From the NCBI RefSeq assembly GCF_000711195.1, contig NZ_JOMR01000001.1:1550001-1614000 (forward strand): a DNA stretch of 64,000 nt, read 5' to 3'. Every line of letters starts with the position of its first letter. Positions within the stretch are counted from its first letter, which is position 1. Source of the stretch: Thiomicrospira pelophila DSM 1534. Lineage in GTDB: Bacteria; Pseudomonadota; Gammaproteobacteria; Thiomicrospirales; Thiomicrospiraceae. The position numbers and the translations under genes are program-made. The notes below the pieces were generated by a model. It did no database searches and was not told where the DNA came from. It worked only from the letters and a program-made list of their open reading frames with translations. Shown here piece after piece: positions 1 through 64,000 of the stretch.

Positions 1-763
1 CTGATAGAGACGTCTGTGAGCTAGGTGAGGATTCAGAGGTAATCGGTGCCTCGATAATCACTTCGGCACCATCGCCATCAATCCATTCAAACACTTCTTT
101 AATATCTTCTAACTCAATTTCCATACCCGATAAAAGCAAAGTCCAACAGATGTGTAACTCTTCTGGATTGAAGTTTTCGATACCCGGTAAATTACTAGTA
201 TGAGCGGTTACCTCAAGGTTACCCAAAGTTTGAAGCTCGCGGAAAATACGAATTGGTTCATTACCAGTTTTCAATAAACCTTTTTCTGGTTTCAGCTGAA
301 TAACCCAGCTACTAGGCGCCTCACTTTTTACGGCAGCATCCGTAGCAGCCGCTTCAGGTACATTAATATTTGAAGCTGAACCACCCAATATAGCCTCAAG
401 CCTAGCCTGCACTTCTGACGCGCGAACTTCGTCAATTTGATCGTGGTTTTGCAATCTAGTCAACATATCACGTAACACATCAACCGCGGCCAACATGGCA
501 TCTATCGACTCTTGCGTAACGTCACGCTTGTAATCGCGCATTTCATCCAACAAGGTTTCCAAAACATGCGTAAAACCGGCAATCTCAATAAAGCCAAAAG
601 TCCCGCTACCCCCTTTTATAGAGTGAGCTGCACGAAAAATTTCATTGATTTTTTCTGAGTCTGGACGACCTGGTGGCAATTCGAGCAAACCGGTTTCCAT
701 GATTGCTAAGCCTTCAAAGCTTTCCTCTAAATATGTTTGTCGAAACGTTTCCATCATGTCCAT
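1..763 (-). CDS. cheA: Chemotaxis histidine kinase CheA, N-terminal part (cut by window edge)
   Basis: CheA autophosphorylates on a histidine of its Hpt domain and passes phosphate to CheY and CheB in the chemoreceptor array. About 254 codons lie in the window; the dimerisation, kinase and CheW-like domains would lie beyond position 1. The Hpt domain occupies about residues 1-110, with the phospho-acceptor His47 in the motif AAHSIKGGSGTFGF. A second folded region at about residues 155-245 begins SSWVIQLKP and looks like the CheY/CheB-binding P2-type domain. The ATG at 763 is chosen because GAGGA lies just upstream on the minus strand. It follows cheD, 106 bp away on the same strand, so a chemotaxis operon running out of the window is likely. 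The protein reads open to the window edge with no frameshift. Confidence 0.9.
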   Translation of the reverse strand, partial: MDMMETFRQTYLEESFEGLAIMETGLLELPPGRPDSEKINEIFRAAHSIKGGSGTFGFIEIAGFTHVLETLLDEMRDYKRDVTQESIDAMLAAVDVLRDMLTRLQNHDQIDEVRASEVQARLEAILGGSASNINVPEAAATDAAVKSEAPSSWVIQLKPEKGLLKTGNEPIRIFRELQTLGNLEVTAHTSNLPGIENFNPEELHICWTLLLSGMEIELEDIKEVFEWIDGDGAEVIIEAPITSESSPSSQTSLS

Positions 764-869
764 GATTTTTTCCTCAGAAAACAATTACCATTCAACCAGG
801 TTATGTCATAAACCTGACTCCAACAATTACGCCGGCTAAAACTACAATTTATGCAGACATTGTAGCTTA

Positions 870-1445
870 TTAAAACAACTCAACATCACCTTCAACCGGT
901 TTATGTTCAATGTTTTGAAAGTATCGACTCTCTTGATCAACCAACGATTGGTTATGCATCGCATTCAAGCGCCGAACTCGCACCCGTCCAGATAACGGAT
1001 AATAAATAACTTTGCGTGGATACACATCACCAATATCTTGTGAAACTACTTTAAAGCCTTCGGTATAAATATAGTCAAACACAAACCCTATGTTATACCA
1101 ACCAATATTGGTCATTGAACTCATTATGCGACCGCCACCAAAAATTTTAAACTCTAATCGGTTACGCATCGCACCTGAACTCAACAAGGCATTAATCATA
1201 TTTTCCATCGCATAGTTACCATAGCGGTTAGCGTCTGAAAGCTCAATACCTCGCGCATTGTTTTTATCCACCGGCAACATAAAATGATTCATACCACCGA
1301 TACCTGACACCGGATCGCGAACACATGCCGAAATACACGAGCCTAAAACCGTTTCAATTCGTTCTTCTTGACGTGTTACATAATATTCGCCAGGCAAAAT
1401 TTTGATGGTAGGAATACCCTCAGCTGGATCAATACTTCTTTGCAT
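870..1445 (-). CDS. cheD: Chemoreceptor glutamine deamidase CheD
   Basis: CheD deamidates glutamines in chemoreceptors and, in many bacteria, interacts with CheC or receptors to tune CheA activity. The 191-residue protein has the family's catalytic pair: Cys37 in VLGSCISACV and His54 in GGMNHFMLP, 17 residues apart, the same spacing as in Thermotoga CheD (Cys27/His44). No signal peptide or membrane segment is seen, as expected for a cytoplasmic enzyme. The ATG at 1445 has only a weak purine-rich ribosome site (AAGAAG). It sits directly upstream of cheA on the same strand, so its role in the chemotaxis system is well supported by context. The stretch up to tadA (1446-1589) is AT-rich and probably holds its promoter. 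Confidence 0.92.
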   Translation of the reverse strand: MQRSIDPAEGIPTIKILPGEYYVTRQEERIETVLGSCISACVRDPVSGIGGMNHFMLPVDKNNARGIELSDANRYGNYAMENMINALLSSGAMRNRLEFKIFGGGRIMSSMTNIGWYNIGFVFDYIYTEGFKVVSQDIGDVYPRKVIYYPLSGRVRVRRLNAMHNQSLVDQESRYFQNIEHKPVEGDVELF

Positions 1446-1589
1446 AAAATTTATAACTTCTTAGAAGACTAAATATAGCCATAATACCGTTTGACTAAGA
1501 TAAATTCCAGCAACTCGCCATCAGATCAACAACAAATATCATAAAATTCAAATTAAATACTCTGAATCAATTAATCCAATTTGTCGACT

Positions 1590-2153
1590 TTAAGAATCCT
1601 GAATTGGTAAATTTTGTCTAAGTAACCGATGTTGCTCGCGTCTTTTTTTGAAAAACCCAGATAACAGTGCTGAACACTCCGATGCCAATACACCGGATTT
1701 GATAGGAATTTGATGATTAAAAGCCGAGTAATTGACTAAATTTAAGACCGAACCAGCCGAACCTGTTTTAGGGTCGGACGCTCCAAAAACCAGACGCTTT
1801 AATCGCGCATGCACCATCGTTGTGGCACACATGGCACATGGCTCTAGAGTTACATATAATTCGCAATCTGGTAGCCGATAATTATTAAGCTTTTCACCCG
1901 CTTCTCTAAGTGCAACAATCTCAGCATGAGCGCTCGGATCGTGACAGGTGATTGATCGATTAAAACCGGTGGCGATTAACTCATCGTCTTTTACAACAAT
2001 CGCGCCTACCGGCACCTCACCTAAGGCCTCAGCTTGTTCAGCTAAAGCGATGGCATGGCGCATCCAAAAAGCATCTCGCTCTTCAGCCACCAAGCCTGGT
2101 GGACAGTGTGACGGAACCAAGTCTTGCTTGAACGCCACTCTATTCCCATTCAA
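1590..2153 (-). CDS. tadA: tRNA-specific adenosine-34 deaminase TadA
   Basis: TadA converts the wobble adenosine of tRNA-Arg(ACG) to inosine. The zinc-dependent cytidine/adenosine deaminase signature is complete: His76-Ala-Glu78 ([12 protein letters not shown]) and Cys106/Cys109 in LEPCAMC. The 187-residue reading starts at a TTG that overlaps the end of guaA by 14 bp; a GTG at 2138 (Val6) is an alternative. Relative to E. coli TadA (167 aa) the N-terminus is about 19 residues longer, and this extra stretch contains CPPGLVAEE, encoded by a one-mismatch copy (2087-2102) of the window's dispersed palindrome. If neither upstream start is used, translation would have to begin near Met31, which would cut into the family's first helix, so the extension is probably real. 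Translational coupling to guaA is likely. Confidence 0.92.
2087..2102. repeat. Dispersed palindrome variant (ACCAAGCCTGGT core) in tadA
   Basis: CCACCAAGCCTGGTGG, one mismatch from the perfect palindrome. It encodes PPGLV in the N-terminal extension of TadA. Confidence 0.8.
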
Positions 2154-3720
2154 TCGTCGCAGGTGGCTTACTTGATATATCGTAAGTCACACGTGAAATT
2201 CGCGGAATTTCATTAATAATACGGTTAGACACTTTTTCTAGAAAATCATATGGCAAATGCGCCCAACGAGCCGTCATAAAGTCAATCGTTTCAACAGCAC
2301 GCAAACTAACCACATAATCGTAACGACGCGCATCACCGACTACACCGACCGACTTAACCGGCAAAAATACGGTAAAAGCTTGCGAAGTTTTGTCATACAA
2401 ATCCGCTTTGCGAAGCTCTTCGATAAAGATATGGTCAGCCAAACGCAGAATATCGGCATACTCTTTTTTAACTTCGCCTAGAATACGCACACCTAAACCT
2501 GGACCTGGGAACGGATGACGATAAACCATGTCTACCGGTAAGCCTAACTCGACACCTATTTTCCGAACTTCATCTTTGAACAATTCGCGTAATGGTTCAA
2601 GTAAAGATAACGCCATATCTTCAGGCAAACCACCCACATTGTGATGTGATTTAATCACTTTTGCTTTACCGGTTTTAGAACCTGCTGATTCAATTACGTC
2701 TGGATAAATCGTGCCCTGAGCTAACCACTTAACATTGGTTAATTTAGACGACTCCTCATCAAATACTTCAATAAACGTGTATCCGATGATTTTTCGTTTT
2801 TTCTCTGGATCCGCTTCACCTTCAAGCTTGTCCATGAAACGTTTCTCGGCATTCACACGAATCACTTTGACCCCCATGTTTTGCGCAAACATAGCCATCA
2901 CTTGATCGCCTTCTTGGTGACGCAATAAGCCGTGATCGACAAACACGCAAGTTAACTGGTCACCAATCGCCTTATGTAATAAGGCCGCCACCACGGAGGA
3001 ATCAACCCCACCGGACAGACCTAGCAACACATCATCAGAACCAACTTGTTCACGAATACGTGCAATGCTATCTTCTACAATATTAGCGGTTGTCCAAAGC
3101 TTCTCACAGCCACAAATTTGGGTTACAAAACGCTCAAGAACTCTCAAACCTTGCTTTGTATGCGTGACTTCTGGGTGAAACTGAATACCATAGAAATGCT
3201 TAGATTCATCCGCCATCCCAGCAATTGGACAACTTTCGGTGCTCGCCATCAACTTAAAGCCAGATGGCATCACATCAACACGATCACCATGCGACATCCA
3301 AACATCCAATAACCCGTAACCTTCCGGCGTGACATGATCCTCAATATCACGTAGTAAATCAGTATGACCTCTCGCACGAACTTGGGCATAACCATATTCA
3401 TGCTCATCCGCGTTGATCACTTTGCCGCCTAACTGAGCGGCCATGGTTTGCATGCCATAACAAATACCCAAAACCGGCACACCCAAATCAAACACCAGGC
3501 CTGGTGCTTTCGGTGCATCATCGCCCGTCACCGTTTCTGGACCTCCAGACAAGATAATCCCTTTCGCACCAAACGCCTGAATCACATCCAAGTCAACATC
3601 CCAAGGCTCGATTTCACAATAGACCCCAATTTCACGAATTCGACGTGCAATTAACTGGGTATACTGTGAACCAAAGTCTAGAATTAAAATACGATGATCG
3701 TGAATTGAATGCTGTGTCAT
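2140..3720 (-). CDS. guaA: GMP synthase (glutamine-hydrolysing)
   Basis: GuaA aminates XMP to GMP with glutamine and ATP, the last step of guanine nucleotide synthesis. The N-terminal class I glutamine amidotransferase domain has its nucleophile Cys87 in VLGICYGMQ and the HPEVTHT histidine/glutamate pair. The ATP-pyrophosphatase loop [11 protein letters not shown] follows, and the C-terminal dimerisation domain ends in KPPATIEWE, typical of the family. I start at the ATG at 3720 (526 aa, close to E. coli's 525). An upstream in-frame TTG at 3753 lies inside a terminator hairpin and is unlikely. Residues 73-76 (PGLV) are encoded by a perfect copy of the dispersed palindrome. The gene lies 71 bp downstream of guaB, separated by a terminator-like hairpin. 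Confidence 0.96.
3493..3506. repeat. Dispersed palindrome CACCAGGCCTGGTG, coding copy in guaA
   Basis: Perfect 14-bp palindrome in the guaA reading frame, encoding PGLV (residues 73-76) between the first strand region and the catalytic cysteine of the amidotransferase domain. Confidence 0.9.
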
Positions 3721-3730
3721 AGGGTGTCCA

Positions 3731-3761
3731 TATAAAAATAAAAGCAGAGCCAAGGCTCCGC
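3731..3761 (-). terminator. Terminator-like hairpin between guaB and guaA
   Basis: On the minus strand an 8-bp stem (arms 3744-3751 and 3754-3761, one G-U pair, two-base nominal loop) is followed by a T-rich run at 3731-3743. It sits between the guaB stop and the guaA start, only about 10 bp before the guaA ATG. It could terminate guaB transcripts or act as an attenuator setting the guaA/guaB ratio. Confidence 0.6.
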
Positions 3762-3791
3762 TTAATGAAAAAAAGGATAACGAATTTTAAA

Positions 3792-5264
<1,473 letters not shown>

Positions 5265-5411
5265 TCACAATTCTTTATAGGCTGATTAGATTTTTTATTG
5301 CCAGTTAGTAAAAACCAAATTAAAAAGATTTTCCTTTTACTTTTCAATGCACTAGCAAAAAAAAAGATGTCTCATTCGACAAAATGGCCCAAAATTTTAA
5401 AAATTTCCCCT

Positions 5412-5440
5412 ATTATAAAGTTTGACAGCGACGGGGTAAA
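5412..5440 (-). promoter_or_regulatory. Candidate guaB promoter
   Basis: On the minus strand a perfect TATAAT (5412-5417) is preceded at 17 bp by TTTACC (5435-5440), four of six matches to the -35 consensus. It lies about 160 bp upstream of the guaB GTG. A TTGACA on the opposite strand (5422-5427) overlaps it, and a 10-bp palindrome ACGTATACGT (5448-5457) follows, so this may be a divergent control region for guaB and the small lipoprotein. The rest of 5253-5575 is AT-rich with no gene seen. Confidence 0.45.
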
Positions 5441-5575
5441 CTTAATAACGTATACGTAAATACGAAAAACAGAAAAAATGTCTGTTCGTACTTTAGCTTT
5501 TTTTGTTCATCCTATACAATTAAAACTGTGATTAACACAATAAAAAATAAAAGCTCATCTAATCTGGAGGAATAC

Positions 5576-5893
5576 ATGAAAAAATTACTAGTTGGTGCAA
5601 CGGTTCTAGCCACTCTAACCCTAGGTGCTTGCGCGCACAATCAGCATAGCGATAACTACTCAGCGTTAGTTGAGGAAGCAAAGGCTAAACAAGCCATCTC
5701 TGAAGAGAACCAAAATGTTTGGAAACAGAAAAAAATGAAAAAGCCTTATGTTGAGCATTATTTAGAGGAAGCTGAAAAAGCACGCCTTGAATCTGTTCGT
5801 TTAGCTAAAGAAGCCGTACGTTCAGCGGATGCACAAATCGCACAAACTAAAGAAGCGCAAGATCTAACTCCTGGTTGGTATCAAAGCAAATAA
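5576..5893 (+). CDS. Small alpha-helical lipoprotein, possibly SoxK-like
   Basis: A 105-residue predicted lipoprotein: the signal peptide MKKLLVGATVLATLTLGAC has a lipobox LGAC with the lipidated Cys19, and position +2 is Ala, which suggests outer-membrane sorting. The mature part is charged and almost entirely helical, with an Ala/Glu/Lys-rich stretch (AEKARLESVRLAKEAVRSAD) of coiled-coil type, ending in TPGWYQSK. The ATG at 5576 is chosen for the strong site CTGGAGG; an upstream in-frame ATG at 5528 would destroy the signal peptide. The overall shape resembles small Lpp-like lipoproteins and also SoxXA-binding proteins (SoxK) of sulfur oxidisers; the second is only a guess from the helix/Ala/Gln pattern. 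It is a single-gene unit closed by a strong terminator. Confidence 0.8.
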   Translation: MKKLLVGATVLATLTLGACAHNQHSDNYSALVEEAKAKQAISEENQNVWKQKKMKKPYVEHYLEEAEKARLESVRLAKEAVRSADAQIAQTKEAQDLTPGWYQSK

Positions 5894-5911
5894 GCGAAAT
5901 GCTTAATTTAG

Positions 5912-5935
5912 AAGCCGGCGCCAGCCGGCTTTTTT
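5912..5935 (+). terminator. Rho-independent terminator of the small lipoprotein gene
   Basis: A GC-rich 7-bp stem (AGCCGGC at 5913-5919 with GCCGGCT at 5924-5930, loop GCCA) is followed by six T residues. It starts 19 bp after the lipoprotein stop codon. Confidence 0.9.
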
Positions 5936-5966
5936 ATACCCTAATTTCTTAAACCTTATTCAACTC

Positions 5967-6635
5967 TCACTTACCCTTAAGGTAATCTGCATCACTAAAG
6001 CTACTGACCCACTCTGGCTTCATCAGCACAAGACTGGCTATTATAAACCCATTTAAAAAAGCTTCGGGTGCAACAAGCATCGGTATAAAAATCAAGAAGT
6101 TATAACGCAACTCTTCATAACTATATACCTCTCCCCAATACATAACGCCTGCTGCGCTTAACATCGCCAAAAGCGAGCCTAAACCCGCCGCTAAAAATCC
6201 ATTCAAAAAAACATAAACAAAAAAGTTTCGATCTAAGTATCGATAAGCTAGCTTATAAAGCCACCAAGTTAAAACGATTGGAATCGAGCCCATCAACAAG
6301 GCATTTAAACCAAACATACCCCAACCCTCTTCGCCGTTTATAGTGACACCTAGCAAGCCCAACGTCATCGCCATTAAGGCAAATTGTGGCCCAAACATCA
6401 AAGTAATAGTCGTCATCAATAAAAAATGAAAACTAAACCCTCCACTAATGCTCGCACTCATACTCCACAATAAAATCAATAAAAAAGCCGCGCCAAACCA
6501 AACATGTTGCGCATTTTTATCGTTTTTCACCTTATACCAAGGGGCCGTCTTTAGTGCCCACACCATCACGATTGAATAAATCCCCCAACCTGTAACAGCC
6601 CATTGCCAACCTAACAAACCATCGGGTAAATTCAT
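5967..6635 (-). CDS. CbiM/NikM-like energy-coupling-factor permease family membrane protein
   Basis: A 222-residue integral membrane protein with about six or seven hydrophobic segments. The start MNLPDGLLGW resembles the MHIPDG opening of CbiM/NikM, the substrate-binding subunits of ECF-type cobalt and nickel importers, and the internal FSFHFLLMTTITLMFGP also fits that family. The family's residue-2 histidine, a metal ligand, is asparagine here, so direct metal transport of the CbiM type is doubtful. No ATPase (CbiO) or CbiQ partner is next to it. The start at 6635 has AAAGGA upstream. It ends close to the lipoprotein terminator and runs toward it. Function is not known; the family call is moderately sure. 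Confidence 0.65.
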   Translation of the reverse strand: MNLPDGLLGWQWAVTGWGIYSIVMVWALKTAPWYKVKNDKNAQHVWFGAAFLLILLWSMSASISGGFSFHFLLMTTITLMFGPQFALMAMTLGLLGVTINGEEGWGMFGLNALLMGSIPIVLTWWLYKLAYRYLDRNFFVYVFLNGFLAAGLGSLLAMLSAAGVMYWGEVYSYEELRYNFLIFIPMLVAPEAFLNGFIIASLVLMKPEWVSSFSDADYLKGK

Positions 6636-6708
6636 GATTGCATCCTTTCTTTTACACTAAACCTCTCTAAGCTCTATAATACATTCTTTCACTCTATGAC
6701 CCAAAACC

Positions 6709-7125
6709 ATGCTTAAAGCTAAAATTATTTTTGCCCTATTTTACGACCTGCTATTACTATTCGCTATTTGGTTTGTGGCGGCGATACCCTTTGTCATCTG
6801 GCAAGGAGAGGGGTTTGAAAGCCAGCCGATGACCTTACTCGCTTTTCAAATTTACCTACTGGGTGTCAGCTATATTTATTTGAGTTATTTTTGGTTACAG
6901 ACTGGTCAAACACCTGGATTACGGAGTTGGAAATTGCGTCTGGTTCGAACTGACAACTACTTGCTTACCCGTCGCGATGCAACCATAAGATTTGTATTGA
7001 GCTTATTTTCCATCATCACACTTGGCTTCGGCTGGTTGTGGTTATGGTTCAGCAAAAACAACCAAAGTTTGCACGATCAACTATCTTTCACTCACATTGT
7101 TGATACAACAGATTCAGCTATATAA
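6709..7125 (+). CDS. RDD-domain membrane protein
   Basis: A 138-residue protein with three membrane segments: about residues 8-28, 43-64 and 94-114. The Asp in FYDLLLL in the first segment, the GQTPGLRSWKLRLVR loop and the C-terminal NQSLHDQLSFT are typical of the RDD family (Pfam RDD), whose members include putative ion antiporters; the function of this one is unknown. It ends 9 bp before serB on the same strand, so the two are probably co-transcribed. No strong ribosome site is seen before the ATG at 6709. Confidence 0.75.
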   Translation: MLKAKIIFALFYDLLLLFAIWFVAAIPFVIWQGEGFESQPMTLLAFQIYLLGVSYIYLSYFWLQTGQTPGLRSWKLRLVRTDNYLLTRRDATIRFVLSLFSIITLGFGWLWLWFSKNNQSLHDQLSFTHIVDTTDSAI

Positions 7126-7134
7126 AGGACAACC

Positions 7135-7965
7135 ATGTCGACTATTATAATTCACACACAGACCCTAAACTTTGAACAGATAAAAAGCTTCGAACGCCTT
7201 TATGGCAAACCCTATCAACACGCCCAACATTATAAAATTGAAACAGATAAACCTATTAACTCAGTGGAGTTGGCTGACCTATCAAAAGAACTTAATTTGG
7301 ATCTGAATGTCCTGCCTACAGGATTTAATCCTGCTGAAGTCAAACTGGTCATTAGTGACATGGATTCAACCTTGATCGCAATTGAGTGCATTGATGAAAT
7401 TGCTGATATGATGGATCTAAAACCCCAGGTGTCAGAAATTACAGAAGCCGCCATGCGGGGCGAGCTTAACTTTGAAGAGTCCCTCACACAGCGTGTCTCT
7501 TTATTAAAAGGTTTGGATATTCAAGCGCTGCAAAAAGTATACGATGAACGCTTAACACTGAACCTAGGAGCAGAAAAGTGTTTAGCCGGTTTAAAGCAAA
7601 AAAACATAAAATTTGCTCTAGTATCCGGTGGCTTTGACTTTTTTACTGATCGTTTAAAACAAACATTAAATTTAGATTTTGCACGCGCTAATAAACTAAA
7701 AATCGCTCAAGATCAGCTCACTGGTCAAATTGACGGTTCAATTATTGGAGCACAAGCAAAAGCGGATTTTTTACTCGAACTCTGTGAACAATTAGAAATA
7801 AAACCAAATCAAGTGATAGCGGTTGGTGATGGTGCAAACGATTTACTTATGATGTCTCAGGCCGGTTTAAGCATTGCTTATCATGCCAAGCCAAAAGTTC
7901 AGCAACAGGCTAGCTGTTCACTCAATTATCGAGGCTTAGACGCAATTTTGGATTTCGTTAACTAA
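7135..7965 (+). CDS. serB: Phosphoserine phosphatase
   Basis: SerB releases serine from phosphoserine, the last step of serine synthesis. The HAD-superfamily motifs are all present: SDMDSTL (nucleophile Asp75, acid/base Asp77), ALVSGGFDFF, and GDGANDLLMM near the C-terminus. The helical cap signature IECIDEIADM follows motif I directly. The first 65 residues form a small N-terminal domain seen in other proteobacterial SerB proteins. Length (276 aa) is normal. The ATG at 7135 has AAAGGA upstream. It lies 9 bp behind the RDD gene and ends in a bidirectional terminator. Confidence 0.93.
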   Translation: MSTIIIHTQTLNFEQIKSFERLYGKPYQHAQHYKIETDKPINSVELADLSKELNLDLNVLPTGFNPAEVKLVISDMDSTLIAIECIDEIADMMDLKPQVSEITEAAMRGELNFEESLTQRVSLLKGLDIQALQKVYDERLTLNLGAEKCLAGLKQKNIKFALVSGGFDFFTDRLKQTLNLDFARANKLKIAQDQLTGQIDGSIIGAQAKADFLLELCEQLEIKPNQVIAVGDGANDLLMMSQAGLSIAYHAKPKVQQQASCSLNYRGLDAILDFVN

Positions 7966-7998
7966 CAACTTCGCTTCTAAAATTGTGGAATATTCTGG

Positions 7999-8033
7999 CA
8001 ATAAAAAAGCGGGCTAGGCCCGCTTTTTTATTG
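7999..8033. terminator. Bidirectional terminator between serB and the metallo-hydrolase gene
   Basis: A 16-bp perfect inverted repeat with loop TAG: the core GCGGGC/GCCCGC is flanked by A6 on one side and T6 on the other, so it has a T-run on both strands. It serves two convergent genes. Confidence 0.92.
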
Positions 8034-8047
8034 CGTTTAAACTAAAT

Positions 8048-9046
8048 TCATGAAAATAAACTCATTTCAAACTCATGGTAAGCATCACTTACGAAACGGC
8101 CAATTGTATGCTCATAACCAGGCCACTTACTAGCCACCTTTTGCATAAATGGATGGGCTTCAATTTTCGGTTTGATTTCAAAATCCGACAAACCTTCGTC
8201 ATAATACTTGCCAACCGTGTTATATATCACTTCAAAAAACTCTTTTTGTTCTTTTACTAAAGCTTTACCGTCGTGCAAGCCGTGCCCAGGAATAAAGGTT
8301 TTAATATCCATATTTGCCAGCTCTTCCATTGCAGAAATAGAGCCTGGAAAACTGCCATCCGCCATGTTCGCAACACGACGCATCATCATATCACCACTAT
8401 ACAAAATCTTATCTTCAACCACTTCAACCGCTAAATCCGAGTCCGTGTGCACCTTACCCAAGTAATGAATTTTAAATGTAGTATCACCCATTTTAATCGT
8501 TTCACCACCATGCAACTCTTTAGTCGGAGGCGTTACCGCTGTTCCTGCAGTCGCGTTATTGGTGTTACGACTCATAAAGCCAACCCAAAATTCACCGGCA
8601 CCGTCTTTAACTTGCTGGATCACTTTTGGATGCGAGTAAATTTCAACATCAGGGTAAGCATCAACAAACGCCTGATTACCTAGCCAATGATCACCATGAA
8701 TATGTGTATTAATCACCTTAACAACTGGCTTATCGGTTACGGTTTTAATCTGACGAACTAACATTTCGCCAATTTGCAGCGAGCCGCCTGTATCCACAAC
8801 CATTACGCCTTCAGAGGTAACGATAAAACCCGGATTACTAAAAAAGCCTTGGTTTGAAGGGGATGGTTCACCATCCTGGGCTAAAAAGTAATAACAGCGA
8901 TTGGTTACTTTTGTGATGGGTACATTTGGCATATCTGGACCTTTTTCTACCCAATCATCGGCCGAATAAACCGGCTTCATCACCGAAAAACCAGCTAAAC
9001 CAGCGGTCAGACCAAAGGCTGACTTTAATAAATCACGACGCTTCAT
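8048..9046 (-). CDS. Exported metallo-beta-lactamase-fold hydrolase (SoxH-like)
   Basis: A 332-residue protein whose N-terminus MKRRDLLKSAFGLTAG is a twin-arginine signal (RRDLLK), predicting export of a folded metalloprotein to the periplasm. The metallo-beta-lactamase zinc motif THIHGDHW is complete (HxHxDH), followed by LGKVHTDSD, the bridging aspartate region YSGDMMM and the last ligand in FIPGHGLHD. Related proteins are found as SoxH in sulfur-oxidation clusters and as zinc hydrolases linked to quinoprotein systems; the substrate is not known. The ATG at 9046 has AAGGA six bases upstream. No sox genes are adjacent, so the SoxH link rests on resemblance and the inferred lifestyle only. 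Confidence 0.8.
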   Translation of the reverse strand: MKRRDLLKSAFGLTAGLAGFSVMKPVYSADDWVEKGPDMPNVPITKVTNRCYYFLAQDGEPSPSNQGFFSNPGFIVTSEGVMVVDTGGSLQIGEMLVRQIKTVTDKPVVKVINTHIHGDHWLGNQAFVDAYPDVEIYSHPKVIQQVKDGAGEFWVGFMSRNTNNATAGTAVTPPTKELHGGETIKMGDTTFKIHYLGKVHTDSDLAVEVVEDKILYSGDMMMRRVANMADGSFPGSISAMEELANMDIKTFIPGHGLHDGKALVKEQKEFFEVIYNTVGKYYDEGLSDFEIKPKIEAHPFMQKVASKWPGYEHTIGRFVSDAYHEFEMSLFS

Positions 9047-9142
9047 TTTGAATCCTTATATTTGTTAAATTCATCCAAAAATATCAGGGTTAATATTACT
9101 CTTCGGTGCCCAAAACTGCAACTCAAAAGCCCACCAACTAAG

Positions 9143-9188
9143 AACCATTATCATTTGTATTGACATAGCCATCTTGAACAATCATAAT
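9143..9188 (+). promoter_or_regulatory. Promoter of exbB2-exbD-tonB with an overlapping Fur-like site
   Basis: TTGACA (9160-9165), a 17-bp spacer and CATAAT (9183-9188) form a near-consensus sigma-70 promoter. Directly upstream and touching the -35 box, 9143-9161 read on the minus strand contains AATGATAAT, an exact match to the core of the Fur-box consensus. This placement fits iron repression of a TonB system. The promoter also argues that translation starts at 9246 and not at the upstream TTG at 9174. Confidence 0.6.
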
Positions 9189-9245
9189 CCAAGCACAATT
9201 TTTAAAGTACTTCTCGACTTTAAACAATCACAGGACTGCTTTAGC

Positions 9246-9671
9246 ATGCAAAATATACACCTCTACCTAGACATCACTTTTTTTAGCATTTTAGGCTTGA
9301 TGGGGTTTCTGGCCATCTGGATCACACTAGAGCGACTATTTTTATATCGCCGCTTGGATGTTAAGGCCTTTAACCATATAGAGCTGCTCAATATTGAAAT
9401 CACAAAAAACCTCACCACCCTCTCAACCATAGGTGCCAACGCACCTTATGTTGGACTTTTGGGTACAGTCATCGGCATATTAATTACTTTTTACGAAATA
9501 GGCCAACAAGACAGCCTCGAAACCTCTGTCATCATGACTGGTCTAGCACTCGCACTTAAACTAACCGCCGCTGGTATTGCGGTCGCAATTCCAGCCTTAA
9601 TGGCCTACAACGGTCTTTTGCGTCGAGTGGATGTTTTACAGGCACACTATAAAGTCCACCAGGATCAATAA
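9246..9671 (+). CDS. exbB2: TonB-system energiser ExbB, short type-2 form
   Basis: ExbB forms the proton-driven motor with ExbD that powers TonB and outer-membrane receptor transport. This is a MotA/TolQ/ExbB-family protein of only 142 residues with three membrane segments (about residues 9-32, 60-82 and 100-125). The conserved GANAPYVGLLGTVIGI and the C-terminal LKLTAAGIAVAIPALMAYN are clear. The short form without the long periplasmic N-terminus matches the type-2 ExbB known from epsilonproteobacteria. The ATG at 9246 is chosen since the upstream TTG at 9174 lies between the -35 and -10 boxes. It is followed after 2 bp by exbD. Confidence 0.88.
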   Translation: MQNIHLYLDITFFSILGLMGFLAIWITLERLFLYRRLDVKAFNHIELLNIEITKNLTTLSTIGANAPYVGLLGTVIGILITFYEIGQQDSLETSVIMTGLALALKLTAAGIAVAIPALMAYNGLLRRVDVLQAHYKVHQDQ

Positions 9672-9673
9672 GT

Positions 9674-10060
9674 ATGAAGCGTTTTGATTCAATGAACGTT
9701 GTACCACTTATTGACGTCATGTTGGTTTTGTTAGCGATCGTGTTACTCACAGCATCCTTTATCGTGAATGATAAACTCGATATTCAACTGCCAAAAACCG
9801 AACATACCAGCACGTATGATCCAGATAATGAAGACAAACTGAATATATCCATTGATCAACACGGCCAATTTTATTGGGATGGCGAGGAAGTTAATAGCGA
9901 GCAGTTTGGCCAGCAACTCAATCAACTTGAGGCTAGCACTCATATTCAATTACGCGTTGATCAGCTCGTGGAATTTCGCCATTTTGTCCGTTTAATGGAC
10001 ATGCTTAAACGCCAGCAACATGACAATTTAACGATTCTGACGGAACGCAAGCAGCCGTGA
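9674..10060 (+). CDS. exbD: TonB-system proton channel component ExbD
   Basis: ExbD carries the essential membrane aspartate of the ExbB/ExbD motor. The 128-residue protein has the signature [14 protein letters not shown] with Asp14 as the proton-binding residue, one membrane segment (about residues 10-32) and a periplasmic domain typical of ExbD/TolR, including the KQxxxxNLTI-like strand near the end. It starts 2 bp after exbB2 and overlaps the tonB start codon (GTGA), so the three genes are translationally coupled. Confidence 0.92.
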
Positions 10061-10896
10061 AATTAAACGATTCGGTTAAAGCTTTTATCCTCACCCTCCT
10101 TATTTATGCGTTGCTCACGGTAGCGGTTCTGCTATGGTTTTTTAGGTCAGAAGAAACACCAATAGTCAGCACCGAAAGTTCGGTACCTGTTACGCTCAAT
10201 ATGTTTGAGATGCCTGAGCCGGAACCTCAGCCCGAACCGGAACCTCAGCCCGAACCGGAACCTCAGCCCGAACCGGAACCTCAGCCCGAACCGGAACCTC
10301 AGCCCGAACCGGAACCTCAGCCCGAACCGGAACCTCAGCCCGAACCGGAACCTCAGCCCGAACCGGAACCTCAGCCCGAACCGGAACCTCAGCCCGAACC
10401 GGAACCTCAGCCCGAACCGGAACCTCAGCCCGAACCGGAACCTCAGCCCGAACCGGAACCTCAGCCCGAACCGGAACCTCAGCCCGAACCGGAACCTCAG
10501 CCCCCTCAGCCCGAACCGGAACCTCAGCCCGAACCGGAACCTCAGCCGGAGCCGGAACCCTTAGCGCCGCAGTTCAGCCAATCCGAAATTGACCAAGCTG
10601 AGAAACGTTATTTATCCGAGTTAGCTACAACGCTCATGCGTCATGCCCAAGATACTTACCCAACGATGGCTAAACGTCGTAACTGGCAAGGACGGGTTAT
10701 TTTGCGTTTTACCACGCGAGCGGATGGCTCTATAACGAATATAAGCGTCGTTGATAGTTCAGGCAAACAAATACTGGATGAAGCGGCTCTAAGTATTTTC
10801 ACCGAACGTATGCAGATGTTTTTTAAGGCCTTTCCAGAAGAAATTCAACGCAAAGAATGGCGTCACACCGTGCCAATCGAATACAAATTACGCTAA
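10057..10896 (+). CDS. tonB: TonB protein with an expanded Pro-Glu-Gln repeat spacer
   Basis: TonB transmits motor energy across the periplasm to outer-membrane siderophore and cofactor receptors. The 279-residue protein has an N-terminal membrane anchor (about residues 7-29), a proline/glutamate spacer at residues 53-168 built of PQPEPE hexapeptides, and a C-terminal TonB domain (about 190-279) with the YPxx[11 protein letters not shown] signature. The start is a GTG overlapping the exbD stop. The spacer is longer than E. coli's Pro-Glu/Pro-Lys region and has almost no positive charge. At the DNA level it is a nearly perfect 18-bp tandem array, so its length is likely to vary between strains. 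Confidence 0.93.
10213..10560 (+). repeat. 18-bp tandem repeat array inside tonB
   Basis: The unit CCTCAGCCCGAACCGGAA is repeated without change 15 times from 10225 to 10494, then a 9-bp half unit (10495-10503), two more perfect units (10504-10539) and one degenerate unit (10540-10557). Identity extends to the third codon positions, which shows recent expansion by slippage or unequal crossing-over rather than old protein-level selection alone. Confidence 0.95.
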
Positions 10897-10974
10897 ACCT
10901 CCGCTTCAGTATTCAGCCCTAAAGCGAGTTAGGTTAGAATACCTTCTTTTCACTCAAAGAATAAAGACGGCACT

Positions 10975-11979
10975 ATGAGCAAACCCATCCTGTTTAGCGG
11001 CATCCAGCCTTCCGGCGACTTAATGATTGGTAACTACATTGGCTCGATCAAAAATTGGGTCAAGTTACAAGATGATTACGAATGTCTGTTTTCTTTAGTG
11101 AATATGCATGCAATCACTGTCGAACAGTCCCCCGAAGAACTGGCTAAGCGCAGTTTAGATTTTGTTGCACTCTACCTAGCCTCTGGGATTGACCCAAATA
11201 AAAGCACGGTCTTTATTCAATCGCACGTCCCCGAACACGCTGAACTAGCTTGGATTTTAAACTGCTCAACCTATATGGGCGAGCTTAACCGTATGACCCA
11301 GTTCAAAGACAAATCACAAAAACATGAGCACAATATTAATGCCGGTTTATTTAATTACCCAGTTCTGATGGCGGCGGATATTTTGCTATACCAAACCGAA
11401 CTGGTTCCGGTGGGTGCGGATCAAAAACAACATCTTGAATTAACACGAGATTTAGCGCATCGATTTAATAATCGGTTTGAGCGTGAGCTATTTAAAGTAC
11501 CTGAACCCTTTATTGCTGAAGCCAGTGCCGGCGGACGCATTATGAGCCTACAAGATCCGACCAGTAAGATGTCGAAATCCGACAGCAATAAAAATAACTT
11601 TATTGCTTTATTGGACGACCCTAAAACGATTCTAAAGAAGTGCAAAAAAGCCATGACTGACTCTGGTGATGTAATTGAATATGATGTTGAGAATAAGCCG
11701 GGCGTTTCAAACCTGCTAACCATCTATTCCGTCATTAGTGGTAAACCAATAAATGAAGTAATTAAATATTTTGAAGGCAAAATGTATGGTCACTTAAAAG
11801 TTGAACTGGGAGAACTCATCGTGGATTATCTCGCACCAATTCAACAACGCTTTCATGAGATTCGTGAAGATGAAAACCACTTAAAAGGCATTTTAAAACA
11901 AGGTGCAGAACGTGCTCGTGAACAAGCACATAAAACGCTACAAGATGTCCAACAAAGCATTGGATTCGTTTTACCCTAG
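10975..11979 (+). CDS. trpS: Tryptophanyl-tRNA synthetase
   Basis: TrpRS charges tRNA-Trp. The class I signatures are both present: a HIGH-like motif in [17 protein letters not shown] at the N-terminus and [11 protein letters not shown] near residue 197. Length (334 aa) agrees with E. coli TrpS (334). The tryptophan-pocket motif [19 protein letters not shown] is intact. The ATG at 10975 lacks a strong ribosome site. It is preceded by an 78-bp spacer after tonB that could hold a promoter, and followed by a symmetric hairpin shared with the convergent peptidase gene. Confidence 0.96.
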
Positions 11980-11990
11980 CCCGTTTCAAC

Positions 11991-12016
11991 TTTAACCACC
12001 AAGCCTGGTGGTTAAA
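11991..12016. terminator. Bidirectional hairpin built on the dispersed palindrome (variant core), trpS/peptidase
   Basis: Arms TTTAACCACCA and TGGTGGTTAAA (11 bp each) enclose AGCC. The core is the ACCAAGCCTGGT variant. It lies 12 bp after the trpS stop and 4 bp from the end of the convergent peptidase gene, so it probably terminates both. Confidence 0.75.
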
Positions 12017-12019
12017 GCT

Positions 12020-13081
12020 TTAAGTGAAATCCAACTTCGCTACCTTCATCAATAAATTCAAAAACGACTGGCAAGATTGAATCGCAGCGGATTCCTGCAT
12101 AGTATGGTAACCGGTGGTCGGAATTTGTAACGTGGTGCCATGCACGAAACCATTTGACGCTAATATAATACGCCCCATCTCCGTACTGCCTAGCGACTTA
12201 GGCGGCAAGCCTTGTTTCTGTAGTTCTCGGTTTTGCGCTTCAACAAACTCATCCTTATAACTATAACCTATGCCTAACTCTTGACAGGCTTGAGCTAAGG
12301 CTTGTGTAGTCGTTTCGTGATAATGCGCGTGGCTGTCTTTTTTACGTAACACCACCTCTTGCTTTAACACGGCTTCACGGTTTGGATAGGGACTGGTATC
12401 CAACACAATCAACTGATTGGTCGAACCGCCAAAACGACGAAACCATTCCAATAGATAACGCCAACTACTCCCCGACTCTTCTTGTGCGGTAAAAAAAGCG
12501 GTTCCCTGATAACCTAAACTAAACATATGCACTAACAGAGCTGCGGTTAATACATTATCCAACTGCCCCTTTAGCCATTGATCTTCAACTTTTAAACTAT
12601 CTCGGAAGCCCACTGGCGTGCCAGCTACCAAATGCTCCAACCCCTCCAGCTCAAAAATCAAGTTATTACGAAACTCACAGATATAAGTGTTCCGAATCAC
12701 CCCAGAACCGCGATAAGCACCAGACCAAGGCTCATAAGCCATCACAGGCGTAGCATCAAAACGATCACTAATGCGCAGCATCAGCTCTTCACTCACCGCA
12801 TTTCCTAATAAATCTGAACGATGACCAGACACAAAAGCCGCATACTGAAACTCGTTTGGCCCAGTACAAATTAAACCATGCCGATCAATATGCGCCGAAA
12901 ACATAGATGAATGAGGTTCAGTACCTTGCGCCACTAATAAACCTTCATACCAGGTCACCCTGGCGCCACGCTCTTCCAACTCGCGTTGCAATACACGAAA
13001 AAATGAATGCTCTGCCCCCACCACACTCGGTTCTCGAATCAACGATTTAAGCAGATCAATAAATTCAGCAAACTGGTTCAA
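12020..13081 (-). CDS. M42-family aminopeptidase-like zinc hydrolase
   Basis: A cytoplasmic metallopeptidase of the M42/M28 type. The metal ligands of the fold can all be found: AHIDRHG (His, Asp), GQLDN (bridging Asp), QEESG (catalytic and ligand Glu), LDTSPY (Asp) and GYHTMQES (His). The region between them also fits M42 glutamyl aminopeptidase / deblocking aminopeptidases. I start at the TTG at 13081 (353 aa), which has AAAGGA six bases upstream; an earlier TTG at 13114 has no ribosome site. Substrate cannot be told from the sequence. It is monocistronic and converges on trpS. Confidence 0.8.
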   Translation of the reverse strand: MNQFAEFIDLLKSLIREPSVVGAEHSFFRVLQRELEERGARVTWYEGLLVAQGTEPHSSMFSAHIDRHGLICTGPNEFQYAAFVSGHRSDLLGNAVSEELMLRISDRFDATPVMAYEPWSGAYRGSGVIRNTYICEFRNNLIFELEGLEHLVAGTPVGFRDSLKVEDQWLKGQLDNVLTAALLVHMFSLGYQGTAFFTAQEESGSSWRYLLEWFRRFGGSTNQLIVLDTSPYPNREAVLKQEVVLRKKDSHAHYHETTTQALAQACQELGIGYSYKDEFVEAQNRELQKQGLPPKSLGSTEMGRIILASNGFVHGTTLQIPTTGYHTMQESAAIQSCQSFLNLLMKVAKLDFT

Positions 13082-13278
13082 AATAGGTCCTTTTGATAAT
13101 AGGCTTTCAGCCAAGCTTTGTCAGAAAATAGCTAATATTCGCATTATCAGTCAGTCTAGCCAGCATTACCACCACTTTTTAAAACCCAATTTTGTGAGGC
13201 TTGATGTACTGTGTTTTCACCGGCTTACATGGGATAATATCGGCCCTAACTCAAGCTTAATAAATCAAAGGATCCAGC

Positions 13279-13410
13279 ATGTGGATTGAACATATTGGTA
13301 CCATTGGCATGATTGCGTTTGTGGTACTTATCGCTTTAAAAATTGGCATTATGTTTATTTTTAAATGGCAAAAATACCGCAAGCGCAAACAAAAAAAGGC
13401 CGAATCTTAA
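13279..13410 (+). CDS. 43-residue single-pass membrane miniprotein
   Basis: A short reading frame with AAGGA seven bases before the ATG. The product starts MWIEHIGTIGM, has one hydrophobic helix (about residues 8-30) and ends in a strongly basic tail (KWQKYRKRKQKKAES), which predicts an N-out/C-in orientation. It has its own upstream spacer of about 160 bp on the plus strand and a hairpin that overlaps its stop codon. I do not recognise the family. The good ribosome site, amphipathic layout and terminator make it a credible small gene although it is below usual length cut-offs. Confidence 0.65.
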   Translation: MWIEHIGTIGMIAFVVLIALKIGIMFIFKWQKYRKRKQKKAES

Positions 13411-13427
13411 AATCAGATTCAGCCTTT
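13395..13427. terminator. Hairpin overlapping the miniprotein stop codon
   Basis: AAAGGC-C-GAATCT (13395-13407) pairs with AGATTC-A-GCCTTT (13415-13427), with one C/A mismatch and a 7-base loop containing the stop codon. The A/T-rich outer ends allow weak termination in either direction. Confidence 0.55.
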
Positions 13428-13437
13428 ATAAACCTGG

Positions 13438-13455
13438 AGCACCAGGCCTGGTGCT
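13438..13455. repeat. Dispersed palindrome, intergenic copy AGCACCAGGCCTGGTGCT
   Basis: Perfect 18-bp palindrome between the miniprotein hairpin and the convergent ppnP gene, 24 bp from the ppnP stop. It can form a hairpin on either strand and may end ppnP transcripts. Confidence 0.9.
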
Positions 13456-13478
13456 TTAAGGCATATTGAATAAAGCGG

Positions 13479-13793
13479 TTAATAATAAGTACAGCAATAA
13501 TCTGTAACTGATTTGACCTTAATACCAAATTTCGCATTTGCAGGAACTTCAAACGACTGCCCGCCTTTAATGGTTTGCCACTGAGTTTCACCTGGCAACA
13601 AAATCTCTACTTCACCAGCCATAATTTCCATTAACTCATTTTCATCCGTGCCAAACTCATAATCACCCGGCATCATAATACCCAAGGTCTTACGTGAACC
13701 ATCATTAAACTTAACCACTCGACTGGTCACCTTACCGTCAAAATAAATATTTGCTTGTTTAACGACTGTGACATTTTCAAAGTTTGCAGACAT
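13479..13793 (-). CDS. ppnP: Pyrimidine/purine nucleoside phosphorylase PpnP
   Basis: A 104-residue single-domain cupin matching the YaiE/PpnP family, which phosphorolyses nucleosides to base and ribose-1-phosphate. Recognisable stretches are [35 protein letters not shown] (cut here into its parts: [12 protein letters not shown] and [13 protein letters not shown]), [15 protein letters not shown] and the C-terminal TDYCCTYY. E. coli YaiE is 94 aa, so the length fits. The ATG at 13793 has AGGGA upstream. It follows the DUF2798 gene by 30 bp on the same strand. Confidence 0.88.
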
Positions 13794-13823
13794 ACTTTTC
13801 CCTACTGATTTATTTATATTATT

Positions 13824-14054
13824 TTAAGGTTGTTTCACAACCCAACTAACTAGCTTTCTTACCAAGGGCCCCACTATTAAGATGACAGGGAAAGCCACAA
13901 TAAATGCCATTACCCAAGCCTGAAACCAGATGGATAGAATATTATCAACCCAGCCCAAATTAATGAGACTGATCACAAACGACATAATCGCCGACATCAT
14001 AAAAGACATAAAAAAGGCAAACACAACATGCTGATGTTTGGCTGAAAAAATCAT
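13824..14054 (-). CDS. DUF2798-like small membrane protein
   Basis: A 76-residue protein with two hydrophobic helices (about residues 8-31 and 44-66), matching the layout of DUF2798 proteins, which are of unknown function. It begins MIFSAKHQHVVFAFFMSFMM. It lies 8 bp downstream of gloA and 30 bp upstream of ppnP on the same strand, so the three probably share a transcript. GAGGAT lies 11 bases before the ATG. Confidence 0.65.
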   Translation of the reverse strand: MIFSAKHQHVVFAFFMSFMMSAIMSFVISLINLGWVDNILSIWFQAWVMAFIVAFPVILIVGPLVRKLVSWVVKQP

Positions 14055-14062
14055 AATTTAAC

Positions 14063-14458
14063 TTATCCTCGTTGATGGTCGGCACCGATTAATTCAATCT
14101 GATAACCATCTGGATCGGCAATAAACGCAATAATAGTGGTTCCCGCATTCATTGGGCCCGCTTCACGCAAAATCTTCGCGCCTTTGGCTTTTGCTGCATC
14201 GGCCGCTTTGTAAACATCAGGGACTTCAATCGCGATATGACCATAGCCCTCGCCTAAATCATAGCTCGACACGCCCCAGTTATAGGTTAGCTCCAATACC
14301 GTATGATCCGATTCATCCCCATAACCTAAGAACGCCAGCGTAAACTCGCCCGCCGGATAATCTTTTTGACGCAACAATGTCATTCCCATTACAGAGGTAT
14401 AAAAATCAATCGACTTTTGTAAATCACCCACTCGTAGCATAGTGTGTAAAAAACGCAT
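14063..14458 (-). CDS. gloA: Lactoylglutathione lyase (glyoxalase I)
   Basis: Glyoxalase I isomerises the glutathione hemithioacetal of methylglyoxal. The 131-residue protein has the four metal ligands at the family positions: His5 (MRFLHTMLRV), Glu in VLELTYN, His in GYGHIAIEV and Glu in GYQIELI. The length is close to E. coli GloA (135). I start at the ATG at 14458, which has AAGGAG eight bases upstream; an upstream in-frame start at 14488 would overlap the palindromic hairpin. It is the first gene of gloA-DUF2798-ppnP. Confidence 0.95.
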   Translation of the reverse strand: MRFLHTMLRVGDLQKSIDFYTSVMGMTLLRQKDYPAGEFTLAFLGYGDESDHTVLELTYNWGVSSYDLGEGYGHIAIEVPDVYKAADAAKAKGAKILREAGPMNAGTTIIAFIADPDGYQIELIGADHQRG

Positions 14459-14486
14459 ATTGCTTCTCCTTTCTAAATATTGGCAC

Positions 14487-14506
14487 AACCACCAAGCCTG
14501 GTGGTT
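14487..14506. repeat. Dispersed palindrome variant AACCACCAAGCCTGGTGGTT between MFS gene and gloA
   Basis: An 18-of-20 self-complementary sequence (only the central A/C pair fails) lying 3 bp after the MFS stop (read on the minus strand) and 28 bp before the gloA ATG. It can end the aroC-MFS transcript before gloA. Confidence 0.85.
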
Positions 14507-14509
14507 GGC

Positions 14510-15676
14510 TTACACCGTGACTGGTCGCAACCAACGCCAGGCAATCATTAAACCGATAAGTACAGCGAAACTTGAGGCCATATACGATAGCATAGCGCCG
14601 CCCAACGTCCAAGTTAGACCCGCCCCTAACGCACCCAACGCTCCGCCCAAACCTTGGCTGGCAGTGGCATAAATGGCTTGGCCGCGCCCACGATTAGCGC
14701 CATAAAATAAACTGTCAATTAAATGCAAAGCCGCGGCATGAAATAAACCGAAACTTGCGGCGTGCAAGAGTTGCGCAAACATCATGACACTTAAACTTTC
14801 CACGCCCCATATATTGAGTTGCCAACGAATTAAGGTTAAGACTAAACTCGCGATAATCAAGGCTCGCACTCGATAACGTGAAAATAAATGCACCATCCAA
14901 AAAAACACAAATATTTCGGCGGTCACGCCCAGCGCCCATAATCCCGCAATCAGGCTTTTGCTGTAACCATAGCTAACCAGATCAATTGAAAAGAAATTGT
15001 AGTAGGTACCATGCGAAAACTGGATCAAAAAACTAACGGCTAACAGTGACAAAACCACAGGGGATCGTGCAATCCCCCAAAATCGATTATCGGTTCCTTC
15101 GGACTCTTTTTTGGGTTGATCTTTTAAAGTCCAACTGGTCAACCACAAAGCCACAAACAACCCTAAAATCACCCACGGAAACCCAGCCAAACCCCAACGT
15201 GTAAACAGTTCACCTAAAGCTAATACAGCCACAATAAAGCCGATAGAACCCCATAAACGCACTTTGCCATAGCGTGCCTTCTGGGATCCGAGCTGGCTGA
15301 AGGTATAAGCTTCAAATAAAGGTAAGCCGCCATGCCAAAAAAAGCTAAACAAGGCCACTACCAACAACACGCCTTCAAAGCTGTGCGTCCATAAAAGTCC
15401 AACTGAGGCTAAGGTGGCAAACCCAATACACACCCGGACCCAGCGAATCATATGTCCAGTTTGATCAGCTAACCACCCCCAAATATAGGGGGCGACAATT
15501 TTAGTACCAATCAGAACCGCCATCACCTGCCCAATTTGCCAAGCACTGAAACCCAGCGATTGCATATACAGGCCAAAAAATGGCAATAAAGTACCAAACA
15601 GAGTGAAATAAAAGAAATAGTAACTCGATAAGCGCGCCGCTGGTAAGCGCGCCAATGATTCGCTAGGAGTGTGCAA
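14510..15676 (-). CDS. Major facilitator transporter, HcaT/phenylpropionate-permease-like group
   Basis: A 388-residue protein with 12 probable membrane helices. The start [21 protein letters not shown] (quoted in part: [19 protein letters not shown]) and the loop WGWLADQTG match the MFS signature of the group that includes E. coli HcaT and YcaD-like nucleoside/aromatic permeases. [13 protein letters not shown] in the middle is also typical. The substrate is not known. The first codon is a TTG at 15676 that overlaps the aroC end by 14 bp and has no clear ribosome site, so it is probably translated by coupling. No signs of transfer. Confidence 0.8.
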
Positions 15677-16769
15677 TTTTCGCCAAATCCATCACAGGGG
15701 GCACCACATCTGCGTTTTGGGCACGCTGACGCATAAAATGGTCTAGCAACACAATCGCCATCTGCGCCTCAGCAATCGGTGTAGCTCGAATACCAACGCA
15801 AGGATCATGGCGACCTTTGGTGATCATCTCGACCGCTTCTCCTTGACGATTAATGCTTTTACCCGGCACAGTAACACTCGACGTTGGCTTAAGTGCGATA
15901 TGCGCCGTAATATCTTGCCCACTTGAAATACCACCCAAAATACCACCAGCATGATTTGACATAAAGCCTTCTTCCGGTGACATTTCATCGCGATGTTGGG
16001 TGCCTTTTTGCTCAACCACCGCAAAACCATCACCAATTTCGACGCCTTTGACCGCGTTAATGCTCATTAAAGCATGAGCTAAATCCGCATCCAAACGATC
16101 AAACACCGGCTCACCTAAGCCAACTGGCACGTTTTTGGCCACGATCGTAATTTTGGCACCAATCGAATCACCGGTTTTTTTCAGCTCGGTCATATAAGCT
16201 TCCATTTCAGAAACCTTGGCCGAGTCTGGGCAAAAGAACGGATTATTATCAATGATTGACCAGTCGACCTTTTCAACCTTAATCGGCCCAAGTTGCGATA
16301 AATAACCGCGCACTTCGACTCCTAAGCGCTCTTTTAGATACTTCTTAGCAATCGCGCCGGCCGCCACACGCATCGCGGTTTCACGTGCAGATGAACGTCC
16401 ACCCCCGCGATAGTCTCGCACACCGTATTTTTGCAAATAGGTATAGTCAGCATGGGCTGGGCGAAACGTTTCCGAAATTTTAGAATAGTCTTGCGAGCGC
16501 TGATCGGTATTTTCGATTAACAAACCAAGCGGCGTACCGGTGGTCACCCCTTCAAACACGCCCGATAAAATTTTGACTTGATCCGGCTCACGACGCGCAG
16601 TGGTGAATTTTGATGTGCCAGGTTTACGACGGTCAAGCTCAGCTTGAATATCGGCCTCACTAATCACCAGGCCTGGTGGACAGCCGTCGATAATACAACC
16701 CAATGCTACGCCATGACTTTCGCCAAAGGTAGTGACTCGAAAAACTTGCCCTAAGGTATTGCCCGCCAT
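15663..16769 (-). CDS. aroC: Chorismate synthase
   Basis: AroC converts EPSP to chorismate using reduced FMN, the branch point for aromatic amino acids and folate. The three family signatures are visible: GESHG near the N-terminus, [18 protein letters not shown], and the C-terminal [18 protein letters not shown]. Length (368 aa) is slightly above E. coli's 361. I choose the ATG at 16769 ([10 protein letters not shown]) by homology; a GTG six bases upstream at 16775 is an alternative with AGGA closer to it. A perfect dispersed palindrome encodes PPGLV at about residues 32-36, where other AroC proteins also have PPG. Confidence 0.97.
16665..16678. repeat. Dispersed palindrome CACCAGGCCTGGTG, coding copy in aroC
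   Basis: Perfect 14-bp copy encoding PGLV in the aroC frame, at a place where the family has a conserved PG. Confidence 0.9.
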
Positions 16770-16822
16770 AATCACTTTTTCCTAATCTATTGTTTCGCTT
16801 TGCTAGCGCTTGGTCTTGTGAT

Positions 16823-16863
16823 TTAAGCTGGCTAAATCAAATAAATTTGTCTAGCCAGCTTAA
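16823..16863 (-). terminator. Long hairpin after the carbonic anhydrase gene
   Basis: TTAAGCTGGCTA (16823-16834) pairs perfectly with TAGCCAGCTTAA (16852-16863) around a 17-base AT-rich loop. It begins 10 bp beyond the carbonic anhydrase stop codon. There is no long T-run, so it may be a weak terminator or an mRNA-stabilising hairpin. Confidence 0.5.
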
Positions 16864-16872
16864 TAATCCGCT

Positions 16873-17874
16873 TTAATAATCAAAATAATAACCGGGGGAG
16901 GATTGAGCTGGATGACTGTCCGCCGATTCCTGCATCCAAGACTTCATCGGCACGCGGCCATTTAAGCCTTGTAATGGACGCGCATTATCACCCATCAACT
17001 CGTTCAATTTTACCAGCTGACTGATTGAGGCTTGAATCGGTTTGCTAAACACCAGCCACACCACGCCTTCTTCACAAGGCGGTTGTGTCATCGAGCCAAT
17101 ATAGCGGTAAAACCGTTTATCGCCCGGTAAGAATTTAACCGGATTAAAATTTACCTTTTCAAAAACTTGTAACTTATCTTTTTTATTCGGCAAATTTTTC
17201 AGAATCGTCGCAAGCTGTTCATTATTTTCACCTTCTTGCACAATCACACTCATCACCACTTGATTGCCTTCACCGTTGCGATGCATTAATTGAATTTCCA
17301 TCGGATAAGCAAAGCCTTCAATATGATGTTCACTGGGCGTATGAAAAGTGTAATGGGTAAGTTCATAGCGTTGCTTGCCTAGTTGAATGTAACTGCCCAA
17401 AGGATAATTGCCACGCAAACCGTGATCCGAATGAATCAAACGCAACGGAACATCGCGATAAGCAATATCCAAAGCTGGTAACCCACGAGTTTGAACCGCT
17501 TGCTGGCTGGTTAAATTAATCGGCGACTGGTTTTTGCCTAAAGCACAGGTTTGATAACGCGAATCCAACTGGGCCCAATAACGTGGGGCTTGCTCAGCCA
17601 CATAACCCCATTCTGCAGGTTCCGCGACTACAGGCGGCAAACTGGGTTTATCTGGTTTTGTGTCAGATTTATTGGTAGCACCGTCCGTATTTGAAGCCGC
17701 AGGTTCAGTGCTCTCAGACGATTTGGATTCAGGATCAGGTTCGGACTGCGTTTGCACTTGGCCTTGTTCGGCCACAGCGGGCTGAACTTCAGAAGCCAAA
17801 TCAATTAAAGGCTCTTCAGCCCATACGCCTGTCGATAAAAGACTGAATGCCCATGCCGCTAGCCACTTTTTCAT
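16873..17874 (-). CDS. Periplasmic alpha-class carbonic anhydrase
   Basis: Alpha-carbonic anhydrases interconvert CO2 and bicarbonate; in autotrophic sulfur oxidisers of this group a periplasmic form is known. The 333-residue precursor has a Sec signal peptide (MKKWLAAWAFSLLSTGVWA), an acidic/serine-rich linker (about residues 25-80) and the enzyme domain from WGYVAEQAP onward. Zinc ligands are visible in YTFHTPSEHH (two His) and IQLMHRN (third His). NQSPINL and TQPPCEEGVVW are family signatures, and the cysteines in YQTCALG and TQPPC can form the usual bacterial disulfide. The ATG at 17874 has GAGG eight bases upstream. It follows prmB by 11 bp, so it is co-transcribed with prmB and mog. Confidence 0.93.
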   Translation of the reverse strand: MKKWLAAWAFSLLSTGVWAEEPLIDLASEVQPAVAEQGQVQTQSEPDPESKSSESTEPAASNTDGATNKSDTKPDKPSLPPVVAEPAEWGYVAEQAPRYWAQLDSRYQTCALGKNQSPINLTSQQAVQTRGLPALDIAYRDVPLRLIHSDHGLRGNYPLGSYIQLGKQRYELTHYTFHTPSEHHIEGFAYPMEIQLMHRNGEGNQVVMSVIVQEGENNEQLATILKNLPNKKDKLQVFEKVNFNPVKFLPGDKRFYRYIGSMTQPPCEEGVVWLVFSKPIQASISQLVKLNELMGDNARPLQGLNGRVPMKSWMQESADSHPAQSSPGYYFDY

Positions 17875-17885
17875 CTCAATTCCTC

Positions 17886-18818
17886 TCAAGCATTTACACG
17901 TTGGTTCAAAATATCCTGAAACAACACCAACTCATTGCGATTAATAGCAAACACACCCTCTCCTCCATGTTCAAATTCAAACCAATAGAAGGGAAGTTCT
18001 GGGTATACTTGCTCCAAATAATATTGCGACACACCCACCTCAACGATTAATACACCCTCTTCGGTTAAGTGATCGGCGGCCTGAGCCAAAATCTTGCGAA
18101 CCAAATCCAAACCATCTTCACCGGCGGCTAAACCCAATGCAGGCTCGGCTTTAAATTCTTCGGGTAACGCATCCATTTCAATTTGGTCAACATAAGGCGG
18201 GTTTGACACAATTAAGTCATATCGCTCACCCGCTAAAGCCGAGAACAAGTCTGACTCGATTGCTCGTGCCTCGGCTTCTAAATCATAACGCGCAATATTT
18301 CTCTGTGCCACTTCTAGGGCTTGCGGCGAAATATCCACCAAGTCTACGCTGGCATTTGGCAAAGCTTGTAACGATGCGATGCCAATGCAGCCCGAACCGG
18401 TACACAAATCCAACACCCGTGTCACCGATTCAGGTTCAACCCAAGGTTGATACGCCTGCGCAATTAACTCTGCGATGGGCGAGCGTGGTACTAACGTGTA
18501 TTCATTCACATAAAACTTCAAACCGGCAAACATCGCCTCGCCAATTAAATACGCACTTGGTTTACGAGTTTCTATGCGTCGACGTAACAACTCCGTTACT
18601 TCATGACGTTCATGATCGGTTAAACGCGCTTTGCAATATTGATTAGCTAGACTCCAAGGCAAGCTTAAACTATGCAAAACCAACACCTTGGCATCATCGA
18701 ATGCATTATCCGTGCCATGTCCGAACACCAGGCCTGCTTTTTGAAATAATGAGCCACCCCATCGAATAAAATCTTCTACGCTTTCCAAGCCTTCTGGCTG
18801 GTAATTTAAATTACTCAC
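17886..18818 (-). CDS. prmB: Ribosomal protein uL3 glutamine methyltransferase PrmB
   Basis: PrmB N5-methylates a glutamine of ribosomal protein uL3. The 310-residue Rossmann methyltransferase has the SAM-binding LDLCTGSGCIGIASL and the catalytic NPPYVD motif. The following EFKAEPALGLAAGEDGLD fits PrmB better than PrmC. Its start codon overlaps the mog stop (4 bp), indicating coupling. A partial copy of the dispersed palindrome (18725-18736, ending in GC in place of GG) encodes AGLVFG near residue 30. Confidence 0.9.
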   Translation of the reverse strand: MSNLNYQPEGLESVEDFIRWGGSLFQKAGLVFGHGTDNAFDDAKVLVLHSLSLPWSLANQYCKARLTDHERHEVTELLRRRIETRKPSAYLIGEAMFAGLKFYVNEYTLVPRSPIAELIAQAYQPWVEPESVTRVLDLCTGSGCIGIASLQALPNASVDLVDISPQALEVAQRNIARYDLEAEARAIESDLFSALAGERYDLIVSNPPYVDQIEMDALPEEFKAEPALGLAAGEDGLDLVRKILAQAADHLTEEGVLIVEVGVSQYYLEQVYPELPFYWFEFEHGGEGVFAINRNELVLFQDILNQRVNA

Positions 18819-19366
18819 TCGCTGGCCTTTTGCTTTGCATGTTTGGGGCGAAACGCTTTCACAAAGTCATCATGGGTTTCTAGAAACGGCCCTTCAATTA
18901 AATCTATGCAATAAGGCACCGCTGGAAAAACCGCTTCTAAACATTCACTAATCGCCGATGGCTTGCCCGGTAAATTAATAATCAAACAAGATCCTCGTGT
19001 GCCTGCAATTTGGCGCGATAAAATCGCGGTTGGCACATATTGCAATGATACAGCGCGCATCTGTTCGGCAAAACCATCTAAAACTTTATCACAAACCGCC
19101 ATGGTCGCTTCAGGCGTCACATCGCGTTTAGCCGGACCAGTACCACCTGTGGTTAAAATTAAACAACAGCCGTCTTCATCCACCATCTGGGTTAGGGTTT
19201 GCTCAATGGTGGCCTGATCATCTGGAATTAGTTTTGGCACCGCTTGCCAACTTGTTGATAAAGCGAGTTTTATCCATTCTTGCATGGCCGGCCCGCCTAA
19301 GTCTTCATAAACGCCAGAACTGGCGCGATCTGAAACCGTCACAAAGCCAATTTTAATGTTTTGCAT
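18815..19366 (-). CDS. mog: Molybdopterin adenylyltransferase
   Basis: Mog/MogA adenylates molybdopterin before molybdenum insertion. The 183-residue protein has the MoCF-domain motifs TVSDRASSGVYEDLGGP, LTTGGTGPAKRDVTPEAT and INLPGKPSAI. Length is near E. coli MogA (195). AGGGG lies five bases before the ATG at 19366. It is the first gene of mog-prmB-carbonic anhydrase and is divergent from lon, with a 77-bp spacer that must hold both promoters. Confidence 0.9.
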   Translation of the reverse strand: MQNIKIGFVTVSDRASSGVYEDLGGPAMQEWIKLALSTSWQAVPKLIPDDQATIEQTLTQMVDEDGCCLILTTGGTGPAKRDVTPEATMAVCDKVLDGFAEQMRAVSLQYVPTAILSRQIAGTRGSCLIINLPGKPSAISECLEAVFPAVPYCIDLIEGPFLETHDDFVKAFRPKHAKQKASE

Positions 19367-19443
19367 GCACTCCCCTTGAAACTGAGCATTAAGACCCGCA
19401 TATGATACCGTAATTCATTAACTAATATAAAATTGAAGCCCGT

Positions 19444-22122
19444 ATGAGCGACTCAGAATTAGAACACGAAAATTCAAAAACATCCGCAAACGAAGAAGAT
19501 TCCGACAATCCAACCCAGGATTCGTGGGATGCCGTCAACAATGAAGTGTACAGTTCAGACGATTCATTTGAACCAACTAACCAGGCGGAGCAAAATGATG
19601 CGTCACCGAATGCGGCTGATAGCAAACTCGAAAAATCCGAGTCAGAAGACGCTGTATTTGATGACATCGAATCCGACGATGAAGTACATTATGAAGCCGA
19701 CATTACCCCAAAATTACTGGCTAAAGCCACCGCCAGTTTGCCACAGGCGATTTTTTTAATCCCCATTAAAGAGCGGCCTTTCTTTCCGGGTCAAACGCTA
19801 CCTGTGGTGTTGAACAAAAGTGTTTGGTTAGAAACTATTGAAGCCATAACCGAAAGTGGAGCTAAGCATGTGGGCGTCATTTATGTCGATAACGACGACC
19901 ACCACAACGCTAAACCCGAAGAATTCCATAAAATTGGTACGCTAATCCGTATTCACGAACCAAAAATTCGTGACCATCATATTCAGTTAGTGGCCGAAGG
20001 CGTGTGCCGTTTTCAAATCGAACATTGGTTAAGCGATAGCGCACCTTACAAAGCACAAGTGAGCTACCCAAAAGATATTCGCACCGCGACCGACAAAGAA
20101 TACAAAGCTTACGGCTTAGCGATCATGAATGCGTTTCGTGAGCTTTTACCACTTAACCCGCTCTACAGCGAGGAATTACGTTACTTTTTAAATCGCTACA
20201 ACCCAGAAGACCCAGAACACCTGGCCGACTTTGCCGCCGCCATTACTACTGCAAATGCTGAGCAGCTGCAAGATGTGCTCGAAACCTTGGATTTAATGGA
20301 ACGCCTAGAAAAAGTATTGGCCTTGTTTAAGCATGAAATTGAAGTCACCAAACTTCAATTCAATATCCGTGAACGAGTAGAAGAAAATCTAAGCGATCAA
20401 CAACGTGACTTTTTCTTGCGTCAACAATTAAAAGAAATTCAAAAAGAACTTGGCATTGTCAAAGATGATCGCACAGCGGATGCGGACCTTTTTCAAGAGC
20501 GCATGCAAAGTTTAGCGCTCACTGAAGAAGCCGAAAAGAAAGCCGAAGAAGAACTCAATAAGCTGGCTATTTTAGACCCCCAATCACCCGAATATAACGT
20601 ATCGCGTAATTGGCTTGACTGGTTAACCCAACTTCCCTGGGGCAAACACAGCAAAGATAAACTCGACTTAAAACGAGCGCGCAAAATTTTAGATAAAGGT
20701 CACGATGGTCTAGACGATGTTAAAGACCGTATTCTCGAGTTCTTAGCCGTGGGCGCTTTAAAAGGTGAAGTATCGGGATCGATTATCTGCTTGGTTGGCC
20801 CACCCGGCGTGGGGAAAACCTCGATTGGGCGTTCGATCGCCGATACGCTAGGCCGCCAGTTTTATCGCTTCTCAGTGGGCGGAATGCGAGATGAAGCCGA
20901 AATAAAAGGCCATCGCCGAACCTATATTGGCGCGATGCCGGGTAAATTTGTGCAAGCCTTAAAAGACTGCCAAACCGCCAATCCGGTGATCATGTTAGAT
21001 GAAGTCGATAAAATCGGCGCCTCCTATCAAGGCGATCCCGCCTCGGCTTTGCTCGAAGTATTAGATCCAGAACAAAACCATGAATTTATGGATCACTTCA
21101 TGGACTTACGCTTTGATTTATCCAAAGCGGTTTTCATCTGCACCGCCAACACCTTGGACACGATTCCAGGGCCATTATTAGACCGCATGGAAGTGATTCG
21201 TTTATCAGGTTATATCACCGAAGAGAAAATTCAGATTGCCAAACATCACCTTTGGCCTGAACTCTTAAAAGACGCGGGCTTAAGCAAACAACAAATGCAA
21301 ATAACACCGGCCGCTATCCGACAAGTCATCGAAGGTTATGCGCGTGAAGCCGGTGTGCGTAATTTGAAAAAACAACTGGCGAAACTCATTCGCAAAGTCG
21401 CGATTAAATTGGTGACGGGGGAAATTGAGCAGGCGCGCTTACACTTAAATCAGCTTGAGACCTATTTAGGACAACCTCGATTTAATTTAGAAAAACACCA
21501 ACAACAAATCGGCACGGTTACCGGCTTAGCTTGGACGTCAATGGGTGGCGCGACCTTAACCATTGAAGCCAGTCGCGTGCACACGCTTAATCGCGGTTTT
21601 AAATTATCCGGTCAGCTGGGCGAAGTGATGCAAGAATCGGCGGGTATTGCTTATAGCTATATTTCATCCAACCTAGATAAATTTAAAGCCGATCCAAAAT
21701 TCTTTGATGAAGCCTTTGTGCACTTGCACGTACCGGACGGCGCCACGCCTAAGGACGGCCCAAGCGCCGGTGTGACGATGGCGACCGCCCTGTTATCGCT
21801 AGCGCGAGATGAAGCTGTAATTCGTCCACTCGCCATGACGGGCGAGCTCAGCTTAACCGGCCAAGTGTTACCCGTAGGTGGGATACGTGAAAAAGTCATC
21901 GCCGCCAAACGCATCGGTTTAAAAGAGTTGATTCTGCCGGACGACAACCGCAAAGACTACAATGAATTACCGGATTATCTAAAAACCGATATGACGGTGC
22001 ATTTTGCCAAGGTGTTTGATGATGTGGCGAAACTGACGTTTAATATTCGCAGCAAATCCAACGCAGTTAAACGCCTTGAAAAAACCACATTAAAACCTGA
22101 AAGTGCGACTAAAGAAAGTTAA
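19444..22122 (+). CDS. lon: ATP-dependent protease Lon with a long acidic N-terminal extension
   Basis: Lon degrades misfolded and regulatory proteins. Domains in order: an unusual acidic, Ser/Asp/Glu-rich tail (residues 1 to about 90); the N-terminal substrate-binding domain beginning near FLIPIKERPFFPG; a coiled coil (VEENLSDQQRDFFLRQQLKE, near residue 315); the AAA+ domain with Walker A GPPGVGKT (452-459) and Walker B VIMLDEVDKIG; and the protease domain with the Ser774-Lys817 dyad (GPSAGVTM and GGIREK). It is 892 residues against 784 in E. coli, the surplus being mainly the acidic tail. The ATG at 19444 has no strong ribosome site, so a later start cannot be ruled out, though no in-frame ATG is seen before the Lon domain. 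It ends at a strong palindromic terminator. Confidence 0.95.
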   Translation: MSDSELEHENSKTSANEEDSDNPTQDSWDAVNNEVYSSDDSFEPTNQAEQNDASPNAADSKLEKSESEDAVFDDIESDDEVHYEADITPKLLAKATASLPQAIFLIPIKERPFFPGQTLPVVLNKSVWLETIEAITESGAKHVGVIYVDNDDHHNAKPEEFHKIGTLIRIHEPKIRDHHIQLVAEGVCRFQIEHWLSDSAPYKAQVSYPKDIRTATDKEYKAYGLAIMNAFRELLPLNPLYSEELRYFLNRYNPEDPEHLADFAAAITTANAEQLQDVLETLDLMERLEKVLALFKHEIEVTKLQFNIRERVEENLSDQQRDFFLRQQLKEIQKELGIVKDDRTADADLFQERMQSLALTEEAEKKAEEELNKLAILDPQSPEYNVSRNWLDWLTQLPWGKHSKDKLDLKRARKILDKGHDGLDDVKDRILEFLAVGALKGEVSGSIICLVGPPGVGKTSIGRSIADTLGRQFYRFSVGGMRDEAEIKGHRRTYIGAMPGKFVQALKDCQTANPVIMLDEVDKIGASYQGDPASALLEVLDPEQNHEFMDHFMDLRFDLSKAVFICTANTLDTIPGPLLDRMEVIRLSGYITEEKIQIAKHHLWPELLKDAGLSKQQMQITPAAIRQVIEGYAREAGVRNLKKQLAKLIRKVAIKLVTGEIEQARLHLNQLETYLGQPRFNLEKHQQQIGTVTGLAWTSMGGATLTIEASRVHTLNRGFKLSGQLGEVMQESAGIAYSYISSNLDKFKADPKFFDEAFVHLHVPDGATPKDGPSAGVTMATALLSLARDEAVIRPLAMTGELSLTGQVLPVGGIREKVIAAKRIGLKELILPDDNRKDYNELPDYLKTDMTVHFAKVFDDVAKLTFNIRSKSNAVKRLEKTTLKPESATKES

Positions 22123-22133
22123 TAGCTTGAGTT

Positions 22134-22163
22134 AGAACAAGCACCAGGCCTGGTGCTTGTTCT
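22134..22163. terminator. Perfect 30-bp palindromic terminator between lon and the GGDEF-EAL gene
   Basis: Fully self-complementary with AGAACAAGCACC on the left arm and its complement on the right, centred on the dispersed palindrome AGGCCT; a short T-run follows on the plus strand (22163-22166). It lies 11 bp after the lon stop and against the end of the convergent gene. Confidence 0.85.
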
Positions 22164-22164
22164 T

Positions 22165-24225
22165 TTAGGCGTTAGACTCGTCAGACACTAAGTCGACACT
22201 TGGATAACCAATCGCATAACCCTGCGCATAATCAATCCCCAGCTTTCTTACCATCTCAATTAAAGCCGGTTGGCTAACAAACTCAGCGATCACCTTAATC
22301 CCGACATGCTTGGCAAAATACACCACGCTTTCGACCACATATTGCGCTTCTTTGTTTTCCAGCAAGCCCTCAACTAAGGTGCCATCCAACTTGATATAGT
22401 CAACATTAAGCTTTAACAAATGTTCGAAATTAGAGTAACCCGTGCCAAAATCATCAATCGCAATTTTGCAACCACGAGATTTGACCTCACTAATAAAATG
22501 TGAGACTTCAGGATAATTCTCAATACCTTCCGATTCAAGAATCTCAAAAATCACGCGCCCAGCATTTTTATCGTTTAACAGACCAAAAATCGTTTTTCGA
22601 ATATCGTCACTAATAATGTCTTCATACGATAAGTTAATACTAAAATTGAGTTCTGAATCTTCAAACGCAGCAAACGATTTTTGCAACATAATCCTGACCA
22701 ATTGTGGGTAAAGTTTGGAGCGTTGCGCGACATGTAAAAAACTCGCTGGGTTTATATGCCCGCTATCATCCTCAATCCTCATCAAGCATTCATAATGGGT
22801 AATTCGATTGGTTTGCAAGTCACGAATCGCTTGAAACACAGGGGTCACCCGGTCTTGTTCAATCGCGGTTCGAATCTCATGACTAATGGATAAATTAGAG
22901 CGATACTGCGCCGAATAATCTAAATCAGGGCTATAACATAAGGTATTTAAACGCTTGAACTTGGCATGCAACATCGTCATTTCTAAGCGACCAAGGGTGT
23001 TTTCATGCTCCTGCGTACCCACAATCGTGACATTAAATTCGACATCGTGGTCATTAAACTGCGGTAAACGATCTTGTACTAAATGATGATGCAATTCGTT
23101 TAATAGTGCGTGTACATCTTCATTTAAATCCGGTGTAAAAATCAGTACAAATACATCGGCATTTAAACGATAAACCCGGTCTTCGACAAAGCGCTGCTTC
23201 AGTTTATAAGCCAGTTCACATAAGATTACATCGCCGATTTCGTTGCCAAATACTTCGTTGATTTCTTTAAATCCATCAATATTCACCATGATCACGGCTT
23301 CATTTTTGCGTAAACTGACCAAGTCTTGCTTTAATTTACGGCGGTTAAGTGCCTGAGTTAAAGTATCAACTTGATACATTTTTTCTAACTGCCGGGCCTT
23401 GCGCTCAACGTCTACCTGTAAACGATGACTGTAAGACACCATTTGAGATTGAAAGTCCGATACCTGCTGGTGCAATTTGCGCAACCGCCTCATCGATCTT
23501 TGGTTATAGTGGTGCATAACTAATAAGGCCAAGAATACCAATACGAAACTTGCCCCCAAAGACCAAATCGCGCTGGTAATTAATCGGCTTTGTTGGCTGG
23601 CATGATACTGGCTGACCAAGGCATCAAAATCATCTAAATACAAACCCGCACCTAGTACCCAGTTCAATTCAGGAATTAAATGAATATAGCTGGTTTTTTC
23701 ACTGGAAAAATCCGTTCCGGGTTTTGTATACCAATAACTGACTTGAGATTGACCACTTTCACGCAACTGAGATAAATATTGCTCTCGATAAGCAAAGCCT
23801 TTTTCATCCAATAGCCCAGAATCGATCAGCACACCTTCTTGACTCGGATCAATCGGTAACAACAAATGCTCGGCAAACCCGGGACCGCCTTCAATATCAT
23901 GCAATTTCAGAACAAAAAAGTAACCCCGATCCTCAAGACCAAAACGTTGAGAACGTAAGCGGTCAATGACTTCTTGGGCATCAAAACTATTGTTGTTAAG
24001 CGATTGTTTAATTAAGTTAAGTTCACGTTCTAAATGCGATTGAAGCGCAGAAAACTCTTTGTGAAAAAGGTCATTTTGAAAGGATTCTAATTGATGGGTG
24101 TTATCGCGGTATTGCAGAAAGAAAAACAAGGCCTGAAAACTCAGGGTTAAAATTAGGACCAAACTCAGCAACCCCCACCAGGTGCGTTTGAATAGCCAGT
24201 TTTCTGTTTCTTTTAAACGATCCAT
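22165..24225 (-). CDS. Membrane cache-GGDEF-EAL protein, probable c-di-GMP phosphodiesterase
   Basis: A 686-residue signalling protein. Residues about 15-35 and 215-238 are membrane helices that enclose a periplasmic sensor of single-cache type. A short coiled coil leads to a GGDEF domain in which the active-site loop is LNADVF in place of GGDEF, so cyclase activity is unlikely. The C-terminal EAL domain keeps the catalytic set: YECLMRI (ECL variant of EAL), FSINLS, LESEGIEN, IDDFGTGYSNF, YIKLDG and YAQGYAIGYP. It therefore probably hydrolyses c-di-GMP in response to a small ligand. I start at the ATG at 24225, which has GGGGAG eight bases upstream; ATG 24231 and GTG 24234 are closer to that site than is usual. 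It follows a lipoprotein gene on the same strand. Confidence 0.88.
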   Translation of the reverse strand: MDRLKETENWLFKRTWWGLLSLVLILTLSFQALFFFLQYRDNTHQLESFQNDLFHKEFSALQSHLERELNLIKQSLNNNSFDAQEVIDRLRSQRFGLEDRGYFFVLKLHDIEGGPGFAEHLLLPIDPSQEGVLIDSGLLDEKGFAYREQYLSQLRESGQSQVSYWYTKPGTDFSSEKTSYIHLIPELNWVLGAGLYLDDFDALVSQYHASQQSRLITSAIWSLGASFVLVFLALLVMHHYNQRSMRRLRKLHQQVSDFQSQMVSYSHRLQVDVERKARQLEKMYQVDTLTQALNRRKLKQDLVSLRKNEAVIMVNIDGFKEINEVFGNEIGDVILCELAYKLKQRFVEDRVYRLNADVFVLIFTPDLNEDVHALLNELHHHLVQDRLPQFNDHDVEFNVTIVGTQEHENTLGRLEMTMLHAKFKRLNTLCYSPDLDYSAQYRSNLSISHEIRTAIEQDRVTPVFQAIRDLQTNRITHYECLMRIEDDSGHINPASFLHVAQRSKLYPQLVRIMLQKSFAAFEDSELNFSINLSYEDIISDDIRKTIFGLLNDKNAGRVIFEILESEGIENYPEVSHFISEVKSRGCKIAIDDFGTGYSNFEHLLKLNVDYIKLDGTLVEGLLENKEAQYVVESVVYFAKHVGIKVIAEFVSQPALIEMVRKLGIDYAQGYAIGYPSVDLVSDESNA

Positions 24226-24328
24226 CCGCATCACTCCCCAACAAACAGAATTCCACTATCGCATAGAACAAGCAAAAAAAACAGATACAAGAAGTATTAA
24301 TTAAGTATTTATACAGATAAAATACATA

Positions 24329-24763
24329 CTACAAGGCCAATTCTTGCTCCAGCAACCACCCCCTTGAGCCATTCCGGAACTGCAACTGTTTCACCAATTC
24401 AAATGTATCATTTTGACGAAACCCGGTCGGCAAGGCTTTTAAAACAGAAACCACAGCCGGTTGATCTAAATGCGTTTCTATCCCTTCCTGATCAGCTTGT
24501 TGCAAACGTGCGACTAGATCCGTTTCATTAATCGCGGATTTTACGCGGTAACGAACTTGCGCGACATAGGTGTCCGCCCCTTGCTTATGCGCATTAAGCA
24601 TTTGGGTATCAGTCAATGGAAACAATTCATTTAACTTTAAGTTATCTTGCCAATAACGTTTGGCCATCACCTCTACCGCCAAGTCTGATGGTTTACTTTC
24701 AAAGCAACCTTGTAAGCCTAAAATTAAAACCCATAACAGCGCATATACCCAATAACGTCGCAT
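24329..24763 (-). CDS. Lipoprotein of unknown function
   Basis: A 144-residue predicted lipoprotein: signal peptide MRRYWVYALLWVLILGLQGC with lipobox LQGC and Cys20; residue +2 is Phe. The mature part is small, mixed alpha/beta, with YVAQVRYRVKSAINETDLV in the middle and LQFRNGSRGWLLEQ near the end. I do not recognise the family. GAGG lies nine bases before the ATG. It lies 103 bp upstream of the cache-GGDEF-EAL gene on the same strand and might be functionally linked, but the spacer is long enough for a separate promoter. Confidence 0.75.
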   Translation of the reverse strand: MRRYWVYALLWVLILGLQGCFESKPSDLAVEVMAKRYWQDNLKLNELFPLTDTQMLNAHKQGADTYVAQVRYRVKSAINETDLVARLQQADQEGIETHLDQPAVVSVLKALPTGFRQNDTFELVKQLQFRNGSRGWLLEQELAL

Positions 24764-24945
24764 CGTAAAAACCTCTTATAAAACAATTCATTCAATCAAA
24801 AATCGACTAAAAGTATAACATCCAATGGACAAAACAAGCATCAAGACCATCTTGGCTATACTTTTGTAGTCGTTTTGTTTTAAAATGGCCGGCAGTTTTG
24901 CTTATAGAAATCATAATAAGATAAATACAAAGGGTGGACACATAG

Positions 24946-25608
24946 ATGACACAAGATGAATTAAAACAGCTGGTGGCCAAAGCCGCCATTGAACACGTAG
25001 TTCCGGAAACCATTATTGGCGTAGGCACGGGTTCAACGGCCAACTTCTTTATTGACGAATTGGCTAAAATTAAACATACCATTGAAGGTACGGTGGCCAG
25101 CTCTGAAGCTTCAGCCGAACGTTTACGTGGACACGGTATTCCGGTACTTGATCTAAACAGCGTCAGTGAAATTTCTGTCTACATAGACGGCGCCGACGAA
25201 GCTGATCCGGCTTTACACCTTGTTAAAGGTGGCGGTGGAGCTTTAACACGTGAAAAAATTGTGTTAGCCGTGGCCAAGAAATTTGTTTGCATCGCCGATG
25301 AAAGTAAAAAAGTCGATGTTTTGGGCAAATTCCCTTTACCAATCGAAGTGATTCCAATGGCGCGCAGTTATGTTGCACGCGAAATTGTTAAACGTTTTGG
25401 TGGCGAACCCGTATTACGTGAAGGCTTCACTACCGACAATGGCAACATTATTTTAGATGTACACGGTTTAAAAATTACCGACCCGGTCGCGATGGAAACC
25501 GAAATCAACCAAATCGTTGGCGTAGTAACGAACGGCCTATTTGCCTGTCGCAAAGCTGATGTATTTTTATGTGGTAGTCAAAAAGGTGTTGAAACGATTA
25601 CGGCCTAA
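24946..25608 (+). CDS. rpiA: Ribose-5-phosphate isomerase A
   Basis: RpiA interconverts ribose-5-phosphate and ribulose-5-phosphate, in this organism type serving both the pentose phosphate pathway and the Calvin cycle. The 220-residue protein has the phosphate-binding [11 protein letters not shown], the substrate loop [20 protein letters not shown] (20 residues) followed by TREK with the catalytic Glu, and [12 protein letters not shown]. Length equals E. coli RpiA (219). GGGTGGA lies before the ATG at 24946. Monocistronic, ended by a good terminator. Confidence 0.97.
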
Positions 25609-25635
25609 GCTTTAATGGGTATTTAACCAAATTTG

Positions 25636-25662
25636 GGGCGAACCTAAGTGTTCGCCCTTTTT
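25636..25662 (+). terminator. Rho-independent terminator of rpiA
   Basis: GGGCGAA (25636-25642) pairs with TTCGCCC (25651-25657) around an 8-base loop, followed by five T residues. Confidence 0.92.
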
Positions 25663-25736
25663 GTCAGAACTCACGATTTCTGTTAAATGACCTATCATCG
25701 TTTCAGTTTTTGACCAATAAAGAATAGGAGAAACCT

Positions 25737-26234
25737 ATGAACAAGCTTTCTACAAAACTATTTGGCGGGTTCATAATCGCGCTTTTAGGTGCGGTCTTGT
25801 TTTTCAGCTTATCGGGCGGTGAAAAAGCACCGGCGATTACAGTTAAGGCCTCTGATGGTCAAACCCTACAACTTAATCAGCCTAACAAACCCGTATTGGT
25901 CAACTTCTGGGCGACCTCTTGCCCAAGCTGTGTTAGCAAAATGCCGAGTTTGGCGGAATTGAAAAATGCATTAGGCGACCGTTTTGAGTTGCTATCGATT
26001 TCAATGGACTATGATCCGGCGGCCCAAGTCGATGCCTTTATTAAGGCGCACAACTACCCGTTTAACTTTATTAAAGATACCGACGGTTCTTTGAGCCGAG
26101 CATTCGGTGATATCAAGTTGACGCCGACCACTTTTTTAATCGCGCCCAATGGCAATATCGTCTACCGAAAAATTGGTGACACCGATATGACCCATTTGCA
26201 CGAGCGCATTGAAAAACTGAGTCCGCAACTCTAA
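25737..26234 (+). CDS. TlpA-like membrane-anchored thioredoxin-fold protein
   Basis: A 165-residue protein with an uncleaved or cleavable N-terminal hydrophobic segment (about residues 8-27) and a periplasmic TlpA/ResA-like domain. The redox motif is CPSC in FWATSCPSCVSKMP, and the cis-proline loop is LTPTTFLIAPNG. It probably reduces or oxidises periplasmic thiols, for example in cytochrome c maturation; the target is unknown. AGGAGA lies before the ATG. Monocistronic, with a terminator after it. A second, larger TlpA protein is encoded at 30469. Confidence 0.85.
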   Translation: MNKLSTKLFGGFIIALLGAVLFFSLSGGEKAPAITVKASDGQTLQLNQPNKPVLVNFWATSCPSCVSKMPSLAELKNALGDRFELLSISMDYDPAAQVDAFIKAHNYPFNFIKDTDGSLSRAFGDIKLTPTTFLIAPNGNIVYRKIGDTDMTHLHERIEKLSPQL

Positions 26235-26261
26235 GTTTGATGAAACATCTGAACCATGCAT

Positions 26262-26290
26262 ACAGCCCAGTCTTGGGCTGTTTCAATTTT
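26262..26290 (+). terminator. Terminator after the small TlpA-like gene
   Basis: ACAGCCCA (26262-26269) pairs with TGGGCTGT (26274-26281), loop GTCT, followed by the T-rich TTCAATTTT. Confidence 0.85.
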
Positions 26291-26307
26291 CTACCTACTT
26301 TTTAATC

Positions 26308-26928
26308 ATGCCTATTCAGGGTTTATATGCAATTACCGACCCAGCCCTATCACCAGGCCTGGTGGTTATTGAGCACGTACGTCAAGCGCTCGAAGGCGGC
26401 GCTCGTATAGTCCAATATCGTGATAAAAGCTCTGACTTTGACCAACAGTTAGAAACCGCTCGCCAACTTAAAACCCTGTGCGAGCACTACCAGGCCTGGT
26501 TGATTATTAATGACTCGATTGAACTAACAAAACAAAGTCAAGCGCACGGAATTCATATTGGACAAAACGATGCCGCCTTAAACGAAGCGCGTGCTCAACT
26601 TGGTCACAAGGCCATTATTGGTGTCTCCTGCTATAACGATTTGGATCGTGCTCATCAAATGCAAAAACTGGGCGCGGACTATGTCGCCTTTGGCCGTTTT
26701 TTTAACTCAAAAACCAAACCCCATGCCCCGCCCGCCGATTTGGACACATTAACTCAGGCTCGTGCGCAGCTTCATATTCCAATTGTGGCGATTGGCGGTG
26801 TCACCGCCCAGAATGCACCGCCGTTAATTCAAAGTGGTGCACACAGTGTCGCGATTATTCAAGGATTGTTTGCGCAAGCCAATATCCGCCAAGCGGCGAC
26901 TGACATCGCAAGCCTATTCAATGTATAA
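26308..26928 (+). CDS. thiE: Thiamine-phosphate synthase
   Basis: ThiE joins the pyrimidine and thiazole halves into thiamine phosphate. The 206-residue TIM barrel has VQYRDKSS, the INDSIELTKQSQAHGIHIGQ region (20 residues), IGVSC, DYVAFGRFFNSKTK and VAIGGVT, all family signatures. Two perfect copies of the dispersed palindrome fall in this one gene: the first encodes SPGLVV in the loop after the first strand, the second YQAWL before the strand LIIND. No riboswitch is seen upstream; the ATG at 26308 lies 18 bp after the previous terminator and lacks a clear ribosome site. Confidence 0.94.
   Translation: MPIQGLYAITDPALSPGLVVIEHVRQALEGGARIVQYRDKSSDFDQQLETARQLKTLCEHYQAWLIINDSIELTKQSQAHGIHIGQNDAALNEARAQLGHKAIIGVSCYNDLDRAHQMQKLGADYVAFGRFFNSKTKPHAPPADLDTLTQARAQLHIPIVAIGGVTAQNAPPLIQSGAHSVAIIQGLFAQANIRQAATDIASLFNV
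26351..26364. repeat. Dispersed palindrome CACCAGGCCTGGTG, first copy in thiE
   Basis: Perfect 14-bp copy, encodes PGLV near residue 16. Confidence 0.9.
26489..26500. repeat. Dispersed palindrome ACCAGGCCTGGT, second copy in thiE
   Basis: Perfect 12-bp copy, encodes YQAWL in a different reading frame from the first copy 138 bp upstream. Confidence 0.9.
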
Positions 26929-26955
26929 TTTCGGTTTTAAAATAGAGTTCACGAC

Positions 26956-27048
26956 GATACGAAGATTATGGAATTAGCGGAAATAACCTTCCCCTCTAAT
27001 CGGAATTTTTACTCCCATCTTCGAACGAAATACAACCCACTTCGTATC
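26956..27048 (+). promoter_or_regulatory. Structured hemL leader with mutually exclusive pairings
   Basis: GATACGAAG (26956-26964) can pair with CTTCGTATC (27040-27048), nine perfect base pairs. Part of the same left segment, CGAAGAT (26960-26966), can instead pair with ATCTTCG (27018-27024). The two pairings exclude each other. A perfect DnaA-box sequence on the minus strand (27059-27067) follows, then the hemL ribosome site. No T-run is seen, so any switch would act on translation or mRNA stability. Confidence 0.4.
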
Positions 27049-27085
27049 TCTGTGTATTTGTGGATAAACAACAAAAAGGATGCTT

Positions 27086-28366
27086 ATGTCTCGCTCTCAT
27101 GATTTATTTATCGCCGCTCAAAAACACATTCCAGGTGGTGTGAATTCACCCGTTCGAGCTTTTAAAGGCGTAGGCGGCGATCCGGTCTTTTTTAAATCGG
27201 CCAAAGGCGCGTACTTAACCGACGAAGACGACAAGCAATATATTGATTATGTAGGTTCATGGGGCCCAGCGATTTTAGGCCACGCCCACCCAGAAGTGAT
27301 TCAAGCCGTGCAAAAACAAGCCGAACACGGTTTAAGCTTTGGTGCACCAACCGTGCTTGAAACCACCATGGCTGATTTAGTTTGCGAACTCATCCCCTCG
27401 TTTGATATGGTGCGCATGGTCAGCTCCGGCACCGAAGCCACCATGACCGCTATACGATTAGCACGCGGCTATACCGGACGCGATAAAATCGTTAAGTTTG
27501 AAGGCTGCTACCACGGACATTCGGACTCTTTATTAGTAAAGGCTGGCTCTGGCGCTTTAACTTTAGGTGTCCCGTCTTCGCCTGGTGTGCCTGCGGCGTT
27601 AGCGTCTGAAACCCTCACCCTGACCCATAATGATTCGGACGAAGTTCGCAAAGTTTTCTCAGAAATTGGCGACCAAATCGCCTGCATTATCGTTGAACCG
27701 GTTGCGGGTAATATGAACTGCATTCCACCAGAGCCTGGGTTTTTAGAAACCTTGCGTGAAGTGTGTGACCAATCGGGCGCAGTCCTGATTTTTGACGAAG
27801 TGATGTGTGGTTTCCGAGTAGGCTTAGACGGCGCGCAAGGTCGTTATAACGTCATTCCGGATCTAACCACCTTTGGCAAAGTGATCGGCGGCGGTATGCC
27901 GGTGGGCGCATTTGGTGGTAAAAAAGAAATCATGAGTCATATCGCACCATTAGGCCCGGTGTACCAAGCCGGAACCTTGTCAGGCAATCCAATTGCGATG
28001 GCGGCAGGTTTAACCACCTTACACCTATTGCGCGCCCCAGGTTTCTTTGAAAACTTAGAAGCTAAAACCACGCGTTTAGTGAATGGCTTACAAGCCGTAG
28101 CAGATGAAGCCGGTGTTCCGTTTACCACTAACCAAGTCGGCGCGATGTTTGGCTTTTTCTTCTCAGAAGACAAAAACATTACTCGCTTCGCCGAAGTCGC
28201 CAAATGCGACATGGAACGTTTCCGTAAGTTCTATCATGGCATGTTAAACGAAGGTGTTTATTTAGCTCCATCGGCCTTCGAAGCCGGTTTTGTATCCAGC
28301 GCGCATACCGATGCGGATATTGATAAAACGATCGAAGCCGCGCGCATTGTGATGAAAACTCTGTAA
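27086..28366 (+). CDS. hemL: Glutamate-1-semialdehyde 2,1-aminomutase
   Basis: HemL makes 5-aminolevulinate from glutamate-1-semialdehyde in the C5 haem pathway. This class III PLP aminotransferase has the PLP lysine Lys265 in [17 protein letters not shown] (the same number as in E. coli), [15 protein letters not shown] for phosphate binding and the [10 protein letters not shown] aspartate. I start at the ATG at 27086 with AAGGA five bases upstream, giving 426 aa as in E. coli; an ATG at 27080 is inside the ribosome site. The leader can form alternative hairpins. Confidence 0.97.
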
Positions 28367-28378
28367 TTTCGCGTTATT

Positions 28379-28405
28379 ACGCCTTTCAATCTATTTGAAA
28401 GGCGT
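28379..28405 (+). terminator. Hairpin after hemL
   Basis: ACGCCTTTCAA (28379-28389) pairs perfectly with TTGAAAGGCGT (28395-28405), loop TCTAT. The downstream run is CCTTCCTTT, so it is a weaker intrinsic terminator. A dispersed palindrome follows at 28418. Confidence 0.7.
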
Positions 28406-28417
28406 CCTTCCTTTCTG

Positions 28418-28427
28418 CCAGGCCTGG
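28418..28427. repeat. Dispersed palindrome core CCAGGCCTGG downstream of hemL
   Basis: Perfect 10-bp core with GTAC-type flanks that pair no further on the left. It lies directly after the hemL hairpin in a 188-bp spacer. Confidence 0.85.
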
Positions 28428-28554
28428 TACTTTTCACAAATATAGTGAACTTTAATCCTAAGTCATTGCCTTTTAAGTGATCCACTTATAGTCTTAACTC
28501 ACTCAATGATTTGGTTGAATCCAAACCCGTTTCCCAAACAACTAGGATGTAGAC

Positions 28555-29043
28555 ATGAAAAAAACATGGCTATTAACTCTGATCGCCTTGACGAGCTGGC
28601 CCGCTTTCGCAGGTGATTTAGTCCGCGAATCCAGCATTGGCATGGAGCTCGCCCGTGATCTAGCGACCGAAGCCGTACTGGCGTGTCGAGAAAATGGCTA
28701 TTCAGTCAGTGCCGTGGTGGTTGATCGTCATGGCAATCAACGCGTGGCTTTACGTGACGATGTGGCCTCCAAATTCACCCTGCAAATCGCTGAAGAAAAA
28801 GCCAATGCGGCGTTAATGTCAGGCATTAATTCTGGCACGTTCAGAGAACAACGCGCCGATATTCGGCCAGAAATGAATCATGTAAACGGCATTTTAATGA
28901 TGGTAGGTGGCGTGCCAATTACAGTAGGCGGTAGTCGAGTCGGCGCGATTGGTGTCAGTGGTGCACCAGGTGGGGAGCGTGACGAAGCTTGTGTTATGAC
29001 CGCCCTAGATAAGCTGGCCGACCGCATCGCTTTCGCTGAATAG
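28555..29043 (+). CDS. Exported GlcG/HbpS-like protein
   Basis: A 162-residue protein with a cleavable signal peptide (MKKTWLLTLIALTSWPAFA) and a GlcG/DUF336 (haem-degrading-like) domain: SVSAVVVDRHGNQRVALRDD, VGGVPITVGGSRVGAIGVSGA and the C-terminal DEACVMTALDKLADRI are typical (each shorter than the whole domain). Members bind haem or cobalamin or are of unknown role; this exported form has no assigned substrate. AGGAT lies seven bases before the ATG. It is followed by the Msr fusion gene after 91 bp, with room for a promoter. Confidence 0.85.
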   Translation: MKKTWLLTLIALTSWPAFAGDLVRESSIGMELARDLATEAVLACRENGYSVSAVVVDRHGNQRVALRDDVASKFTLQIAEEKANAALMSGINSGTFREQRADIRPEMNHVNGILMMVGGVPITVGGSRVGAIGVSGAPGGERDEACVMTALDKLADRIAFAE

Positions 29044-29134
29044 CCATTTGGAAGTTCAAATTCTATAAAAGGTTTATGGCTAGTTTTGCAGGCTTAAAAG
29101 CCGTATACTTGACTTAATTACTAGGATATTTAAT

Positions 29135-30457
29135 ATGCACTTTTCCCTCTCAGCAACTCGCTGGTTAACTTACGGTTTATTAGTCGGCAGTTTATGGCTG
29201 AGCGGCTGCACCCAGGAGCAATCTATGACACCGACACAAGCATCGAACCCTAACTTAGAATCCATTGTGCTTGGCATGGGTTGTTTCTGGGGCGCCGAGC
29301 GTCGTATGGGCGAGTTAGAGGGTGTGGTCAATGTTGAAAGCGGCTATGCCAACGGTGATATTGAAGCCAATTACGAAGCCATTTTGCAGCACGAACGTGC
29401 CTTGCAACGTGGCATGAACGCGAATTTACGCAATCACGCCGAAGTGGTAAAAGTTTTTTTTGACCCTAACCAAGTTAGTCTCGAGCAAGTGTTGATTCAG
29501 TTTTGGGAAAACCATAATCCAACTCAAGGCGATCGACAAGGTAACGATGTGGGCTCCAACTACCGCAGCGCTATTTACTTTAGTAACGATCAACAACGCC
29601 AACTAGCGGAAGCCACACGTAACGAATATCAAAAAGCTTTGAGCCAAGCCGGTTTAGGCCAGATCACAACCGAAATCGCCCCGCTGCAAAACTATAGTTC
29701 GGCTGAAGATTATCACCAAGATTATCTGCAAAAGAATCCAAATGGTTACTGCGGCCTGGGTGGCACCAATGTCCCCTATCCCAGTGCAGAAAGCCAAACA
29801 AAACCGCAAGCCTCTGTCACCCCCTTGTCGAGCGAGGACTTAAATCAAGCACAACAACTAATCGTGTTTGAAGCCAAAGATTGTGGATTCTGCGATTTAT
29901 TTAAAGCCGAAGTTCTACAAAACTGGCAAGCTGATGTCGCAGTCACCACCAGCTTATCGTCTGAAGCGCCTAAAGGTTGGCAACTCAGCAAACCTTTATT
30001 TGCGACACCAACCATCGTCTTATTCAAAAAAGGTCAAGAAGTCTCACGTTACACCGGTTATAACGGCGATAAACAGCGGTTTTGGCAATGGCTCGGTTTT
30101 GAGCTTCTGACACCAGAACAACAACGCATCGCCTTTGAACAAGGTACAGAACGTCCTTTTACTGGCTCGCATTTAGATGAAAAACGTCCGGGCGTCTTTG
30201 TCGATCCCATTACCGGCGCCCCACTGTTCCGTACCGATACTAAATTTGAAAGCGGATCGGGTTGGCCCAGCTTTTTTAACCCAGTTGAAGGCGCACTCAC
30301 GTATCACGAAGATCGCGCCCACGGCATGACTCGTGTCGAAGTGCGTAGTGCAAGCTCAGGCATTCATTTAGGCCATGTGTTTGATGATGGCCCTCCGCCA
30401 ACCTACAAACGTTACTGCATTAATGGCAACGTGCTAAAGTTTGTTGCGGACGAATAA
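29135..30457 (+). CDS. Periplasmic MsrA-thioredoxin-MsrB fusion lipoprotein
   Basis: A 440-residue methionine sulfoxide reductase that repairs both R and S sulfoxides of exported proteins. Domains in order: signal peptide with lipobox LSGC (Cys25); MsrA (about 40-215) with nucleophile Cys50 in GMGCFWGAE and the NGYCGLG Cys206; a thioredoxin-like module (about 240-325) with Cys250/Cys253 in DCGFC; MsrB (about 330-440) with SGSGWPSF and the catalytic Cys428 in RYCINGNVL. The MsrB zinc CxxC is replaced by VDPITG, so it is the zinc-free type. Neisserial PilB has the order thioredoxin-MsrA-MsrB; here the redox module is in the middle. The MsrA HAEVV motif is preceded by an unusual insertion (ERALQRGMNANLR). 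It starts an operon with TlpA-like and LysE-like genes. Confidence 0.92.
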   Translation: MHFSLSATRWLTYGLLVGSLWLSGCTQEQSMTPTQASNPNLESIVLGMGCFWGAERRMGELEGVVNVESGYANGDIEANYEAILQHERALQRGMNANLRNHAEVVKVFFDPNQVSLEQVLIQFWENHNPTQGDRQGNDVGSNYRSAIYFSNDQQRQLAEATRNEYQKALSQAGLGQITTEIAPLQNYSSAEDYHQDYLQKNPNGYCGLGGTNVPYPSAESQTKPQASVTPLSSEDLNQAQQLIVFEAKDCGFCDLFKAEVLQNWQADVAVTTSLSSEAPKGWQLSKPLFATPTIVLFKKGQEVSRYTGYNGDKQRFWQWLGFELLTPEQQRIAFEQGTERPFTGSHLDEKRPGVFVDPITGAPLFRTDTKFESGSGWPSFFNPVEGALTYHEDRAHGMTRVEVRSASSGIHLGHVFDDGPPPTYKRYCINGNVLKFVADE

Positions 30458-30468
30458 GAAAACCAAAC

Positions 30469-31779
30469 ATGACCCATAAAACTACTCGACACACTAAAAC
30501 AAACCTTAACAACCTATCCAGACCTTCATACCAGGCCTGGTGGTTCAAATTTAGTTTTCTACTTGCTTTATGGGGCATTTTTTATACGGCGCACGCACAA
30601 ACCCTAGATTTAAGCGATACACAAATCACGCTACAGGTCACACAAGCCGACCAGCCGGTCGCACGCGTGTTGTGGTTGCCATCGGAATACGGAATTTTGC
30701 CGCAAGAAAAGCGACTCGCCCAATCCCTCGCCAAATATGGTCTTGAATCTTGGCATGTGGATTTATATGAAGCCTTGTTTTTATCACCCACCCCGAGCGC
30801 GGTGGATGCCGTGCCAACTGAATGGTTAACCGAACTCCTAGTCAAAGCACGTCAAGATGGTTTACCCTTGTATATTGTCGCAACGAACAAAGCCGCTCAA
30901 TTAGCGGCGCGTGGCTTAGTATCTTTTCAGCAAACACCGCAAGACCAAATCGGATTAATTCTAATCAACCCGAACCTGTACACCCAAACACCCGCTCCCG
31001 GCGAACCCCCACAATATTGGCCCGCCAGCCAAAACCTCAATCTGCCGAGCTTTGTGTTACAAGCCGAACTTTCGCCCTGGCGCTGGCAACTGCCCGAGTT
31101 GAAAACACAATTATCACAATCCGGTAGCCCAGTATTTATCCAATTACTCCCCCAAGTGCGAGACCGTTTTTATTTTCGTCCAGATGCCTTAGCCATCGAA
31201 AAGAATTACAGCGACGGCTTTGCAGATCAACTACTCCAAGCTATGAGATTGCTGACACCTTACATGACTCAAGCTCGCCAAAGCCCCGCGCTTAAAACCA
31301 AACAAAATGCCGCCGTTACGACACCATCAACCGAAAAAGATACGTTGCAGACATACTCAGGCCAACAAAATCGACCGCTTAGCCTGCCAAAACTCGCTGG
31401 AGGTTCAGTATCTTTAGCCGACCTTAAAGGACAAGTCGTGCTACTGAACTTCTGGGCTAGCTGGTGCCCGCCTTGTTTGCACGAAATGCCCTCAATGACA
31501 CGCCTAAAAACTCAATTTAAAGAACAGAATTTTGAAATACTCGCCGTAAACCTAGCCGAACAAGCTAAAGATTTTGAACCTTTTTTAAAAGCCAATCCGG
31601 TTAACTTTCCGGTATTACTCGACCCACAAGGTCAGGCAATTAAAGATTGGCGCATCATGGCTTACCCCACCACCTACCTAATTGATAAACAAGGCCAAAT
31701 TCGCTACGCCCTATTCGGCGGAACCGAATGGGATCAGCCACATCATATAGAACGCATCCAACAACTACTCAATGAATAA
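30469..31779 (+). CDS. Two-domain periplasmic TlpA-like protein
   Basis: A 436-residue protein. A hydrophobic segment (about residues 27-42, ending YTAHAQ) acts as a signal or anchor. Residues 50-270 form an uncharacterised alpha/beta domain with hydrolase-like layout (VARVLWLPSEYG, GLILINPNLY), but I find no catalytic triad. The C-terminal TlpA/ResA domain (about 300-436) has CPPC at 333-336 in FWASWCPPCLHEMPS and the cis-Pro loop YPTTYLIDKQG. It starts 11 bp after the Msr fusion, so it may supply electrons to the fused thioredoxin/Msr domains. A perfect dispersed palindrome encodes YQAWW just before the signal segment. Confidence 0.82.
   Translation: MTHKTTRHTKTNLNNLSRPSYQAWWFKFSFLLALWGIFYTAHAQTLDLSDTQITLQVTQADQPVARVLWLPSEYGILPQEKRLAQSLAKYGLESWHVDLYEALFLSPTPSAVDAVPTEWLTELLVKARQDGLPLYIVATNKAAQLAARGLVSFQQTPQDQIGLILINPNLYTQTPAPGEPPQYWPASQNLNLPSFVLQAELSPWRWQLPELKTQLSQSGSPVFIQLLPQVRDRFYFRPDALAIEKNYSDGFADQLLQAMRLLTPYMTQARQSPALKTKQNAAVTTPSTEKDTLQTYSGQQNRPLSLPKLAGGSVSLADLKGQVVLLNFWASWCPPCLHEMPSMTRLKTQFKEQNFEILAVNLAEQAKDFEPFLKANPVNFPVLLDPQGQAIKDWRIMAYPTTYLIDKQGQIRYALFGGTEWDQPHHIERIQQLLNE
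30530..30541. repeat. Dispersed palindrome in the TlpA-like gene
   Basis: Perfect ACCAGGCCTGGT encoding YQAWW in the N-terminal region, directly ahead of the hydrophobic signal segment. Confidence 0.9.
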
Positions 31780-31791
31780 ACCCGACAGATT

Positions 31792-32412
31792 ATGTCAATC
31801 ACCAGTTTAATCAGCTTAATAGTCGCATTAATGGTTATTGCCGCCAGCCCGGGCCCTGGTGTTTTAATGACCATTACACGCAGTTTGCAAAATGGTTTTC
31901 GCGCAGGCGCTTGGGTCGTCGCCGGCATAGTATTAATGGATGTATTGGTTTTAATTTTAACCCTAAGTGGTTTAAGTTTGATCGCGCAGTGGTCACAACC
32001 AGGCCTGGTGTTTTTACAATTTTTGGGCGCGCTGTTCCTGATTTGGCTCAGTTGGCAAAGCTGGCATCGCCCAATAATCTTCAAACGCACCGATACCCCA
32101 CTACCTCAGCACGATTTTTTAGCCGGAATCATTGTCAGCCTAACCAACCCTGTATTTTTTTATCTCGCGTTTTTACCGGCCTTTATAGATGTGTCGGACT
32201 TAAACTTCTTAGACAGCCTGCTACTTATTGCCCTTATAGGCGTTTCTTTAAGCTTGGTTTTATTAAGTTACGCATTTGTCGCGGCGCACTTACATACGCA
32301 ATTACTCAACCATCACAAACAGATCTGGATGAACCGTTTAAGCGCCTTTATTTTTCTAGCGCTCGCTATTTGGCTAGCCTTATCTAGCTTTACAGCACTT
32401 CAAGCAAACTAA
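31792..32412 (+). CDS. LysE/RhtB-family amino acid exporter
   Basis: A 206-residue protein with six membrane helices. The family signature AASPGPGVLMTITRSLQNGFRAG (given here in part: ASPGPGVLM) and the LSLTNPxxxxFxLAFLP-like SLTNPVFFYLAFLPAFID are clear. It probably exports an amino acid or similar small metabolite; the substrate is unknown. It begins 12 bp after the TlpA-like gene and is the third gene of that operon. The dispersed palindrome encodes QPGLVF in the loop before the third helix. Confidence 0.87.
   Translation: MSITSLISLIVALMVIAASPGPGVLMTITRSLQNGFRAGAWVVAGIVLMDVLVLILTLSGLSLIAQWSQPGLVFLQFLGALFLIWLSWQSWHRPIIFKRTDTPLPQHDFLAGIIVSLTNPVFFYLAFLPAFIDVSDLNFLDSLLLIALIGVSLSLVLLSYAFVAAHLHTQLLNHHKQIWMNRLSAFIFLALAIWLALSSFTALQAN
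31998..32009. repeat. Dispersed palindrome in the LysE-family gene
   Basis: Perfect ACCAGGCCTGGT encoding QPGLV in a loop between helices. Confidence 0.9.
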
Positions 32413-32523
32413 GTTTCCATAACTTGCGTCTAATCAAATACATTGCTTGATCTTCAAGTTTCCAGCCCTTAAAATTACAATTAATCAAACAAGTCTATTT
32501 AGGCCTTTTGGAGAAACCATAAT

Positions 32524-32886
32524 ATGCCCGCACAGCGCAGCTCTGAGTTTTCAGCCATTAGCGGCCTCATGAAGAAAAGTGATGCCGAAATTGCCAATGA
32601 AATGGCTAAAGTAAAAGATTTTAAACGCCTAGCAAATCAGCTATCCCTTTACGATGACCGAGTCATCAGCCGAATCGTAAATGGTTTGCCGCCAGAAAAC
32701 AGAATGCTGGTCAGAAAAATGACCAACGAACTTCGAGATATGCACCAATGGAGCCATAAAGGTTCGCCAAACGGACAAGTTTATGGCCGCTATATTTACC
32801 AATCTACACACGTTAATATCAAACGTATCCTACCCAGTTTAATTTTAGCGCTGATTTTATTGTCCATGTCGGGTTACATGGTCTAA
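32524..32886 (+). CDS. Hypothetical C-tail-anchored protein
   Basis: A 120-residue protein I do not recognise. Residues 1-95 are hydrophilic and mostly helical (MKKSDAEIANEMAKVKDFKR, RMLVRKMTNELRDMHQW), and residues about 101-119 (RILPSLILALILLSMSGYMV, 20 residues) form a single C-terminal membrane helix. It therefore looks like a tail-anchored cytoplasmic protein. GGAG lies about ten bases before the ATG. It stands alone between the LysE gene and selO, with no clear terminator after it. Confidence 0.65.
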   Translation: MPAQRSSEFSAISGLMKKSDAEIANEMAKVKDFKRLANQLSLYDDRVISRIVNGLPPENRMLVRKMTNELRDMHQWSHKGSPNGQVYGRYIYQSTHVNIKRILPSLILALILLSMSGYMV

Positions 32887-32963
32887 ACGCGATTGCATAT
32901 CGCAATAAAACCCTCTAAGCTATAACCAAGCTTTTTACTCAGTTATTAACTTGGTTGTTTTTT

Positions 32964-34376
32964 ATGCCCTTTACCCAAACCTATCTCGAAATCCCGGCCG
33001 ACTTTTACACCCAATTGTCACCAGAACCCTTGGTACAAGCCCACTTGGTTGCCCTAAACCGCGATTTAATTCAGCAGCAACACGTTGATCTATCTGAGCA
33101 AACTATTTTAGATATCGCCGCTGGCAAGGTAGTTGAGGGCATGTCGCCCTTAGCGCAAAAATACACCGGCCACCAATTTGGTTATTACAATCCAGACTTA
33201 GGTGATGGACGCGGGATTTTGCTTGGCCAATGGCAAACACCACAAGGCGAACACTTTGATTGGCATTTAAAAGGCGCTGGGCGTACACCCTACTCTCGCC
33301 GAGGCGATGGCCGAGCGGTGCTACGCTCCGTGATTCGTGAATACTTAGCCTCTGAAGCGTTACATGCGTTAAGTGTACCCACAACACGTGCGTTAGCAAT
33401 TGCCAGCGGCGATGAACAAGTTTGGCGCGAAAGCTTAGAACCGCGCGCCAACTTGATTCGAGTTACACCCACTCATATCCGCTTTGGCCATTTTGAATGG
33501 GCCGCCAGCCAAAGCCCACAACACAGCCAAACCCTAGCCGACTATGTAATCAAACACCATTACCCAGAATGTGCATCCGAACCCAAGCCTTACGAAAGCC
33601 TGCTTAAATTGATCCTACAACGCACAGCGCGCACGATTGCCCACTGGCAAGCCGTCGGATTTAATCATGGCGTGATGAATACCGATAACATGTCGATCCT
33701 AGGTGAAACTTTCGACTTTGGTCCCTATGCCTTTTTTGATGACTGCCAGATCGATTATATCTGCAACCACACCGACACCGGCGGACGTTACGCCTATAAC
33801 GAACAACCCAACGTTGGCTTGTGGAATGGCCAAGTATTAGCGCAAGCGTTTGAGCCACTCATCGAATCCGCCGAAAAGCGTCAGGACAGCCTTAACGATT
33901 ATGTAGAAGCCTACAACCAAAATTATGTGGACTTAATGCGCGCCAAATTAGGCTTAACCAATCCACAACCTAAAGACAAACTTTTAATCGCCGACCTATT
34001 AATTTGCCTAGACAAACATCGGGTGGATTATCACGTCTTTATGCGCAGCCTAGCCGACTTAAACAACCCGCATCCAGTTTGGCCACAAACCGACGACTAC
34101 CAGGCCTGGTTGCTCGCCTATAAACAAAGGCTCGAACAAGAAACACTGACAGAAGCACAAAGAAGCGAGTTAATTCTAAACACCAACCCAGCCTTAGTGC
34201 TGCGCAACTACATCGCACAACACATCATCGAACAAGCCGAAAAAGGCGACCGCGACATTGTCGACCAATGGCGCCAATGGCTAGCCTCCCCCTTTATAGA
34301 AAACCCAGAATGGCAACAATGGACTCAACCACCCCACAGCCACCTAAAAGGCCACCAACTCAGCTGCTCATCTTAA
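32964..34376 (+). CDS. selO: Protein adenylyltransferase SelO (YdiU)
   Basis: SelO is a pseudokinase-fold enzyme that transfers AMP to protein hydroxyls and is linked to oxidative stress. The 470-residue protein has GAGRTPYSRRGDGRAVLRS (flipped nucleotide site) and the metal-binding HGVMNTDNMSI with DFGPYAF after it. The C-terminus ends LSCSS, so the redox-active C-terminal cysteine (selenocysteine in animals) is present. E. coli YdiU is 478 aa. The ATG at 32964 is preferred by homology over a TTG at 32955; neither has a good ribosome site. A perfect dispersed palindrome encodes YQAWL near residue 380. Confidence 0.93.
   Translation: MPFTQTYLEIPADFYTQLSPEPLVQAHLVALNRDLIQQQHVDLSEQTILDIAAGKVVEGMSPLAQKYTGHQFGYYNPDLGDGRGILLGQWQTPQGEHFDWHLKGAGRTPYSRRGDGRAVLRSVIREYLASEALHALSVPTTRALAIASGDEQVWRESLEPRANLIRVTPTHIRFGHFEWAASQSPQHSQTLADYVIKHHYPECASEPKPYESLLKLILQRTARTIAHWQAVGFNHGVMNTDNMSILGETFDFGPYAFFDDCQIDYICNHTDTGGRYAYNEQPNVGLWNGQVLAQAFEPLIESAEKRQDSLNDYVEAYNQNYVDLMRAKLGLTNPQPKDKLLIADLLICLDKHRVDYHVFMRSLADLNNPHPVWPQTDDYQAWLLAYKQRLEQETLTEAQRSELILNTNPALVLRNYIAQHIIEQAEKGDRDIVDQWRQWLASPFIENPEWQQWTQPPHSHLKGHQLSCSS
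34099..34110. repeat. Dispersed palindrome in selO
   Basis: Perfect ACCAGGCCTGGT encoding YQAWL. Confidence 0.9.
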
Positions 34377-34697
34377 CTATTTACGCACCACGCTTGGTGA
34401 CCTTCCAACCAAGGTTAAAATCAATCATCGCCATTAAAACCAAACACCGTAAATTTCAAACCTCGCCCAAATAATTCCATTTAATCAAATAAATACCCAG
34501 GTCTAAATTACTTAATTTATTTAATTAGTACTGAAACGTAAAGACGTTCTATATAAGAATTGATATGCGTTATTTAAATACCACAATATCACCATATAAA
34601 AACAAAAATTACTTACATTTTAAGTGCAGCCAAGGTATAAAGAATACATAACGCTCACAGACAAGCATGAAACAATTCTACAAAGGCAAGCTATACT
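34377..34697. other. AT-rich intergenic stretch between selO and the duplicated lipoproteins
   Basis: About 320 bp, rich in A and T, with no credible gene. A TATACT at 34692-34697 could be a -10 element and abuts the palindrome at 34698; a -35 element is not convincing. It marks the left border of the lipoprotein island. Confidence 0.5.
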
Positions 34698-34723
34698 CTC
34701 AGCCACCAGGCCTGGTGGCTGAG
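34698..34723. repeat. Perfect 26-bp palindrome in the leader of the duplicated lipoprotein genes
   Basis: CTCAGCCACC and its complement flank the AGGCCT centre without mismatch. It ends 28 bp before the first lipoprotein ATG. Unlike the other intergenic copies it sits upstream of genes, so it could be an operator at the start site, a leader hairpin, or a terminator for read-through from selO. Confidence 0.85.
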
Positions 34724-34751
34724 TTGATGAGACAACAGAAAAGGACAAACG

Positions 34752-35582
34752 ATGATAAAGCGGTTTTTATTTTTAATATGGCTCTTCGGCCTTTCAGCCT
34801 GTAGCGGCGACTTTGCTTATGGTCCCAGCGCACCTAAAGACGAACAAGTCAAGCATTGGGGTGCCGTGGGTAATAATCAACCTATCCGCGTTGGACCAAG
34901 CAGAAAATTCCTTCTCAAAAGTGATGTCAACAAGTTCTTTATACAACCAGGCCGTGATAAATATCAAACCGTAGATGACTACATAGACTGCGACCTTAAA
35001 GCCAATAATCCGGCATTAAGCATTCCTTATCAAAGACATATCTGCATGCTTAATAAAGGTTACGATTTCGCTGAATCGATGACAGAATTAAGTGGAAGGC
35101 ATGAGGGATATTGTGGTTTTGAAAATTTCCGTTCTAAAAACCTAGCGTTTTGTCGTTCGACTTCACATTATCAAGCACGCCTAAAGGCTAACCTAGAAGC
35201 AAAGGATAACCCTTTACCAGACATACAAATCTGGTCTTCTCGACACCATTCATACCAGAAAAAAGTAATAGAAAATATTGAGTGCTCCGAGATTGCAGGT
35301 ATGAAAGCTAGCCACTGGTCCTACTATCCGTATCATTCGACCTGGGCCGAATGTATGACAGAACACGGTTATGAATTTGTTGATGATGTCGAAGACTATA
35401 AAAAATACGTTGGATTCTGCGGCTGGAAACCCTACTTTCTTAAGCACACGGAGTTTTGTCTCGCCAGCCAAGATAGTATTTACTATGAAAGAAATATGAG
35501 CCTCTTCAAAGACTACTACGAACTGCACGGCCTACCCAACCCAAACGACACCACCAGGCCTGGTGATAAGGATAAACAATGA
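34752..35582 (+). CDS. Cysteine-rich orphan lipoprotein A of a tandem pair
   Basis: A 276-residue predicted lipoprotein: signal peptide with lipobox LSAC (Cys17), mature start CSGDFAYGPSAP. The mature part has two related modules of about 80 residues. Each contains a Cys after an aspartate/glutamate-rich strand (DYIDC; NIECSE), a CM..GYxF motif (ICMLNKGYDF; ECMTEHGYEF), a GxCG/YCGF motif and an FC motif (LAFC; TEFC), giving eight paired cysteines that suggest disulfides. I do not recognise the family. It overlaps gene B by 4 bp and is about 60 percent identical to it by eye. The end (TTRPGDKDKQ) is encoded by a perfect copy of the dispersed palindrome. Confidence 0.8.
   Translation: MIKRFLFLIWLFGLSACSGDFAYGPSAPKDEQVKHWGAVGNNQPIRVGPSRKFLLKSDVNKFFIQPGRDKYQTVDDYIDCDLKANNPALSIPYQRHICMLNKGYDFAESMTELSGRHEGYCGFENFRSKNLAFCRSTSHYQARLKANLEAKDNPLPDIQIWSSRHHSYQKKVIENIECSEIAGMKASHWSYYPYHSTWAECMTEHGYEFVDDVEDYKKYVGFCGWKPYFLKHTEFCLASQDSIYYERNMSLFKDYYELHGLPNPNDTTRPGDKDKQ
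35552..35565. repeat. Dispersed palindrome at the 3' end of lipoprotein A
   Basis: Perfect CACCAGGCCTGGTG encoding TRPG eight codons before the stop. Confidence 0.9.
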
Positions 35583-36418
35583 AAGCGTTACACCTATTGA
35601 TTTTAGCTATCGCTCTGATCGGATTAACCGCTTGCGGAGATTACGCCTACGGCCCCGGTGCACCCGAAAGTGAACAAATAAAGCAATGGGGTGGCGTCGG
35701 TAAAAACCAACCTGTTGCTGTCGGCCCCAGCAGAAAAGTCATATTAGAGTCCAAAATTGGCGAAATCTATACGAAACCCGGCTACAGTAAGATTCAATCA
35801 GTTGATGACTATATAGATTGTGGCAATCAAGCATACTCATCACTTACAAATCCTGCTTTAGCCTGGCCATACAAAGTTGATGTATGCATGCTTAATAAAG
35901 GATACGATTTCGCTGAGTCAATGACTGGACTTGATGCGAGCTATAATGGATTTTGCGGTCATGAACGTTTCCGCGCTAAAAACCTAGCGTTTTGTCGCTC
36001 GACATCCGACTACCAAGCAAAACTAGATAGGTTTCTGACTACAAAAGATACACCAGAGCCATTTGTGCAAATCTGGTCTTCTCAAAACCATTCATACCGT
36101 CAAAAAGTAATAGATGCCATCGACTGTGACGAAATAGCAGCCGGTACAGCAACACACTGGTCTTATTATCCATTTGATCAGACCACAGCAGAATGCATGA
36201 CGCAACGTGGCTACGAGTTTGTCGACAATGTTAAAAGTTATAAACACTATGCCGGATTCTGCGGCTGGAAACCCTACTTTCTTAACCACACGGAGTTTTG
36301 CCTCACCAACCAAGACAGTATTTACTATGAAAGAAATATGAGCCTCTTCAAAGACTACTACGAACTCCACGGCCTACCCAACCCAAACGACACCACCAGG
36401 CCTGGTGACACTATGTAA
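35579..36418 (+). CDS. Cysteine-rich orphan lipoprotein B of a tandem pair
   Basis: A 279-residue paralogue of lipoprotein A, with lipobox LTAC (Cys19) and mature start CGDYAYGPGAP. It keeps the same two modules and all eight paired cysteines, so the pattern is under selection in both copies. Its start codon overlaps the stop of gene A (ATGA), which predicts equal translation. The last 150 bp or so of the two genes are nearly identical in DNA, much more than the middle parts, which points to gene conversion at the 3' end. The palindrome occupies the same place in both copies. Function unknown. Confidence 0.8.
   Translation: MKALHLLILAIALIGLTACGDYAYGPGAPESEQIKQWGGVGKNQPVAVGPSRKVILESKIGEIYTKPGYSKIQSVDDYIDCGNQAYSSLTNPALAWPYKVDVCMLNKGYDFAESMTGLDASYNGFCGHERFRAKNLAFCRSTSDYQAKLDRFLTTKDTPEPFVQIWSSQNHSYRQKVIDAIDCDEIAAGTATHWSYYPFDQTTAECMTQRGYEFVDNVKSYKHYAGFCGWKPYFLNHTEFCLTNQDSIYYERNMSLFKDYYELHGLPNPNDTTRPGDTM
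36394..36407. repeat. Dispersed palindrome at the 3' end of lipoprotein B
   Basis: Perfect CACCAGGCCTGGTG, at the homologous position to the copy in lipoprotein A, three codons before the stop. Confidence 0.9.
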
Positions 36419-36531
36419 TCATTTATTATGCTTTATTCAAATACTAGAAAGGAGAAGTACCGTATAAGTATTTATAGCCAGTTAAAAACTTTTAATTAAA
36501 AATTTATTTATAAACTTACCAGGGGTATATT

Positions 36532-37338
36532 GTGAGATATTTATTTTATGTAGTTATAGCTTCAGTTTTCTCTCTGCAGGGATGTACGTTACTTCCCAAG
36601 CATGAAATCAAAAACGATGCTCGAATTGGTTTTATATCTGCGGGCATGGAGGATGTGCTGTTTTTTAAAAAAAATATAGCATCAAAAGACATTAATGAAT
36701 TAGCTAATATTGAGCAATTAAATTTAAATCGTATTTATGAGGATGCCGTTGTATCAAAATTATCTAATGATTTTGAGGCCGTAAGGATTTCACCTTATGC
36801 CGATGGAATGGAGTTTGGTGATCCGAAAATATTGAAATTCAGGAGAGACTATTATTATCGTTCCGGTTATAACGGTGACGTAAATTTTATGCGTTATTTA
36901 AACCGAAATAATGATGAAAGTTCACCTCATACACTAATTGCAACAAGTCACATACCTAATCTTAAAAAATTAATTACTGATCATAATTTAGATTATCTGA
37001 TGATCAGCCAAGTGTCATTAAAAACTGAAAATTATGAACTATTTACACCACCAATAATGCTTAGATCCTCGACTTTTAAAAAAGATAACGGAACGGTAAG
37101 CGTTGTTTTTTCACATGATTTTACAATATATAAACTTGAAGAAAATAAGTTAGTATCTTTTCTACTTCATCGAGTTCACTCCTCAAAACAATTTAAGAAA
37201 AGTGTTTTTTGGTCAGATCAAACGGTACTAAGCTTATCCCAAGCTGAACAGCAGTTATTACTTGAAACAGTAAAGGGAATGATGGATGAACACGCAGATA
37301 GTGCTTTAAATACGTTAATATCTTTAACTATAAAATAA
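36532..37338 (+). CDS. AT-rich orphan lipoprotein
   Basis: A 268-residue predicted lipoprotein with lipobox LQGC (Cys18). The start is a GTG at 36532 with AGGGG seven bases upstream. The mature protein has no family I recognise; visible are IGFISAGMEDVLFFKKN near the start and HDFTIYKLEENKLVSF later, with a long acidic C-terminal helix. Codon use is clearly more AT-rich than in its neighbours (many ATA, AAA and TTA codons), and the flanking spacers are also AT-rich, so recent acquisition is plausible. It closes the three-lipoprotein island; whether it works with A and B is unknown. Confidence 0.7.
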   Translation: MRYLFYVVIASVFSLQGCTLLPKHEIKNDARIGFISAGMEDVLFFKKNIASKDINELANIEQLNLNRIYEDAVVSKLSNDFEAVRISPYADGMEFGDPKILKFRRDYYYRSGYNGDVNFMRYLNRNNDESSPHTLIATSHIPNLKKLITDHNLDYLMISQVSLKTENYELFTPPIMLRSSTFKKDNGTVSVVFSHDFTIYKLEENKLVSFLLHRVHSSKQFKKSVFWSDQTVLSLSQAEQQLLLETVKGMMDEHADSALNTLISLTIK

Positions 37339-37405
37339 CAATTATTTTAATATGCAATCTAAGTACGCCCCATATAAAGAAAGGACGTGCTTAGATTTCA
37401 ATCAC

Positions 37406-38776
37406 TTATTCCTTTCTCTGAACTAACCGACCCAACAGCTTCTGATGTAGCCCGCCAAAACTGCCGTTTGACATAATAACGACTTGGTCGCCGGGTTGAA
37501 GGTCTTTGGCTAGGGTGTCGAGCAAGGCATCGTAGCTGTTTTCGACTGTTACGGGTTGGCTAAAGGCGTCGACCGGTAGCGGCCAGTTCCAGGCCGGGTC
37601 AATAAACGCATACACCGCGTCGGCATCTATAAAGGCTTGTGGCAAGGTGTCTTTATGCACGCCAAGTCGCATGGTATTGGAGCGCGGTTCAAATACCGCG
37701 ATTAAACGACCAGGCCTGGTGCTTTGGTTCATTTGTTTTCTTAGGCCTTGCAGGGTTAAGCGTATTGCGGTGGGATGGTGTGCAAAGTCGTCATAAATGG
37801 TGATGCCGTTGGCTTCGCCGACTTTACTCATGCGGCGTTGCACGCCTTTGAATTGGCATAACCCTTCAATTGTTTCTAACACGGGCACGCCCGCATGAAC
37901 AGAGGCGGCGATGGCGCTTAAGGCGTTTTGCACATTGTGCAACCCAGTCATGCTCCAATGCACTTGGCCGACTAATTTGCCTTGAAAAAACACGCTAAAG
38001 GCGGAGCCGTCTTCTTGCAATAAACCCGCTTGCCAGTCGCCCTGCTCTAAACCCAGACTTTGCGTAGGTGTCCAGCAACCCTGCTCCAGTACGTCAGTTA
38101 AGTTTGTCTCATCGGCGGGATAAATGATTAGTCCATTGCCGGGTACGGTGCGCACTAAATGGTGGAATTGGGTTTGAATCGCTTTTAAATCGGCAAAGAT
38201 ATCCGCATGGTCAAATTCGAGGTTGTTCATCACCAAGGTGCGCGGATGGTAATGCACAAACTTGGAGCGTTTGTCGAAAAACGCGGTGTCGTATTCATCG
38301 GCTTCGACTACAAAAAACGGGCTTTCGCCTAATCGAGCGGATACGCCAAAATTTTGCGGCACACCACCGATTAAAAACCCGGGGTTTAAACCGGCGTATT
38401 CCAGAATCCAGGCTACCATCGAGCTGGTGGTGGTTTTACCGTGGGTACCGGCAATTGCGATTACCCAACGGTCGTGCAATACGTTTTCCGCCAGCCATTG
38501 CGGGCCGGATGTGTAGACCTGTTGGGCGTTTAGGGTGGCTTCGACCGCTGCGTTCCCTCGGCTTAGGGCGTTGCCAATCACCACTTGATCGGGCGGACTT
38601 TGTAGGAAACTCACATCGTCCTCGGCCATGACTTCGATACCGGCTTGCTCAAGCTGTGTGCTCATGGGCGGATAAATAGCTTTGTCCGACCCACTAACTT
38701 GATGGCCTTTTGCTTTGGCGAGTTGTGCGATGCCGCCCATAAAGGTGCCCGCAATACCGAGTATGTGAAGTTGCAC
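37406..38776 (-). CDS. mpl: UDP-MurNAc:L-Ala-gamma-D-Glu-meso-DAP ligase (peptidoglycan recycling)
   Basis: Mpl reattaches recycled murein tripeptide to UDP-MurNAc. The 456-residue Mur-ligase-fold protein starts MQLHILGIAGTFMGGIAQLA, as Mpl does, and has the ATP loop AGTHGKTTTSSM, YDDFAHHPTAI and the C-terminal FGGLHQKLL. Length equals E. coli Mpl (457). The start is a GTG at 38776 with AGGAG eight bases upstream. It converges on the lipoprotein island. The dispersed palindrome encodes STRPGR at a variable loop. Confidence 0.95.
   Translation of the reverse strand: MQLHILGIAGTFMGGIAQLAKAKGHQVSGSDKAIYPPMSTQLEQAGIEVMAEDDVSFLQSPPDQVVIGNALSRGNAAVEATLNAQQVYTSGPQWLAENVLHDRWVIAIAGTHGKTTTSSMVAWILEYAGLNPGFLIGGVPQNFGVSARLGESPFFVVEADEYDTAFFDKRSKFVHYHPRTLVMNNLEFDHADIFADLKAIQTQFHHLVRTVPGNGLIIYPADETNLTDVLEQGCWTPTQSLGLEQGDWQAGLLQEDGSAFSVFFQGKLVGQVHWSMTGLHNVQNALSAIAASVHAGVPVLETIEGLCQFKGVQRRMSKVGEANGITIYDDFAHHPTAIRLTLQGLRKQMNQSTRPGRLIAVFEPRSNTMRLGVHKDTLPQAFIDADAVYAFIDPAWNWPLPVDAFSQPVTVENSYDALLDTLAKDLQPGDQVVIMSNGSFGGLHQKLLGRLVQRKE
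37709..37720. repeat. Dispersed palindrome in mpl
   Basis: Perfect ACCAGGCCTGGT. On the minus-strand frame it encodes STRPGR. Confidence 0.9.
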
Positions 38777-38888
38777 GATGAGTCTCCTAACAATATTTTG
38801 CGCCTATTATAGCAAGGCCTTTTGCTAGCGGGTTGGCTTCGTGCCTAATGGCTTAAAACAAGGCATTAACGGGTCAGGCTTCACGCAT

Positions 38889-38916
38889 AAAAAAACCCGC
38901 CATTAAAGACGGGTTT
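38889..38916 (-). terminator. Terminator of the DUF2189 gene
   Basis: AAACCCG (38893-38899) pairs with CGGGTTT (38910-38916) around a 10-base loop. On the minus strand it is followed by seven T residues. It starts 27 bp after the stop of the DUF2189 gene. Confidence 0.88.
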
Positions 38917-38942
38917 ATCCTGAGTTTAAACGAGCCGATTAA

Positions 38943-39761
38943 TTAAGCTGGCTCATCAATTTCGACTAGGTCATTAAAGGCGTGCCAGCTGGCATAACCA
39001 AGCAACGGCATCACAATCAACATACCTAAACCTAGTGACAAAATGCCTACGCTAAGCATAAAGCCAATCACGAGTGCCCAAGCAGCCATCACCAGTTTGT
39101 TTTCCATCACAATTTTGTAGCTTAAAATCATCGCGGACACGGCACCCATATTTTTATCACGCAATAATATTGGAATGGTGACCACACTGATGGCAAACAC
39201 AAAGGCGGATAAAACTAGGCCGATACCGGCAAAAATGGTTAAGAAGGTCAAACCGGCATCCGAGGTTAAGAAGCCCATGATGCCCATATTTGGGTTAATG
39301 ATTAACAATGAACTGGACCCCACAACGACTGCCGCTAACAAAGGCGTAAAGGTTGCCCACATTGCGGTGATGACCCCTAAAGTGGCCGCAAAGAAGCCGA
39401 TGTCGGAGACATTGTCTTTCCAAGCCACCATTGACGAACCTAAGGATGGTTTTTTTCCTTGCTCTAGTTTGTGCGCTGTGTAATAAAGGCCTGTCGCCAT
39501 AAACGGCGATAATAAAATAAAGATCGTTGCAACGGTAAACATATGAATAGGTTGACGCTGAAAAGCAAAGAAGACTAACACTACTGATAAAGCCATCACC
39601 AAACCATAGAAAAGTGAAATGCCCGGCGCGTGCGCCATATCATGCCAACCGTTTTTAAGCCAACGTCCAATATCGGATAATTTAGCATCGCGTGAAATGA
39701 TGTGCTCGCCCGATTCGGTATAGTGGTCGTGCACCTGTGTTGATACTGCTTGATTAGACAT
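38943..39761 (-). CDS. DUF2189 integral membrane protein
   Basis: A 272-residue protein with a hydrophilic N-terminus and about six membrane helices. The stretch DIGRWLKNGWHDMAHAPGIS (20 residues) followed by LFYG and the repeated paired helices are typical of DUF2189, a proteobacterial family without known function, often found near cytochrome or energy genes. It is monocistronic, with its own terminator. The 274-bp spacer before rnd holds its promoter. Confidence 0.82.
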   Translation of the reverse strand: MSNQAVSTQVHDHYTESGEHIISRDAKLSDIGRWLKNGWHDMAHAPGISLFYGLVMALSVVLVFFAFQRQPIHMFTVATIFILLSPFMATGLYYTAHKLEQGKKPSLGSSMVAWKDNVSDIGFFAATLGVITAMWATFTPLLAAVVVGSSSLLIINPNMGIMGFLTSDAGLTFLTIFAGIGLVLSAFVFAISVVTIPILLRDKNMGAVSAMILSYKIVMENKLVMAAWALVIGFMLSVGILSLGLGMLIVMPLLGYASWHAFNDLVEIDEPA

Positions 39762-39915
39762 GATGTCCTCCTTGCTTTGACTGGGTCAAAGGTTAAGCGT
39801 TATATATCAAACTAAAACCTAAGTTTTATCACTAACAGATAAACCTTATCAGAACCCTATTAGACAAGATAATAGAATTTTTTTAAAGCATTATTGCTTT
39901 GATTTATAAAGAAAT

Positions 39916-39938
39916 AATTGTGCACGTTAAGCACAATT
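39916..39938. promoter_or_regulatory. Inverted repeat between the DUF2189 gene and rnd
   Basis: AATTGTGC (39916-39923) and GCACAATT (39931-39938) form a perfect 8-bp dyad with a 7-base centre in an AT-rich divergent spacer. It looks like a repressor or activator operator; the protein is unknown. Nothing else is identified in 39762-40035. Confidence 0.4.
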
Positions 39939-40035
39939 TCGCAGAAAATAAATTAGCTGTATTTTTGCACATAGACCGTCACATCTAAACCAATTAGAAC
40001 TTGCCGCTAGCCTGAGCTAAGGCTACACTTGACGC

Positions 40036-41181
40036 ATGAATCATCAAACCATTATCAGCCACAACGCCCTAGACGAATTTTGCAAACATTTAAGCCACCA
40101 GACCTGGTTTGCGATTGATACCGAATTTGTGCGTCAAGATACTTATTATGCCGAGTTAAGCTTAATTCAAATTTTTTCTGAGCAAGGCGACCTAGCTTTA
40201 ATTGACCCATTAGCGCTAAAAGACATGGCCCCTCTTTGGACATTACTGGCGAACCCAGCGGTCACCAAGGTCTTCCATTCTGCACGCCAAGACATTGAAA
40301 TCTTGTTTCAAGTAGGCGGCTTAATGCCGCAAAATGTTTTTGACACGCAAATCGCCGGGGTTTTTTTGGGTTATGGCGATATGGCAGGCTTTGCTCGTGT
40401 GATTGAAAATGAGTTAAAGGTGTCTTTAGATAAAGATCAAACCCGCACCAACTGGCATCAACGACCACTTACGGATAAACAAGTTCAATACGCGCTGGAC
40501 GATGTGCGTTATTTAGCGCCGCTGTATCAAGCTATGCAACAGCAATTAACCACCGAGCAAAAACAGGCGCTAAACTGGGATTTTGAGCAATTATTGAATG
40601 TCTCACTCTACCAAATCGACCCTGACCAGGCCTGGTTAAAGTTAAAAGGCACCCAAAATTTCAGCCCCAAACAATTGGGCATTACGAAAGCCCTGGCCGC
40701 TTGGCGCGAACAGACCGCGATACAACTTAACCAGCCTCGTAAATGGATCATTAACGATGATGTCATTCTTAGTTTGGCCAAGCGCCCAGTGCGTGCGCTG
40801 GAGGGATTATATAAAGTTCCGGACCTGAATGCCGGCCAAGTTCGACAGTTTGGCGAAGCCATTCTGCAACAGTTGGATTGGGCATTTAAACACGAAAAAG
40901 CTTGGCCGAATAAGCCACTTAAACCCGAGCCAGCGCAACCTCAAGAAGACACACAAGTTCAGCTGGCCATGAGTTATGCGAATCAGGTCGCGCTAAATAC
41001 CGGAGTTAATTTGAACAACTTAACTCAGCGTCGCGATATCCTTTGCTTGTTACGTAAACAGCCCAGTATGCTTGATCAGGGTTGGCGTGCGCTTCTACTC
41101 GGTGAACCACTTAAACAACTATTCAACCACCAGGCCTGCTTGTGTGTAGAGGCCGGTCAGATTAAATTGCTGGGCATTTAA
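40036..41181 (+). CDS. rnd: Ribonuclease D
   Basis: RNase D trims the 3' ends of tRNA precursors and other stable RNAs. The DEDDy exonuclease domain (about 1-185) has FAIDTEFVRQ (Asp, Glu), ARQDIEIL (Asp) and YALDDVRYLAPLY (Asp, Tyr). HRDC-type helical domains follow (PKQLGITKALAAWRE onward). Length 381 against 375 in E. coli. It contains one perfect copy of the dispersed palindrome (DQAWL) and two one-mismatch relatives, HQTWF at 40097-40108 and HQACL at 41129-41140, all in the same reading frame. Confidence 0.94.
   Translation: MNHQTIISHNALDEFCKHLSHQTWFAIDTEFVRQDTYYAELSLIQIFSEQGDLALIDPLALKDMAPLWTLLANPAVTKVFHSARQDIEILFQVGGLMPQNVFDTQIAGVFLGYGDMAGFARVIENELKVSLDKDQTRTNWHQRPLTDKQVQYALDDVRYLAPLYQAMQQQLTTEQKQALNWDFEQLLNVSLYQIDPDQAWLKLKGTQNFSPKQLGITKALAAWREQTAIQLNQPRKWIINDDVILSLAKRPVRALEGLYKVPDLNAGQVRQFGEAILQQLDWAFKHEKAWPNKPLKPEPAQPQEDTQVQLAMSYANQVALNTGVNLNNLTQRRDILCLLRKQPSMLDQGWRALLLGEPLKQLFNHQACLCVEAGQIKLLGI
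40625..40636. repeat. Dispersed palindrome in rnd
   Basis: Perfect ACCAGGCCTGGT encoding DQAWL. One-mismatch relatives in the same gene lie at 40097-40108 (ACCAGACCTGGT) and 41129-41140 (ACCAGGCCTGCT). Confidence 0.9.
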
Positions 41182-41254
41182 CCGCATCCTAATGCATGGG
41201 CTCAAGCTGAATGCTTTATAATGTCCCACAAAAATTTAGGACGAAGGATTTGGC

Positions 41255-42523
41255 ATGACCAGCCCTGCAAAAAATGTACTTTACGCCCAAGCCGGCGGCG
41301 TCTCCGCTGTGATTAATGCCAGCGCCGCTGGTGTCATTGAAACCGCAAAACAACACCCAGAAAAATTTGGTAAAGTTTATGCGGCAATCAACGGTATCAA
41401 AGGCGTGTTAGAAGAAGAATTGATCGACTTGGATCAGCTTGGCCACGCTGACCTAGAACGCTTAAAAACCCAACCGGGTGCGGCCTTTAAATCTTGCCGT
41501 TTTGATCTTGAGTCCGAACAGGAACGTCCCGATCAATATGAGCGCGTACTCGATATTTTTATGACCTATGAAATCGGTTACTTTTTTTATAACGGCGGCA
41601 ATGGCTCGATGCTCACCGCCCAAAAAGTAGCGGATTATTGCCGTCGACATGGCCATCCGGTGATTTGCATCGGCGTCGCTAAAACCATTGATAATGATAT
41701 TGCATTATCCCATTGCAGCCCCGGGTTTGGCAGTGCGGCTAAATATCTCGCCACCAGCTTTTTAGAGGCGGTGTTGGACATTCATTCCATGCACCAAACC
41801 TCCACCCAGTTTTTTGTTATGGAAACCATGGGGCGCAATGTGGGTTGGCTCTCGCTCGCACCAGGCCTGGTGCAAGAGGTAATAGACGATTTGCCCATCA
41901 TTATTTTGCCTGCCGAACGCCCCTTCAAGCAAAAAGCTTTTTTGGATGAAGTAAAACGCCTTATCGAATGTCACGGTTATTGTGTTTGTTCGGTATCAGA
42001 AGGTATCAGAAATGAAGATGGTAGCTTTATTTCGGTGGAAGGCGAAGAACACGCCCATGGTCAAACCTATACCCAGCTGGGTGGGGTGAGTGAAAAAATT
42101 GGTCATTTGGTCGCCCAACATTTAGGCGTCAAAACTCACAGCGCTAATCCAGATTATTTACAACGCTCCGCGAGCCATTTAGTTTCCCTAACCGATTGGA
42201 AAATGGCCTACCAGGCTGGATCGGAAGCCGTTCAGTCCGCTTTGCGTGGTGAACATGGGACGTTACCGGTGATTGAAGTAACTTCCAACACACCGTTTAA
42301 ATGGCGCTTTAAAAGCGTCGATTTACAAGCGGTTGCCGAACTAGAAAAGTCTGTACCCGATGAATTTATACGTGAGGATGGTATGGGGATTACTCAAGCA
42401 GCACTAGATTATTTACGCCCTCTTATTCAAGGAGAACACTCGGTTGCTTTTAAAAACGGCTTGCCGGATGTTGCGCCAATCAAATTGACGGCGGTTAATA
42501 AACAACGGCCTAATTTCAACTAA
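41255..42523 (+). CDS. pfp: Pyrophosphate-type 6-phosphofructokinase
   Basis: This enzyme reversibly phosphorylates fructose-6-phosphate, probably with PPi. The 422-residue protein has the PFK motifs FYNGGNGSM and VAKTIDNDI; the lysine before TIDND, in place of the glycine of ATP enzymes, is the mark of PPi dependence. METMGRNVGWLS and SEGIRNEDG are also typical of the long proteobacterial group found in methanotrophs and sulfur oxidisers. There it is thought to save energy in the Calvin cycle by working on FBP and sedoheptulose bisphosphate, which would fit fbp and ppa in this window. AAGGA lies seven bases before the ATG. The dispersed palindrome encodes APGLVQE. Confidence 0.9.
   Translation: MTSPAKNVLYAQAGGVSAVINASAAGVIETAKQHPEKFGKVYAAINGIKGVLEEELIDLDQLGHADLERLKTQPGAAFKSCRFDLESEQERPDQYERVLDIFMTYEIGYFFYNGGNGSMLTAQKVADYCRRHGHPVICIGVAKTIDNDIALSHCSPGFGSAAKYLATSFLEAVLDIHSMHQTSTQFFVMETMGRNVGWLSLAPGLVQEVIDDLPIIILPAERPFKQKAFLDEVKRLIECHGYCVCSVSEGIRNEDGSFISVEGEEHAHGQTYTQLGGVSEKIGHLVAQHLGVKTHSANPDYLQRSASHLVSLTDWKMAYQAGSEAVQSALRGEHGTLPVIEVTSNTPFKWRFKSVDLQAVAELEKSVPDEFIREDGMGITQAALDYLRPLIQGEHSVAFKNGLPDVAPIKLTAVNKQRPNFN
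41858..41873. repeat. Dispersed palindrome GCACCAGGCCTGGTGC in pfp
   Basis: Perfect 16-bp copy, encodes APGLVQ in a loop after the substrate motif METMGRNVGW. Confidence 0.9.
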
Positions 42524-42549
42524 TTTAAGATTCAGATTAAATTTATACC

Positions 42550-42584
42550 AATAAAAAAGCCAGCAATATGCTGGCTTTTTTATT
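42550..42584. terminator. Bidirectional terminator between pfp and the coiled-coil gene
   Basis: AATAAAAAAGCCAGCA pairs perfectly with its complement around the loop ATA; T6 runs occur on both strands. It separates two convergent transcription units. Confidence 0.92.
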
Positions 42585-42607
42585 AATAACAGACGTTAAA
42601 TTAACTA

Positions 42608-42940
42608 CTAAGGAAATGAATAACGTGTATCGGTGAATCGACCATTGTTAGCTTCGGCACGTTTAAGCGCGTTAGCTGAATTCGATTCTATATCCGAACC
42701 CTGTTTCAACTTGAGAGAAACCTCATCCACTCGAACCGTTAAAGCTTCAATCGCATGGCTGTTGCGTTTAACTTGCTCGACTTGGTTGTTCTGCTGGGCA
42801 CGTTCTTGATTGACTTGGCGCTCAAATTGAGACACTTTGTTTTCAAGTACTCTTACTCGAGTTGAAATACTGGACGCCTGCACTGTTTGCCAGGCCAGCG
42901 CGCCCACCATTACACTTACCGTCAGACCTTTTATTAACAT
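42608..42940 (-). CDS. Small exported coiled-coil protein of the FlgP cluster
   Basis: A 110-residue protein with a signal peptide or N-terminal anchor (MLIKGLTVSVMVGALAWQTVQA), then a coiled coil (about residues 28-85) with heptads such as VRVLENKVSQFERQVNQ, ending in a short polar tail TDTRYSFP. No family recognised. The ATG at 42940 has GGGAG eight bases upstream; a GTG at 42949 is too close to that site. It is the last gene of the minus-strand pepN-to-FlgP unit, 22 bp after flgP. Confidence 0.7.
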   Translation of the reverse strand: MLIKGLTVSVMVGALAWQTVQASSISTRVRVLENKVSQFERQVNQERAQQNNQVEQVKRNSHAIEALTVRVDEVSLKLKQGSDIESNSANALKRAEANNGRFTDTRYSFP

Positions 42941-42962
42941 GCCACACACTCCCTATCGGATT

Positions 42963-43862
42963 CTAGCGATAGTTTGCTGCCTCGTAACAATTAAATCCAA
43001 GTGTACAAGTTTCCAATGGTTCTAACACAACATCTTGCTGGTTACCGCTGTAAACAAATACATCTTCAAAAAAGCGACGGTCAACAAACACTTCAAGTAC
43101 TGTTTCGTAGTTATTATCCGACATTGGCGTGATACTTACAATACGTGCACCCTTAACAACCGCATTTACACGAGCACGGAAGCTGTCACTTTGAGCGGTC
43201 ATAGTCGCCACCGAGGTGTTACTGTCAATTTTAATGCCGTATAACTGCTCCGCTAGCGAACGGTAAGCATCTAATTTAGAAGCACGGATAGCCATTAAAC
43301 GTTTTTGCCCATCGGTAAAACCTTCATAGGTGCTTTGTGCGCCATAACCAACACCCGTAATTTTAATGCGCTCTTGACGAGGACGCTGTTTAACAATAAC
43401 CGGGGCTGGGCTTGCTTGCTGTACCTGTTTCTGCATCTCTTGCTGCTGGAGTAATTGCTGTACCTGTTGCTGTAACTGCTCCATCTGCTGCTCTTGTTGC
43501 GGGTTTTGTTGTGGTTGTGGAGCCGGTTTCTGAACGGCTACTTCCACTTGTTTAACCTCAGTTGGCTGCTGCTGCACAACCGGCATTGGCTGCTGCGCTA
43601 CAGGCTGAGCCGCTGGCGCAGGTGTACTAACGCTAGCTTCTTCGATACGGGGTCTGTTTGGTAGCAAATATCCCTTCTCAGCTTGATTCAAATTATGACT
43701 TTCTGGACGAAGTGCGTAATCCACCTTCGTGACAGGCTTGTTACCTTGATAGGTGGTACTTGAATAACTTACCACTTCCTGAGGTTGAGGCTGAGTGGTT
43801 TCGCAACCAGATAACACTAATACACTGGCTAATCCCACACCAATTAACATCTGCTTTTTCAT
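42963..43862 (-). CDS. flgP: FlgP/LPP20-like outer-membrane lipoprotein
   Basis: A 299-residue predicted lipoprotein (lipobox LSGC, Cys20). After the signal come a proline-rich stretch and a glutamine-rich coiled coil (about residues 95-145), then a C-terminal LPP20-type domain: ITGVGYGAQSTYEGF, KRLMAIRASKLDAYRSLAEQ (20 residues), ARVNAVVKGARIVS and ETVLEVFVDRRFFED. This domain is shared with FlgP, a lipoprotein that forms a basal disk or is needed for motility in Vibrio and Campylobacter. The Gln-rich insert makes it longer than typical FlgP (about 150-180 aa). The ATG at 43862 has GGAG upstream. No flagellar genes are adjacent, so a role outside motility is possible. Confidence 0.72.
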   Translation of the reverse strand: MKKQMLIGVGLASVLVLSGCETTQPQPQEVVSYSSTTYQGNKPVTKVDYALRPESHNLNQAEKGYLLPNRPRIEEASVSTPAPAAQPVAQQPMPVVQQQPTEVKQVEVAVQKPAPQPQQNPQQEQQMEQLQQQVQQLLQQQEMQKQVQQASPAPVIVKQRPRQERIKITGVGYGAQSTYEGFTDGQKRLMAIRASKLDAYRSLAEQLYGIKIDSNTSVATMTAQSDSFRARVNAVVKGARIVSITPMSDNNYETVLEVFVDRRFFEDVFVYSGNQQDVVLEPLETCTLGFNCYEAANYR

Positions 43863-43875
43863 GACTTTACTCCAT

Positions 43876-44196
43876 TCATTCACTTAGTAAATAGGGTTTA
43901 GAATAGTAACGCTCGCGTACTTGAACCTCAGGTCCATCATAACGACAAAGCGTTGGGTTGTTCTTACAACGTAGTTGTTCCATGCTATAGGATCGGCCAA
44001 CTAAATAACGTGGTTTACGTTCGGTTGTTTGATTGTAGTAATCTGGCACACTCACTTGTGCGGGATAAAGCCATTCGCACTCATCCAACCAACAACCAAC
44101 TCCAGCTACCGCAGCTGTTTGTGGACCACTTAAGCCCGCACACCCGTTTAGACCTAAAATTAGGGTTGATGCAAAAAGTATCCAAACTCTTTTCAT
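43876..44196 (-). CDS. Small lipoprotein of the FlgP cluster
   Basis: A 106-residue predicted lipoprotein with lipobox LNGC (Cys19). The mature part has four more cysteines in two close pairs (GCWLDEC and LRCKNNPTLC), which suggests two disulfides, and a Tyr/Arg-rich C-terminus (VRERYYSKPYLLSE). No family recognised. It lies 13 bp before flgP and 11 bp after the membrane coiled-coil gene, so co-translation in the same transcript is likely and a shared envelope complex is a fair guess. Confidence 0.72.
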   Translation of the reverse strand: MKRVWILFASTLILGLNGCAGLSGPQTAAVAGVGCWLDECEWLYPAQVSVPDYYNQTTERKPRYLVGRSYSMEQLRCKNNPTLCRYDGPEVQVRERYYSKPYLLSE

Positions 44197-44207
44197 ACAA
44201 AACCTGC

Positions 44208-45356
44208 TTAAGGGTAGCTGTTCATATTGCCAGTATCGTAACCTAAGCCCCCGTCTGGCGCTTGATAACGATAACCATCTGGCTGTTGTCTGGTAGTCGG
44301 TTGCTTAGCCTGTTCTTTTTCAGCCTCTTCTGCTTTAGCGGCTTCTTGTTCAGCAGCTTTAGCTTTTAGTTCTTGCTCTAGCATATTTTTCTCGACCAAT
44401 TTAATGGTCTCGACAATTGAGCTGTACTGCTGTTGAAGGCTTTTAACTCGGTTGTTAATTTCAACCACTCGTCGTTGAGCGACCGAAACGTTGCGATTTA
44501 CCGCATCCAACTTTTCTTCAAACTTACTCATATCTAGCTGAGGTAAAGCTGCTGGCTGAACTTCTGTTGTATTCACAACGGGAGCGGTTGTGTTCGATGG
44601 TGTGCTGCCATTTTTAGTTTGAGCGTCATTTTGTTGAGTCGCTGATAAATTTTCCGGCAGGCCTGGTACAACAGCTGAAATTGGTTGTTTACCTTGCGAC
44701 AAGGCCACAATATCACCGTTAGCCTGTTCAATTTGAAAACTCAATGCGTCGAGCTTGCGATTCAAATCACGCAATATAGTTTCGTTTGCTTGTGAAGCAA
44801 CTCGGCCAATTTCGGACTCACCTCTAATTTCTTCAATCATTTTTACTGTATCGCTATCGCCACCATTAGTACTCAATGCTCCCCAGGTTGCAATTCCTAT
44901 ACCAATTAGCGCCAATACGATTAGCGTTGATCCAAATCCAATAATCATGCTCTTAATTGAGTCCATTTCTGCCACCGTTAATTCATTGCCATTATTCTTA
45001 TTTGCTCGTCTTGCTAAGAAGTCATCTTCTTCCGCTTCAAAATCACGTCTGGGTTTATAGCCTTCGGCATCCCCCGTTCTAATTGCGGGGTCTGGTCGAG
45101 TCAACTCTGGCTCCGCAGGCCTTTCATCCAACGGCGCTTCGAACATGCGTTCTAACTCGTCATCTTCTTCCTGAGAGTTCTCAAGCGCCCCCTGCTCGGG
45201 TGCCACTTGATCAGAGTCTTCCGACAAAGCCGCTAACAAGTCATCTTCATCGCGTGCTTGTTCATTCGCACCGCGCTGTTCAAACTCAGCTTCGTCCAGC
45301 AATGAATCAATGCTGTCAAGATCGTTGGGGTCTATTGTTTTGTCTGGTTCAGCCAC
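44208..45356 (-). CDS. Single-pass membrane protein with acidic cytoplasmic and coiled-coil periplasmic parts
   Basis: A 382-residue protein of no recognised family. Residues 1-130 are very acidic and presumably cytoplasmic (SIDSLLDEAEFEQRG, DEDDLLAALSED). One membrane helix follows (MIIGFGSTLIVLALIGIGIA, 20 residues). The rest is periplasmic, with two coiled coils (ETILRDLNRKLDALSFQIEQ; FEEKLDAVNRNVSVAQRRVV) joined by a Thr/Pro/Asn-rich linker, and a Gly/Tyr/Gln-rich tail. The GTG at 45356 is preferred for AGGAG eight bases upstream; an ATG at 45377 has no such site. It may span the inner membrane and reach the FlgP-like lipoproteins encoded after it. Confidence 0.72.
   Translation of the reverse strand: MAEPDKTIDPNDLDSIDSLLDEAEFEQRGANEQARDEDDLLAALSEDSDQVAPEQGALENSQEEDDELERMFEAPLDERPAEPELTRPDPAIRTGDAEGYKPRRDFEAEEDDFLARRANKNNGNELTVAEMDSIKSMIIGFGSTLIVLALIGIGIATWGALSTNGGDSDTVKMIEEIRGESEIGRVASQANETILRDLNRKLDALSFQIEQANGDIVALSQGKQPISAVVPGLPENLSATQQNDAQTKNGSTPSNTTAPVVNTTEVQPAALPQLDMSKFEEKLDAVNRNVSVAQRRVVEINNRVKSLQQQYSSIVETIKLVEKNMLEQELKAKAAEQEAAKAEEAEKEQAKQPTTRQQPDGYRYQAPDGGLGYDTGNMNSYP
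44656..44667. repeat. Degenerate palindrome relative in the membrane coiled-coil gene
   Basis: GGCAGGCCTGGT differs from the 12-bp core at the first two bases and encodes VPGLPE in the Thr/Pro linker. Confidence 0.5.
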
Positions 45357-45412
45357 AGACGCCACTCCTAAATTCATTATTGCGTTAACAGCTAACCGTC
45401 ATTTAAGACAAA

Positions 45413-46843
45413 TTAACGCGGGGGCTTTAAACGCTCTAAAGAAATACGCTTCATACGCCCATTATTCAGTTCAAAAAGTTCGGGGAGCAAATAATATTCA
45501 CCATCCGACTTTACTTCTATACGCCCTATCTGAGAGTTGATCACATAAGGCTTGGGTTGCTCTGAACGACGTATCATTTCAACCGCTACTTCAGCTAAAG
45601 CACTAAACAGACCAATATTTATATTTTCTTGATTTTTTTTGTTCGACAAGGCTTGCTCATACACAAAATAGCGCGGCAGTAACACATAGGTTTTTTGCCA
45701 TGAACCCAGTGACAAATTAAATGTTTTCGTGTCCGGCAACTGGGTTGGCACCCATATAATTGGATAATTAAAGCCGTAATATCCCATCAATGGGGCCAAC
45801 TGTATCGCAGGTTGATGCGGTACCGCTGCAATCAATAATGACTTATCTTGACGAACATATTGATTCGATTCAATTGAGCGATCAATGGTTCGTTTCAACC
45901 AGTTTACTCGTGCGCTAGACTGCTCAGCACCCACCAACTTCGCCAAGGATTTATCCACCCCGTTTTTTAGCAACTCTGGCTCTATTACCGTTGCCGCCTC
46001 AGAACGTAATGGAAATTCAAACCCCTTCGAATCGGCTTGATTAAATTGTTCTTCAACTGCGGCAATAAGTGGATCGGAAACCGGTGAACTATCAACTAGC
46101 CAGGCTACATACTGAGGTTTCACTTGACTGAGTAACGGTTGTAATGCAGCTGCATTAGCTTTTGCAGAGGATGCCAAGGAAACAACGTGTGCATATTTTT
46201 GTTGAATCGAGGTAAAGAGTAAGGTCGGCTTGTTAATATTATTTTGCAAAAACGGCTCGGCTTTATGTGGCTCCAATGGCCCCACAATAAGGTCAGGATT
46301 AAACAAATTCACCAAACGAGCTAACTCTGCCATATCGGTATAAAGTTCCGTATCAATTACATAGACTTTTTTATTGGCAAAAGCTTGTTGAATCGGCGCC
46401 AAAATGGCTTGTCCGGCCTCCGCATACGGTCCAGATAAAGGCAATAACACCACAATATTTTGAGCATCGGCGGCACTCGTGAATTCAATGCTCGGTTGAG
46501 AAGAATTGGTATCAATAAGTTGCATTTGTTGTTGCAAATAATCAAACCGACTCACAAATTTTTCAGGCGTCTGCTGAGACTCCAGTTGTTGCATATGTTG
46601 CACAAAAGCAATCAACTCATTATTGCGAAGCGCAATTTCCGCCTTAAGTAATAAAATCTCATAATCAATCAAGCGAATACGCGTATCTTGCAACTGCTGA
46701 GCATTAGTTACCCCAGTTTCGGCAAGACTTGCCGAAACTGGGGTAACTGAACCGATTATCGTTAAAAGGCTAGCAACGAGGCAAGCTCGCCCCTGATGCC
46801 CTACCTTAATCCGCGACGAGTAAGGATTTTTCAACCAACTCAT
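45413..46843 (-). CDS. LpoA/LppC-like periplasmic protein without a lipobox
   Basis: A 476-residue exported protein: signal peptide-like segment (ACLVASLLTIIGSVTPVSAS), a helical N-terminal part (about 30-120), then a periplasmic-binding-protein fold with IVVLLPLSGPYAEAGQAI, LIVGPLEPHKAE and MGYYGFNYPIIWV, which is characteristic of the LppC/LpoA family that activates penicillin-binding protein 1A. Unlike LpoA it has no lipobox and a shorter N-terminal helical domain, and its start overlaps the 3' end of pepN by 38 bp (ATG 46843, AAAGG six bases upstream). It may be a specialised paralogue working with the membrane coiled-coil and FlgP-like proteins downstream. Confidence 0.78.
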   Translation of the reverse strand: MSWLKNPYSSRIKVGHQGRACLVASLLTIIGSVTPVSASLAETGVTNAQQLQDTRIRLIDYEILLLKAEIALRNNELIAFVQHMQQLESQQTPEKFVSRFDYLQQQMQLIDTNSSQPSIEFTSAADAQNIVVLLPLSGPYAEAGQAILAPIQQAFANKKVYVIDTELYTDMAELARLVNLFNPDLIVGPLEPHKAEPFLQNNINKPTLLFTSIQQKYAHVVSLASSAKANAAALQPLLSQVKPQYVAWLVDSSPVSDPLIAAVEEQFNQADSKGFEFPLRSEAATVIEPELLKNGVDKSLAKLVGAEQSSARVNWLKRTIDRSIESNQYVRQDKSLLIAAVPHQPAIQLAPLMGYYGFNYPIIWVPTQLPDTKTFNLSLGSWQKTYVLLPRYFVYEQALSNKKNQENINIGLFSALAEVAVEMIRRSEQPKPYVINSQIGRIEVKSDGEYYLLPELFELNNGRMKRISLERLKPPR

Positions 46844-49460
46844 AAACATCCTTTGACTTCGCTTGTTGCGATATTCTTTTTAACTGGGCCAGCATGAGCT
46901 GCTGACGCTGATCGTCATATCGAGACCAGTGCGTTAAGGGGGTTAATATTCTGGCGGCGACTTGAGGATTCGTCTCATCCAAATGCAGGATTTGATCAGC
47001 TAACCATTCGTAGCCTTGACCCGATATTTGATGAAAGGCGCGAAGATTTTGACGCGCAAACACACCCACCACACTTCTAACGCGGTTCGGTGTGCGATAT
47101 GAAAACTTAGGATGTTTTATCAAGTCTTTCACCTGCTCCAACGCATTCGAACGATCTGCAGAGGCTTTTAACGCGAACCATTTATCTAATACTAGGGGTT
47201 CATCCTGCCAACGTTTATAAAAATCATCCATACAAGCTTGTGCTTGATCGGCTTCTGAATGAGATAAGGTTTCCAGCGCTACTAATACATCTGTCATATT
47301 TGCTTGCGCTTGATACTGCGCGATGGCTAACGGCAATACTTGCGGCGATTTTGAAGCCATCAAATACTGTAAGCAACGATTTTTCATCATTCGTTGTGCA
47401 ATATCTTCTTTATTATAAGAATAGGGTTTAACCTTGTTTAAAGCTTGATAGGCGGTCTCTAACTCTGAATAATATAAATGCCCTAAAGCTTGTTTCATTT
47501 GTTGATGCGCCGTCAATAATGCTTCAATATCAACTTGTTCATATTGCTCAATCATGTAACTCATGTCAGGCAAATTGAGCGCATAAGCCTGCAAAGCCAA
47601 ATCTTTAGCGAGGCCTTTGTTGACCTCATTCAATAAACGCAAAAATACCCGTGCATAAGACTCACCTAACTGGTAAGACTCACCCTTTTGTAAACGCTTC
47701 ACGTTATGCATCAAATCTGCTACGGCCAATCTTTGCGCTGACTCCCAGCGGTTAAAGCTATCCGTATCATGTTGCGCTAGAAATTCAAGTTCGTCCAAAC
47801 GGTAGTCATACTGCAGCTTTACTGGCGCTGAAAATTCTCTTAAAAGCGAGGGAACTGGGGGCTTTTCAATACCAATAAACTCAAAGCTTTGTTGAAGCTG
47901 GGTAAGTTGCAGAACGGCACTATCCGCCTCAATTCGAATCGTGTCAGCACAATTTTGTGCCGGATATAAAGCAAGCGGCTCACCCAAGTCTGATAATAGT
48001 CCTACCTTAATGGGTATTAATTGAGGTTTAGCATCCACCAGGCCTGGTATCGACTGCTGGCAATGAATTTGATAACGTTTATTGACTGCATCATAATGAG
48101 TATCTATCTTTAGAATCGGTGTACCTGACTGAACATACCAATTATGCATTTGTGCCAAATCTACCTGATTAGCATCCGCCATTGCTTGACGGAAATCTTG
48201 TACCGTAACAGCTTGTCCGTCATGACGCTCAAAATACAAGTCCATGCCTTTTCTAAAGCCGTCTCGACCCAGCAGAGTTTGGTAAAGACGTACCACTTCT
48301 GCGCCTTTTTCATAGACGGTCATCGTATAAAAATTGTTCATTTCAATGTAAGACTGAGGCTGAATCGGATGCGAAGTGGGACCGGAATCTTCAGGGAACT
48401 GTACACTGCGTAAACGCTTTATATCTTCAATGCGTTTAACAGCGGGTGACAAACGGTCGGCCGTAAACTCTTGATCACGAAATACAGTTAGGCCTTCTTT
48501 TAGCGTTAACTGAAACCAGTCTCGACAGGTAATGCGGTTACCTGTCCAATTATGAAAGTATTCATGCGCAATAACGGCTTCAACCCCTTCAAAATCCGTA
48601 TCGGTCGCGGTTTGTGGGTCGGCCAGTACATATTTGGAGTTAAAAATATTTAGGCCTTTGTTCTCCATCGCCCCCATATTGAAGTCGTCTACTGCCACAA
48701 TCATATAAATATCTAGATCATATATCCGGCCAAATCGTTCTTCGTCCCACCGCATCGAATGAATCAAAGAATCCATCGCATGACGGCATTTGGATAAGTG
48801 ACCTGAGTCGGTATAGATACGCAAACAAATATCTCGACCATCTTGAGCTTTATAATGGTCTTCTATATAGGCTAAATTCCCGGCGACCAACGCAAATAGA
48901 TAGCATGGTTTTTTAAACGGATCGTGCCAGGTCGCAAAATGTCGTCCATTCGGCAGGTCACCCCGTTCAATCAAATTGCCATTTGAAAGTAGCACTGGAT
49001 TAGTAGACTTATCAGCCACAATGGTGGTGGTATAGATGCTTAAAACATCTGGGCGGTCAAGGAAGTACGTAATACGACGGAAACCCTCTGCTTCACATTG
49101 CGTACAGTAGTTTCCACCCGAGCGATATAAACCTTCTAATGCTGTATTTGATTCAGGGTTCACACGCGTAATGATTTCAACTACACATTCCGTTACTTCA
49201 ATACTTAAGGCTAAGAACTGCTCATCCCGTTGATAATCTGTTTTTGCTAAAACTTGATCATCAATACGCACGGATACTAATTCTAAATTTTCGCCATTCA
49301 GCTTTAACAAGTTAGATTTGGGGTGAAGTTTTTCGACAGATAACCGATTTGTTACTAGAGTCGCATTGGGTAAAAGCTCAAAACTTAAATCGACCGTTTT
49401 GATCATAAAATCAGCGGGCTGATAGTCTTTTAAATAATTCACGTTCACTTCTGCAACCAC
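46806..49460 (-). CDS. pepN: Aminopeptidase N (M1 family)
   Basis: PepN removes N-terminal residues in late cytoplasmic protein turnover. The 884-residue protein has GAMENKGLN, the zinc motif HEYFH followed 18 residues later by the third ligand in LKEGL, and the C-terminal helical domains. I start at a GTG at 49460 with AAGGA seven bases upstream. A TTG at 49505 lies within the T-run of the pal terminator and would add a Cys/Lys-rich leader that the family lacks. E. coli PepN is 870 aa. A dispersed palindrome encodes TRPGL-like IPGLVDAK near residue 470. It heads the cluster that ends with the FlgP-like genes. Confidence 0.93.
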   Translation of the reverse strand: MVAEVNVNYLKDYQPADFMIKTVDLSFELLPNATLVTNRLSVEKLHPKSNLLKLNGENLELVSVRIDDQVLAKTDYQRDEQFLALSIEVTECVVEIITRVNPESNTALEGLYRSGGNYCTQCEAEGFRRITYFLDRPDVLSIYTTTIVADKSTNPVLLSNGNLIERGDLPNGRHFATWHDPFKKPCYLFALVAGNLAYIEDHYKAQDGRDICLRIYTDSGHLSKCRHAMDSLIHSMRWDEERFGRIYDLDIYMIVAVDDFNMGAMENKGLNIFNSKYVLADPQTATDTDFEGVEAVIAHEYFHNWTGNRITCRDWFQLTLKEGLTVFRDQEFTADRLSPAVKRIEDIKRLRSVQFPEDSGPTSHPIQPQSYIEMNNFYTMTVYEKGAEVVRLYQTLLGRDGFRKGMDLYFERHDGQAVTVQDFRQAMADANQVDLAQMHNWYVQSGTPILKIDTHYDAVNKRYQIHCQQSIPGLVDAKPQLIPIKVGLLSDLGEPLALYPAQNCADTIRIEADSAVLQLTQLQQSFEFIGIEKPPVPSLLREFSAPVKLQYDYRLDELEFLAQHDTDSFNRWESAQRLAVADLMHNVKRLQKGESYQLGESYARVFLRLLNEVNKGLAKDLALQAYALNLPDMSYMIEQYEQVDIEALLTAHQQMKQALGHLYYSELETAYQALNKVKPYSYNKEDIAQRMMKNRCLQYLMASKSPQVLPLAIAQYQAQANMTDVLVALETLSHSEADQAQACMDDFYKRWQDEPLVLDKWFALKASADRSNALEQVKDLIKHPKFSYRTPNRVRSVVGVFARQNLRAFHQISGQGYEWLADQILHLDETNPQVAARILTPLTHWSRYDDQRQQLMLAQLKRISQQAKSKDVYELVEKSLLVAD
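48036..48048. repeat. Dispersed palindrome in pepN
   Basis: CACCAGGCCTGGT, perfect in the 12-bp core, encodes IPGLVD in the minus-strand frame. Confidence 0.9.
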
Positions 49461-49508
49461 ATCCGCATCCTTACATCTAAATTTGAATATTTTACATCGA
49501 CACAAACA

Positions 49509-49542
49509 AAAAAGCCCTCCCGCAAAGCTGGGAGGGCTTTTT
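49509..49542 (-). terminator. Terminator of pal
   Basis: A 13-bp stem (arms 49509-49521 and 49530-49542, core GCCCTCCC/GGGAGGGC) with an 8-base loop and a T-run on the minus strand. It lies 22 bp after the pal stop and separates pal from pepN. Confidence 0.93.
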
Positions 49543-49563
49543 AAATGAAAAGTCTACTATGGA

Positions 49564-50121
49564 TTAGTAAACAAATTCACCGCGACGGTTCTTAGCCCAA
49601 GCTTCGTTGTTGCTTGCATCAACAAGTGGACGGTCTTCGCCAAAACTAATTACATCAATACGATCAGCTTCTACACCCTCGGCAATCAATGCGTTCTTGA
49701 TTGCATTCGCACGACGCTCACCTAAAGCAAGGTTGTATTCGCGTGAACCACGCTCATCACAGTGACCTTCTACTGTAAGCTTAGCTTCTTGGTTAAGCGC
49801 CAAGTAATCAGCGTGCATTTTGATCACGTCATGATACTCAGATTTCACTTCTGAACGGTCAAAGTCGAACTGGACGCGCTTGCCTTCTAAAGCAGCATAC
49901 AAGCCTGCAATCTCTTGTGCTGTTTGAACCGCAGCTGCGTCAGCGGTATCCTCAACTTGACCAACCAAGCTACCTGAGTCGTCCGAACCTGTACTTGTTT
50001 GTGAAACAGAATCAGATGTTGATACACCTGCACTTTCGTCAGTTGGCGTAGAACTACAACCAACTAATGCAACACCAAGGGCCCCGACTATAAATAACTG
50101 CTTTAAACGTTCTAATGACAT
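49564..50121 (-). CDS. pal: Peptidoglycan-associated lipoprotein Pal
   Basis: Pal ties the outer membrane to peptidoglycan as part of the Tol-Pal system used in cell constriction. The 185-residue precursor has lipobox LVGC (Cys22), a Ser/Thr/Asp-rich linker and an OmpA-like domain (about 78-185) with VQFDFDRSEV, VEGHCDERGSREYNLALGER (20 residues) and the DAP-contacting NRRGEF. GGAG lies seven bases before the ATG. The tol genes are not adjacent here. It has its own terminator. Confidence 0.96.
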   Translation of the reverse strand: MSLERLKQLFIVGALGVALVGCSSTPTDESAGVSTSDSVSQTSTGSDDSGSLVGQVEDTADAAAVQTAQEIAGLYAALEGKRVQFDFDRSEVKSEYHDVIKMHADYLALNQEAKLTVEGHCDERGSREYNLALGERRANAIKNALIAEGVEADRIDVISFGEDRPLVDASNNEAWAKNRRGEFVY

Positions 50122-50428
50122 ACATTTCTCCGTGGGTTTTGAGTTAAAAGAGTATCCAATTGCGTTTGATTATAACAAATTGCCAACATTGCATACACTT
50201 TAATAACACCCAAAACAAACAAAAAGTCTATTTTATTTTTAAACAAACTTAACTTTATCGTCAAAAAATCGACTTTTGAGAATTATAAACATAAAAAAAC
50301 CCGACTCAAGGTCGGGCTAAGCGGGCTACATATTCAAAGGAAACGATCTCTCGAATTCCATCACAGCTTCATTAAACCATAACCGCTTAAAATTCTAATT
50401 GACCCACATCAATTTTAAAGTAAACGAA
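50122..50428. other. Spacer between fnr and pal
   Basis: A 307-bp AT-rich stretch. It holds the fnr terminator (50293-50316) and presumably the pal promoter. I see no gene. Confidence 0.6.
50293..50316 (-). terminator. Terminator of fnr
   Basis: CCCGAC (50300-50305) pairs with GTCGGG (50311-50316), loop TCAAG, followed on the minus strand by seven T residues. Confidence 0.88.
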
Positions 50429-51190
50429 CTACCCCATCTTTACATGAAGATCTTTTCCAATTTCCTGCGAATAGGCTTTTTCGCCTGCCAACTCTCTCAA
50501 CCTCTCTAAATCAAAAATTTTTACTTCCTTGCGTTTCCAGTGCACTACTTTATCTTTCGCCAATCGAGCTAAAATTCGTGATACGGTTTCAGGAGTCAAG
50601 CCTAAGTACATAGCGACATCTCGCTGTAAGACATTAAACCTAAATTCCGTATGCAAATAACCTCGATTCATAAATCGATGTGACAAGTTCCAAATAAAGT
50701 GCGCCACACGTTGATCAGCATTACGCTTAGATAAAATTTCAGAATGCACGCGACCATCATTAACTCCTTTACTCATCAAGCAAAACAGCTGGTGATTTAA
50801 AGCGGGAATCTGCATAGATAAGGTTTCTAACTGATCAAAAGGAATGGCGCAAACTGATGTAGTATCCAGCGCAACGGCATTGCACTGATAGTGTTTGGTA
50901 CTAAGTGCATCCAAACCAATAACATCGCCTGGAAGGTAAAAACCTAGAATCTGTTCGTCTCCCTGGTTAGTCAGATTATAAACCTTAACTACACCCGCCT
51001 TGATGGCAAAGACTGAATCAAAACTTTCGCCAAACCTATATAAATGGTCACCCTTATGCAAAGGTGATTTGCGTTCAACTATAGAATCCAGTCGGGTAAT
51101 ATCAGCCCTCATTAATCCGGTCGGAAAGCAAATTTTTTGAAGACCACAATTTGGGCATCCAATATTAAATGCATTTTTTAGTTCGCCCAC
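50429..51190 (-). CDS. fnr: Oxygen-sensing regulator Fnr
   Basis: Fnr holds an oxygen-labile [4Fe-4S] cluster and switches genes between aerobic and low-oxygen states. The 253-residue protein has all four ligands: Cys12, Cys15, Cys21 (C-x2-C-x5-C) and Cys114 in TSVCAIPF, matching E. coli Cys20/23/29/122. The cyclic-nucleotide-like beta barrel is followed by the helix-turn-helix VAMYLGLTPETVSRILARL, whose Glu, Ser and Arg (ETVSR) match the residues that read TTGAT-N4-ATCAA. The start is GTG at 51190 with GGGAG five bases upstream. It is divergent from the kinase-Rieske gene over a 525-bp spacer, so regulation of that gene by Fnr is possible. Confidence 0.94.
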   Translation of the reverse strand: MGELKNAFNIGCPNCGLQKICFPTGLMRADITRLDSIVERKSPLHKGDHLYRFGESFDSVFAIKAGVVKVYNLTNQGDEQILGFYLPGDVIGLDALSTKHYQCNAVALDTTSVCAIPFDQLETLSMQIPALNHQLFCLMSKGVNDGRVHSEILSKRNADQRVAHFIWNLSHRFMNRGYLHTEFRFNVLQRDVAMYLGLTPETVSRILARLAKDKVVHWKRKEVKIFDLERLRELAGEKAYSQEIGKDLHVKMG

Positions 51191-51715
51191 TTCCGCTCCC
51201 AGGATAAAAATCTGTTTTATGTATTTTGGTTTACGTGCAATTGATTCTAACGGCTTTTGATATGACTGTCACTCATACTGACCCCTCGCTAATTTTATTA
51301 ACCTATAAATATTTTATTATGAAAACAAATCCTCTTTTATACTATGGTTTTATAACTTGACTAGTTTTTAATCAATCTAATATTTCCTCGCAGATTTAAA
51401 GCACTTAGTTCATCACCAGGCATATAGTCCACAAAGTTATCCACATATATTGTGAATAATGTTCAGCATAAAAAAACAGCCGAATAATTTATTTATTACT
51501 TTATTTTCAACAGGTTAGTGTTTTTAATAAAAATGCAATACCTAAATTTTACTATTAAGTTCCACTTTGTTTACCCAGGTCTTGACACATCGCTTAATGT
51601 TAGTTCAAGAAACCCAAGCTTATGGAAAATTATGCTAAACTTCAGCCCATTTAAAACATGACCATGCCCTGCATTTGCATAACTTTTTGGGCTTTATTGA
51701 TCACGGAAAACAACT
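51191..51715. other. Long AT-rich divergent spacer, fnr to kinase-Rieske gene
   Basis: A 525-bp spacer with no credible gene. It contains a pair of inverted DnaA-box sequences (51437-51459), a TTGACA at 51582-51587 without a good -10 partner, and an imperfect TTGAC...ATCAA pair (51357-51375) that is too widely spaced for an Fnr site. Confidence 0.6.
51437..51459. promoter_or_regulatory. Inverted pair of DnaA-box sequences
   Basis: TTATCCACA (51437-51445) is the strongest DnaA-box sequence; 5 bp on, TGTGAATAA (51451-51459) is the complement of TTATTCACA, also a consensus match. Together they form a 23-bp near-palindrome in AT-rich DNA. Only two boxes are seen, so this is not enough for an origin, but DnaA control or titration is possible. 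Confidence 0.5.
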
Positions 51716-52924
51716 ATGGCAAAAATTCTTGGCACTGGTAACCTTGTATTGGATACCATTTTAACTCTAGACCACTACCCACAAGAAGACGAAGAAGTGC
51801 GCGCTCAATCTCGCCAGTTTCGATTCGGTGGCAACACAGCCAACACCTTGTACGTTCTGTCTCAACTGGGTCATGAGCCAGCCATTGCAACCACCTTGGC
51901 AACCGATGAACAAGCCAAACATCTCAAAAAATCCATTCAAGATCACGGCATTTCGACTGACCACATCCAACGCTTTATTAAAGGCGCTACCCCCACGTCT
52001 TACGTAATGGTTTCAAAAAACACCGGATCTCGCAGTATTACGCATTATCGAGATTTGCCGGAACTGGACTTTGAACATTTTGCCAAAATTGAAGTGGAGT
52101 CCTATGACTGGCTGCATTTTGAAGGTCGAAACATGGACGCTTTACCGGGCATGCTTAATATTGCTAAAACCTTTTTAGATAATCAGCCCATCTCACTTGA
52201 GGTTGAAAAAGCGCGTGATGGTATCGAAGCCTTATTTGGCTCGGCCAACTTGTTATTGTTTTCACATCATTATGCTAAGCAAAAAGGTTATGAAGATGCT
52301 GAAAGCTTGCTAAAAGACATCCATAAGACGGCTCCAACCGCCAACTTGGTTTGCACCTGGGGTGAGCATGGAGCATGGAGTTTATCAGCCAGTGGTGAGC
52401 TCCTGCACGAGCCTGCACAGCCAATAAAAAAAGTGGTGGATACTTTAGGTGCAGGCGATACCTTCAATGCGGGTGTCATTCACCACTTATTATCTGGAGC
52501 TAACTTAAAAGAAGCCGTACACCAGGCCAGCCTGCTGGCCGCGCGTAAATGCCAGCAAGTTGGTTTAGATAACTTATTACAACCTTTGGCCAGTCGTAAA
52601 CCCATCGCTAATATAAAATTCATTACCAGCTCTAAAGCTACGGTTGTGCCGGCACCAGGCCTACCTCATAAAGTAGTATTAATTAAACATGATAATGAAA
52701 TAAAAGCCTATGAAAACAATTGTCCGCACCAAGATGTGCCGTTGGATGAAGCCTACAAGATTGATATCAATCCATTCGAGATGACAATGAAATGCTCGGT
52801 ACACGATGCGTATTTTCGAATAGAAGACGGGGTTTGTGTTGAGGGGCCATGTTGGCGGGATGAGCTAAAACCGGTCGATATCGAAATTGATGCCGATACC
52901 GGTGGTATTTATTTAGCTGAGTAA
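51716..52924 (+). CDS. PfkB-family sugar kinase fused to a Rieske [2Fe-2S] domain
   Basis: A 402-residue two-domain protein. Residues 1 to about 300 are a ribokinase/PfkB-family kinase of ketohexokinase type: GNLVLDTILTLDHYP, FRFGGNTANTLYVLSQLG, and the catalytic GAGD (245-248, base Asp248) in VDTLGAGDTFNAG. Residues about 308-402 are a Rieske-type ferredoxin domain with Cys336-x-His338 (NCPHQD) and Cys360-x2-His363 (KCSVHDAYF), the complete ligand set. An electron-transfer or redox-sensing module on a sugar kinase is unusual, and the combination is not one I know as described. A redox switch or a phosphosugar-linked oxidoreductase partner are the simplest ideas. The gene is monocistronic, divergent from fnr, and ends in a palindromic terminator. 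Confidence 0.9.
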   Translation: MAKILGTGNLVLDTILTLDHYPQEDEEVRAQSRQFRFGGNTANTLYVLSQLGHEPAIATTLATDEQAKHLKKSIQDHGISTDHIQRFIKGATPTSYVMVSKNTGSRSITHYRDLPELDFEHFAKIEVESYDWLHFEGRNMDALPGMLNIAKTFLDNQPISLEVEKARDGIEALFGSANLLLFSHHYAKQKGYEDAESLLKDIHKTAPTANLVCTWGEHGAWSLSASGELLHEPAQPIKKVVDTLGAGDTFNAGVIHHLLSGANLKEAVHQASLLAARKCQQVGLDNLLQPLASRKPIANIKFITSSKATVVPAPGLPHKVVLIKHDNEIKAYENNCPHQDVPLDEAYKIDINPFEMTMKCSVHDAYFRIEDGVCVEGPCWRDELKPVDIEIDADTGGIYLAE

Positions 52925-52934
52925 TCAAATAATG

Positions 52935-52956
52935 AAAGCACCAGGCCTGGTGCTTT
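52935..52956. terminator. Palindromic terminator between the kinase-Rieske gene and rlmB
   Basis: AAAGCACCAGGCCTGGTGCTTT, a perfect 22-bp dispersed palindrome 10 bp after the kinase stop. It ends right at the 3' end of convergent rlmB, whose stop lies within or next to the A/T flank, so it can serve both. Confidence 0.8.
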
Positions 52957-53689
52957 AAAACGCGTTTTTTTGGCGCTGGATTTCATATAAAGTCACACCC
53001 GTAGCAACCGATACATTTAAACTTTCTACTTGTCCAAGCATCGGAATCGCAATAAGCTCGTCACAATTTTGGCGTGTTAATTGACGTAAACCAGAACCTT
53101 CCGCCCCCATAACCAAACCCAAACGACCTGAAAACTGAGTTTGATATAAAGTTTTATCGGTCTCACCCGCCAAGCCAACCACCCATAAACCTGCTTGCTG
53201 TAGGCTATTAATTGTGCGACTTAAGTTAGTCACGGCAACTAACCGAACTGTTTCCGCTGCGCCACTAGCGACCTTACGTACGGTTGCATTTAAACCAACC
53301 GAATTGTTTTTGGGTATTACGACTGCATCTACCCCGGTGGCATCCGCACTTCGTAAAATAGCCCCTAGGTTATGTGGGTCCTGAACTTCATCTAAAAATA
53401 GTATCAAACAATTAGGCGACTGCTCAACTAAGGCCAACAAATCTGATTCAGAAAACTCAGCTTGGGGAGCCACTTCGGCCATCACACCTTGATGTACAGC
53501 CTCCATTTTGGCAAAAAACGATTTGGGTTCAAAGCGCGTTTGCACACCTAAAGCTTGTGCTTGATTCAGCAAAGTTTGTTGGCGCGGGTTTAAGCGACCT
53601 TCTATCAGAATTAATTGATAGATTAAATGCGGCGACTGTTTTAACAAACGCTCAATCGCGTGCACACCATAAAGTGTGTCAACACTCAT
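52955..53689 (-). CDS. rlmB: 23S rRNA (guanosine-2251-2'-O)-methyltransferase RlmB
   Basis: RlmB methylates G2251 in the peptidyl-transferase P loop. The 244-residue SpoU-type (trefoil-knot) enzyme starts VDTLYGVHAIERLL and has the three SPOUT motifs: DEVQDPHNLGAILRSADATG (20 residues), GAEGSGLRQLTRQNCDE and IPMLGQVESLNVSVATG. Length equals E. coli RlmB (243). Its start overlaps the rnr stop by 4 bp, the normal rnr-rlmB pair. Confidence 0.96.
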   Translation of the reverse strand: MSVDTLYGVHAIERLLKQSPHLIYQLILIEGRLNPRQQTLLNQAQALGVQTRFEPKSFFAKMEAVHQGVMAEVAPQAEFSESDLLALVEQSPNCLILFLDEVQDPHNLGAILRSADATGVDAVVIPKNNSVGLNATVRKVASGAAETVRLVAVTNLSRTINSLQQAGLWVVGLAGETDKTLYQTQFSGRLGLVMGAEGSGLRQLTRQNCDELIAIPMLGQVESLNVSVATGVTLYEIQRQKNAF

Positions 53690-56085
53690 GATTCAGCCTT
53701 AGGGCCTCTAGGCTTACGTTTTTTGCGATAATTACGCGAACGGCGTTTTTTCTTCGGTTTGCCTTCACCATCCTCATCCGAGTCTGCTTGAGGCAAATCG
53801 TTGTTAGCTTCAACTTTATCCACCGAGTCACCCTCTAAAACTGGGTTTGGGTTTAAATGGCGGATTAAACGCAGGTCAATTTTTCGCGTGTCTAAAACGA
53901 CTTGTGCAACTTGAACTTCAACACGATCGCCTAAACGATAAACCAAACCAGTACGTTCACCTTTTAAACAATGACGCACAGGATCGAAATGGAAATAGTC
54001 TTCGCCCAGCTCAGTAATGTGCACTAAGCCTTCGATATATAAATCGTCCAACTCAACAAACATGCCGAAACTGGTGACCGAAGAAATAACCGCCTGATAC
54101 TGCTCACCCAAACGGTGTGACAAGAACTCACACTTCAAGAAGGTAACGGCATCACGCGTAGCTTCATCCGCTCGACGCTCGCTATCTGAGCAATGACGAC
54201 CAAAGACCTCCATCTGACTTTCAGTGTAAGCAAAACCTTCGGTTCCTTGCTTCAACCAAGCGTGACGAATTGCACGATGAATTAACAAATCTGGATAACG
54301 ACGAATTGGCGAAGTAAAATGCGCATAATGCTCATAATTCAAACCAAAATGCCCTTTGTTCTCTGGCTGATACACGGCCTGATTCATACTTCTTAGCATC
54401 ACGGTTTTAACCAAGTGAGAATAAGACTTACCTTCAACTTGACTCATGACTGCATCAAAATCTTGTGCGGTAGGCTCATCGCCTCCACCTAACTGCAAAC
54501 CAAAATCTGCTAAAAAGCCTTTTAACTTTTTAAGCTTTTCTTCTTTTGGCTTTTCGTGCACACGGTAAAGGATCGGCAGCTTATGCCATTTTAGGAAACG
54601 AGCTGTAGCCACGTTTGCCATTAACATACATTCTTCAATGAGCTTATGCGCTTCGTTGCGAACCACTGGGATGATTTTATCGATCTTACGATCGGCATCA
54701 AAAATCATTTGGGTTTCAACCGTATCAAACTCTAATGCACCGCGCTCAGAACGCGATTTTAATAGAATTTTGTAAAGTTCATTTAAGGATTCAATATGTT
54801 CAACCATCGGCGCAAACGTTTGCTTATGCTCACTTTGCTCATTCGTCAAAATATCGTGTACCTGGTTATAGGTTAAACGCGCTTTAGAATTCATTACGGC
54901 TTGATAGAACTGGCTACGCTCAAGCTGGCCATCATCCGAAATATTCATGTCGCAAACCATACATAAACGGTCAACCTGTGGATTCAACGAACATAATTCG
55001 TTTGACAGTTTTTCCGGCAACATAGGAATAACACGTTGTGGGAAATAAACCGAATTCCCACGCTTATAGGCTTCTTTATCAAGCTCACTGCCTGGTTTGA
55101 CATAATGCGACACATCCGCAATTGCCACCACTAAACGCCAACCATTTTTACGGCGTTTGGCAAAAACGGCATCATCGAAATCCTTAGAATCCGCGCCATC
55201 AATCGTCATTAGCGGTAGGTGGCGTAAATCTTTGCGGCCTTCCATATCCGCTTCTGTGACCTGATTTGGAATTTGATCCAACTCAGCCAGTAAGCTTTCC
55301 GGCCATTCGTTCGGAATACCAAACGCATGAATCGCAGTATCAATCTCCATCCCTGGCGCCATATAGTCGCCCATAATCTCAACGATTTTACCAATCGGGC
55401 CATGACGTCTTGAAGGCTGCATCAGGATATCTACCAAAACAATTTGGCCTTCCTGAGCGCCCAATAAACCATCAGCGGGCACAAATACATCTTGGGTGAT
55501 GCGATTATTGTTGGGATGAACCCAAGCCATGTTTTCTTCTATGTGTACTCGACCTACTAACTGGGTTGAATTATGATGCGTTACTTCGATAATGGTCGCT
55601 TCTTTACGACCACGGCGATCTTCACCAATAACGGAGGCTATGACCTCGTCACCGTGTAAGACTTTATGCATCTCTTGAGCCGACAAAAATAGATCGTCGT
55701 CCATAGAATCCGTGCTTAAAAAGCCAAAGCCGTCGGGGTGGCCAATGACCTTACCTTTAATCAAATCCATTTTCTGAATCAAGCCAAACGCACCACGACG
55801 ATTCTTTATTAACTGGCCATCACGTAGCATCGCTTTTAAACGACGCGACAAAGCTTCGAAACGCTCTTCGTCTTCAGGAAAGATATCTAGGCTATCAGCC
55901 AATTGTTCCAAACGCATCGGCTTATTGACTTGCTCAAGGTGTTCTAGGATAAACTCTCGACTTGGAATAGGGTTGTCGTACTTTTCAGCTTCGCGCTGGG
56001 CAAAAGGATCATCAACGGATGCAATATTTTCTTTAGTCACTCGATACCATCTTAAATTTTGCGGCCCGGTAAAATAATTTCCCAT
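53686..56085 (-). CDS. rnr: Ribonuclease R
   Basis: RNase R is a processive 3'-5' exonuclease that degrades structured RNA. Domains in order: N-terminal winged helix (REFILEHLEQVNKPMRLEQL, 20 residues), cold-shock domains, the RNB catalytic domain with DGADSKDFDDAVFA (metal-binding aspartates), an S1 domain (QYQAVISSVTSFGMFVELDD, 20 residues) and a basic C-terminal tail with KKKRRSRNYRKKRKPRG. The ATG at 56085 (799 aa) is preferred; its AGG ribosome site is supplied by a variant copy of the dispersed palindrome. A shorter start at GTG (residue 16 of this frame) near VTKENIASV is possible, since other RNase R proteins begin near DPFQEREAEKY. Confidence 0.95.
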   Translation of the reverse strand: MGNYFTGPQNLRWYRVTKENIASVDDPFAQREAEKYDNPIPSREFILEHLEQVNKPMRLEQLADSLDIFPEDEERFEALSRRLKAMLRDGQLIKNRRGAFGLIQKMDLIKGKVIGHPDGFGFLSTDSMDDDLFLSAQEMHKVLHGDEVIASVIGEDRRGRKEATIIEVTHHNSTQLVGRVHIEENMAWVHPNNNRITQDVFVPADGLLGAQEGQIVLVDILMQPSRRHGPIGKIVEIMGDYMAPGMEIDTAIHAFGIPNEWPESLLAELDQIPNQVTEADMEGRKDLRHLPLMTIDGADSKDFDDAVFAKRRKNGWRLVVAIADVSHYVKPGSELDKEAYKRGNSVYFPQRVIPMLPEKLSNELCSLNPQVDRLCMVCDMNISDDGQLERSQFYQAVMNSKARLTYNQVHDILTNEQSEHKQTFAPMVEHIESLNELYKILLKSRSERGALEFDTVETQMIFDADRKIDKIIPVVRNEAHKLIEECMLMANVATARFLKWHKLPILYRVHEKPKEEKLKKLKGFLADFGLQLGGGDEPTAQDFDAVMSQVEGKSYSHLVKTVMLRSMNQAVYQPENKGHFGLNYEHYAHFTSPIRRYPDLLIHRAIRHAWLKQGTEGFAYTESQMEVFGRHCSDSERRADEATRDAVTFLKCEFLSHRLGEQYQAVISSVTSFGMFVELDDLYIEGLVHITELGEDYFHFDPVRHCLKGERTGLVYRLGDRVEVQVAQVVLDTRKIDLRLIRHLNPNPVLEGDSVDKVEANNDLPQADSDEDGEGKPKKKRRSRNYRKKRKPRGPKAES

Positions 56086-56086
56086 T

Positions 56087-56098
56087 ACCAAGCCTGGT
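56087..56098. repeat. Dispersed palindrome variant at the rnr start
   Basis: ACCAAGCCTGGT lies directly before the rnr ATG. Read on the minus strand it supplies the AGG of the ribosome site, so a hairpin here could hide the start. Confidence 0.7.
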
Positions 56099-56458
56099 TA
56101 AATGCGTGTGCAAGGGTTACTCGCAGAAGTTGTTGTTGGCGTTTTACTAAAAACCCAAATAAAAACAGTTGGGATTATAACAGACTCCGACCAAACACCT
56201 GCAACCTTATTATTCGCCAAACCTATGATATATGATGACTTTAACCAAAAACGAATATCCAGCGTGGCATTCTTTTAAAATTTAAAAAACCGCTAAAGCT
56301 ATAATTAAGAAACAGAAAGATCTACCTAAGCCTTTGTTTTATATAGCTAAAAACCACTATCCAAACTCATTGTTACGCTTTTAACAAAGAATTACTGGTA
56401 AATTGCAACCACACTTACTAGAATTGGACTCTATCCTTAAGACTTTTTAGGTAAAACC
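56092..56458. other. Spacer between rnr and mltF
   Basis: A 367-bp divergent AT-rich spacer that must hold both promoters. No gene and no clear operator seen. Confidence 0.5.
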
Positions 56459-57919
56459 TTGCTGCAAATTACGCTATCCATGCTAGTGATACTCGCGGGA
56501 CTCTTCAGCCCTGCCACCCCACAAGCGCAAGTTTTGCCTGTTGAAGCAGAGACATCCTTCTACAACCGCGTCAATGAACCTTTTTTTGGCGACCTTAAAG
56601 AGATGCGCGAACGTCGTATTATTCGCGTGTTAGTTAGCTACAACCGAACCAACTATTTCATGTCAGATGCCGGTACTCAAGGCATTGAATTTGAGCTTTT
56701 AAAATCCTACGAAAACTACCTTAATCGCGGACCTCTCAGAGAGCGCTACCAAACGCATATCGTCTTTATTGTCGTGCCATTTAACGAGCTAATGGATCAC
56801 TTACTCAGCGGGCATGGCGACTTGATCGCTTCAGGTTTAACCATCACGCCTGGTCGTCAAGCGCGTGTTGACTTTAGCGTACCTTACATAAAGAATGTCA
56901 CCGAAGTTTTGGTGTCTCACCCACGCTCACCAACAGTTAAACGCCTAGAAGACTTATCTGGACAACGCGTCATAGTGGTCGCCGACAGCAGCTATATCGT
57001 AAACTTGGAAATGACAAATCAAGCTTTAGGTCAAGCAGGCCTTACCCCGATTGAAATCGTCAAAGCCGCGCCAATCCTGGATGCTGAAGACTTATTGGAA
57101 ATGGTAAATGCAGAAATCTACGACTTTACGGTAGTTGATAACCACATCGCCCGAGCCTGGTCATCGGTATTTAGTAATATAAAAATTCACGAGGATTTTA
57201 TTCTTTACCATAACGGCCAAGTTGCTTGGGCTGTGCGCAAAGAGAACCCCAAGCTTAAAGCCTCACTTAACCAATACATCAATCGCTACGCCAAGCCCGG
57301 CCGTTTTTTAAGCAATGTGCTTTATACCAAATATTTTGAACTGGGTGCCGGCATCAACCAACGGCCGCTATCGCAAGACATTCTTCGTCAAGTCGACTTT
57401 TTAAAACCCTATTTTCAACTTTACGCTAATTTTTATGACCTAGACTGGTTACTGGTCGCAGCGACGGCTTATCAAGAATCGCGATTCCAGCAAGATACGA
57501 TTAGCAACAAAGGCGCAATCGGCATTATGCAGGTACGCCCTAGTACAGCTCGAGCAAAATCCGTCAACATACCGAACATCACCGACATAGAGCAAAACAT
57601 CCATGCTGGAACTCGATATCTCGCACATTTGAAAGAGCACTACTTCAGTACGCCTGACTACACTGAAGATGAAAGTTTAAACTTCACCCTCGCAGCCTAT
57701 AATGCGGGCCCCACTCGTATTCGACAACTGCAACGCTTAGCCGAACGCCAGGGATTGAATCCTTACAAATGGTTTTACAACGTTGAGCAACTAGCGCGTA
57801 CGCGAATTGGACAGGAAACAGTGAATTATGTGATTAGCATTCAAAAACATCGCGTTGCACTCGAGTCGGCGCAACGTTTAGAGCTGGAAAAGCGTTTAGC
57901 CAGAGGCCTCTTCCCCTAG
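56459..57919 (+). CDS. mltF: Membrane-bound lytic murein transglycosylase F
   Basis: MltF cleaves peptidoglycan to 1,6-anhydro products. The 486-residue protein has an N-terminal signal (LSMLVILAGLFSPATPQAQ), a solute-binding-protein domain (about 50-275, with DLIASGLTITPGRQARVDFS, 20 residues) that acts as a regulatory module, and a C-terminal SLT domain (about 300-465) with the catalytic Glu in TAYQESRFQ, GAIGIMQVRPSTA and AAYNAGPTRI. No lipobox cysteine is seen, so it is probably soluble or signal-anchored. The start is a TTG at 56459, seven bases after AGG; no ATG is available in the signal region apart from one that would shorten it. Confidence 0.9.
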   Translation: MLQITLSMLVILAGLFSPATPQAQVLPVEAETSFYNRVNEPFFGDLKEMRERRIIRVLVSYNRTNYFMSDAGTQGIEFELLKSYENYLNRGPLRERYQTHIVFIVVPFNELMDHLLSGHGDLIASGLTITPGRQARVDFSVPYIKNVTEVLVSHPRSPTVKRLEDLSGQRVIVVADSSYIVNLEMTNQALGQAGLTPIEIVKAAPILDAEDLLEMVNAEIYDFTVVDNHIARAWSSVFSNIKIHEDFILYHNGQVAWAVRKENPKLKASLNQYINRYAKPGRFLSNVLYTKYFELGAGINQRPLSQDILRQVDFLKPYFQLYANFYDLDWLLVAATAYQESRFQQDTISNKGAIGIMQVRPSTARAKSVNIPNITDIEQNIHAGTRYLAHLKEHYFSTPDYTEDESLNFTLAAYNAGPTRIRQLQRLAERQGLNPYKWFYNVEQLARTRIGQETVNYVISIQKHRVALESAQRLELEKRLARGLFP

Positions 57920-57935
57920 CATGAACGATCCCATT

Positions 57936-59381
57936 TTATTGAGAGGGGCGATAAACAAATACATTCTCCACACCCTGATCCCGCAAATATTGCGCGTGTA
58001 GCTGGCTCATTACACCCTTCTGACAATACAACAAATAACGGGACGACTTATTCCAAGTTTTAACCGATTGATTTAACTCATAAAAAGGTACACTTAATGC
58101 ATCATCTAGTGGGGCTAATTTCTGCTCATTTTCGGCTCGAATATCTACCACAACATCACCCGATTGCAGCTCGGAAATAATTTCCACCGGAGCGGCGGCC
58201 ACAATTTGATCAACTAATTGATCCACCGGTTGAATATCACGTTTGTCGACCGCCTCATCTAACACGGCCATATCAAATTTACTGGCTTCGGATAAGGTTC
58301 GATGAAATGAAGCTTTGGTGACTGGATTTTTTGAAATAACACCGCAGTATTCCGGCATACTTTCAGCAAAATGCTTGGTACCAATTTGTTCCGCAATTGA
58401 AATAATATCGGGCTTATTCATCATTGCCAAAGGGCGCAATACTAGCATGGAGCTCGCTTCATCAATCACCGCTAAGTTCTTCAATGTCTGACTGGAAACC
58501 TGTGCCACGCTCTCCCCTGTAATCAAAGCGTATACATCGAGCTCTTTCGCAATTTTTTCAGACGCCTGTAACATCAAACGCTTAAGCATCACCCCCATAT
58601 AGCTTTCATGTACTGACTTAAACAATTCGGCCACCACCCCCTCAAACGGCACACTAATAAATTTAATGCGATGGGATGATTCATAACGATTCCACAAATA
58701 AATCGCAACTTGTTTAACACCCAGCTCATGCGCGGTACCACCCAAATTAAAAAATATGAAATGGGTTTTAATGCCACGTTTAATCGCCAAATAACTCGCC
58801 ACTGTCGAATCAAACCCACCTGACATTAAAGACAAAGCTTCACTTTGACTGCCCAGCGGGTAACCACCTAAGCCAGGGTAACGAGCTTCAATAATATTCA
58901 AAAAACCATCAAACACATCAAATTCAATTTTAACTTCTGCATTATGCAGACTGACACCTTTCGACTCGCCCTGGTTAAACAGTACATGACCCGTTTCACG
59001 CTCCAATTGCATTGAATCAAAATCATGTTCACCGGTACGCTTAGCACGCACAACGAAAGTTTTGCCTTTAATCAAAGGTAAAGCGAATGGCACAACTTTT
59101 TCAACCACACTTTCTAAAGTATCAATCGGGTATTGCTTTACCTGCCAAATTTGGTCAACTCCAGGAGTATTTAATAATACGCCTTGCGCGGCCGCCACCA
59201 GGCCTGGTGATGAATCGGGCACAAACACTTCAATCTTATCCCAGTATTTTTTTGTAACGATCTCTTCATCCAGTCGCTTCAATAAGCGCAACAGGTTTTC
59301 ATGCAACTGGCGCACCATTTTCTTTTTAACGGCATCACCTTTAATCATAATTTCTGGGAAAAATTTAACTATATACTTCAT
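57936..59381 (-). CDS. thiI: tRNA 4-thiouridine synthase ThiI with rhodanese domain
   Basis: ThiI makes 4-thiouridine at tRNA position 8 and can serve thiamine thiazole synthesis. The 481-residue protein has the N-terminal ferredoxin-like and THUMP domains, the PP-loop SGGFDSTVASYL, the CxxN-type cysteine in MPEYCGVISKNP, and a C-terminal rhodanese domain with the sulfur-carrying Cys in LLYCQKGVMSQLH. This long form matches E. coli ThiI (482 aa). A perfect dispersed palindrome encodes SPGLVAAA in the THUMP region. It converges on mltF with a 16-bp gap. Confidence 0.95.
   Translation of the reverse strand: MKYIVKFFPEIMIKGDAVKKKMVRQLHENLLRLLKRLDEEIVTKKYWDKIEVFVPDSSPGLVAAAQGVLLNTPGVDQIWQVKQYPIDTLESVVEKVVPFALPLIKGKTFVVRAKRTGEHDFDSMQLERETGHVLFNQGESKGVSLHNAEVKIEFDVFDGFLNIIEARYPGLGGYPLGSQSEALSLMSGGFDSTVASYLAIKRGIKTHFIFFNLGGTAHELGVKQVAIYLWNRYESSHRIKFISVPFEGVVAELFKSVHESYMGVMLKRLMLQASEKIAKELDVYALITGESVAQVSSQTLKNLAVIDEASSMLVLRPLAMMNKPDIISIAEQIGTKHFAESMPEYCGVISKNPVTKASFHRTLSEASKFDMAVLDEAVDKRDIQPVDQLVDQIVAAAPVEIISELQSGDVVVDIRAENEQKLAPLDDALSVPFYELNQSVKTWNKSSRYLLYCQKGVMSQLHAQYLRDQGVENVFVYRPSQ
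59196..59209. repeat. Dispersed palindrome CACCAGGCCTGGTG in thiI
   Basis: Perfect 14-bp copy, encodes PGLV in the minus-strand frame, between two strands of the N-terminal domain. Confidence 0.9.
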
Positions 59382-59510
59382 TGATTTTGTTCTTTTTTAT
59401 ACACAATATTTACTGGATTATGGATTGCATTATTACTTCAACAATGCTTGTTTTTTTTGGGACTTAGCGTTAAGCTAGCCGGATTTTTAAACTAACTAAG
59501 AGAGCAATCC

Positions 59511-60485
59511 ATGATTAGACTGCATGAAATTCTTAAACGCGACGGCGTCAATCCTGAGCTTCAACAAGTAATCCGCCATACAATGGTAGCGTGTAAAGAG
59601 ATTTCACACAAATTAGGCCAGGGTGAATTAGCCGGTATTCTAGGCTCAAGCGTCACTGAAAACGTACAGGGCGAAACTCAAAAATTGCTAGACGTTGTTT
59701 CAAACGATCTTCTAAAGCAGATCCTAATTGAAGACAACTGCGTTAAAGGGATTGCCTCTGAAGAAGAAGATTATACCGTTGCCGGTACACCTGATGGCAA
59801 ATACCTTGTATTATTTGACCCACTAGACGGGTCGTCTAACATTGATGTTAACCTGTCTGTCGGTACTATCTTCTCAATCCTAGAAGCACCGGATGACAGC
59901 CGCCAAGGCGACGATCAAAATATCTACCTACAAAATGGCCGCAAGCAAGTTGCCGCCGGTTATGTATTGTACGGCCCATCAAGCCTATTGGTTTTAACAA
60001 CCGGTAAAGGCGTTAACTTCTTCACCCTAGATCGTCATATCGGTGAATACGTGATTACGCGTGAACAGGTCAAAATTCCAACTGAAACCAGTGAATTTGC
60101 AATCAACATGTCTAACCAGCGTTTCTGGGAAGATGGCATGAAAAGCTACATCAACGATTGTTTAGCTGGCGAAACCGGCCCACTAGGTAAGCGTTACAAT
60201 ATGCGCTGGGTCGCCTCAATGGTAGCTGAAGTTCACCGTATTTTAGTTCGTGGCGGCATCTTTATGTACCCATGGGATAGCCGTGAGCCAAACAAGCCAG
60301 GTAAACTTCGTCTAATGTACGAAGGTAACCCAATGAGCATGCTGATTGAACAAGCGGGTGGTTTATCAACCACTGGGCGTGAACACATCATGGACGTTGA
60401 ACCTAAAGACATTCACCAACGTTGCCCAGTCATGTTGGGTTCAAAAACTGAAGTTGAAAAGGCGATGTCTTACTTAAAAGACTAA
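59511..60485 (+). CDS. fbp: Fructose-1,6-bisphosphatase class I
   Basis: FBPase hydrolyses fructose-1,6-bisphosphate in gluconeogenesis and the Calvin cycle. The 324-residue protein has the metal-site motif DPLDGSSNIDVNLSVGTIFS (20 residues), ASEEED before it and the phosphate-site KPGKLRLMYEGNPM. It lacks the eukaryotic N-terminal AMP-loop length. AGAGAG lies before the ATG at 59511. It sits with ppa and ppc, all on the plus strand, but is closed by its own terminator. Confidence 0.97.
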   Translation: MIRLHEILKRDGVNPELQQVIRHTMVACKEISHKLGQGELAGILGSSVTENVQGETQKLLDVVSNDLLKQILIEDNCVKGIASEEEDYTVAGTPDGKYLVLFDPLDGSSNIDVNLSVGTIFSILEAPDDSRQGDDQNIYLQNGRKQVAAGYVLYGPSSLLVLTTGKGVNFFTLDRHIGEYVITREQVKIPTETSEFAINMSNQRFWEDGMKSYINDCLAGETGPLGKRYNMRWVASMVAEVHRILVRGGIFMYPWDSREPNKPGKLRLMYEGNPMSMLIEQAGGLSTTGREHIMDVEPKDIHQRCPVMLGSKTEVEKAMSYLKD

Positions 60486-60508
60486 GGGTTACCCACCTTA
60501 ATCCACTT

Positions 60509-60538
60509 CCACCCGCTCCTCGCGGGTGGTTTTGTTTT
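60509..60538 (+). terminator. Rho-independent terminator of fbp
   Basis: CCACCCGC (60509-60516) pairs with GCGGGTGG (60522-60529), loop TCCTC, followed by TTTTGTTTT. It lies 23 bp after the fbp stop and 23 bp before the ppa start. Confidence 0.93.
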
Positions 60539-60560
60539 ACTCTAATGAAAGGAAATTATC

Positions 60561-61085
60561 ATGGGTTATGCTGCCGTTACTGCAGGCCAAGATTTGCCAA
60601 ATGATATCAACGTTATCATCGAAATTTCAGCCTTTGCTGCACCAATTAAGTATGAAGTCGATAAAGACACAGATCTTGTATGGGTTGACCGTTTACAAGG
60701 TGCGACCATGTCTTATCCGGCCAACTATGGCTACATTAACCAAACCTTAGCCAACGATGGCGATCCAGTAGACGTATTGGTTGTCACACCCCATCCATTA
60801 ATGGTGGGTTCAGTAATTCGCTGTCGCCCAATTGGGGTTCTAAAAATGAGCGATGATGGTGGCGAAGACGCCAAAGTGATTGCTGTACCGATCAACAAGC
60901 TCACGCCCATCTATAAAGACATCAGTGCCGTTGAGCAGATCCCGCTTTTAAAAGAGCAAATCGAACACTTCTTTAAGCACTATAAAGATCTTGAACCTGG
61001 AAAATGGGTGAAAATTGATGGCTGGGAAGATGTGGAATCCGCACGTAAAGAAATTCTAGACGGCGCCAAGCGCTACCAAGCTTAA
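60561..61085 (+). CDS. ppa: Soluble inorganic pyrophosphatase (family I)
   Basis: Ppa hydrolyses pyrophosphate and pulls biosynthesis forward. The 174-residue protein has the family I metal-site motif [18 protein letters not shown] and NYGYINQTL. Length equals E. coli Ppa (176). AAAGGA lies before the ATG. In the same window a PPi-type phosphofructokinase competes for or produces PPi, so the balance between the two enzymes is of interest. Confidence 0.97.
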
Positions 61086-61123
61086 GCTTTCGTAATATAC
61101 TCGTATTATCGGTTAAATCTACC

Positions 61124-61152
61124 TAGTGTGTATTATTCAAAAATACACACTA
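61124..61152. terminator. Hairpin between ppa and ppc
   Basis: TAGTGTGTATT (61124-61134) pairs perfectly with AATACACACTA (61142-61152), loop ATTCAAA. An A/T-rich run follows with no long T-run. It probably ends ppa transcripts. Confidence 0.6.
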
Positions 61153-61206
61153 AATCCTTTCTTTACTCCCTCTCACTATGTTTTCAATCTTGAACCCGCT
61201 GAAATC

Positions 61207-61215
61207 TGCTATAAT
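61207..61215 (+). promoter_or_regulatory. Extended -10 promoter of ppc
   Basis: TGCTATAAT is a perfect TATAAT with the TGn extension, 36 bp before the ppc ATG. A TTGAAC at 61190-61195 is too close (14 bp) to be an ordinary -35 box, in line with an extended -10 promoter. Confidence 0.6.
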
Positions 61216-61250
61216 TGTGCAAATTTTTTACGCATAGAGATTTCTTTTTT

Positions 61251-64000
61251 ATGACCAAGATCATCACTAACGATCCGCAAGACAAACAACTGAGAGCACG
61301 TGTCAAATTGCTTGGCCGCTTACTCGGTGAAGTGATTGAAAGTCAAATTGGCCCTGAAATGTTAGCGGCAGTCGAAAAGCTCCGTACGGGTTATATTCAA
61401 CTTCGCAAACAAGATGACCCGGTATTACGTACTGAACTCAGTGAGTTTATTCAACAACAAACTCCCGATGATCTTATTCTCATTATCCGTGCGTTCAACA
61501 TTTACTTCAGTTTAGCTAACCTGGCCGAAGAAGAACATCAATATCATGCTCGTCAAAGCCAGTTAAAAGCCGATGGCCCTTTATGGATGGGTTCGATGCT
61601 CAACACCATCAACCAGTTTAAAGCCGATGGTATGAATGCTGAAGAAGTCACTAAACTTCTAAACAAGTTGGAATACATTCCGGTCTTTACTGCACACCCA
61701 ACTGAGTCCAAACGCCGTGCGGTGATGGAAAACTTGCGCCGTATATTTGTAACCCTAGACGGTTTGAATGAAGCAGAAACCTACAACAACACCTTTTCAA
61801 AAGAAGAAGTGATCCAAAAATTAAAGTATCAAATCCAAGTTTTATGGAAAACAGATGAGGTGCGTCGCAGTAAGCCTACCGTCAACGACGAAATTCGCAA
61901 CGGTATCTACTATTTCCGCCAATCTCTATTTAAGTCGGTGCCACAAGTCTACCGTTACATGGAACGTGCTTTAGAGTTGAACTATCCCGACGACCACATT
62001 GAGACACCCAACTTTTTAACCTTTGGTTCTTGGATTGGCGGAGATCGCGACGGTAATCCGTTTGTAACACACGAAACAACGACCCAAGCTTTATATCTCC
62101 AATCACGCGCTGTCATTTATGAATACCAACGTCGACTTTTCGAGCTGAGTTCATTACTTACTCATTCTCGCTATATAGCGGATATCAACCAGGAAGTGAT
62201 CAATCGGGCCACTATTGTGGATGCAGACCTGTTAGAAAAAGTGTTTCATAAACGTTCGGAGCGTTTTAAAGATGAACCTTATCGTCGCTTGTTATACCTC
62301 ATGCAGGGGCGCCTAAAAGAAAACTTAGACTACATCGAAGCCAAACTCAATGACGATAAACCGGTCGAAAAAGGTCGGTTTGCCTATGTATCGGAAGATG
62401 AGTTCTTAGCTGATCTGCAGTTGATTCACGATTCATTATGCGGTCACGGCGATAAAAGCATTGCAAACGCCGATTTAAAAGATCTAATACGCTTGGTTCA
62501 AACTTTTGGTTTCTACCTAATGCGCTTGGATATTCGACAAGAATCAACAGTGCATACCAATGCAGTGACCGATTTGCTATCGCACCTAGGCGTTGATTAT
62601 CCGAGCTTAAGTGAAAATGAACGTTTGCAACTGCTAGCTAGTCACGTTAGCTCCGCAACGATTATCGATACTCAGCATTTAGCTCTCAATGACATGACAC
62701 GTGAAGTGTTAGAAGTATTCAATATCGTGCGCGAAATGCGCAAAGAAATCAGTCCAAAAGCTTTTAACAATTACGTAATCTCCATGACCCATGATGCTAG
62801 TCATGTAATGGAAGTTTTGTTCTTAGCACATCAAGCTGGTTTAGCCGGTTATAACGCCGGTGAGCCTTATTGTGATATTCATATCTCGCCATTATTTGAA
62901 ACAATTGAAGATCTAAGCCACATCGTGCCTGTTACGTCGGCACTCTTTAACAACCCAACCTATCATGCCTTATTAAAGGCCTCGGGTAACCAACAAGAAA
63001 TCATGTTGGGTTACTCAGATTCGGCCAAGGATGGTGGCAACTTATCTTCGGCTTGGAGCCTTTACCAAGCCCAGCAAAAAATCATGAAGCTAGCCGACGA
63101 ATGTGGCGTTGAATGCCGTCTATTCCACGGTCGTGGCGGTACAATTGGACGTGGGGGCGGCCCTACCCACATTGCGATATTATCGCAACCTACGGGTACC
63201 GTACGTGGTTCGATCAAATTTACGGAACAAGGTGAAGTGCTATCTTACAAATACAGCAACTCTGAAACCGCCACCTATGAGCTCTCATTGGGTGTAACCG
63301 GTTTAATGAAAGCGAGTACCTGTTTAGTGAAGCCAGTCGCGCAAGATAATGAATCACACCTTGAAATCATGCATAACCTGGCTGAAAACGGTGAACACGC
63401 TTACCGTGAGTTAACTGATCACACTGAAGGCTTCTTTAAATTTTTCTATGAAGCAACGCCAGTAAATGAAATCGGGTTATTAAACATTGGTTCACGTCCG
63501 TCGCACCGTAAAAAAGGCAATTTATCAAAATCGTCTATCCGTGCTATTCCATGGGTTTTCGGCTGGGCACAAGCGCGCCTAACTTTCCCGGCTTGGTACG
63601 GAACGGGTTACGCCTTGAATAAATGGGCACAAGAAAATGGTGAAGAACAGCTCAAACAGATGTATGAGCAATGGCCTTTTTTCCGCGCACTATTAAGTAA
63701 CATTCAAATGGCACTGTTTAAAACGGAGTTAAGAACGGGACAAGAGTACAGTGAAATTGCGCAGGACCAAGCTCAAGCTCAAACGATCTATAATATGATT
63801 GCAGATGAGCATAAACGCACGGTTTCTGGCTCCTTAGCTGTCAGTGGGAACCCATTTTTAATGGCTGAAACGCCAAACATTGCCGTTTCTCTGAAACGCC
63901 GTAATCCCTATTTGGATCCACTCAACCATATCCAAATTGTGTTACTAAAGCGTTATAAGTCAGAAAGCACAACCGAAGAAGAGCGCGATTTATGGCTCAA
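61251..64000 (+). CDS. ppc: Phosphoenolpyruvate carboxylase (cut by window edge)
   Basis: PEP carboxylase adds bicarbonate to PEP to give oxaloacetate, refilling the incomplete TCA cycle usual in obligate autotrophs. About 916 codons are present; only the extreme C-terminus is missing. Catalytic features: His149 in FTAHPTESKRRAVMENL, the mobile loop GYSDSAKDGGNLSSAW, FHGRGGTIGRGGGPTHIAI (19 residues) with the bicarbonate-site arginine, and RAIPWVFGWAQARLTFPAWY (20 residues). The ATG at 61251 has a weak ribosome site. No frameshift or stop is seen up to the window end. Confidence 0.96.
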   Translation, partial: MTKIITNDPQDKQLRARVKLLGRLLGEVIESQIGPEMLAAVEKLRTGYIQLRKQDDPVLRTELSEFIQQQTPDDLILIIRAFNIYFSLANLAEEEHQYHARQSQLKADGPLWMGSMLNTINQFKADGMNAEEVTKLLNKLEYIPVFTAHPTESKRRAVMENLRRIFVTLDGLNEAETYNNTFSKEEVIQKLKYQIQVLWKTDEVRRSKPTVNDEIRNGIYYFRQSLFKSVPQVYRYMERALELNYPDDHIETPNFLTFGSWIGGDRDGNPFVTHETTTQALYLQSRAVIYEYQRRLFELSSLLTHSRYIADINQEVINRATIVDADLLEKVFHKRSERFKDEPYRRLLYLMQGRLKENLDYIEAKLNDDKPVEKGRFAYVSEDEFLADLQLIHDSLCGHGDKSIANADLKDLIRLVQTFGFYLMRLDIRQESTVHTNAVTDLLSHLGVDYPSLSENERLQLLASHVSSATIIDTQHLALNDMTREVLEVFNIVREMRKEISPKAFNNYVISMTHDASHVMEVLFLAHQAGLAGYNAGEPYCDIHISPLFETIEDLSHIVPVTSALFNNPTYHALLKASGNQQEIMLGYSDSAKDGGNLSSAWSLYQAQQKIMKLADECGVECRLFHGRGGTIGRGGGPTHIAILSQPTGTVRGSIKFTEQGEVLSYKYSNSETATYELSLGVTGLMKASTCLVKPVAQDNESHLEIMHNLAENGEHAYRELTDHTEGFFKFFYEATPVNEIGLLNIGSRPSHRKKGNLSKSSIRAIPWVFGWAQARLTFPAWYGTGYALNKWAQENGEEQLKQMYEQWPFFRALLSNIQMALFKTELRTGQEYSEIAQDQAQAQTIYNMIADEHKRTVSGSLAVSGNPFLMAETPNIAVSLKRRNPYLDPLNHIQIVLLKRYKSESTTEEERDLWL

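Follow-up and report, generated by a model that had tools for sequence, protein, structure and literature searches.

Why should a sugar kinase carry the ligands of an iron-sulfur cluster? The question is raised by an open reading frame of Thiomicrospira pelophila DSM 1534, situated in the window (the whole stretch of 64,000 nucleotides that was analyzed), in which a PfkB kinase is joined to a Rieske domain. The initial annotation took the product for a ketohexokinase-type enzyme under redox control, or coupled to an oxidoreductase. The reading that we prefer, to which we assign a probability of about 40%, is that a ketose C1-kinase of Calvin cycle bacteria has a Rieske ferredoxin as its partner, the redox state of which gates the kinase.

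Architecture and conservation of the fused protein

The frame opens with ATG and runs for 402 residues without an internal stop. Both domain matches exceed the curated Pfam cut-offs, PF00294 (PfkB) covering residues 13-286 (E 1.7e-36) and PF00355 (Rieske) residues 317-381 (E 2.8e-10), and the proposed fusion is upheld in a single open frame. The catalytic GAGD that had been pointed out lies at residues 245-248, and the residue numbers given for the Cys-x-His and Cys-x2-His set (336/338 and 360/363) are correct, with the full set present. An AlphaFold2 model of the full chain has a pLDDT of 90.7 and a pTM of 0.74. The features of the locus, which belongs to a genome assembled as one 2.1-Mb contig, are collected in Table 1.

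Table 1. Features of the fused gene and its surroundings (positions in the window)
Feature	Position	Strand	Basis and remarks
Divergent fnr	50429..51190	-	A homologue adjoins the fused gene in 13 of the 18 clustered loci of the family
Spacer between fnr and the fused gene, 525 bp between starts	51191..51715		Scans for FNR boxes (up to one mismatch) and with Rfam (E 0.1) both negative
Inverted pair of DnaA-box-like 9-mers, TTATCCACA-N5-TGTGAATAA	51437..51459		Kept at this position in 32 of the 34 loci of the family, that of T. pelophila among them
Fused ketohexokinase-type kinase/Rieske protein	51716..52924	+	402 aa plus stop; ORF, translation, two Pfam domains over cut-offs
PfkB/ketohexokinase-type kinase domain, residues 1-290	51716..52585	+	Pfam, PDB match, alignment, fold
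Linker, residues 291-303	52586..52624	+	Between both domain matches; block 291-300 has pLDDT 74, below the kinase
Rieske-type ferredoxin domain, residues 304-402 (PF00355 at 317-381)	52625..52921	+	Pfam, model, fold search
[2Fe-2S] ligand motif (predicted), C336-x-H338-x21-C360-x2-H363	52721..52804	+	Sequence; without variation in the 21 rows of alignment A1 and the 16 rows of A2
Extra cysteine pair, C374 and C379 (GxCxxGPC)	52835..52852	+	Invariant in A1 and A2; in 36 of 36 family loci; also in separate Rieske genes
Convergent rlmB	52955..53689	-	TIGR00186 over cut-off; next to the fused gene in 15 of the 18 clustered loci of the family

A stop codon missed between the domains, which had been named as a possible source of error, is excluded because the fusion is conserved throughout the order, where the protein was found in 62 of 62 genomes and as a single uninterrupted frame in 60; the two exceptions have a TAG (G021) or carry the gene in two pieces (G035). 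The 36 Thiomicrospiraceae loci read as DNA are all fused and retain the four ligands together with the C374/C379 pair. Conservation across order and family thus rules out an artefact of sequencing or annotation.

Within the family the Rieske part is, by a small margin overall, the better conserved of the two. It is 87% identical between the window and locus L065, where the kinase part is 54% identical, and 90% as opposed to 72% in the comparison with L060. When 18 family rows are compared in all 153 pairs, the mean identity is 65% for the Rieske part and 60% for the kinase, the former being the higher in 123 pairs. The relation is reversed in comparisons with three non-family fused proteins (Rieske 28-35%, kinase 42-47%). 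A dN/dS of 0.03 was obtained for both parts in the comparison of the window with L059, at a dS that has already reached 1.1-1.8; the other pairs compared were saturated or partly undefined. Named genome records, when scanned, yielded 15 loci, and four pairs among all loci are duplicate records (L059/L002, L060/L003, L069/L137 and L033/L074). One record labelled as a Lysobacterales metagenome-assembled genome (L062) carries a fused gene of Thiomicrospiraceae type that sits in that clade, and is probably a misbinned contig.

The kinase domain

Sequence and fold comparisons agree with the proposal of a ketohexokinase (KHK) type. Among PDB sequences, the ten best matches, which span residues 3-287 at E 5.9e-52 to 5e-49, are all ketohexokinases, and the next is a sulfofructose kinase at E 1.3e-12; the phmmer value of the kinase part against KHK is 2.7e-52. 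Foldseek with the AlphaFold2 model likewise places KHK at each of ranks 1-21 (TM 0.86-0.93 on target), with 35% identity and a TM of 0.92 on target in the best row. Of 31 NCBIfam families matched, none of the best 25 is over its cut-off; the leading one among these is ribokinase (80.9 versus a cut-off of 299.65 bits), and no KHK model is found among the 25. Residues D13, N40, N43, R106, E136 and D248 are invariant in the 21 fused sequences of alignment A1 and align with human D15, N42, N45, R108, E139 and D258, which we take to be the residues lining the KHK active site.

Likeness to mammalian ketohexokinase (fructokinase, KHK-A/C; 2hlz, 3nbv, 9p6q) extends over residues 3-287 at E about 1e-52, with 34-36% identity in the fold rows and the active-site positions common to both enzymes. 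KHK chains in the PDB are 298-318 residues long and differ in that the kinase match runs to the chain end, with no Rieske domain beyond it. The second fold group, behind the ketohexokinases, is formed by the sulfofructose kinase YihV of Escherichia coli (7ag6), which also has no Rieske domain and is 24-25% identical, compared with the 34-36% of KHK. YihV is a PfkB kinase that acts at C1 of a ketose, and the substrate of the fused kinase is likewise predicted to be a ketose.

The Rieske domain

The C-terminal 107 residues, modelled alone, reach a pLDDT of 91.3. Rieske-type ferredoxins and NirD proteins align with this model at Z 10.6-14.2, the value for the Rieske-type ferredoxin 2i7f being 14.2 (rmsd 1.9 over 98 residues). 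The fold is common, over the whole 107-residue domain, to the ferredoxins of aromatic dioxygenases (2i7f, 3gce and 1fqt) and to NirD (3c0d and 2jo6), at an identity of 14-22%. A search of the PDB by sequence with the Rieske part alone gave no match at 0.01, and the scores fall below the cut-offs of the NirD model TIGR02378 (16.5 versus 74.65 bits) and of the HcaC models NF007422 (19.7 versus 113 bits) and NF042948 (16.2 versus 150 bits).

The C-x-H and C-x2-H ligands are those of Rieske-type dioxygenase ferredoxins, in which the two ligand boxes usually stand 15-17 residues apart. The fused protein differs from these ferredoxins in the 21 residues between its boxes, in the extra CxxxxC pair and in the sugar kinase attached to it. 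Judged by its sequence, the domain probably binds a [2Fe-2S] cluster. The four cluster ligands and the second cysteine pair are invariant in the fused and the separate forms of the protein, the latter of which are considered in the following section.

Pairing of kinase and Rieske genes in Gammaproteobacteria

The partnership of the two domains is wider than the fusion. A set of 369 genomes, drawn evenly from Gammaproteobacteria, was searched for the kinase at E 1e-20 and for the Rieske family, by a 16-row profile, at E 1e-12. The kinase is present in 102 genomes and the Rieske family in 143, with both in 60 (Fisher odds 3.2, p 1.5e-6). The two share a strand and are no more than 1.5 kb apart in 39 of these 60, and two genomes for which the Rieske position is not listed (G219 and G227) are counted as non-adjacent. 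Four of the 39 are Thiomicrospiraceae; the other 35 come from 56 genomes with both outside that family. The Rieske gene is downstream of the kinase in 38 of the adjacent pairs and upstream in one (G304), and the pairs cover 25 of the 55 families in which the kinase occurs.

All 35 adjacent genomes outside the family were read as DNA, and five of them (G206, G115, G421, G328 and G218) have a fused gene. The genes are separate in the other 30, and in 28 of these the Rieske motif starts 128-188 nt past the kinase stop, and the Rieske open frame, taken from stop to stop with its start codon left unsettled, extends back to the kinase stop or beyond; the remaining two are G304 and G329, in which the Rieske match is cut by the contig end. 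A tree of 80 kinase sequences requires three changes to explain the fused state, placed in Thiomicrospiraceae, in G206 with G421, G328 and G218, and in G115; its deep branches are weak, and the well-supported branches alone are compatible with one origin of the fusion. The functional tie between the iron-sulfur module and the kinase that had been suggested gains support from adjacency in 25 families, and from the three changes to the extent that a single origin is not the true history.

Neither partner is confined to the pair. No Rieske match of this family was found at 1e-12 in 42 of the 102 kinase genomes, and a further 21 have it elsewhere or at an unlisted position, which means that the kinase can function with no partner beside it. 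Conversely, 83 of the 369 genomes have a Rieske gene without the kinase, and the neighbours of the Rieske gene are varied in the 20 such loci that were read. This variety, and a tree whose firm branches do not force more than one fusion, would be expected if unrelated neighbouring genes had been joined by the loss of a stop and then kept without any coupling between the products; the recurrence of adjacency in 25 families, the presence of the fusion in every genome of the order and the retention of the ligands in all 36 family loci make such an incidental fusion highly improbable. The pairing suggests, instead, a real and still unexplained partnership in many carbon-fixing bacteria.

When 398 genomes were drawn separately from the phylum, two matches were obtained at 1e-25, the own genome and G627, both Gammaproteobacteria; the share of other classes in that draw is not given, and it says little on wider spread. 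In ten loci that have no adjacent Rieske gene, a gene for a small protein of about 100 residues with cysteine pairs lies directly upstream of the kinase (L085:7080-7391, with relatives in L081, L082, L087, L089, L091, L096, L097, L106 and L113).

The tie to carbon fixation

The distribution of the kinase follows that of ribulose bisphosphate carboxylase (RuBisCO), the large subunit of which was scored by PF00016 at E 1e-40. RuBisCO was found in 176 of the 369 genomes, namely in 94 of the 102 that have the kinase and in 82 of the 267 that lack it (odds 26.5, p 1.4e-28), and the genomes entering this statistic are related rather than independent. Counted by family, on the assumption of 182 families in the draw, a drawn member has RuBisCO in 52 of the 55 kinase families and in 34 of the 127 others. 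Eight kinase-positive genomes have no RuBisCO. Since the genomes are related and the pattern within families is mixed, the link may in part reflect shared ancestry.

Further evidence comes from the immediate surroundings of the kinase outside the family, where 71 loci (937 kb) were searched in their flanks for phosphoribulokinase, the large and small subunits of form I RuBisCO, CbbX and a CbbR-like regulator. A homologue of the T. pelophila phosphoribulokinase was found 1.1-4.0 kb away from the kinase in six of them (genomes G150, G244, G104, G121, G627 and G197; loci L138, L142, L146, L108, L155 and L080, the last being that of G197), whereas 0.31 would be expected at random (P 1e-6) on the assumption of one such gene per 3.0 Mb. 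G244 and G104 belong to one family, and the corresponding probability for five or more neighbours is 1.9e-5. Five of the six genes pass the 362-bit cut-off of NF011997, and that of G197 scores 356.9. A seventh genome (G141) has the kinase about 0.4 kb from cbbX; after the kinase come a pentapeptide gene, a convergent cbbL-cbbS-cbbX cluster and, on its far side, a LysR regulator. In the other 64 loci the flanks examined contain neither phosphoribulokinase nor form I RuBisCO. The proposed connection with phosphosugar metabolism is thus supported, for autotrophs, by the RuBisCO association and by the proximity of phosphoribulokinase.

Two genomes without such a kinase show Calvin cycle genes near a Rieske gene. 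In G198 (L123) a phosphoribulokinase is 2.9 kb from the Rieske frame, and in G075 a separate Rieske gene is divergent from a gene for the RuBisCO large subunit, with 0.7 kb between the matches (L120:3955-5964), a single case on which we base no conclusion.

The genome of T. pelophila has a phosphoribulokinase of its own, far from the fused gene (C1:181493) and over the NF011997 cut-off (395.7 versus 362 bits); the fused kinase is not, then, the sole phosphoribulokinase of the organism, and it is not needed for the main step of the cycle. This leaves room for a salvage or repair function, in which the kinase would rephosphorylate free ketoses (ribulose, xylulose or sedoheptulose) leaked from the Calvin cycle by the action of phosphatases and the Rieske domain would serve to stabilize or localize it. 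The RuBisCO link and the seven genomes with phosphoribulokinase or cbb genes near the kinase would fit, but the retention of a cluster domain with invariant ligands is left unexplained, and we regard salvage as rather unlikely.

Other correlates and the neighbouring genes

Sulfur oxidation was rejected as a real correlate of the kinase, as SoxB is equally frequent on both sides: of the 176 RuBisCO genomes 80 were searched, 40 with the kinase and 40 lacking it, and each group has SoxB in 29. The sucrose-phosphatase family PF05116 is commoner where the kinase is present, occurring in 61 of 94 as opposed to 28 of 82 RuBisCO-positive genomes, and in four of eight as opposed to three of 56 sampled RuBisCO-negative ones. 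A fructokinase recovering fructose from the sucrose that halophilic autotrophs produce as a compatible solute would account for this difference, the Rieske domain then being secondary. Against it, 33 of the 94 kinase-positive RuBisCO genomes have no PF05116, among them two with the fused gene, G054 from the genus of T. pelophila and G017 from its family, and a different PfkB gene adjoins PF05116 in several genomes: in T. pelophila itself (C1:1486316-1487098, beside matches at 1487219-1488810), in the kinase-positive G182 and G043 and in the kinase-negative G192 and G140. The correlate is mild and is weakened by these separate genes, and sucrose turnover is the least probable of the explanations considered here. 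At 1e-6 the own genome has three PfkB matches, these being the sucrose-linked gene, the fused gene and a frame of 479 residues that is, by its length, probably HldE.

The recurrence of neighbours, which had been proposed as a check, was followed by clustering. In the family, fnr and rlmB recur (Table 1), some of the 18 clustered loci ending short and two of them (L003 and L060) being one record; the other clusters comprise GGDEF, HDOD, SUMF1-like, pentapeptide, ankyrin and other genes, in which a common theme is absent. A gene for a BASS/SBF-family transporter lies 3' of the kinase-Rieske pair in eight genomes (G296, G187, G207, G413, G318, G395, G206 and G351; loci L143, L136, L149, L148, L147, L069, L074 and L141) and follows the Rieske gene alone in two where no such kinase was found (G105 and G245; loci L119 and L134). 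The three transporters that were scanned resemble PanS, below the cut-off of the model, and the window and the family loci examined have no BASS/SBF gene. Also seen beside Rieske genes are an ArsP_1-family permease gene (L110:9101-10309) and genes for ABC transporter ATPases (L075:9488-10246 and L126:4770-5516, the latter by its look).

The position of the BASS/SBF gene hints at a pathway in which a compound is transported, and bears on the strongest of the rivals. According to this, the Rieske protein would be an electron-transfer partner, delivering electrons to an oxidoreductase that acts on the same substrate or product; the kinase would not be regulated, and the fusion would channel the pathway. 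A fold shared with soluble ferredoxins of dioxygenases and with NirD, which are electron carriers or their relatives, is consistent with this, as are the 83 genomes in which the Rieske gene stands without the kinase, but neither an oxygenase nor a ferredoxin reductase appears among the annotated recurrent neighbour clusters (16 listed, 10 of them scanned with Pfam). We consider electron transfer unlikely, although it deserves to be weighed before any other alternative to redox gating.

The region upstream of the fused gene

The divergent neighbour is Fnr by NCBIfam NF008365 (241 versus 228 bits), and this arrangement, together with the long control region, had been offered as an argument for redox regulation. 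The argument is not sustained. The 525-bp spacer (51191-51715) has no FNR box within one mismatch, and only four of 34 family upstream regions have one at that level; redox regulation through fnr was rejected on this basis. The window as a whole has eight one-mismatch sites against 3.7 expected; the nearest to the spacer (50399-50412) falls between the 3' end of fnr and an OmpA-family gene (49564-50121), and another (52761) is inside the coding region of the fused gene. Rfam gave no match at E 0.1 over 49500-53700. The flanking of the fused gene by fnr and rlmB looks like an inherited order, and rlmB is not thought to be part of the function of the fused protein.

What is conserved in the spacer is the pair of DnaA-box-like 9-mers. 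The 23-bp site is found with at most four mismatches in 32 of 34 family upstream regions and with at most one in 30; it is absent from L005 and L006, precedes the fused gene by a median of 283.5 bp and keeps a 5' CACAAAG extension. In 1,308,238 bases of other loci there is one site at up to three mismatches. The GC skew keeps its sign across the site, which is therefore unlikely to be an origin. Sites of this kind include those for DnaA titration, those for DnaA reactivation and DnaA-controlled promoters, and the pair is perhaps one of these.

Concluding remarks

We propose that the ketohexokinase-type enzyme would phosphorylate C1 of a ketose with ATP, mainly in RuBisCO-bearing Gammaproteobacteria, and that it would work with a soluble Rieske-type [2Fe-2S] ferredoxin, encoded as a neighbour in 25 of the 55 kinase families and as part of one protein in Thiomicrospiraceae and five other genomes. 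The Rieske unit may sense or carry redox state and so gate the kinase, which would match the formation of phosphosugars around the Calvin cycle to electron supply. Control of kinase activity by the cluster is what we infer from these associations. Several observations weigh against the proposal: each partner often occurs without the other at its side; phosphoribulokinase and form I RuBisCO are not near the kinase in most non-family loci, and the phosphoribulokinase of T. pelophila itself is distant; the RuBisCO link may partly be ancestry, with eight kinase genomes outside it; and, against fused proteins from other families, the Rieske part is less alike than the kinase.

A parallel is found in the Calvin cycle enzymes under thioredoxin control, such as plant phosphoribulokinase, in which control is exerted through a dithiol exchanged with thioredoxin. 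That enzyme, too, is a sugar-phosphate kinase of an autotroph under redox control, as is proposed for the fused kinase, but it belongs to a different kinase family and relies on a dithiol rather than on a fused [2Fe-2S] domain. That the present case is an undescribed redox switch, a Rieske-gated ketose (or ketose-phosphate) C1-kinase of autotrophic Gammaproteobacteria on which electron supply acts directly and not via thioredoxin, is doubtful as a claim in its entirety. The initial annotation knew of no characterized enzyme with this architecture, and none was found in searches of open-licence PMC papers; PMC2607301 and PMC2621215 treat other genes in the parts available. The two domains are known singly, and their union and the pairing of their genes seem to be undescribed.

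Ketohexokinase is familiar from the fructose metabolism of animals. In the present draw, an enzyme of that type is tied to RuBisCO in 52 of the 55 kinase-bearing families of Gammaproteobacteria, sometimes with phosphoribulokinase as a neighbour. If the Rieske domain controls the kinase, an iron-sulfur cluster would act directly on a sugar kinase, and respiration would thereby be linked to carbon metabolism.
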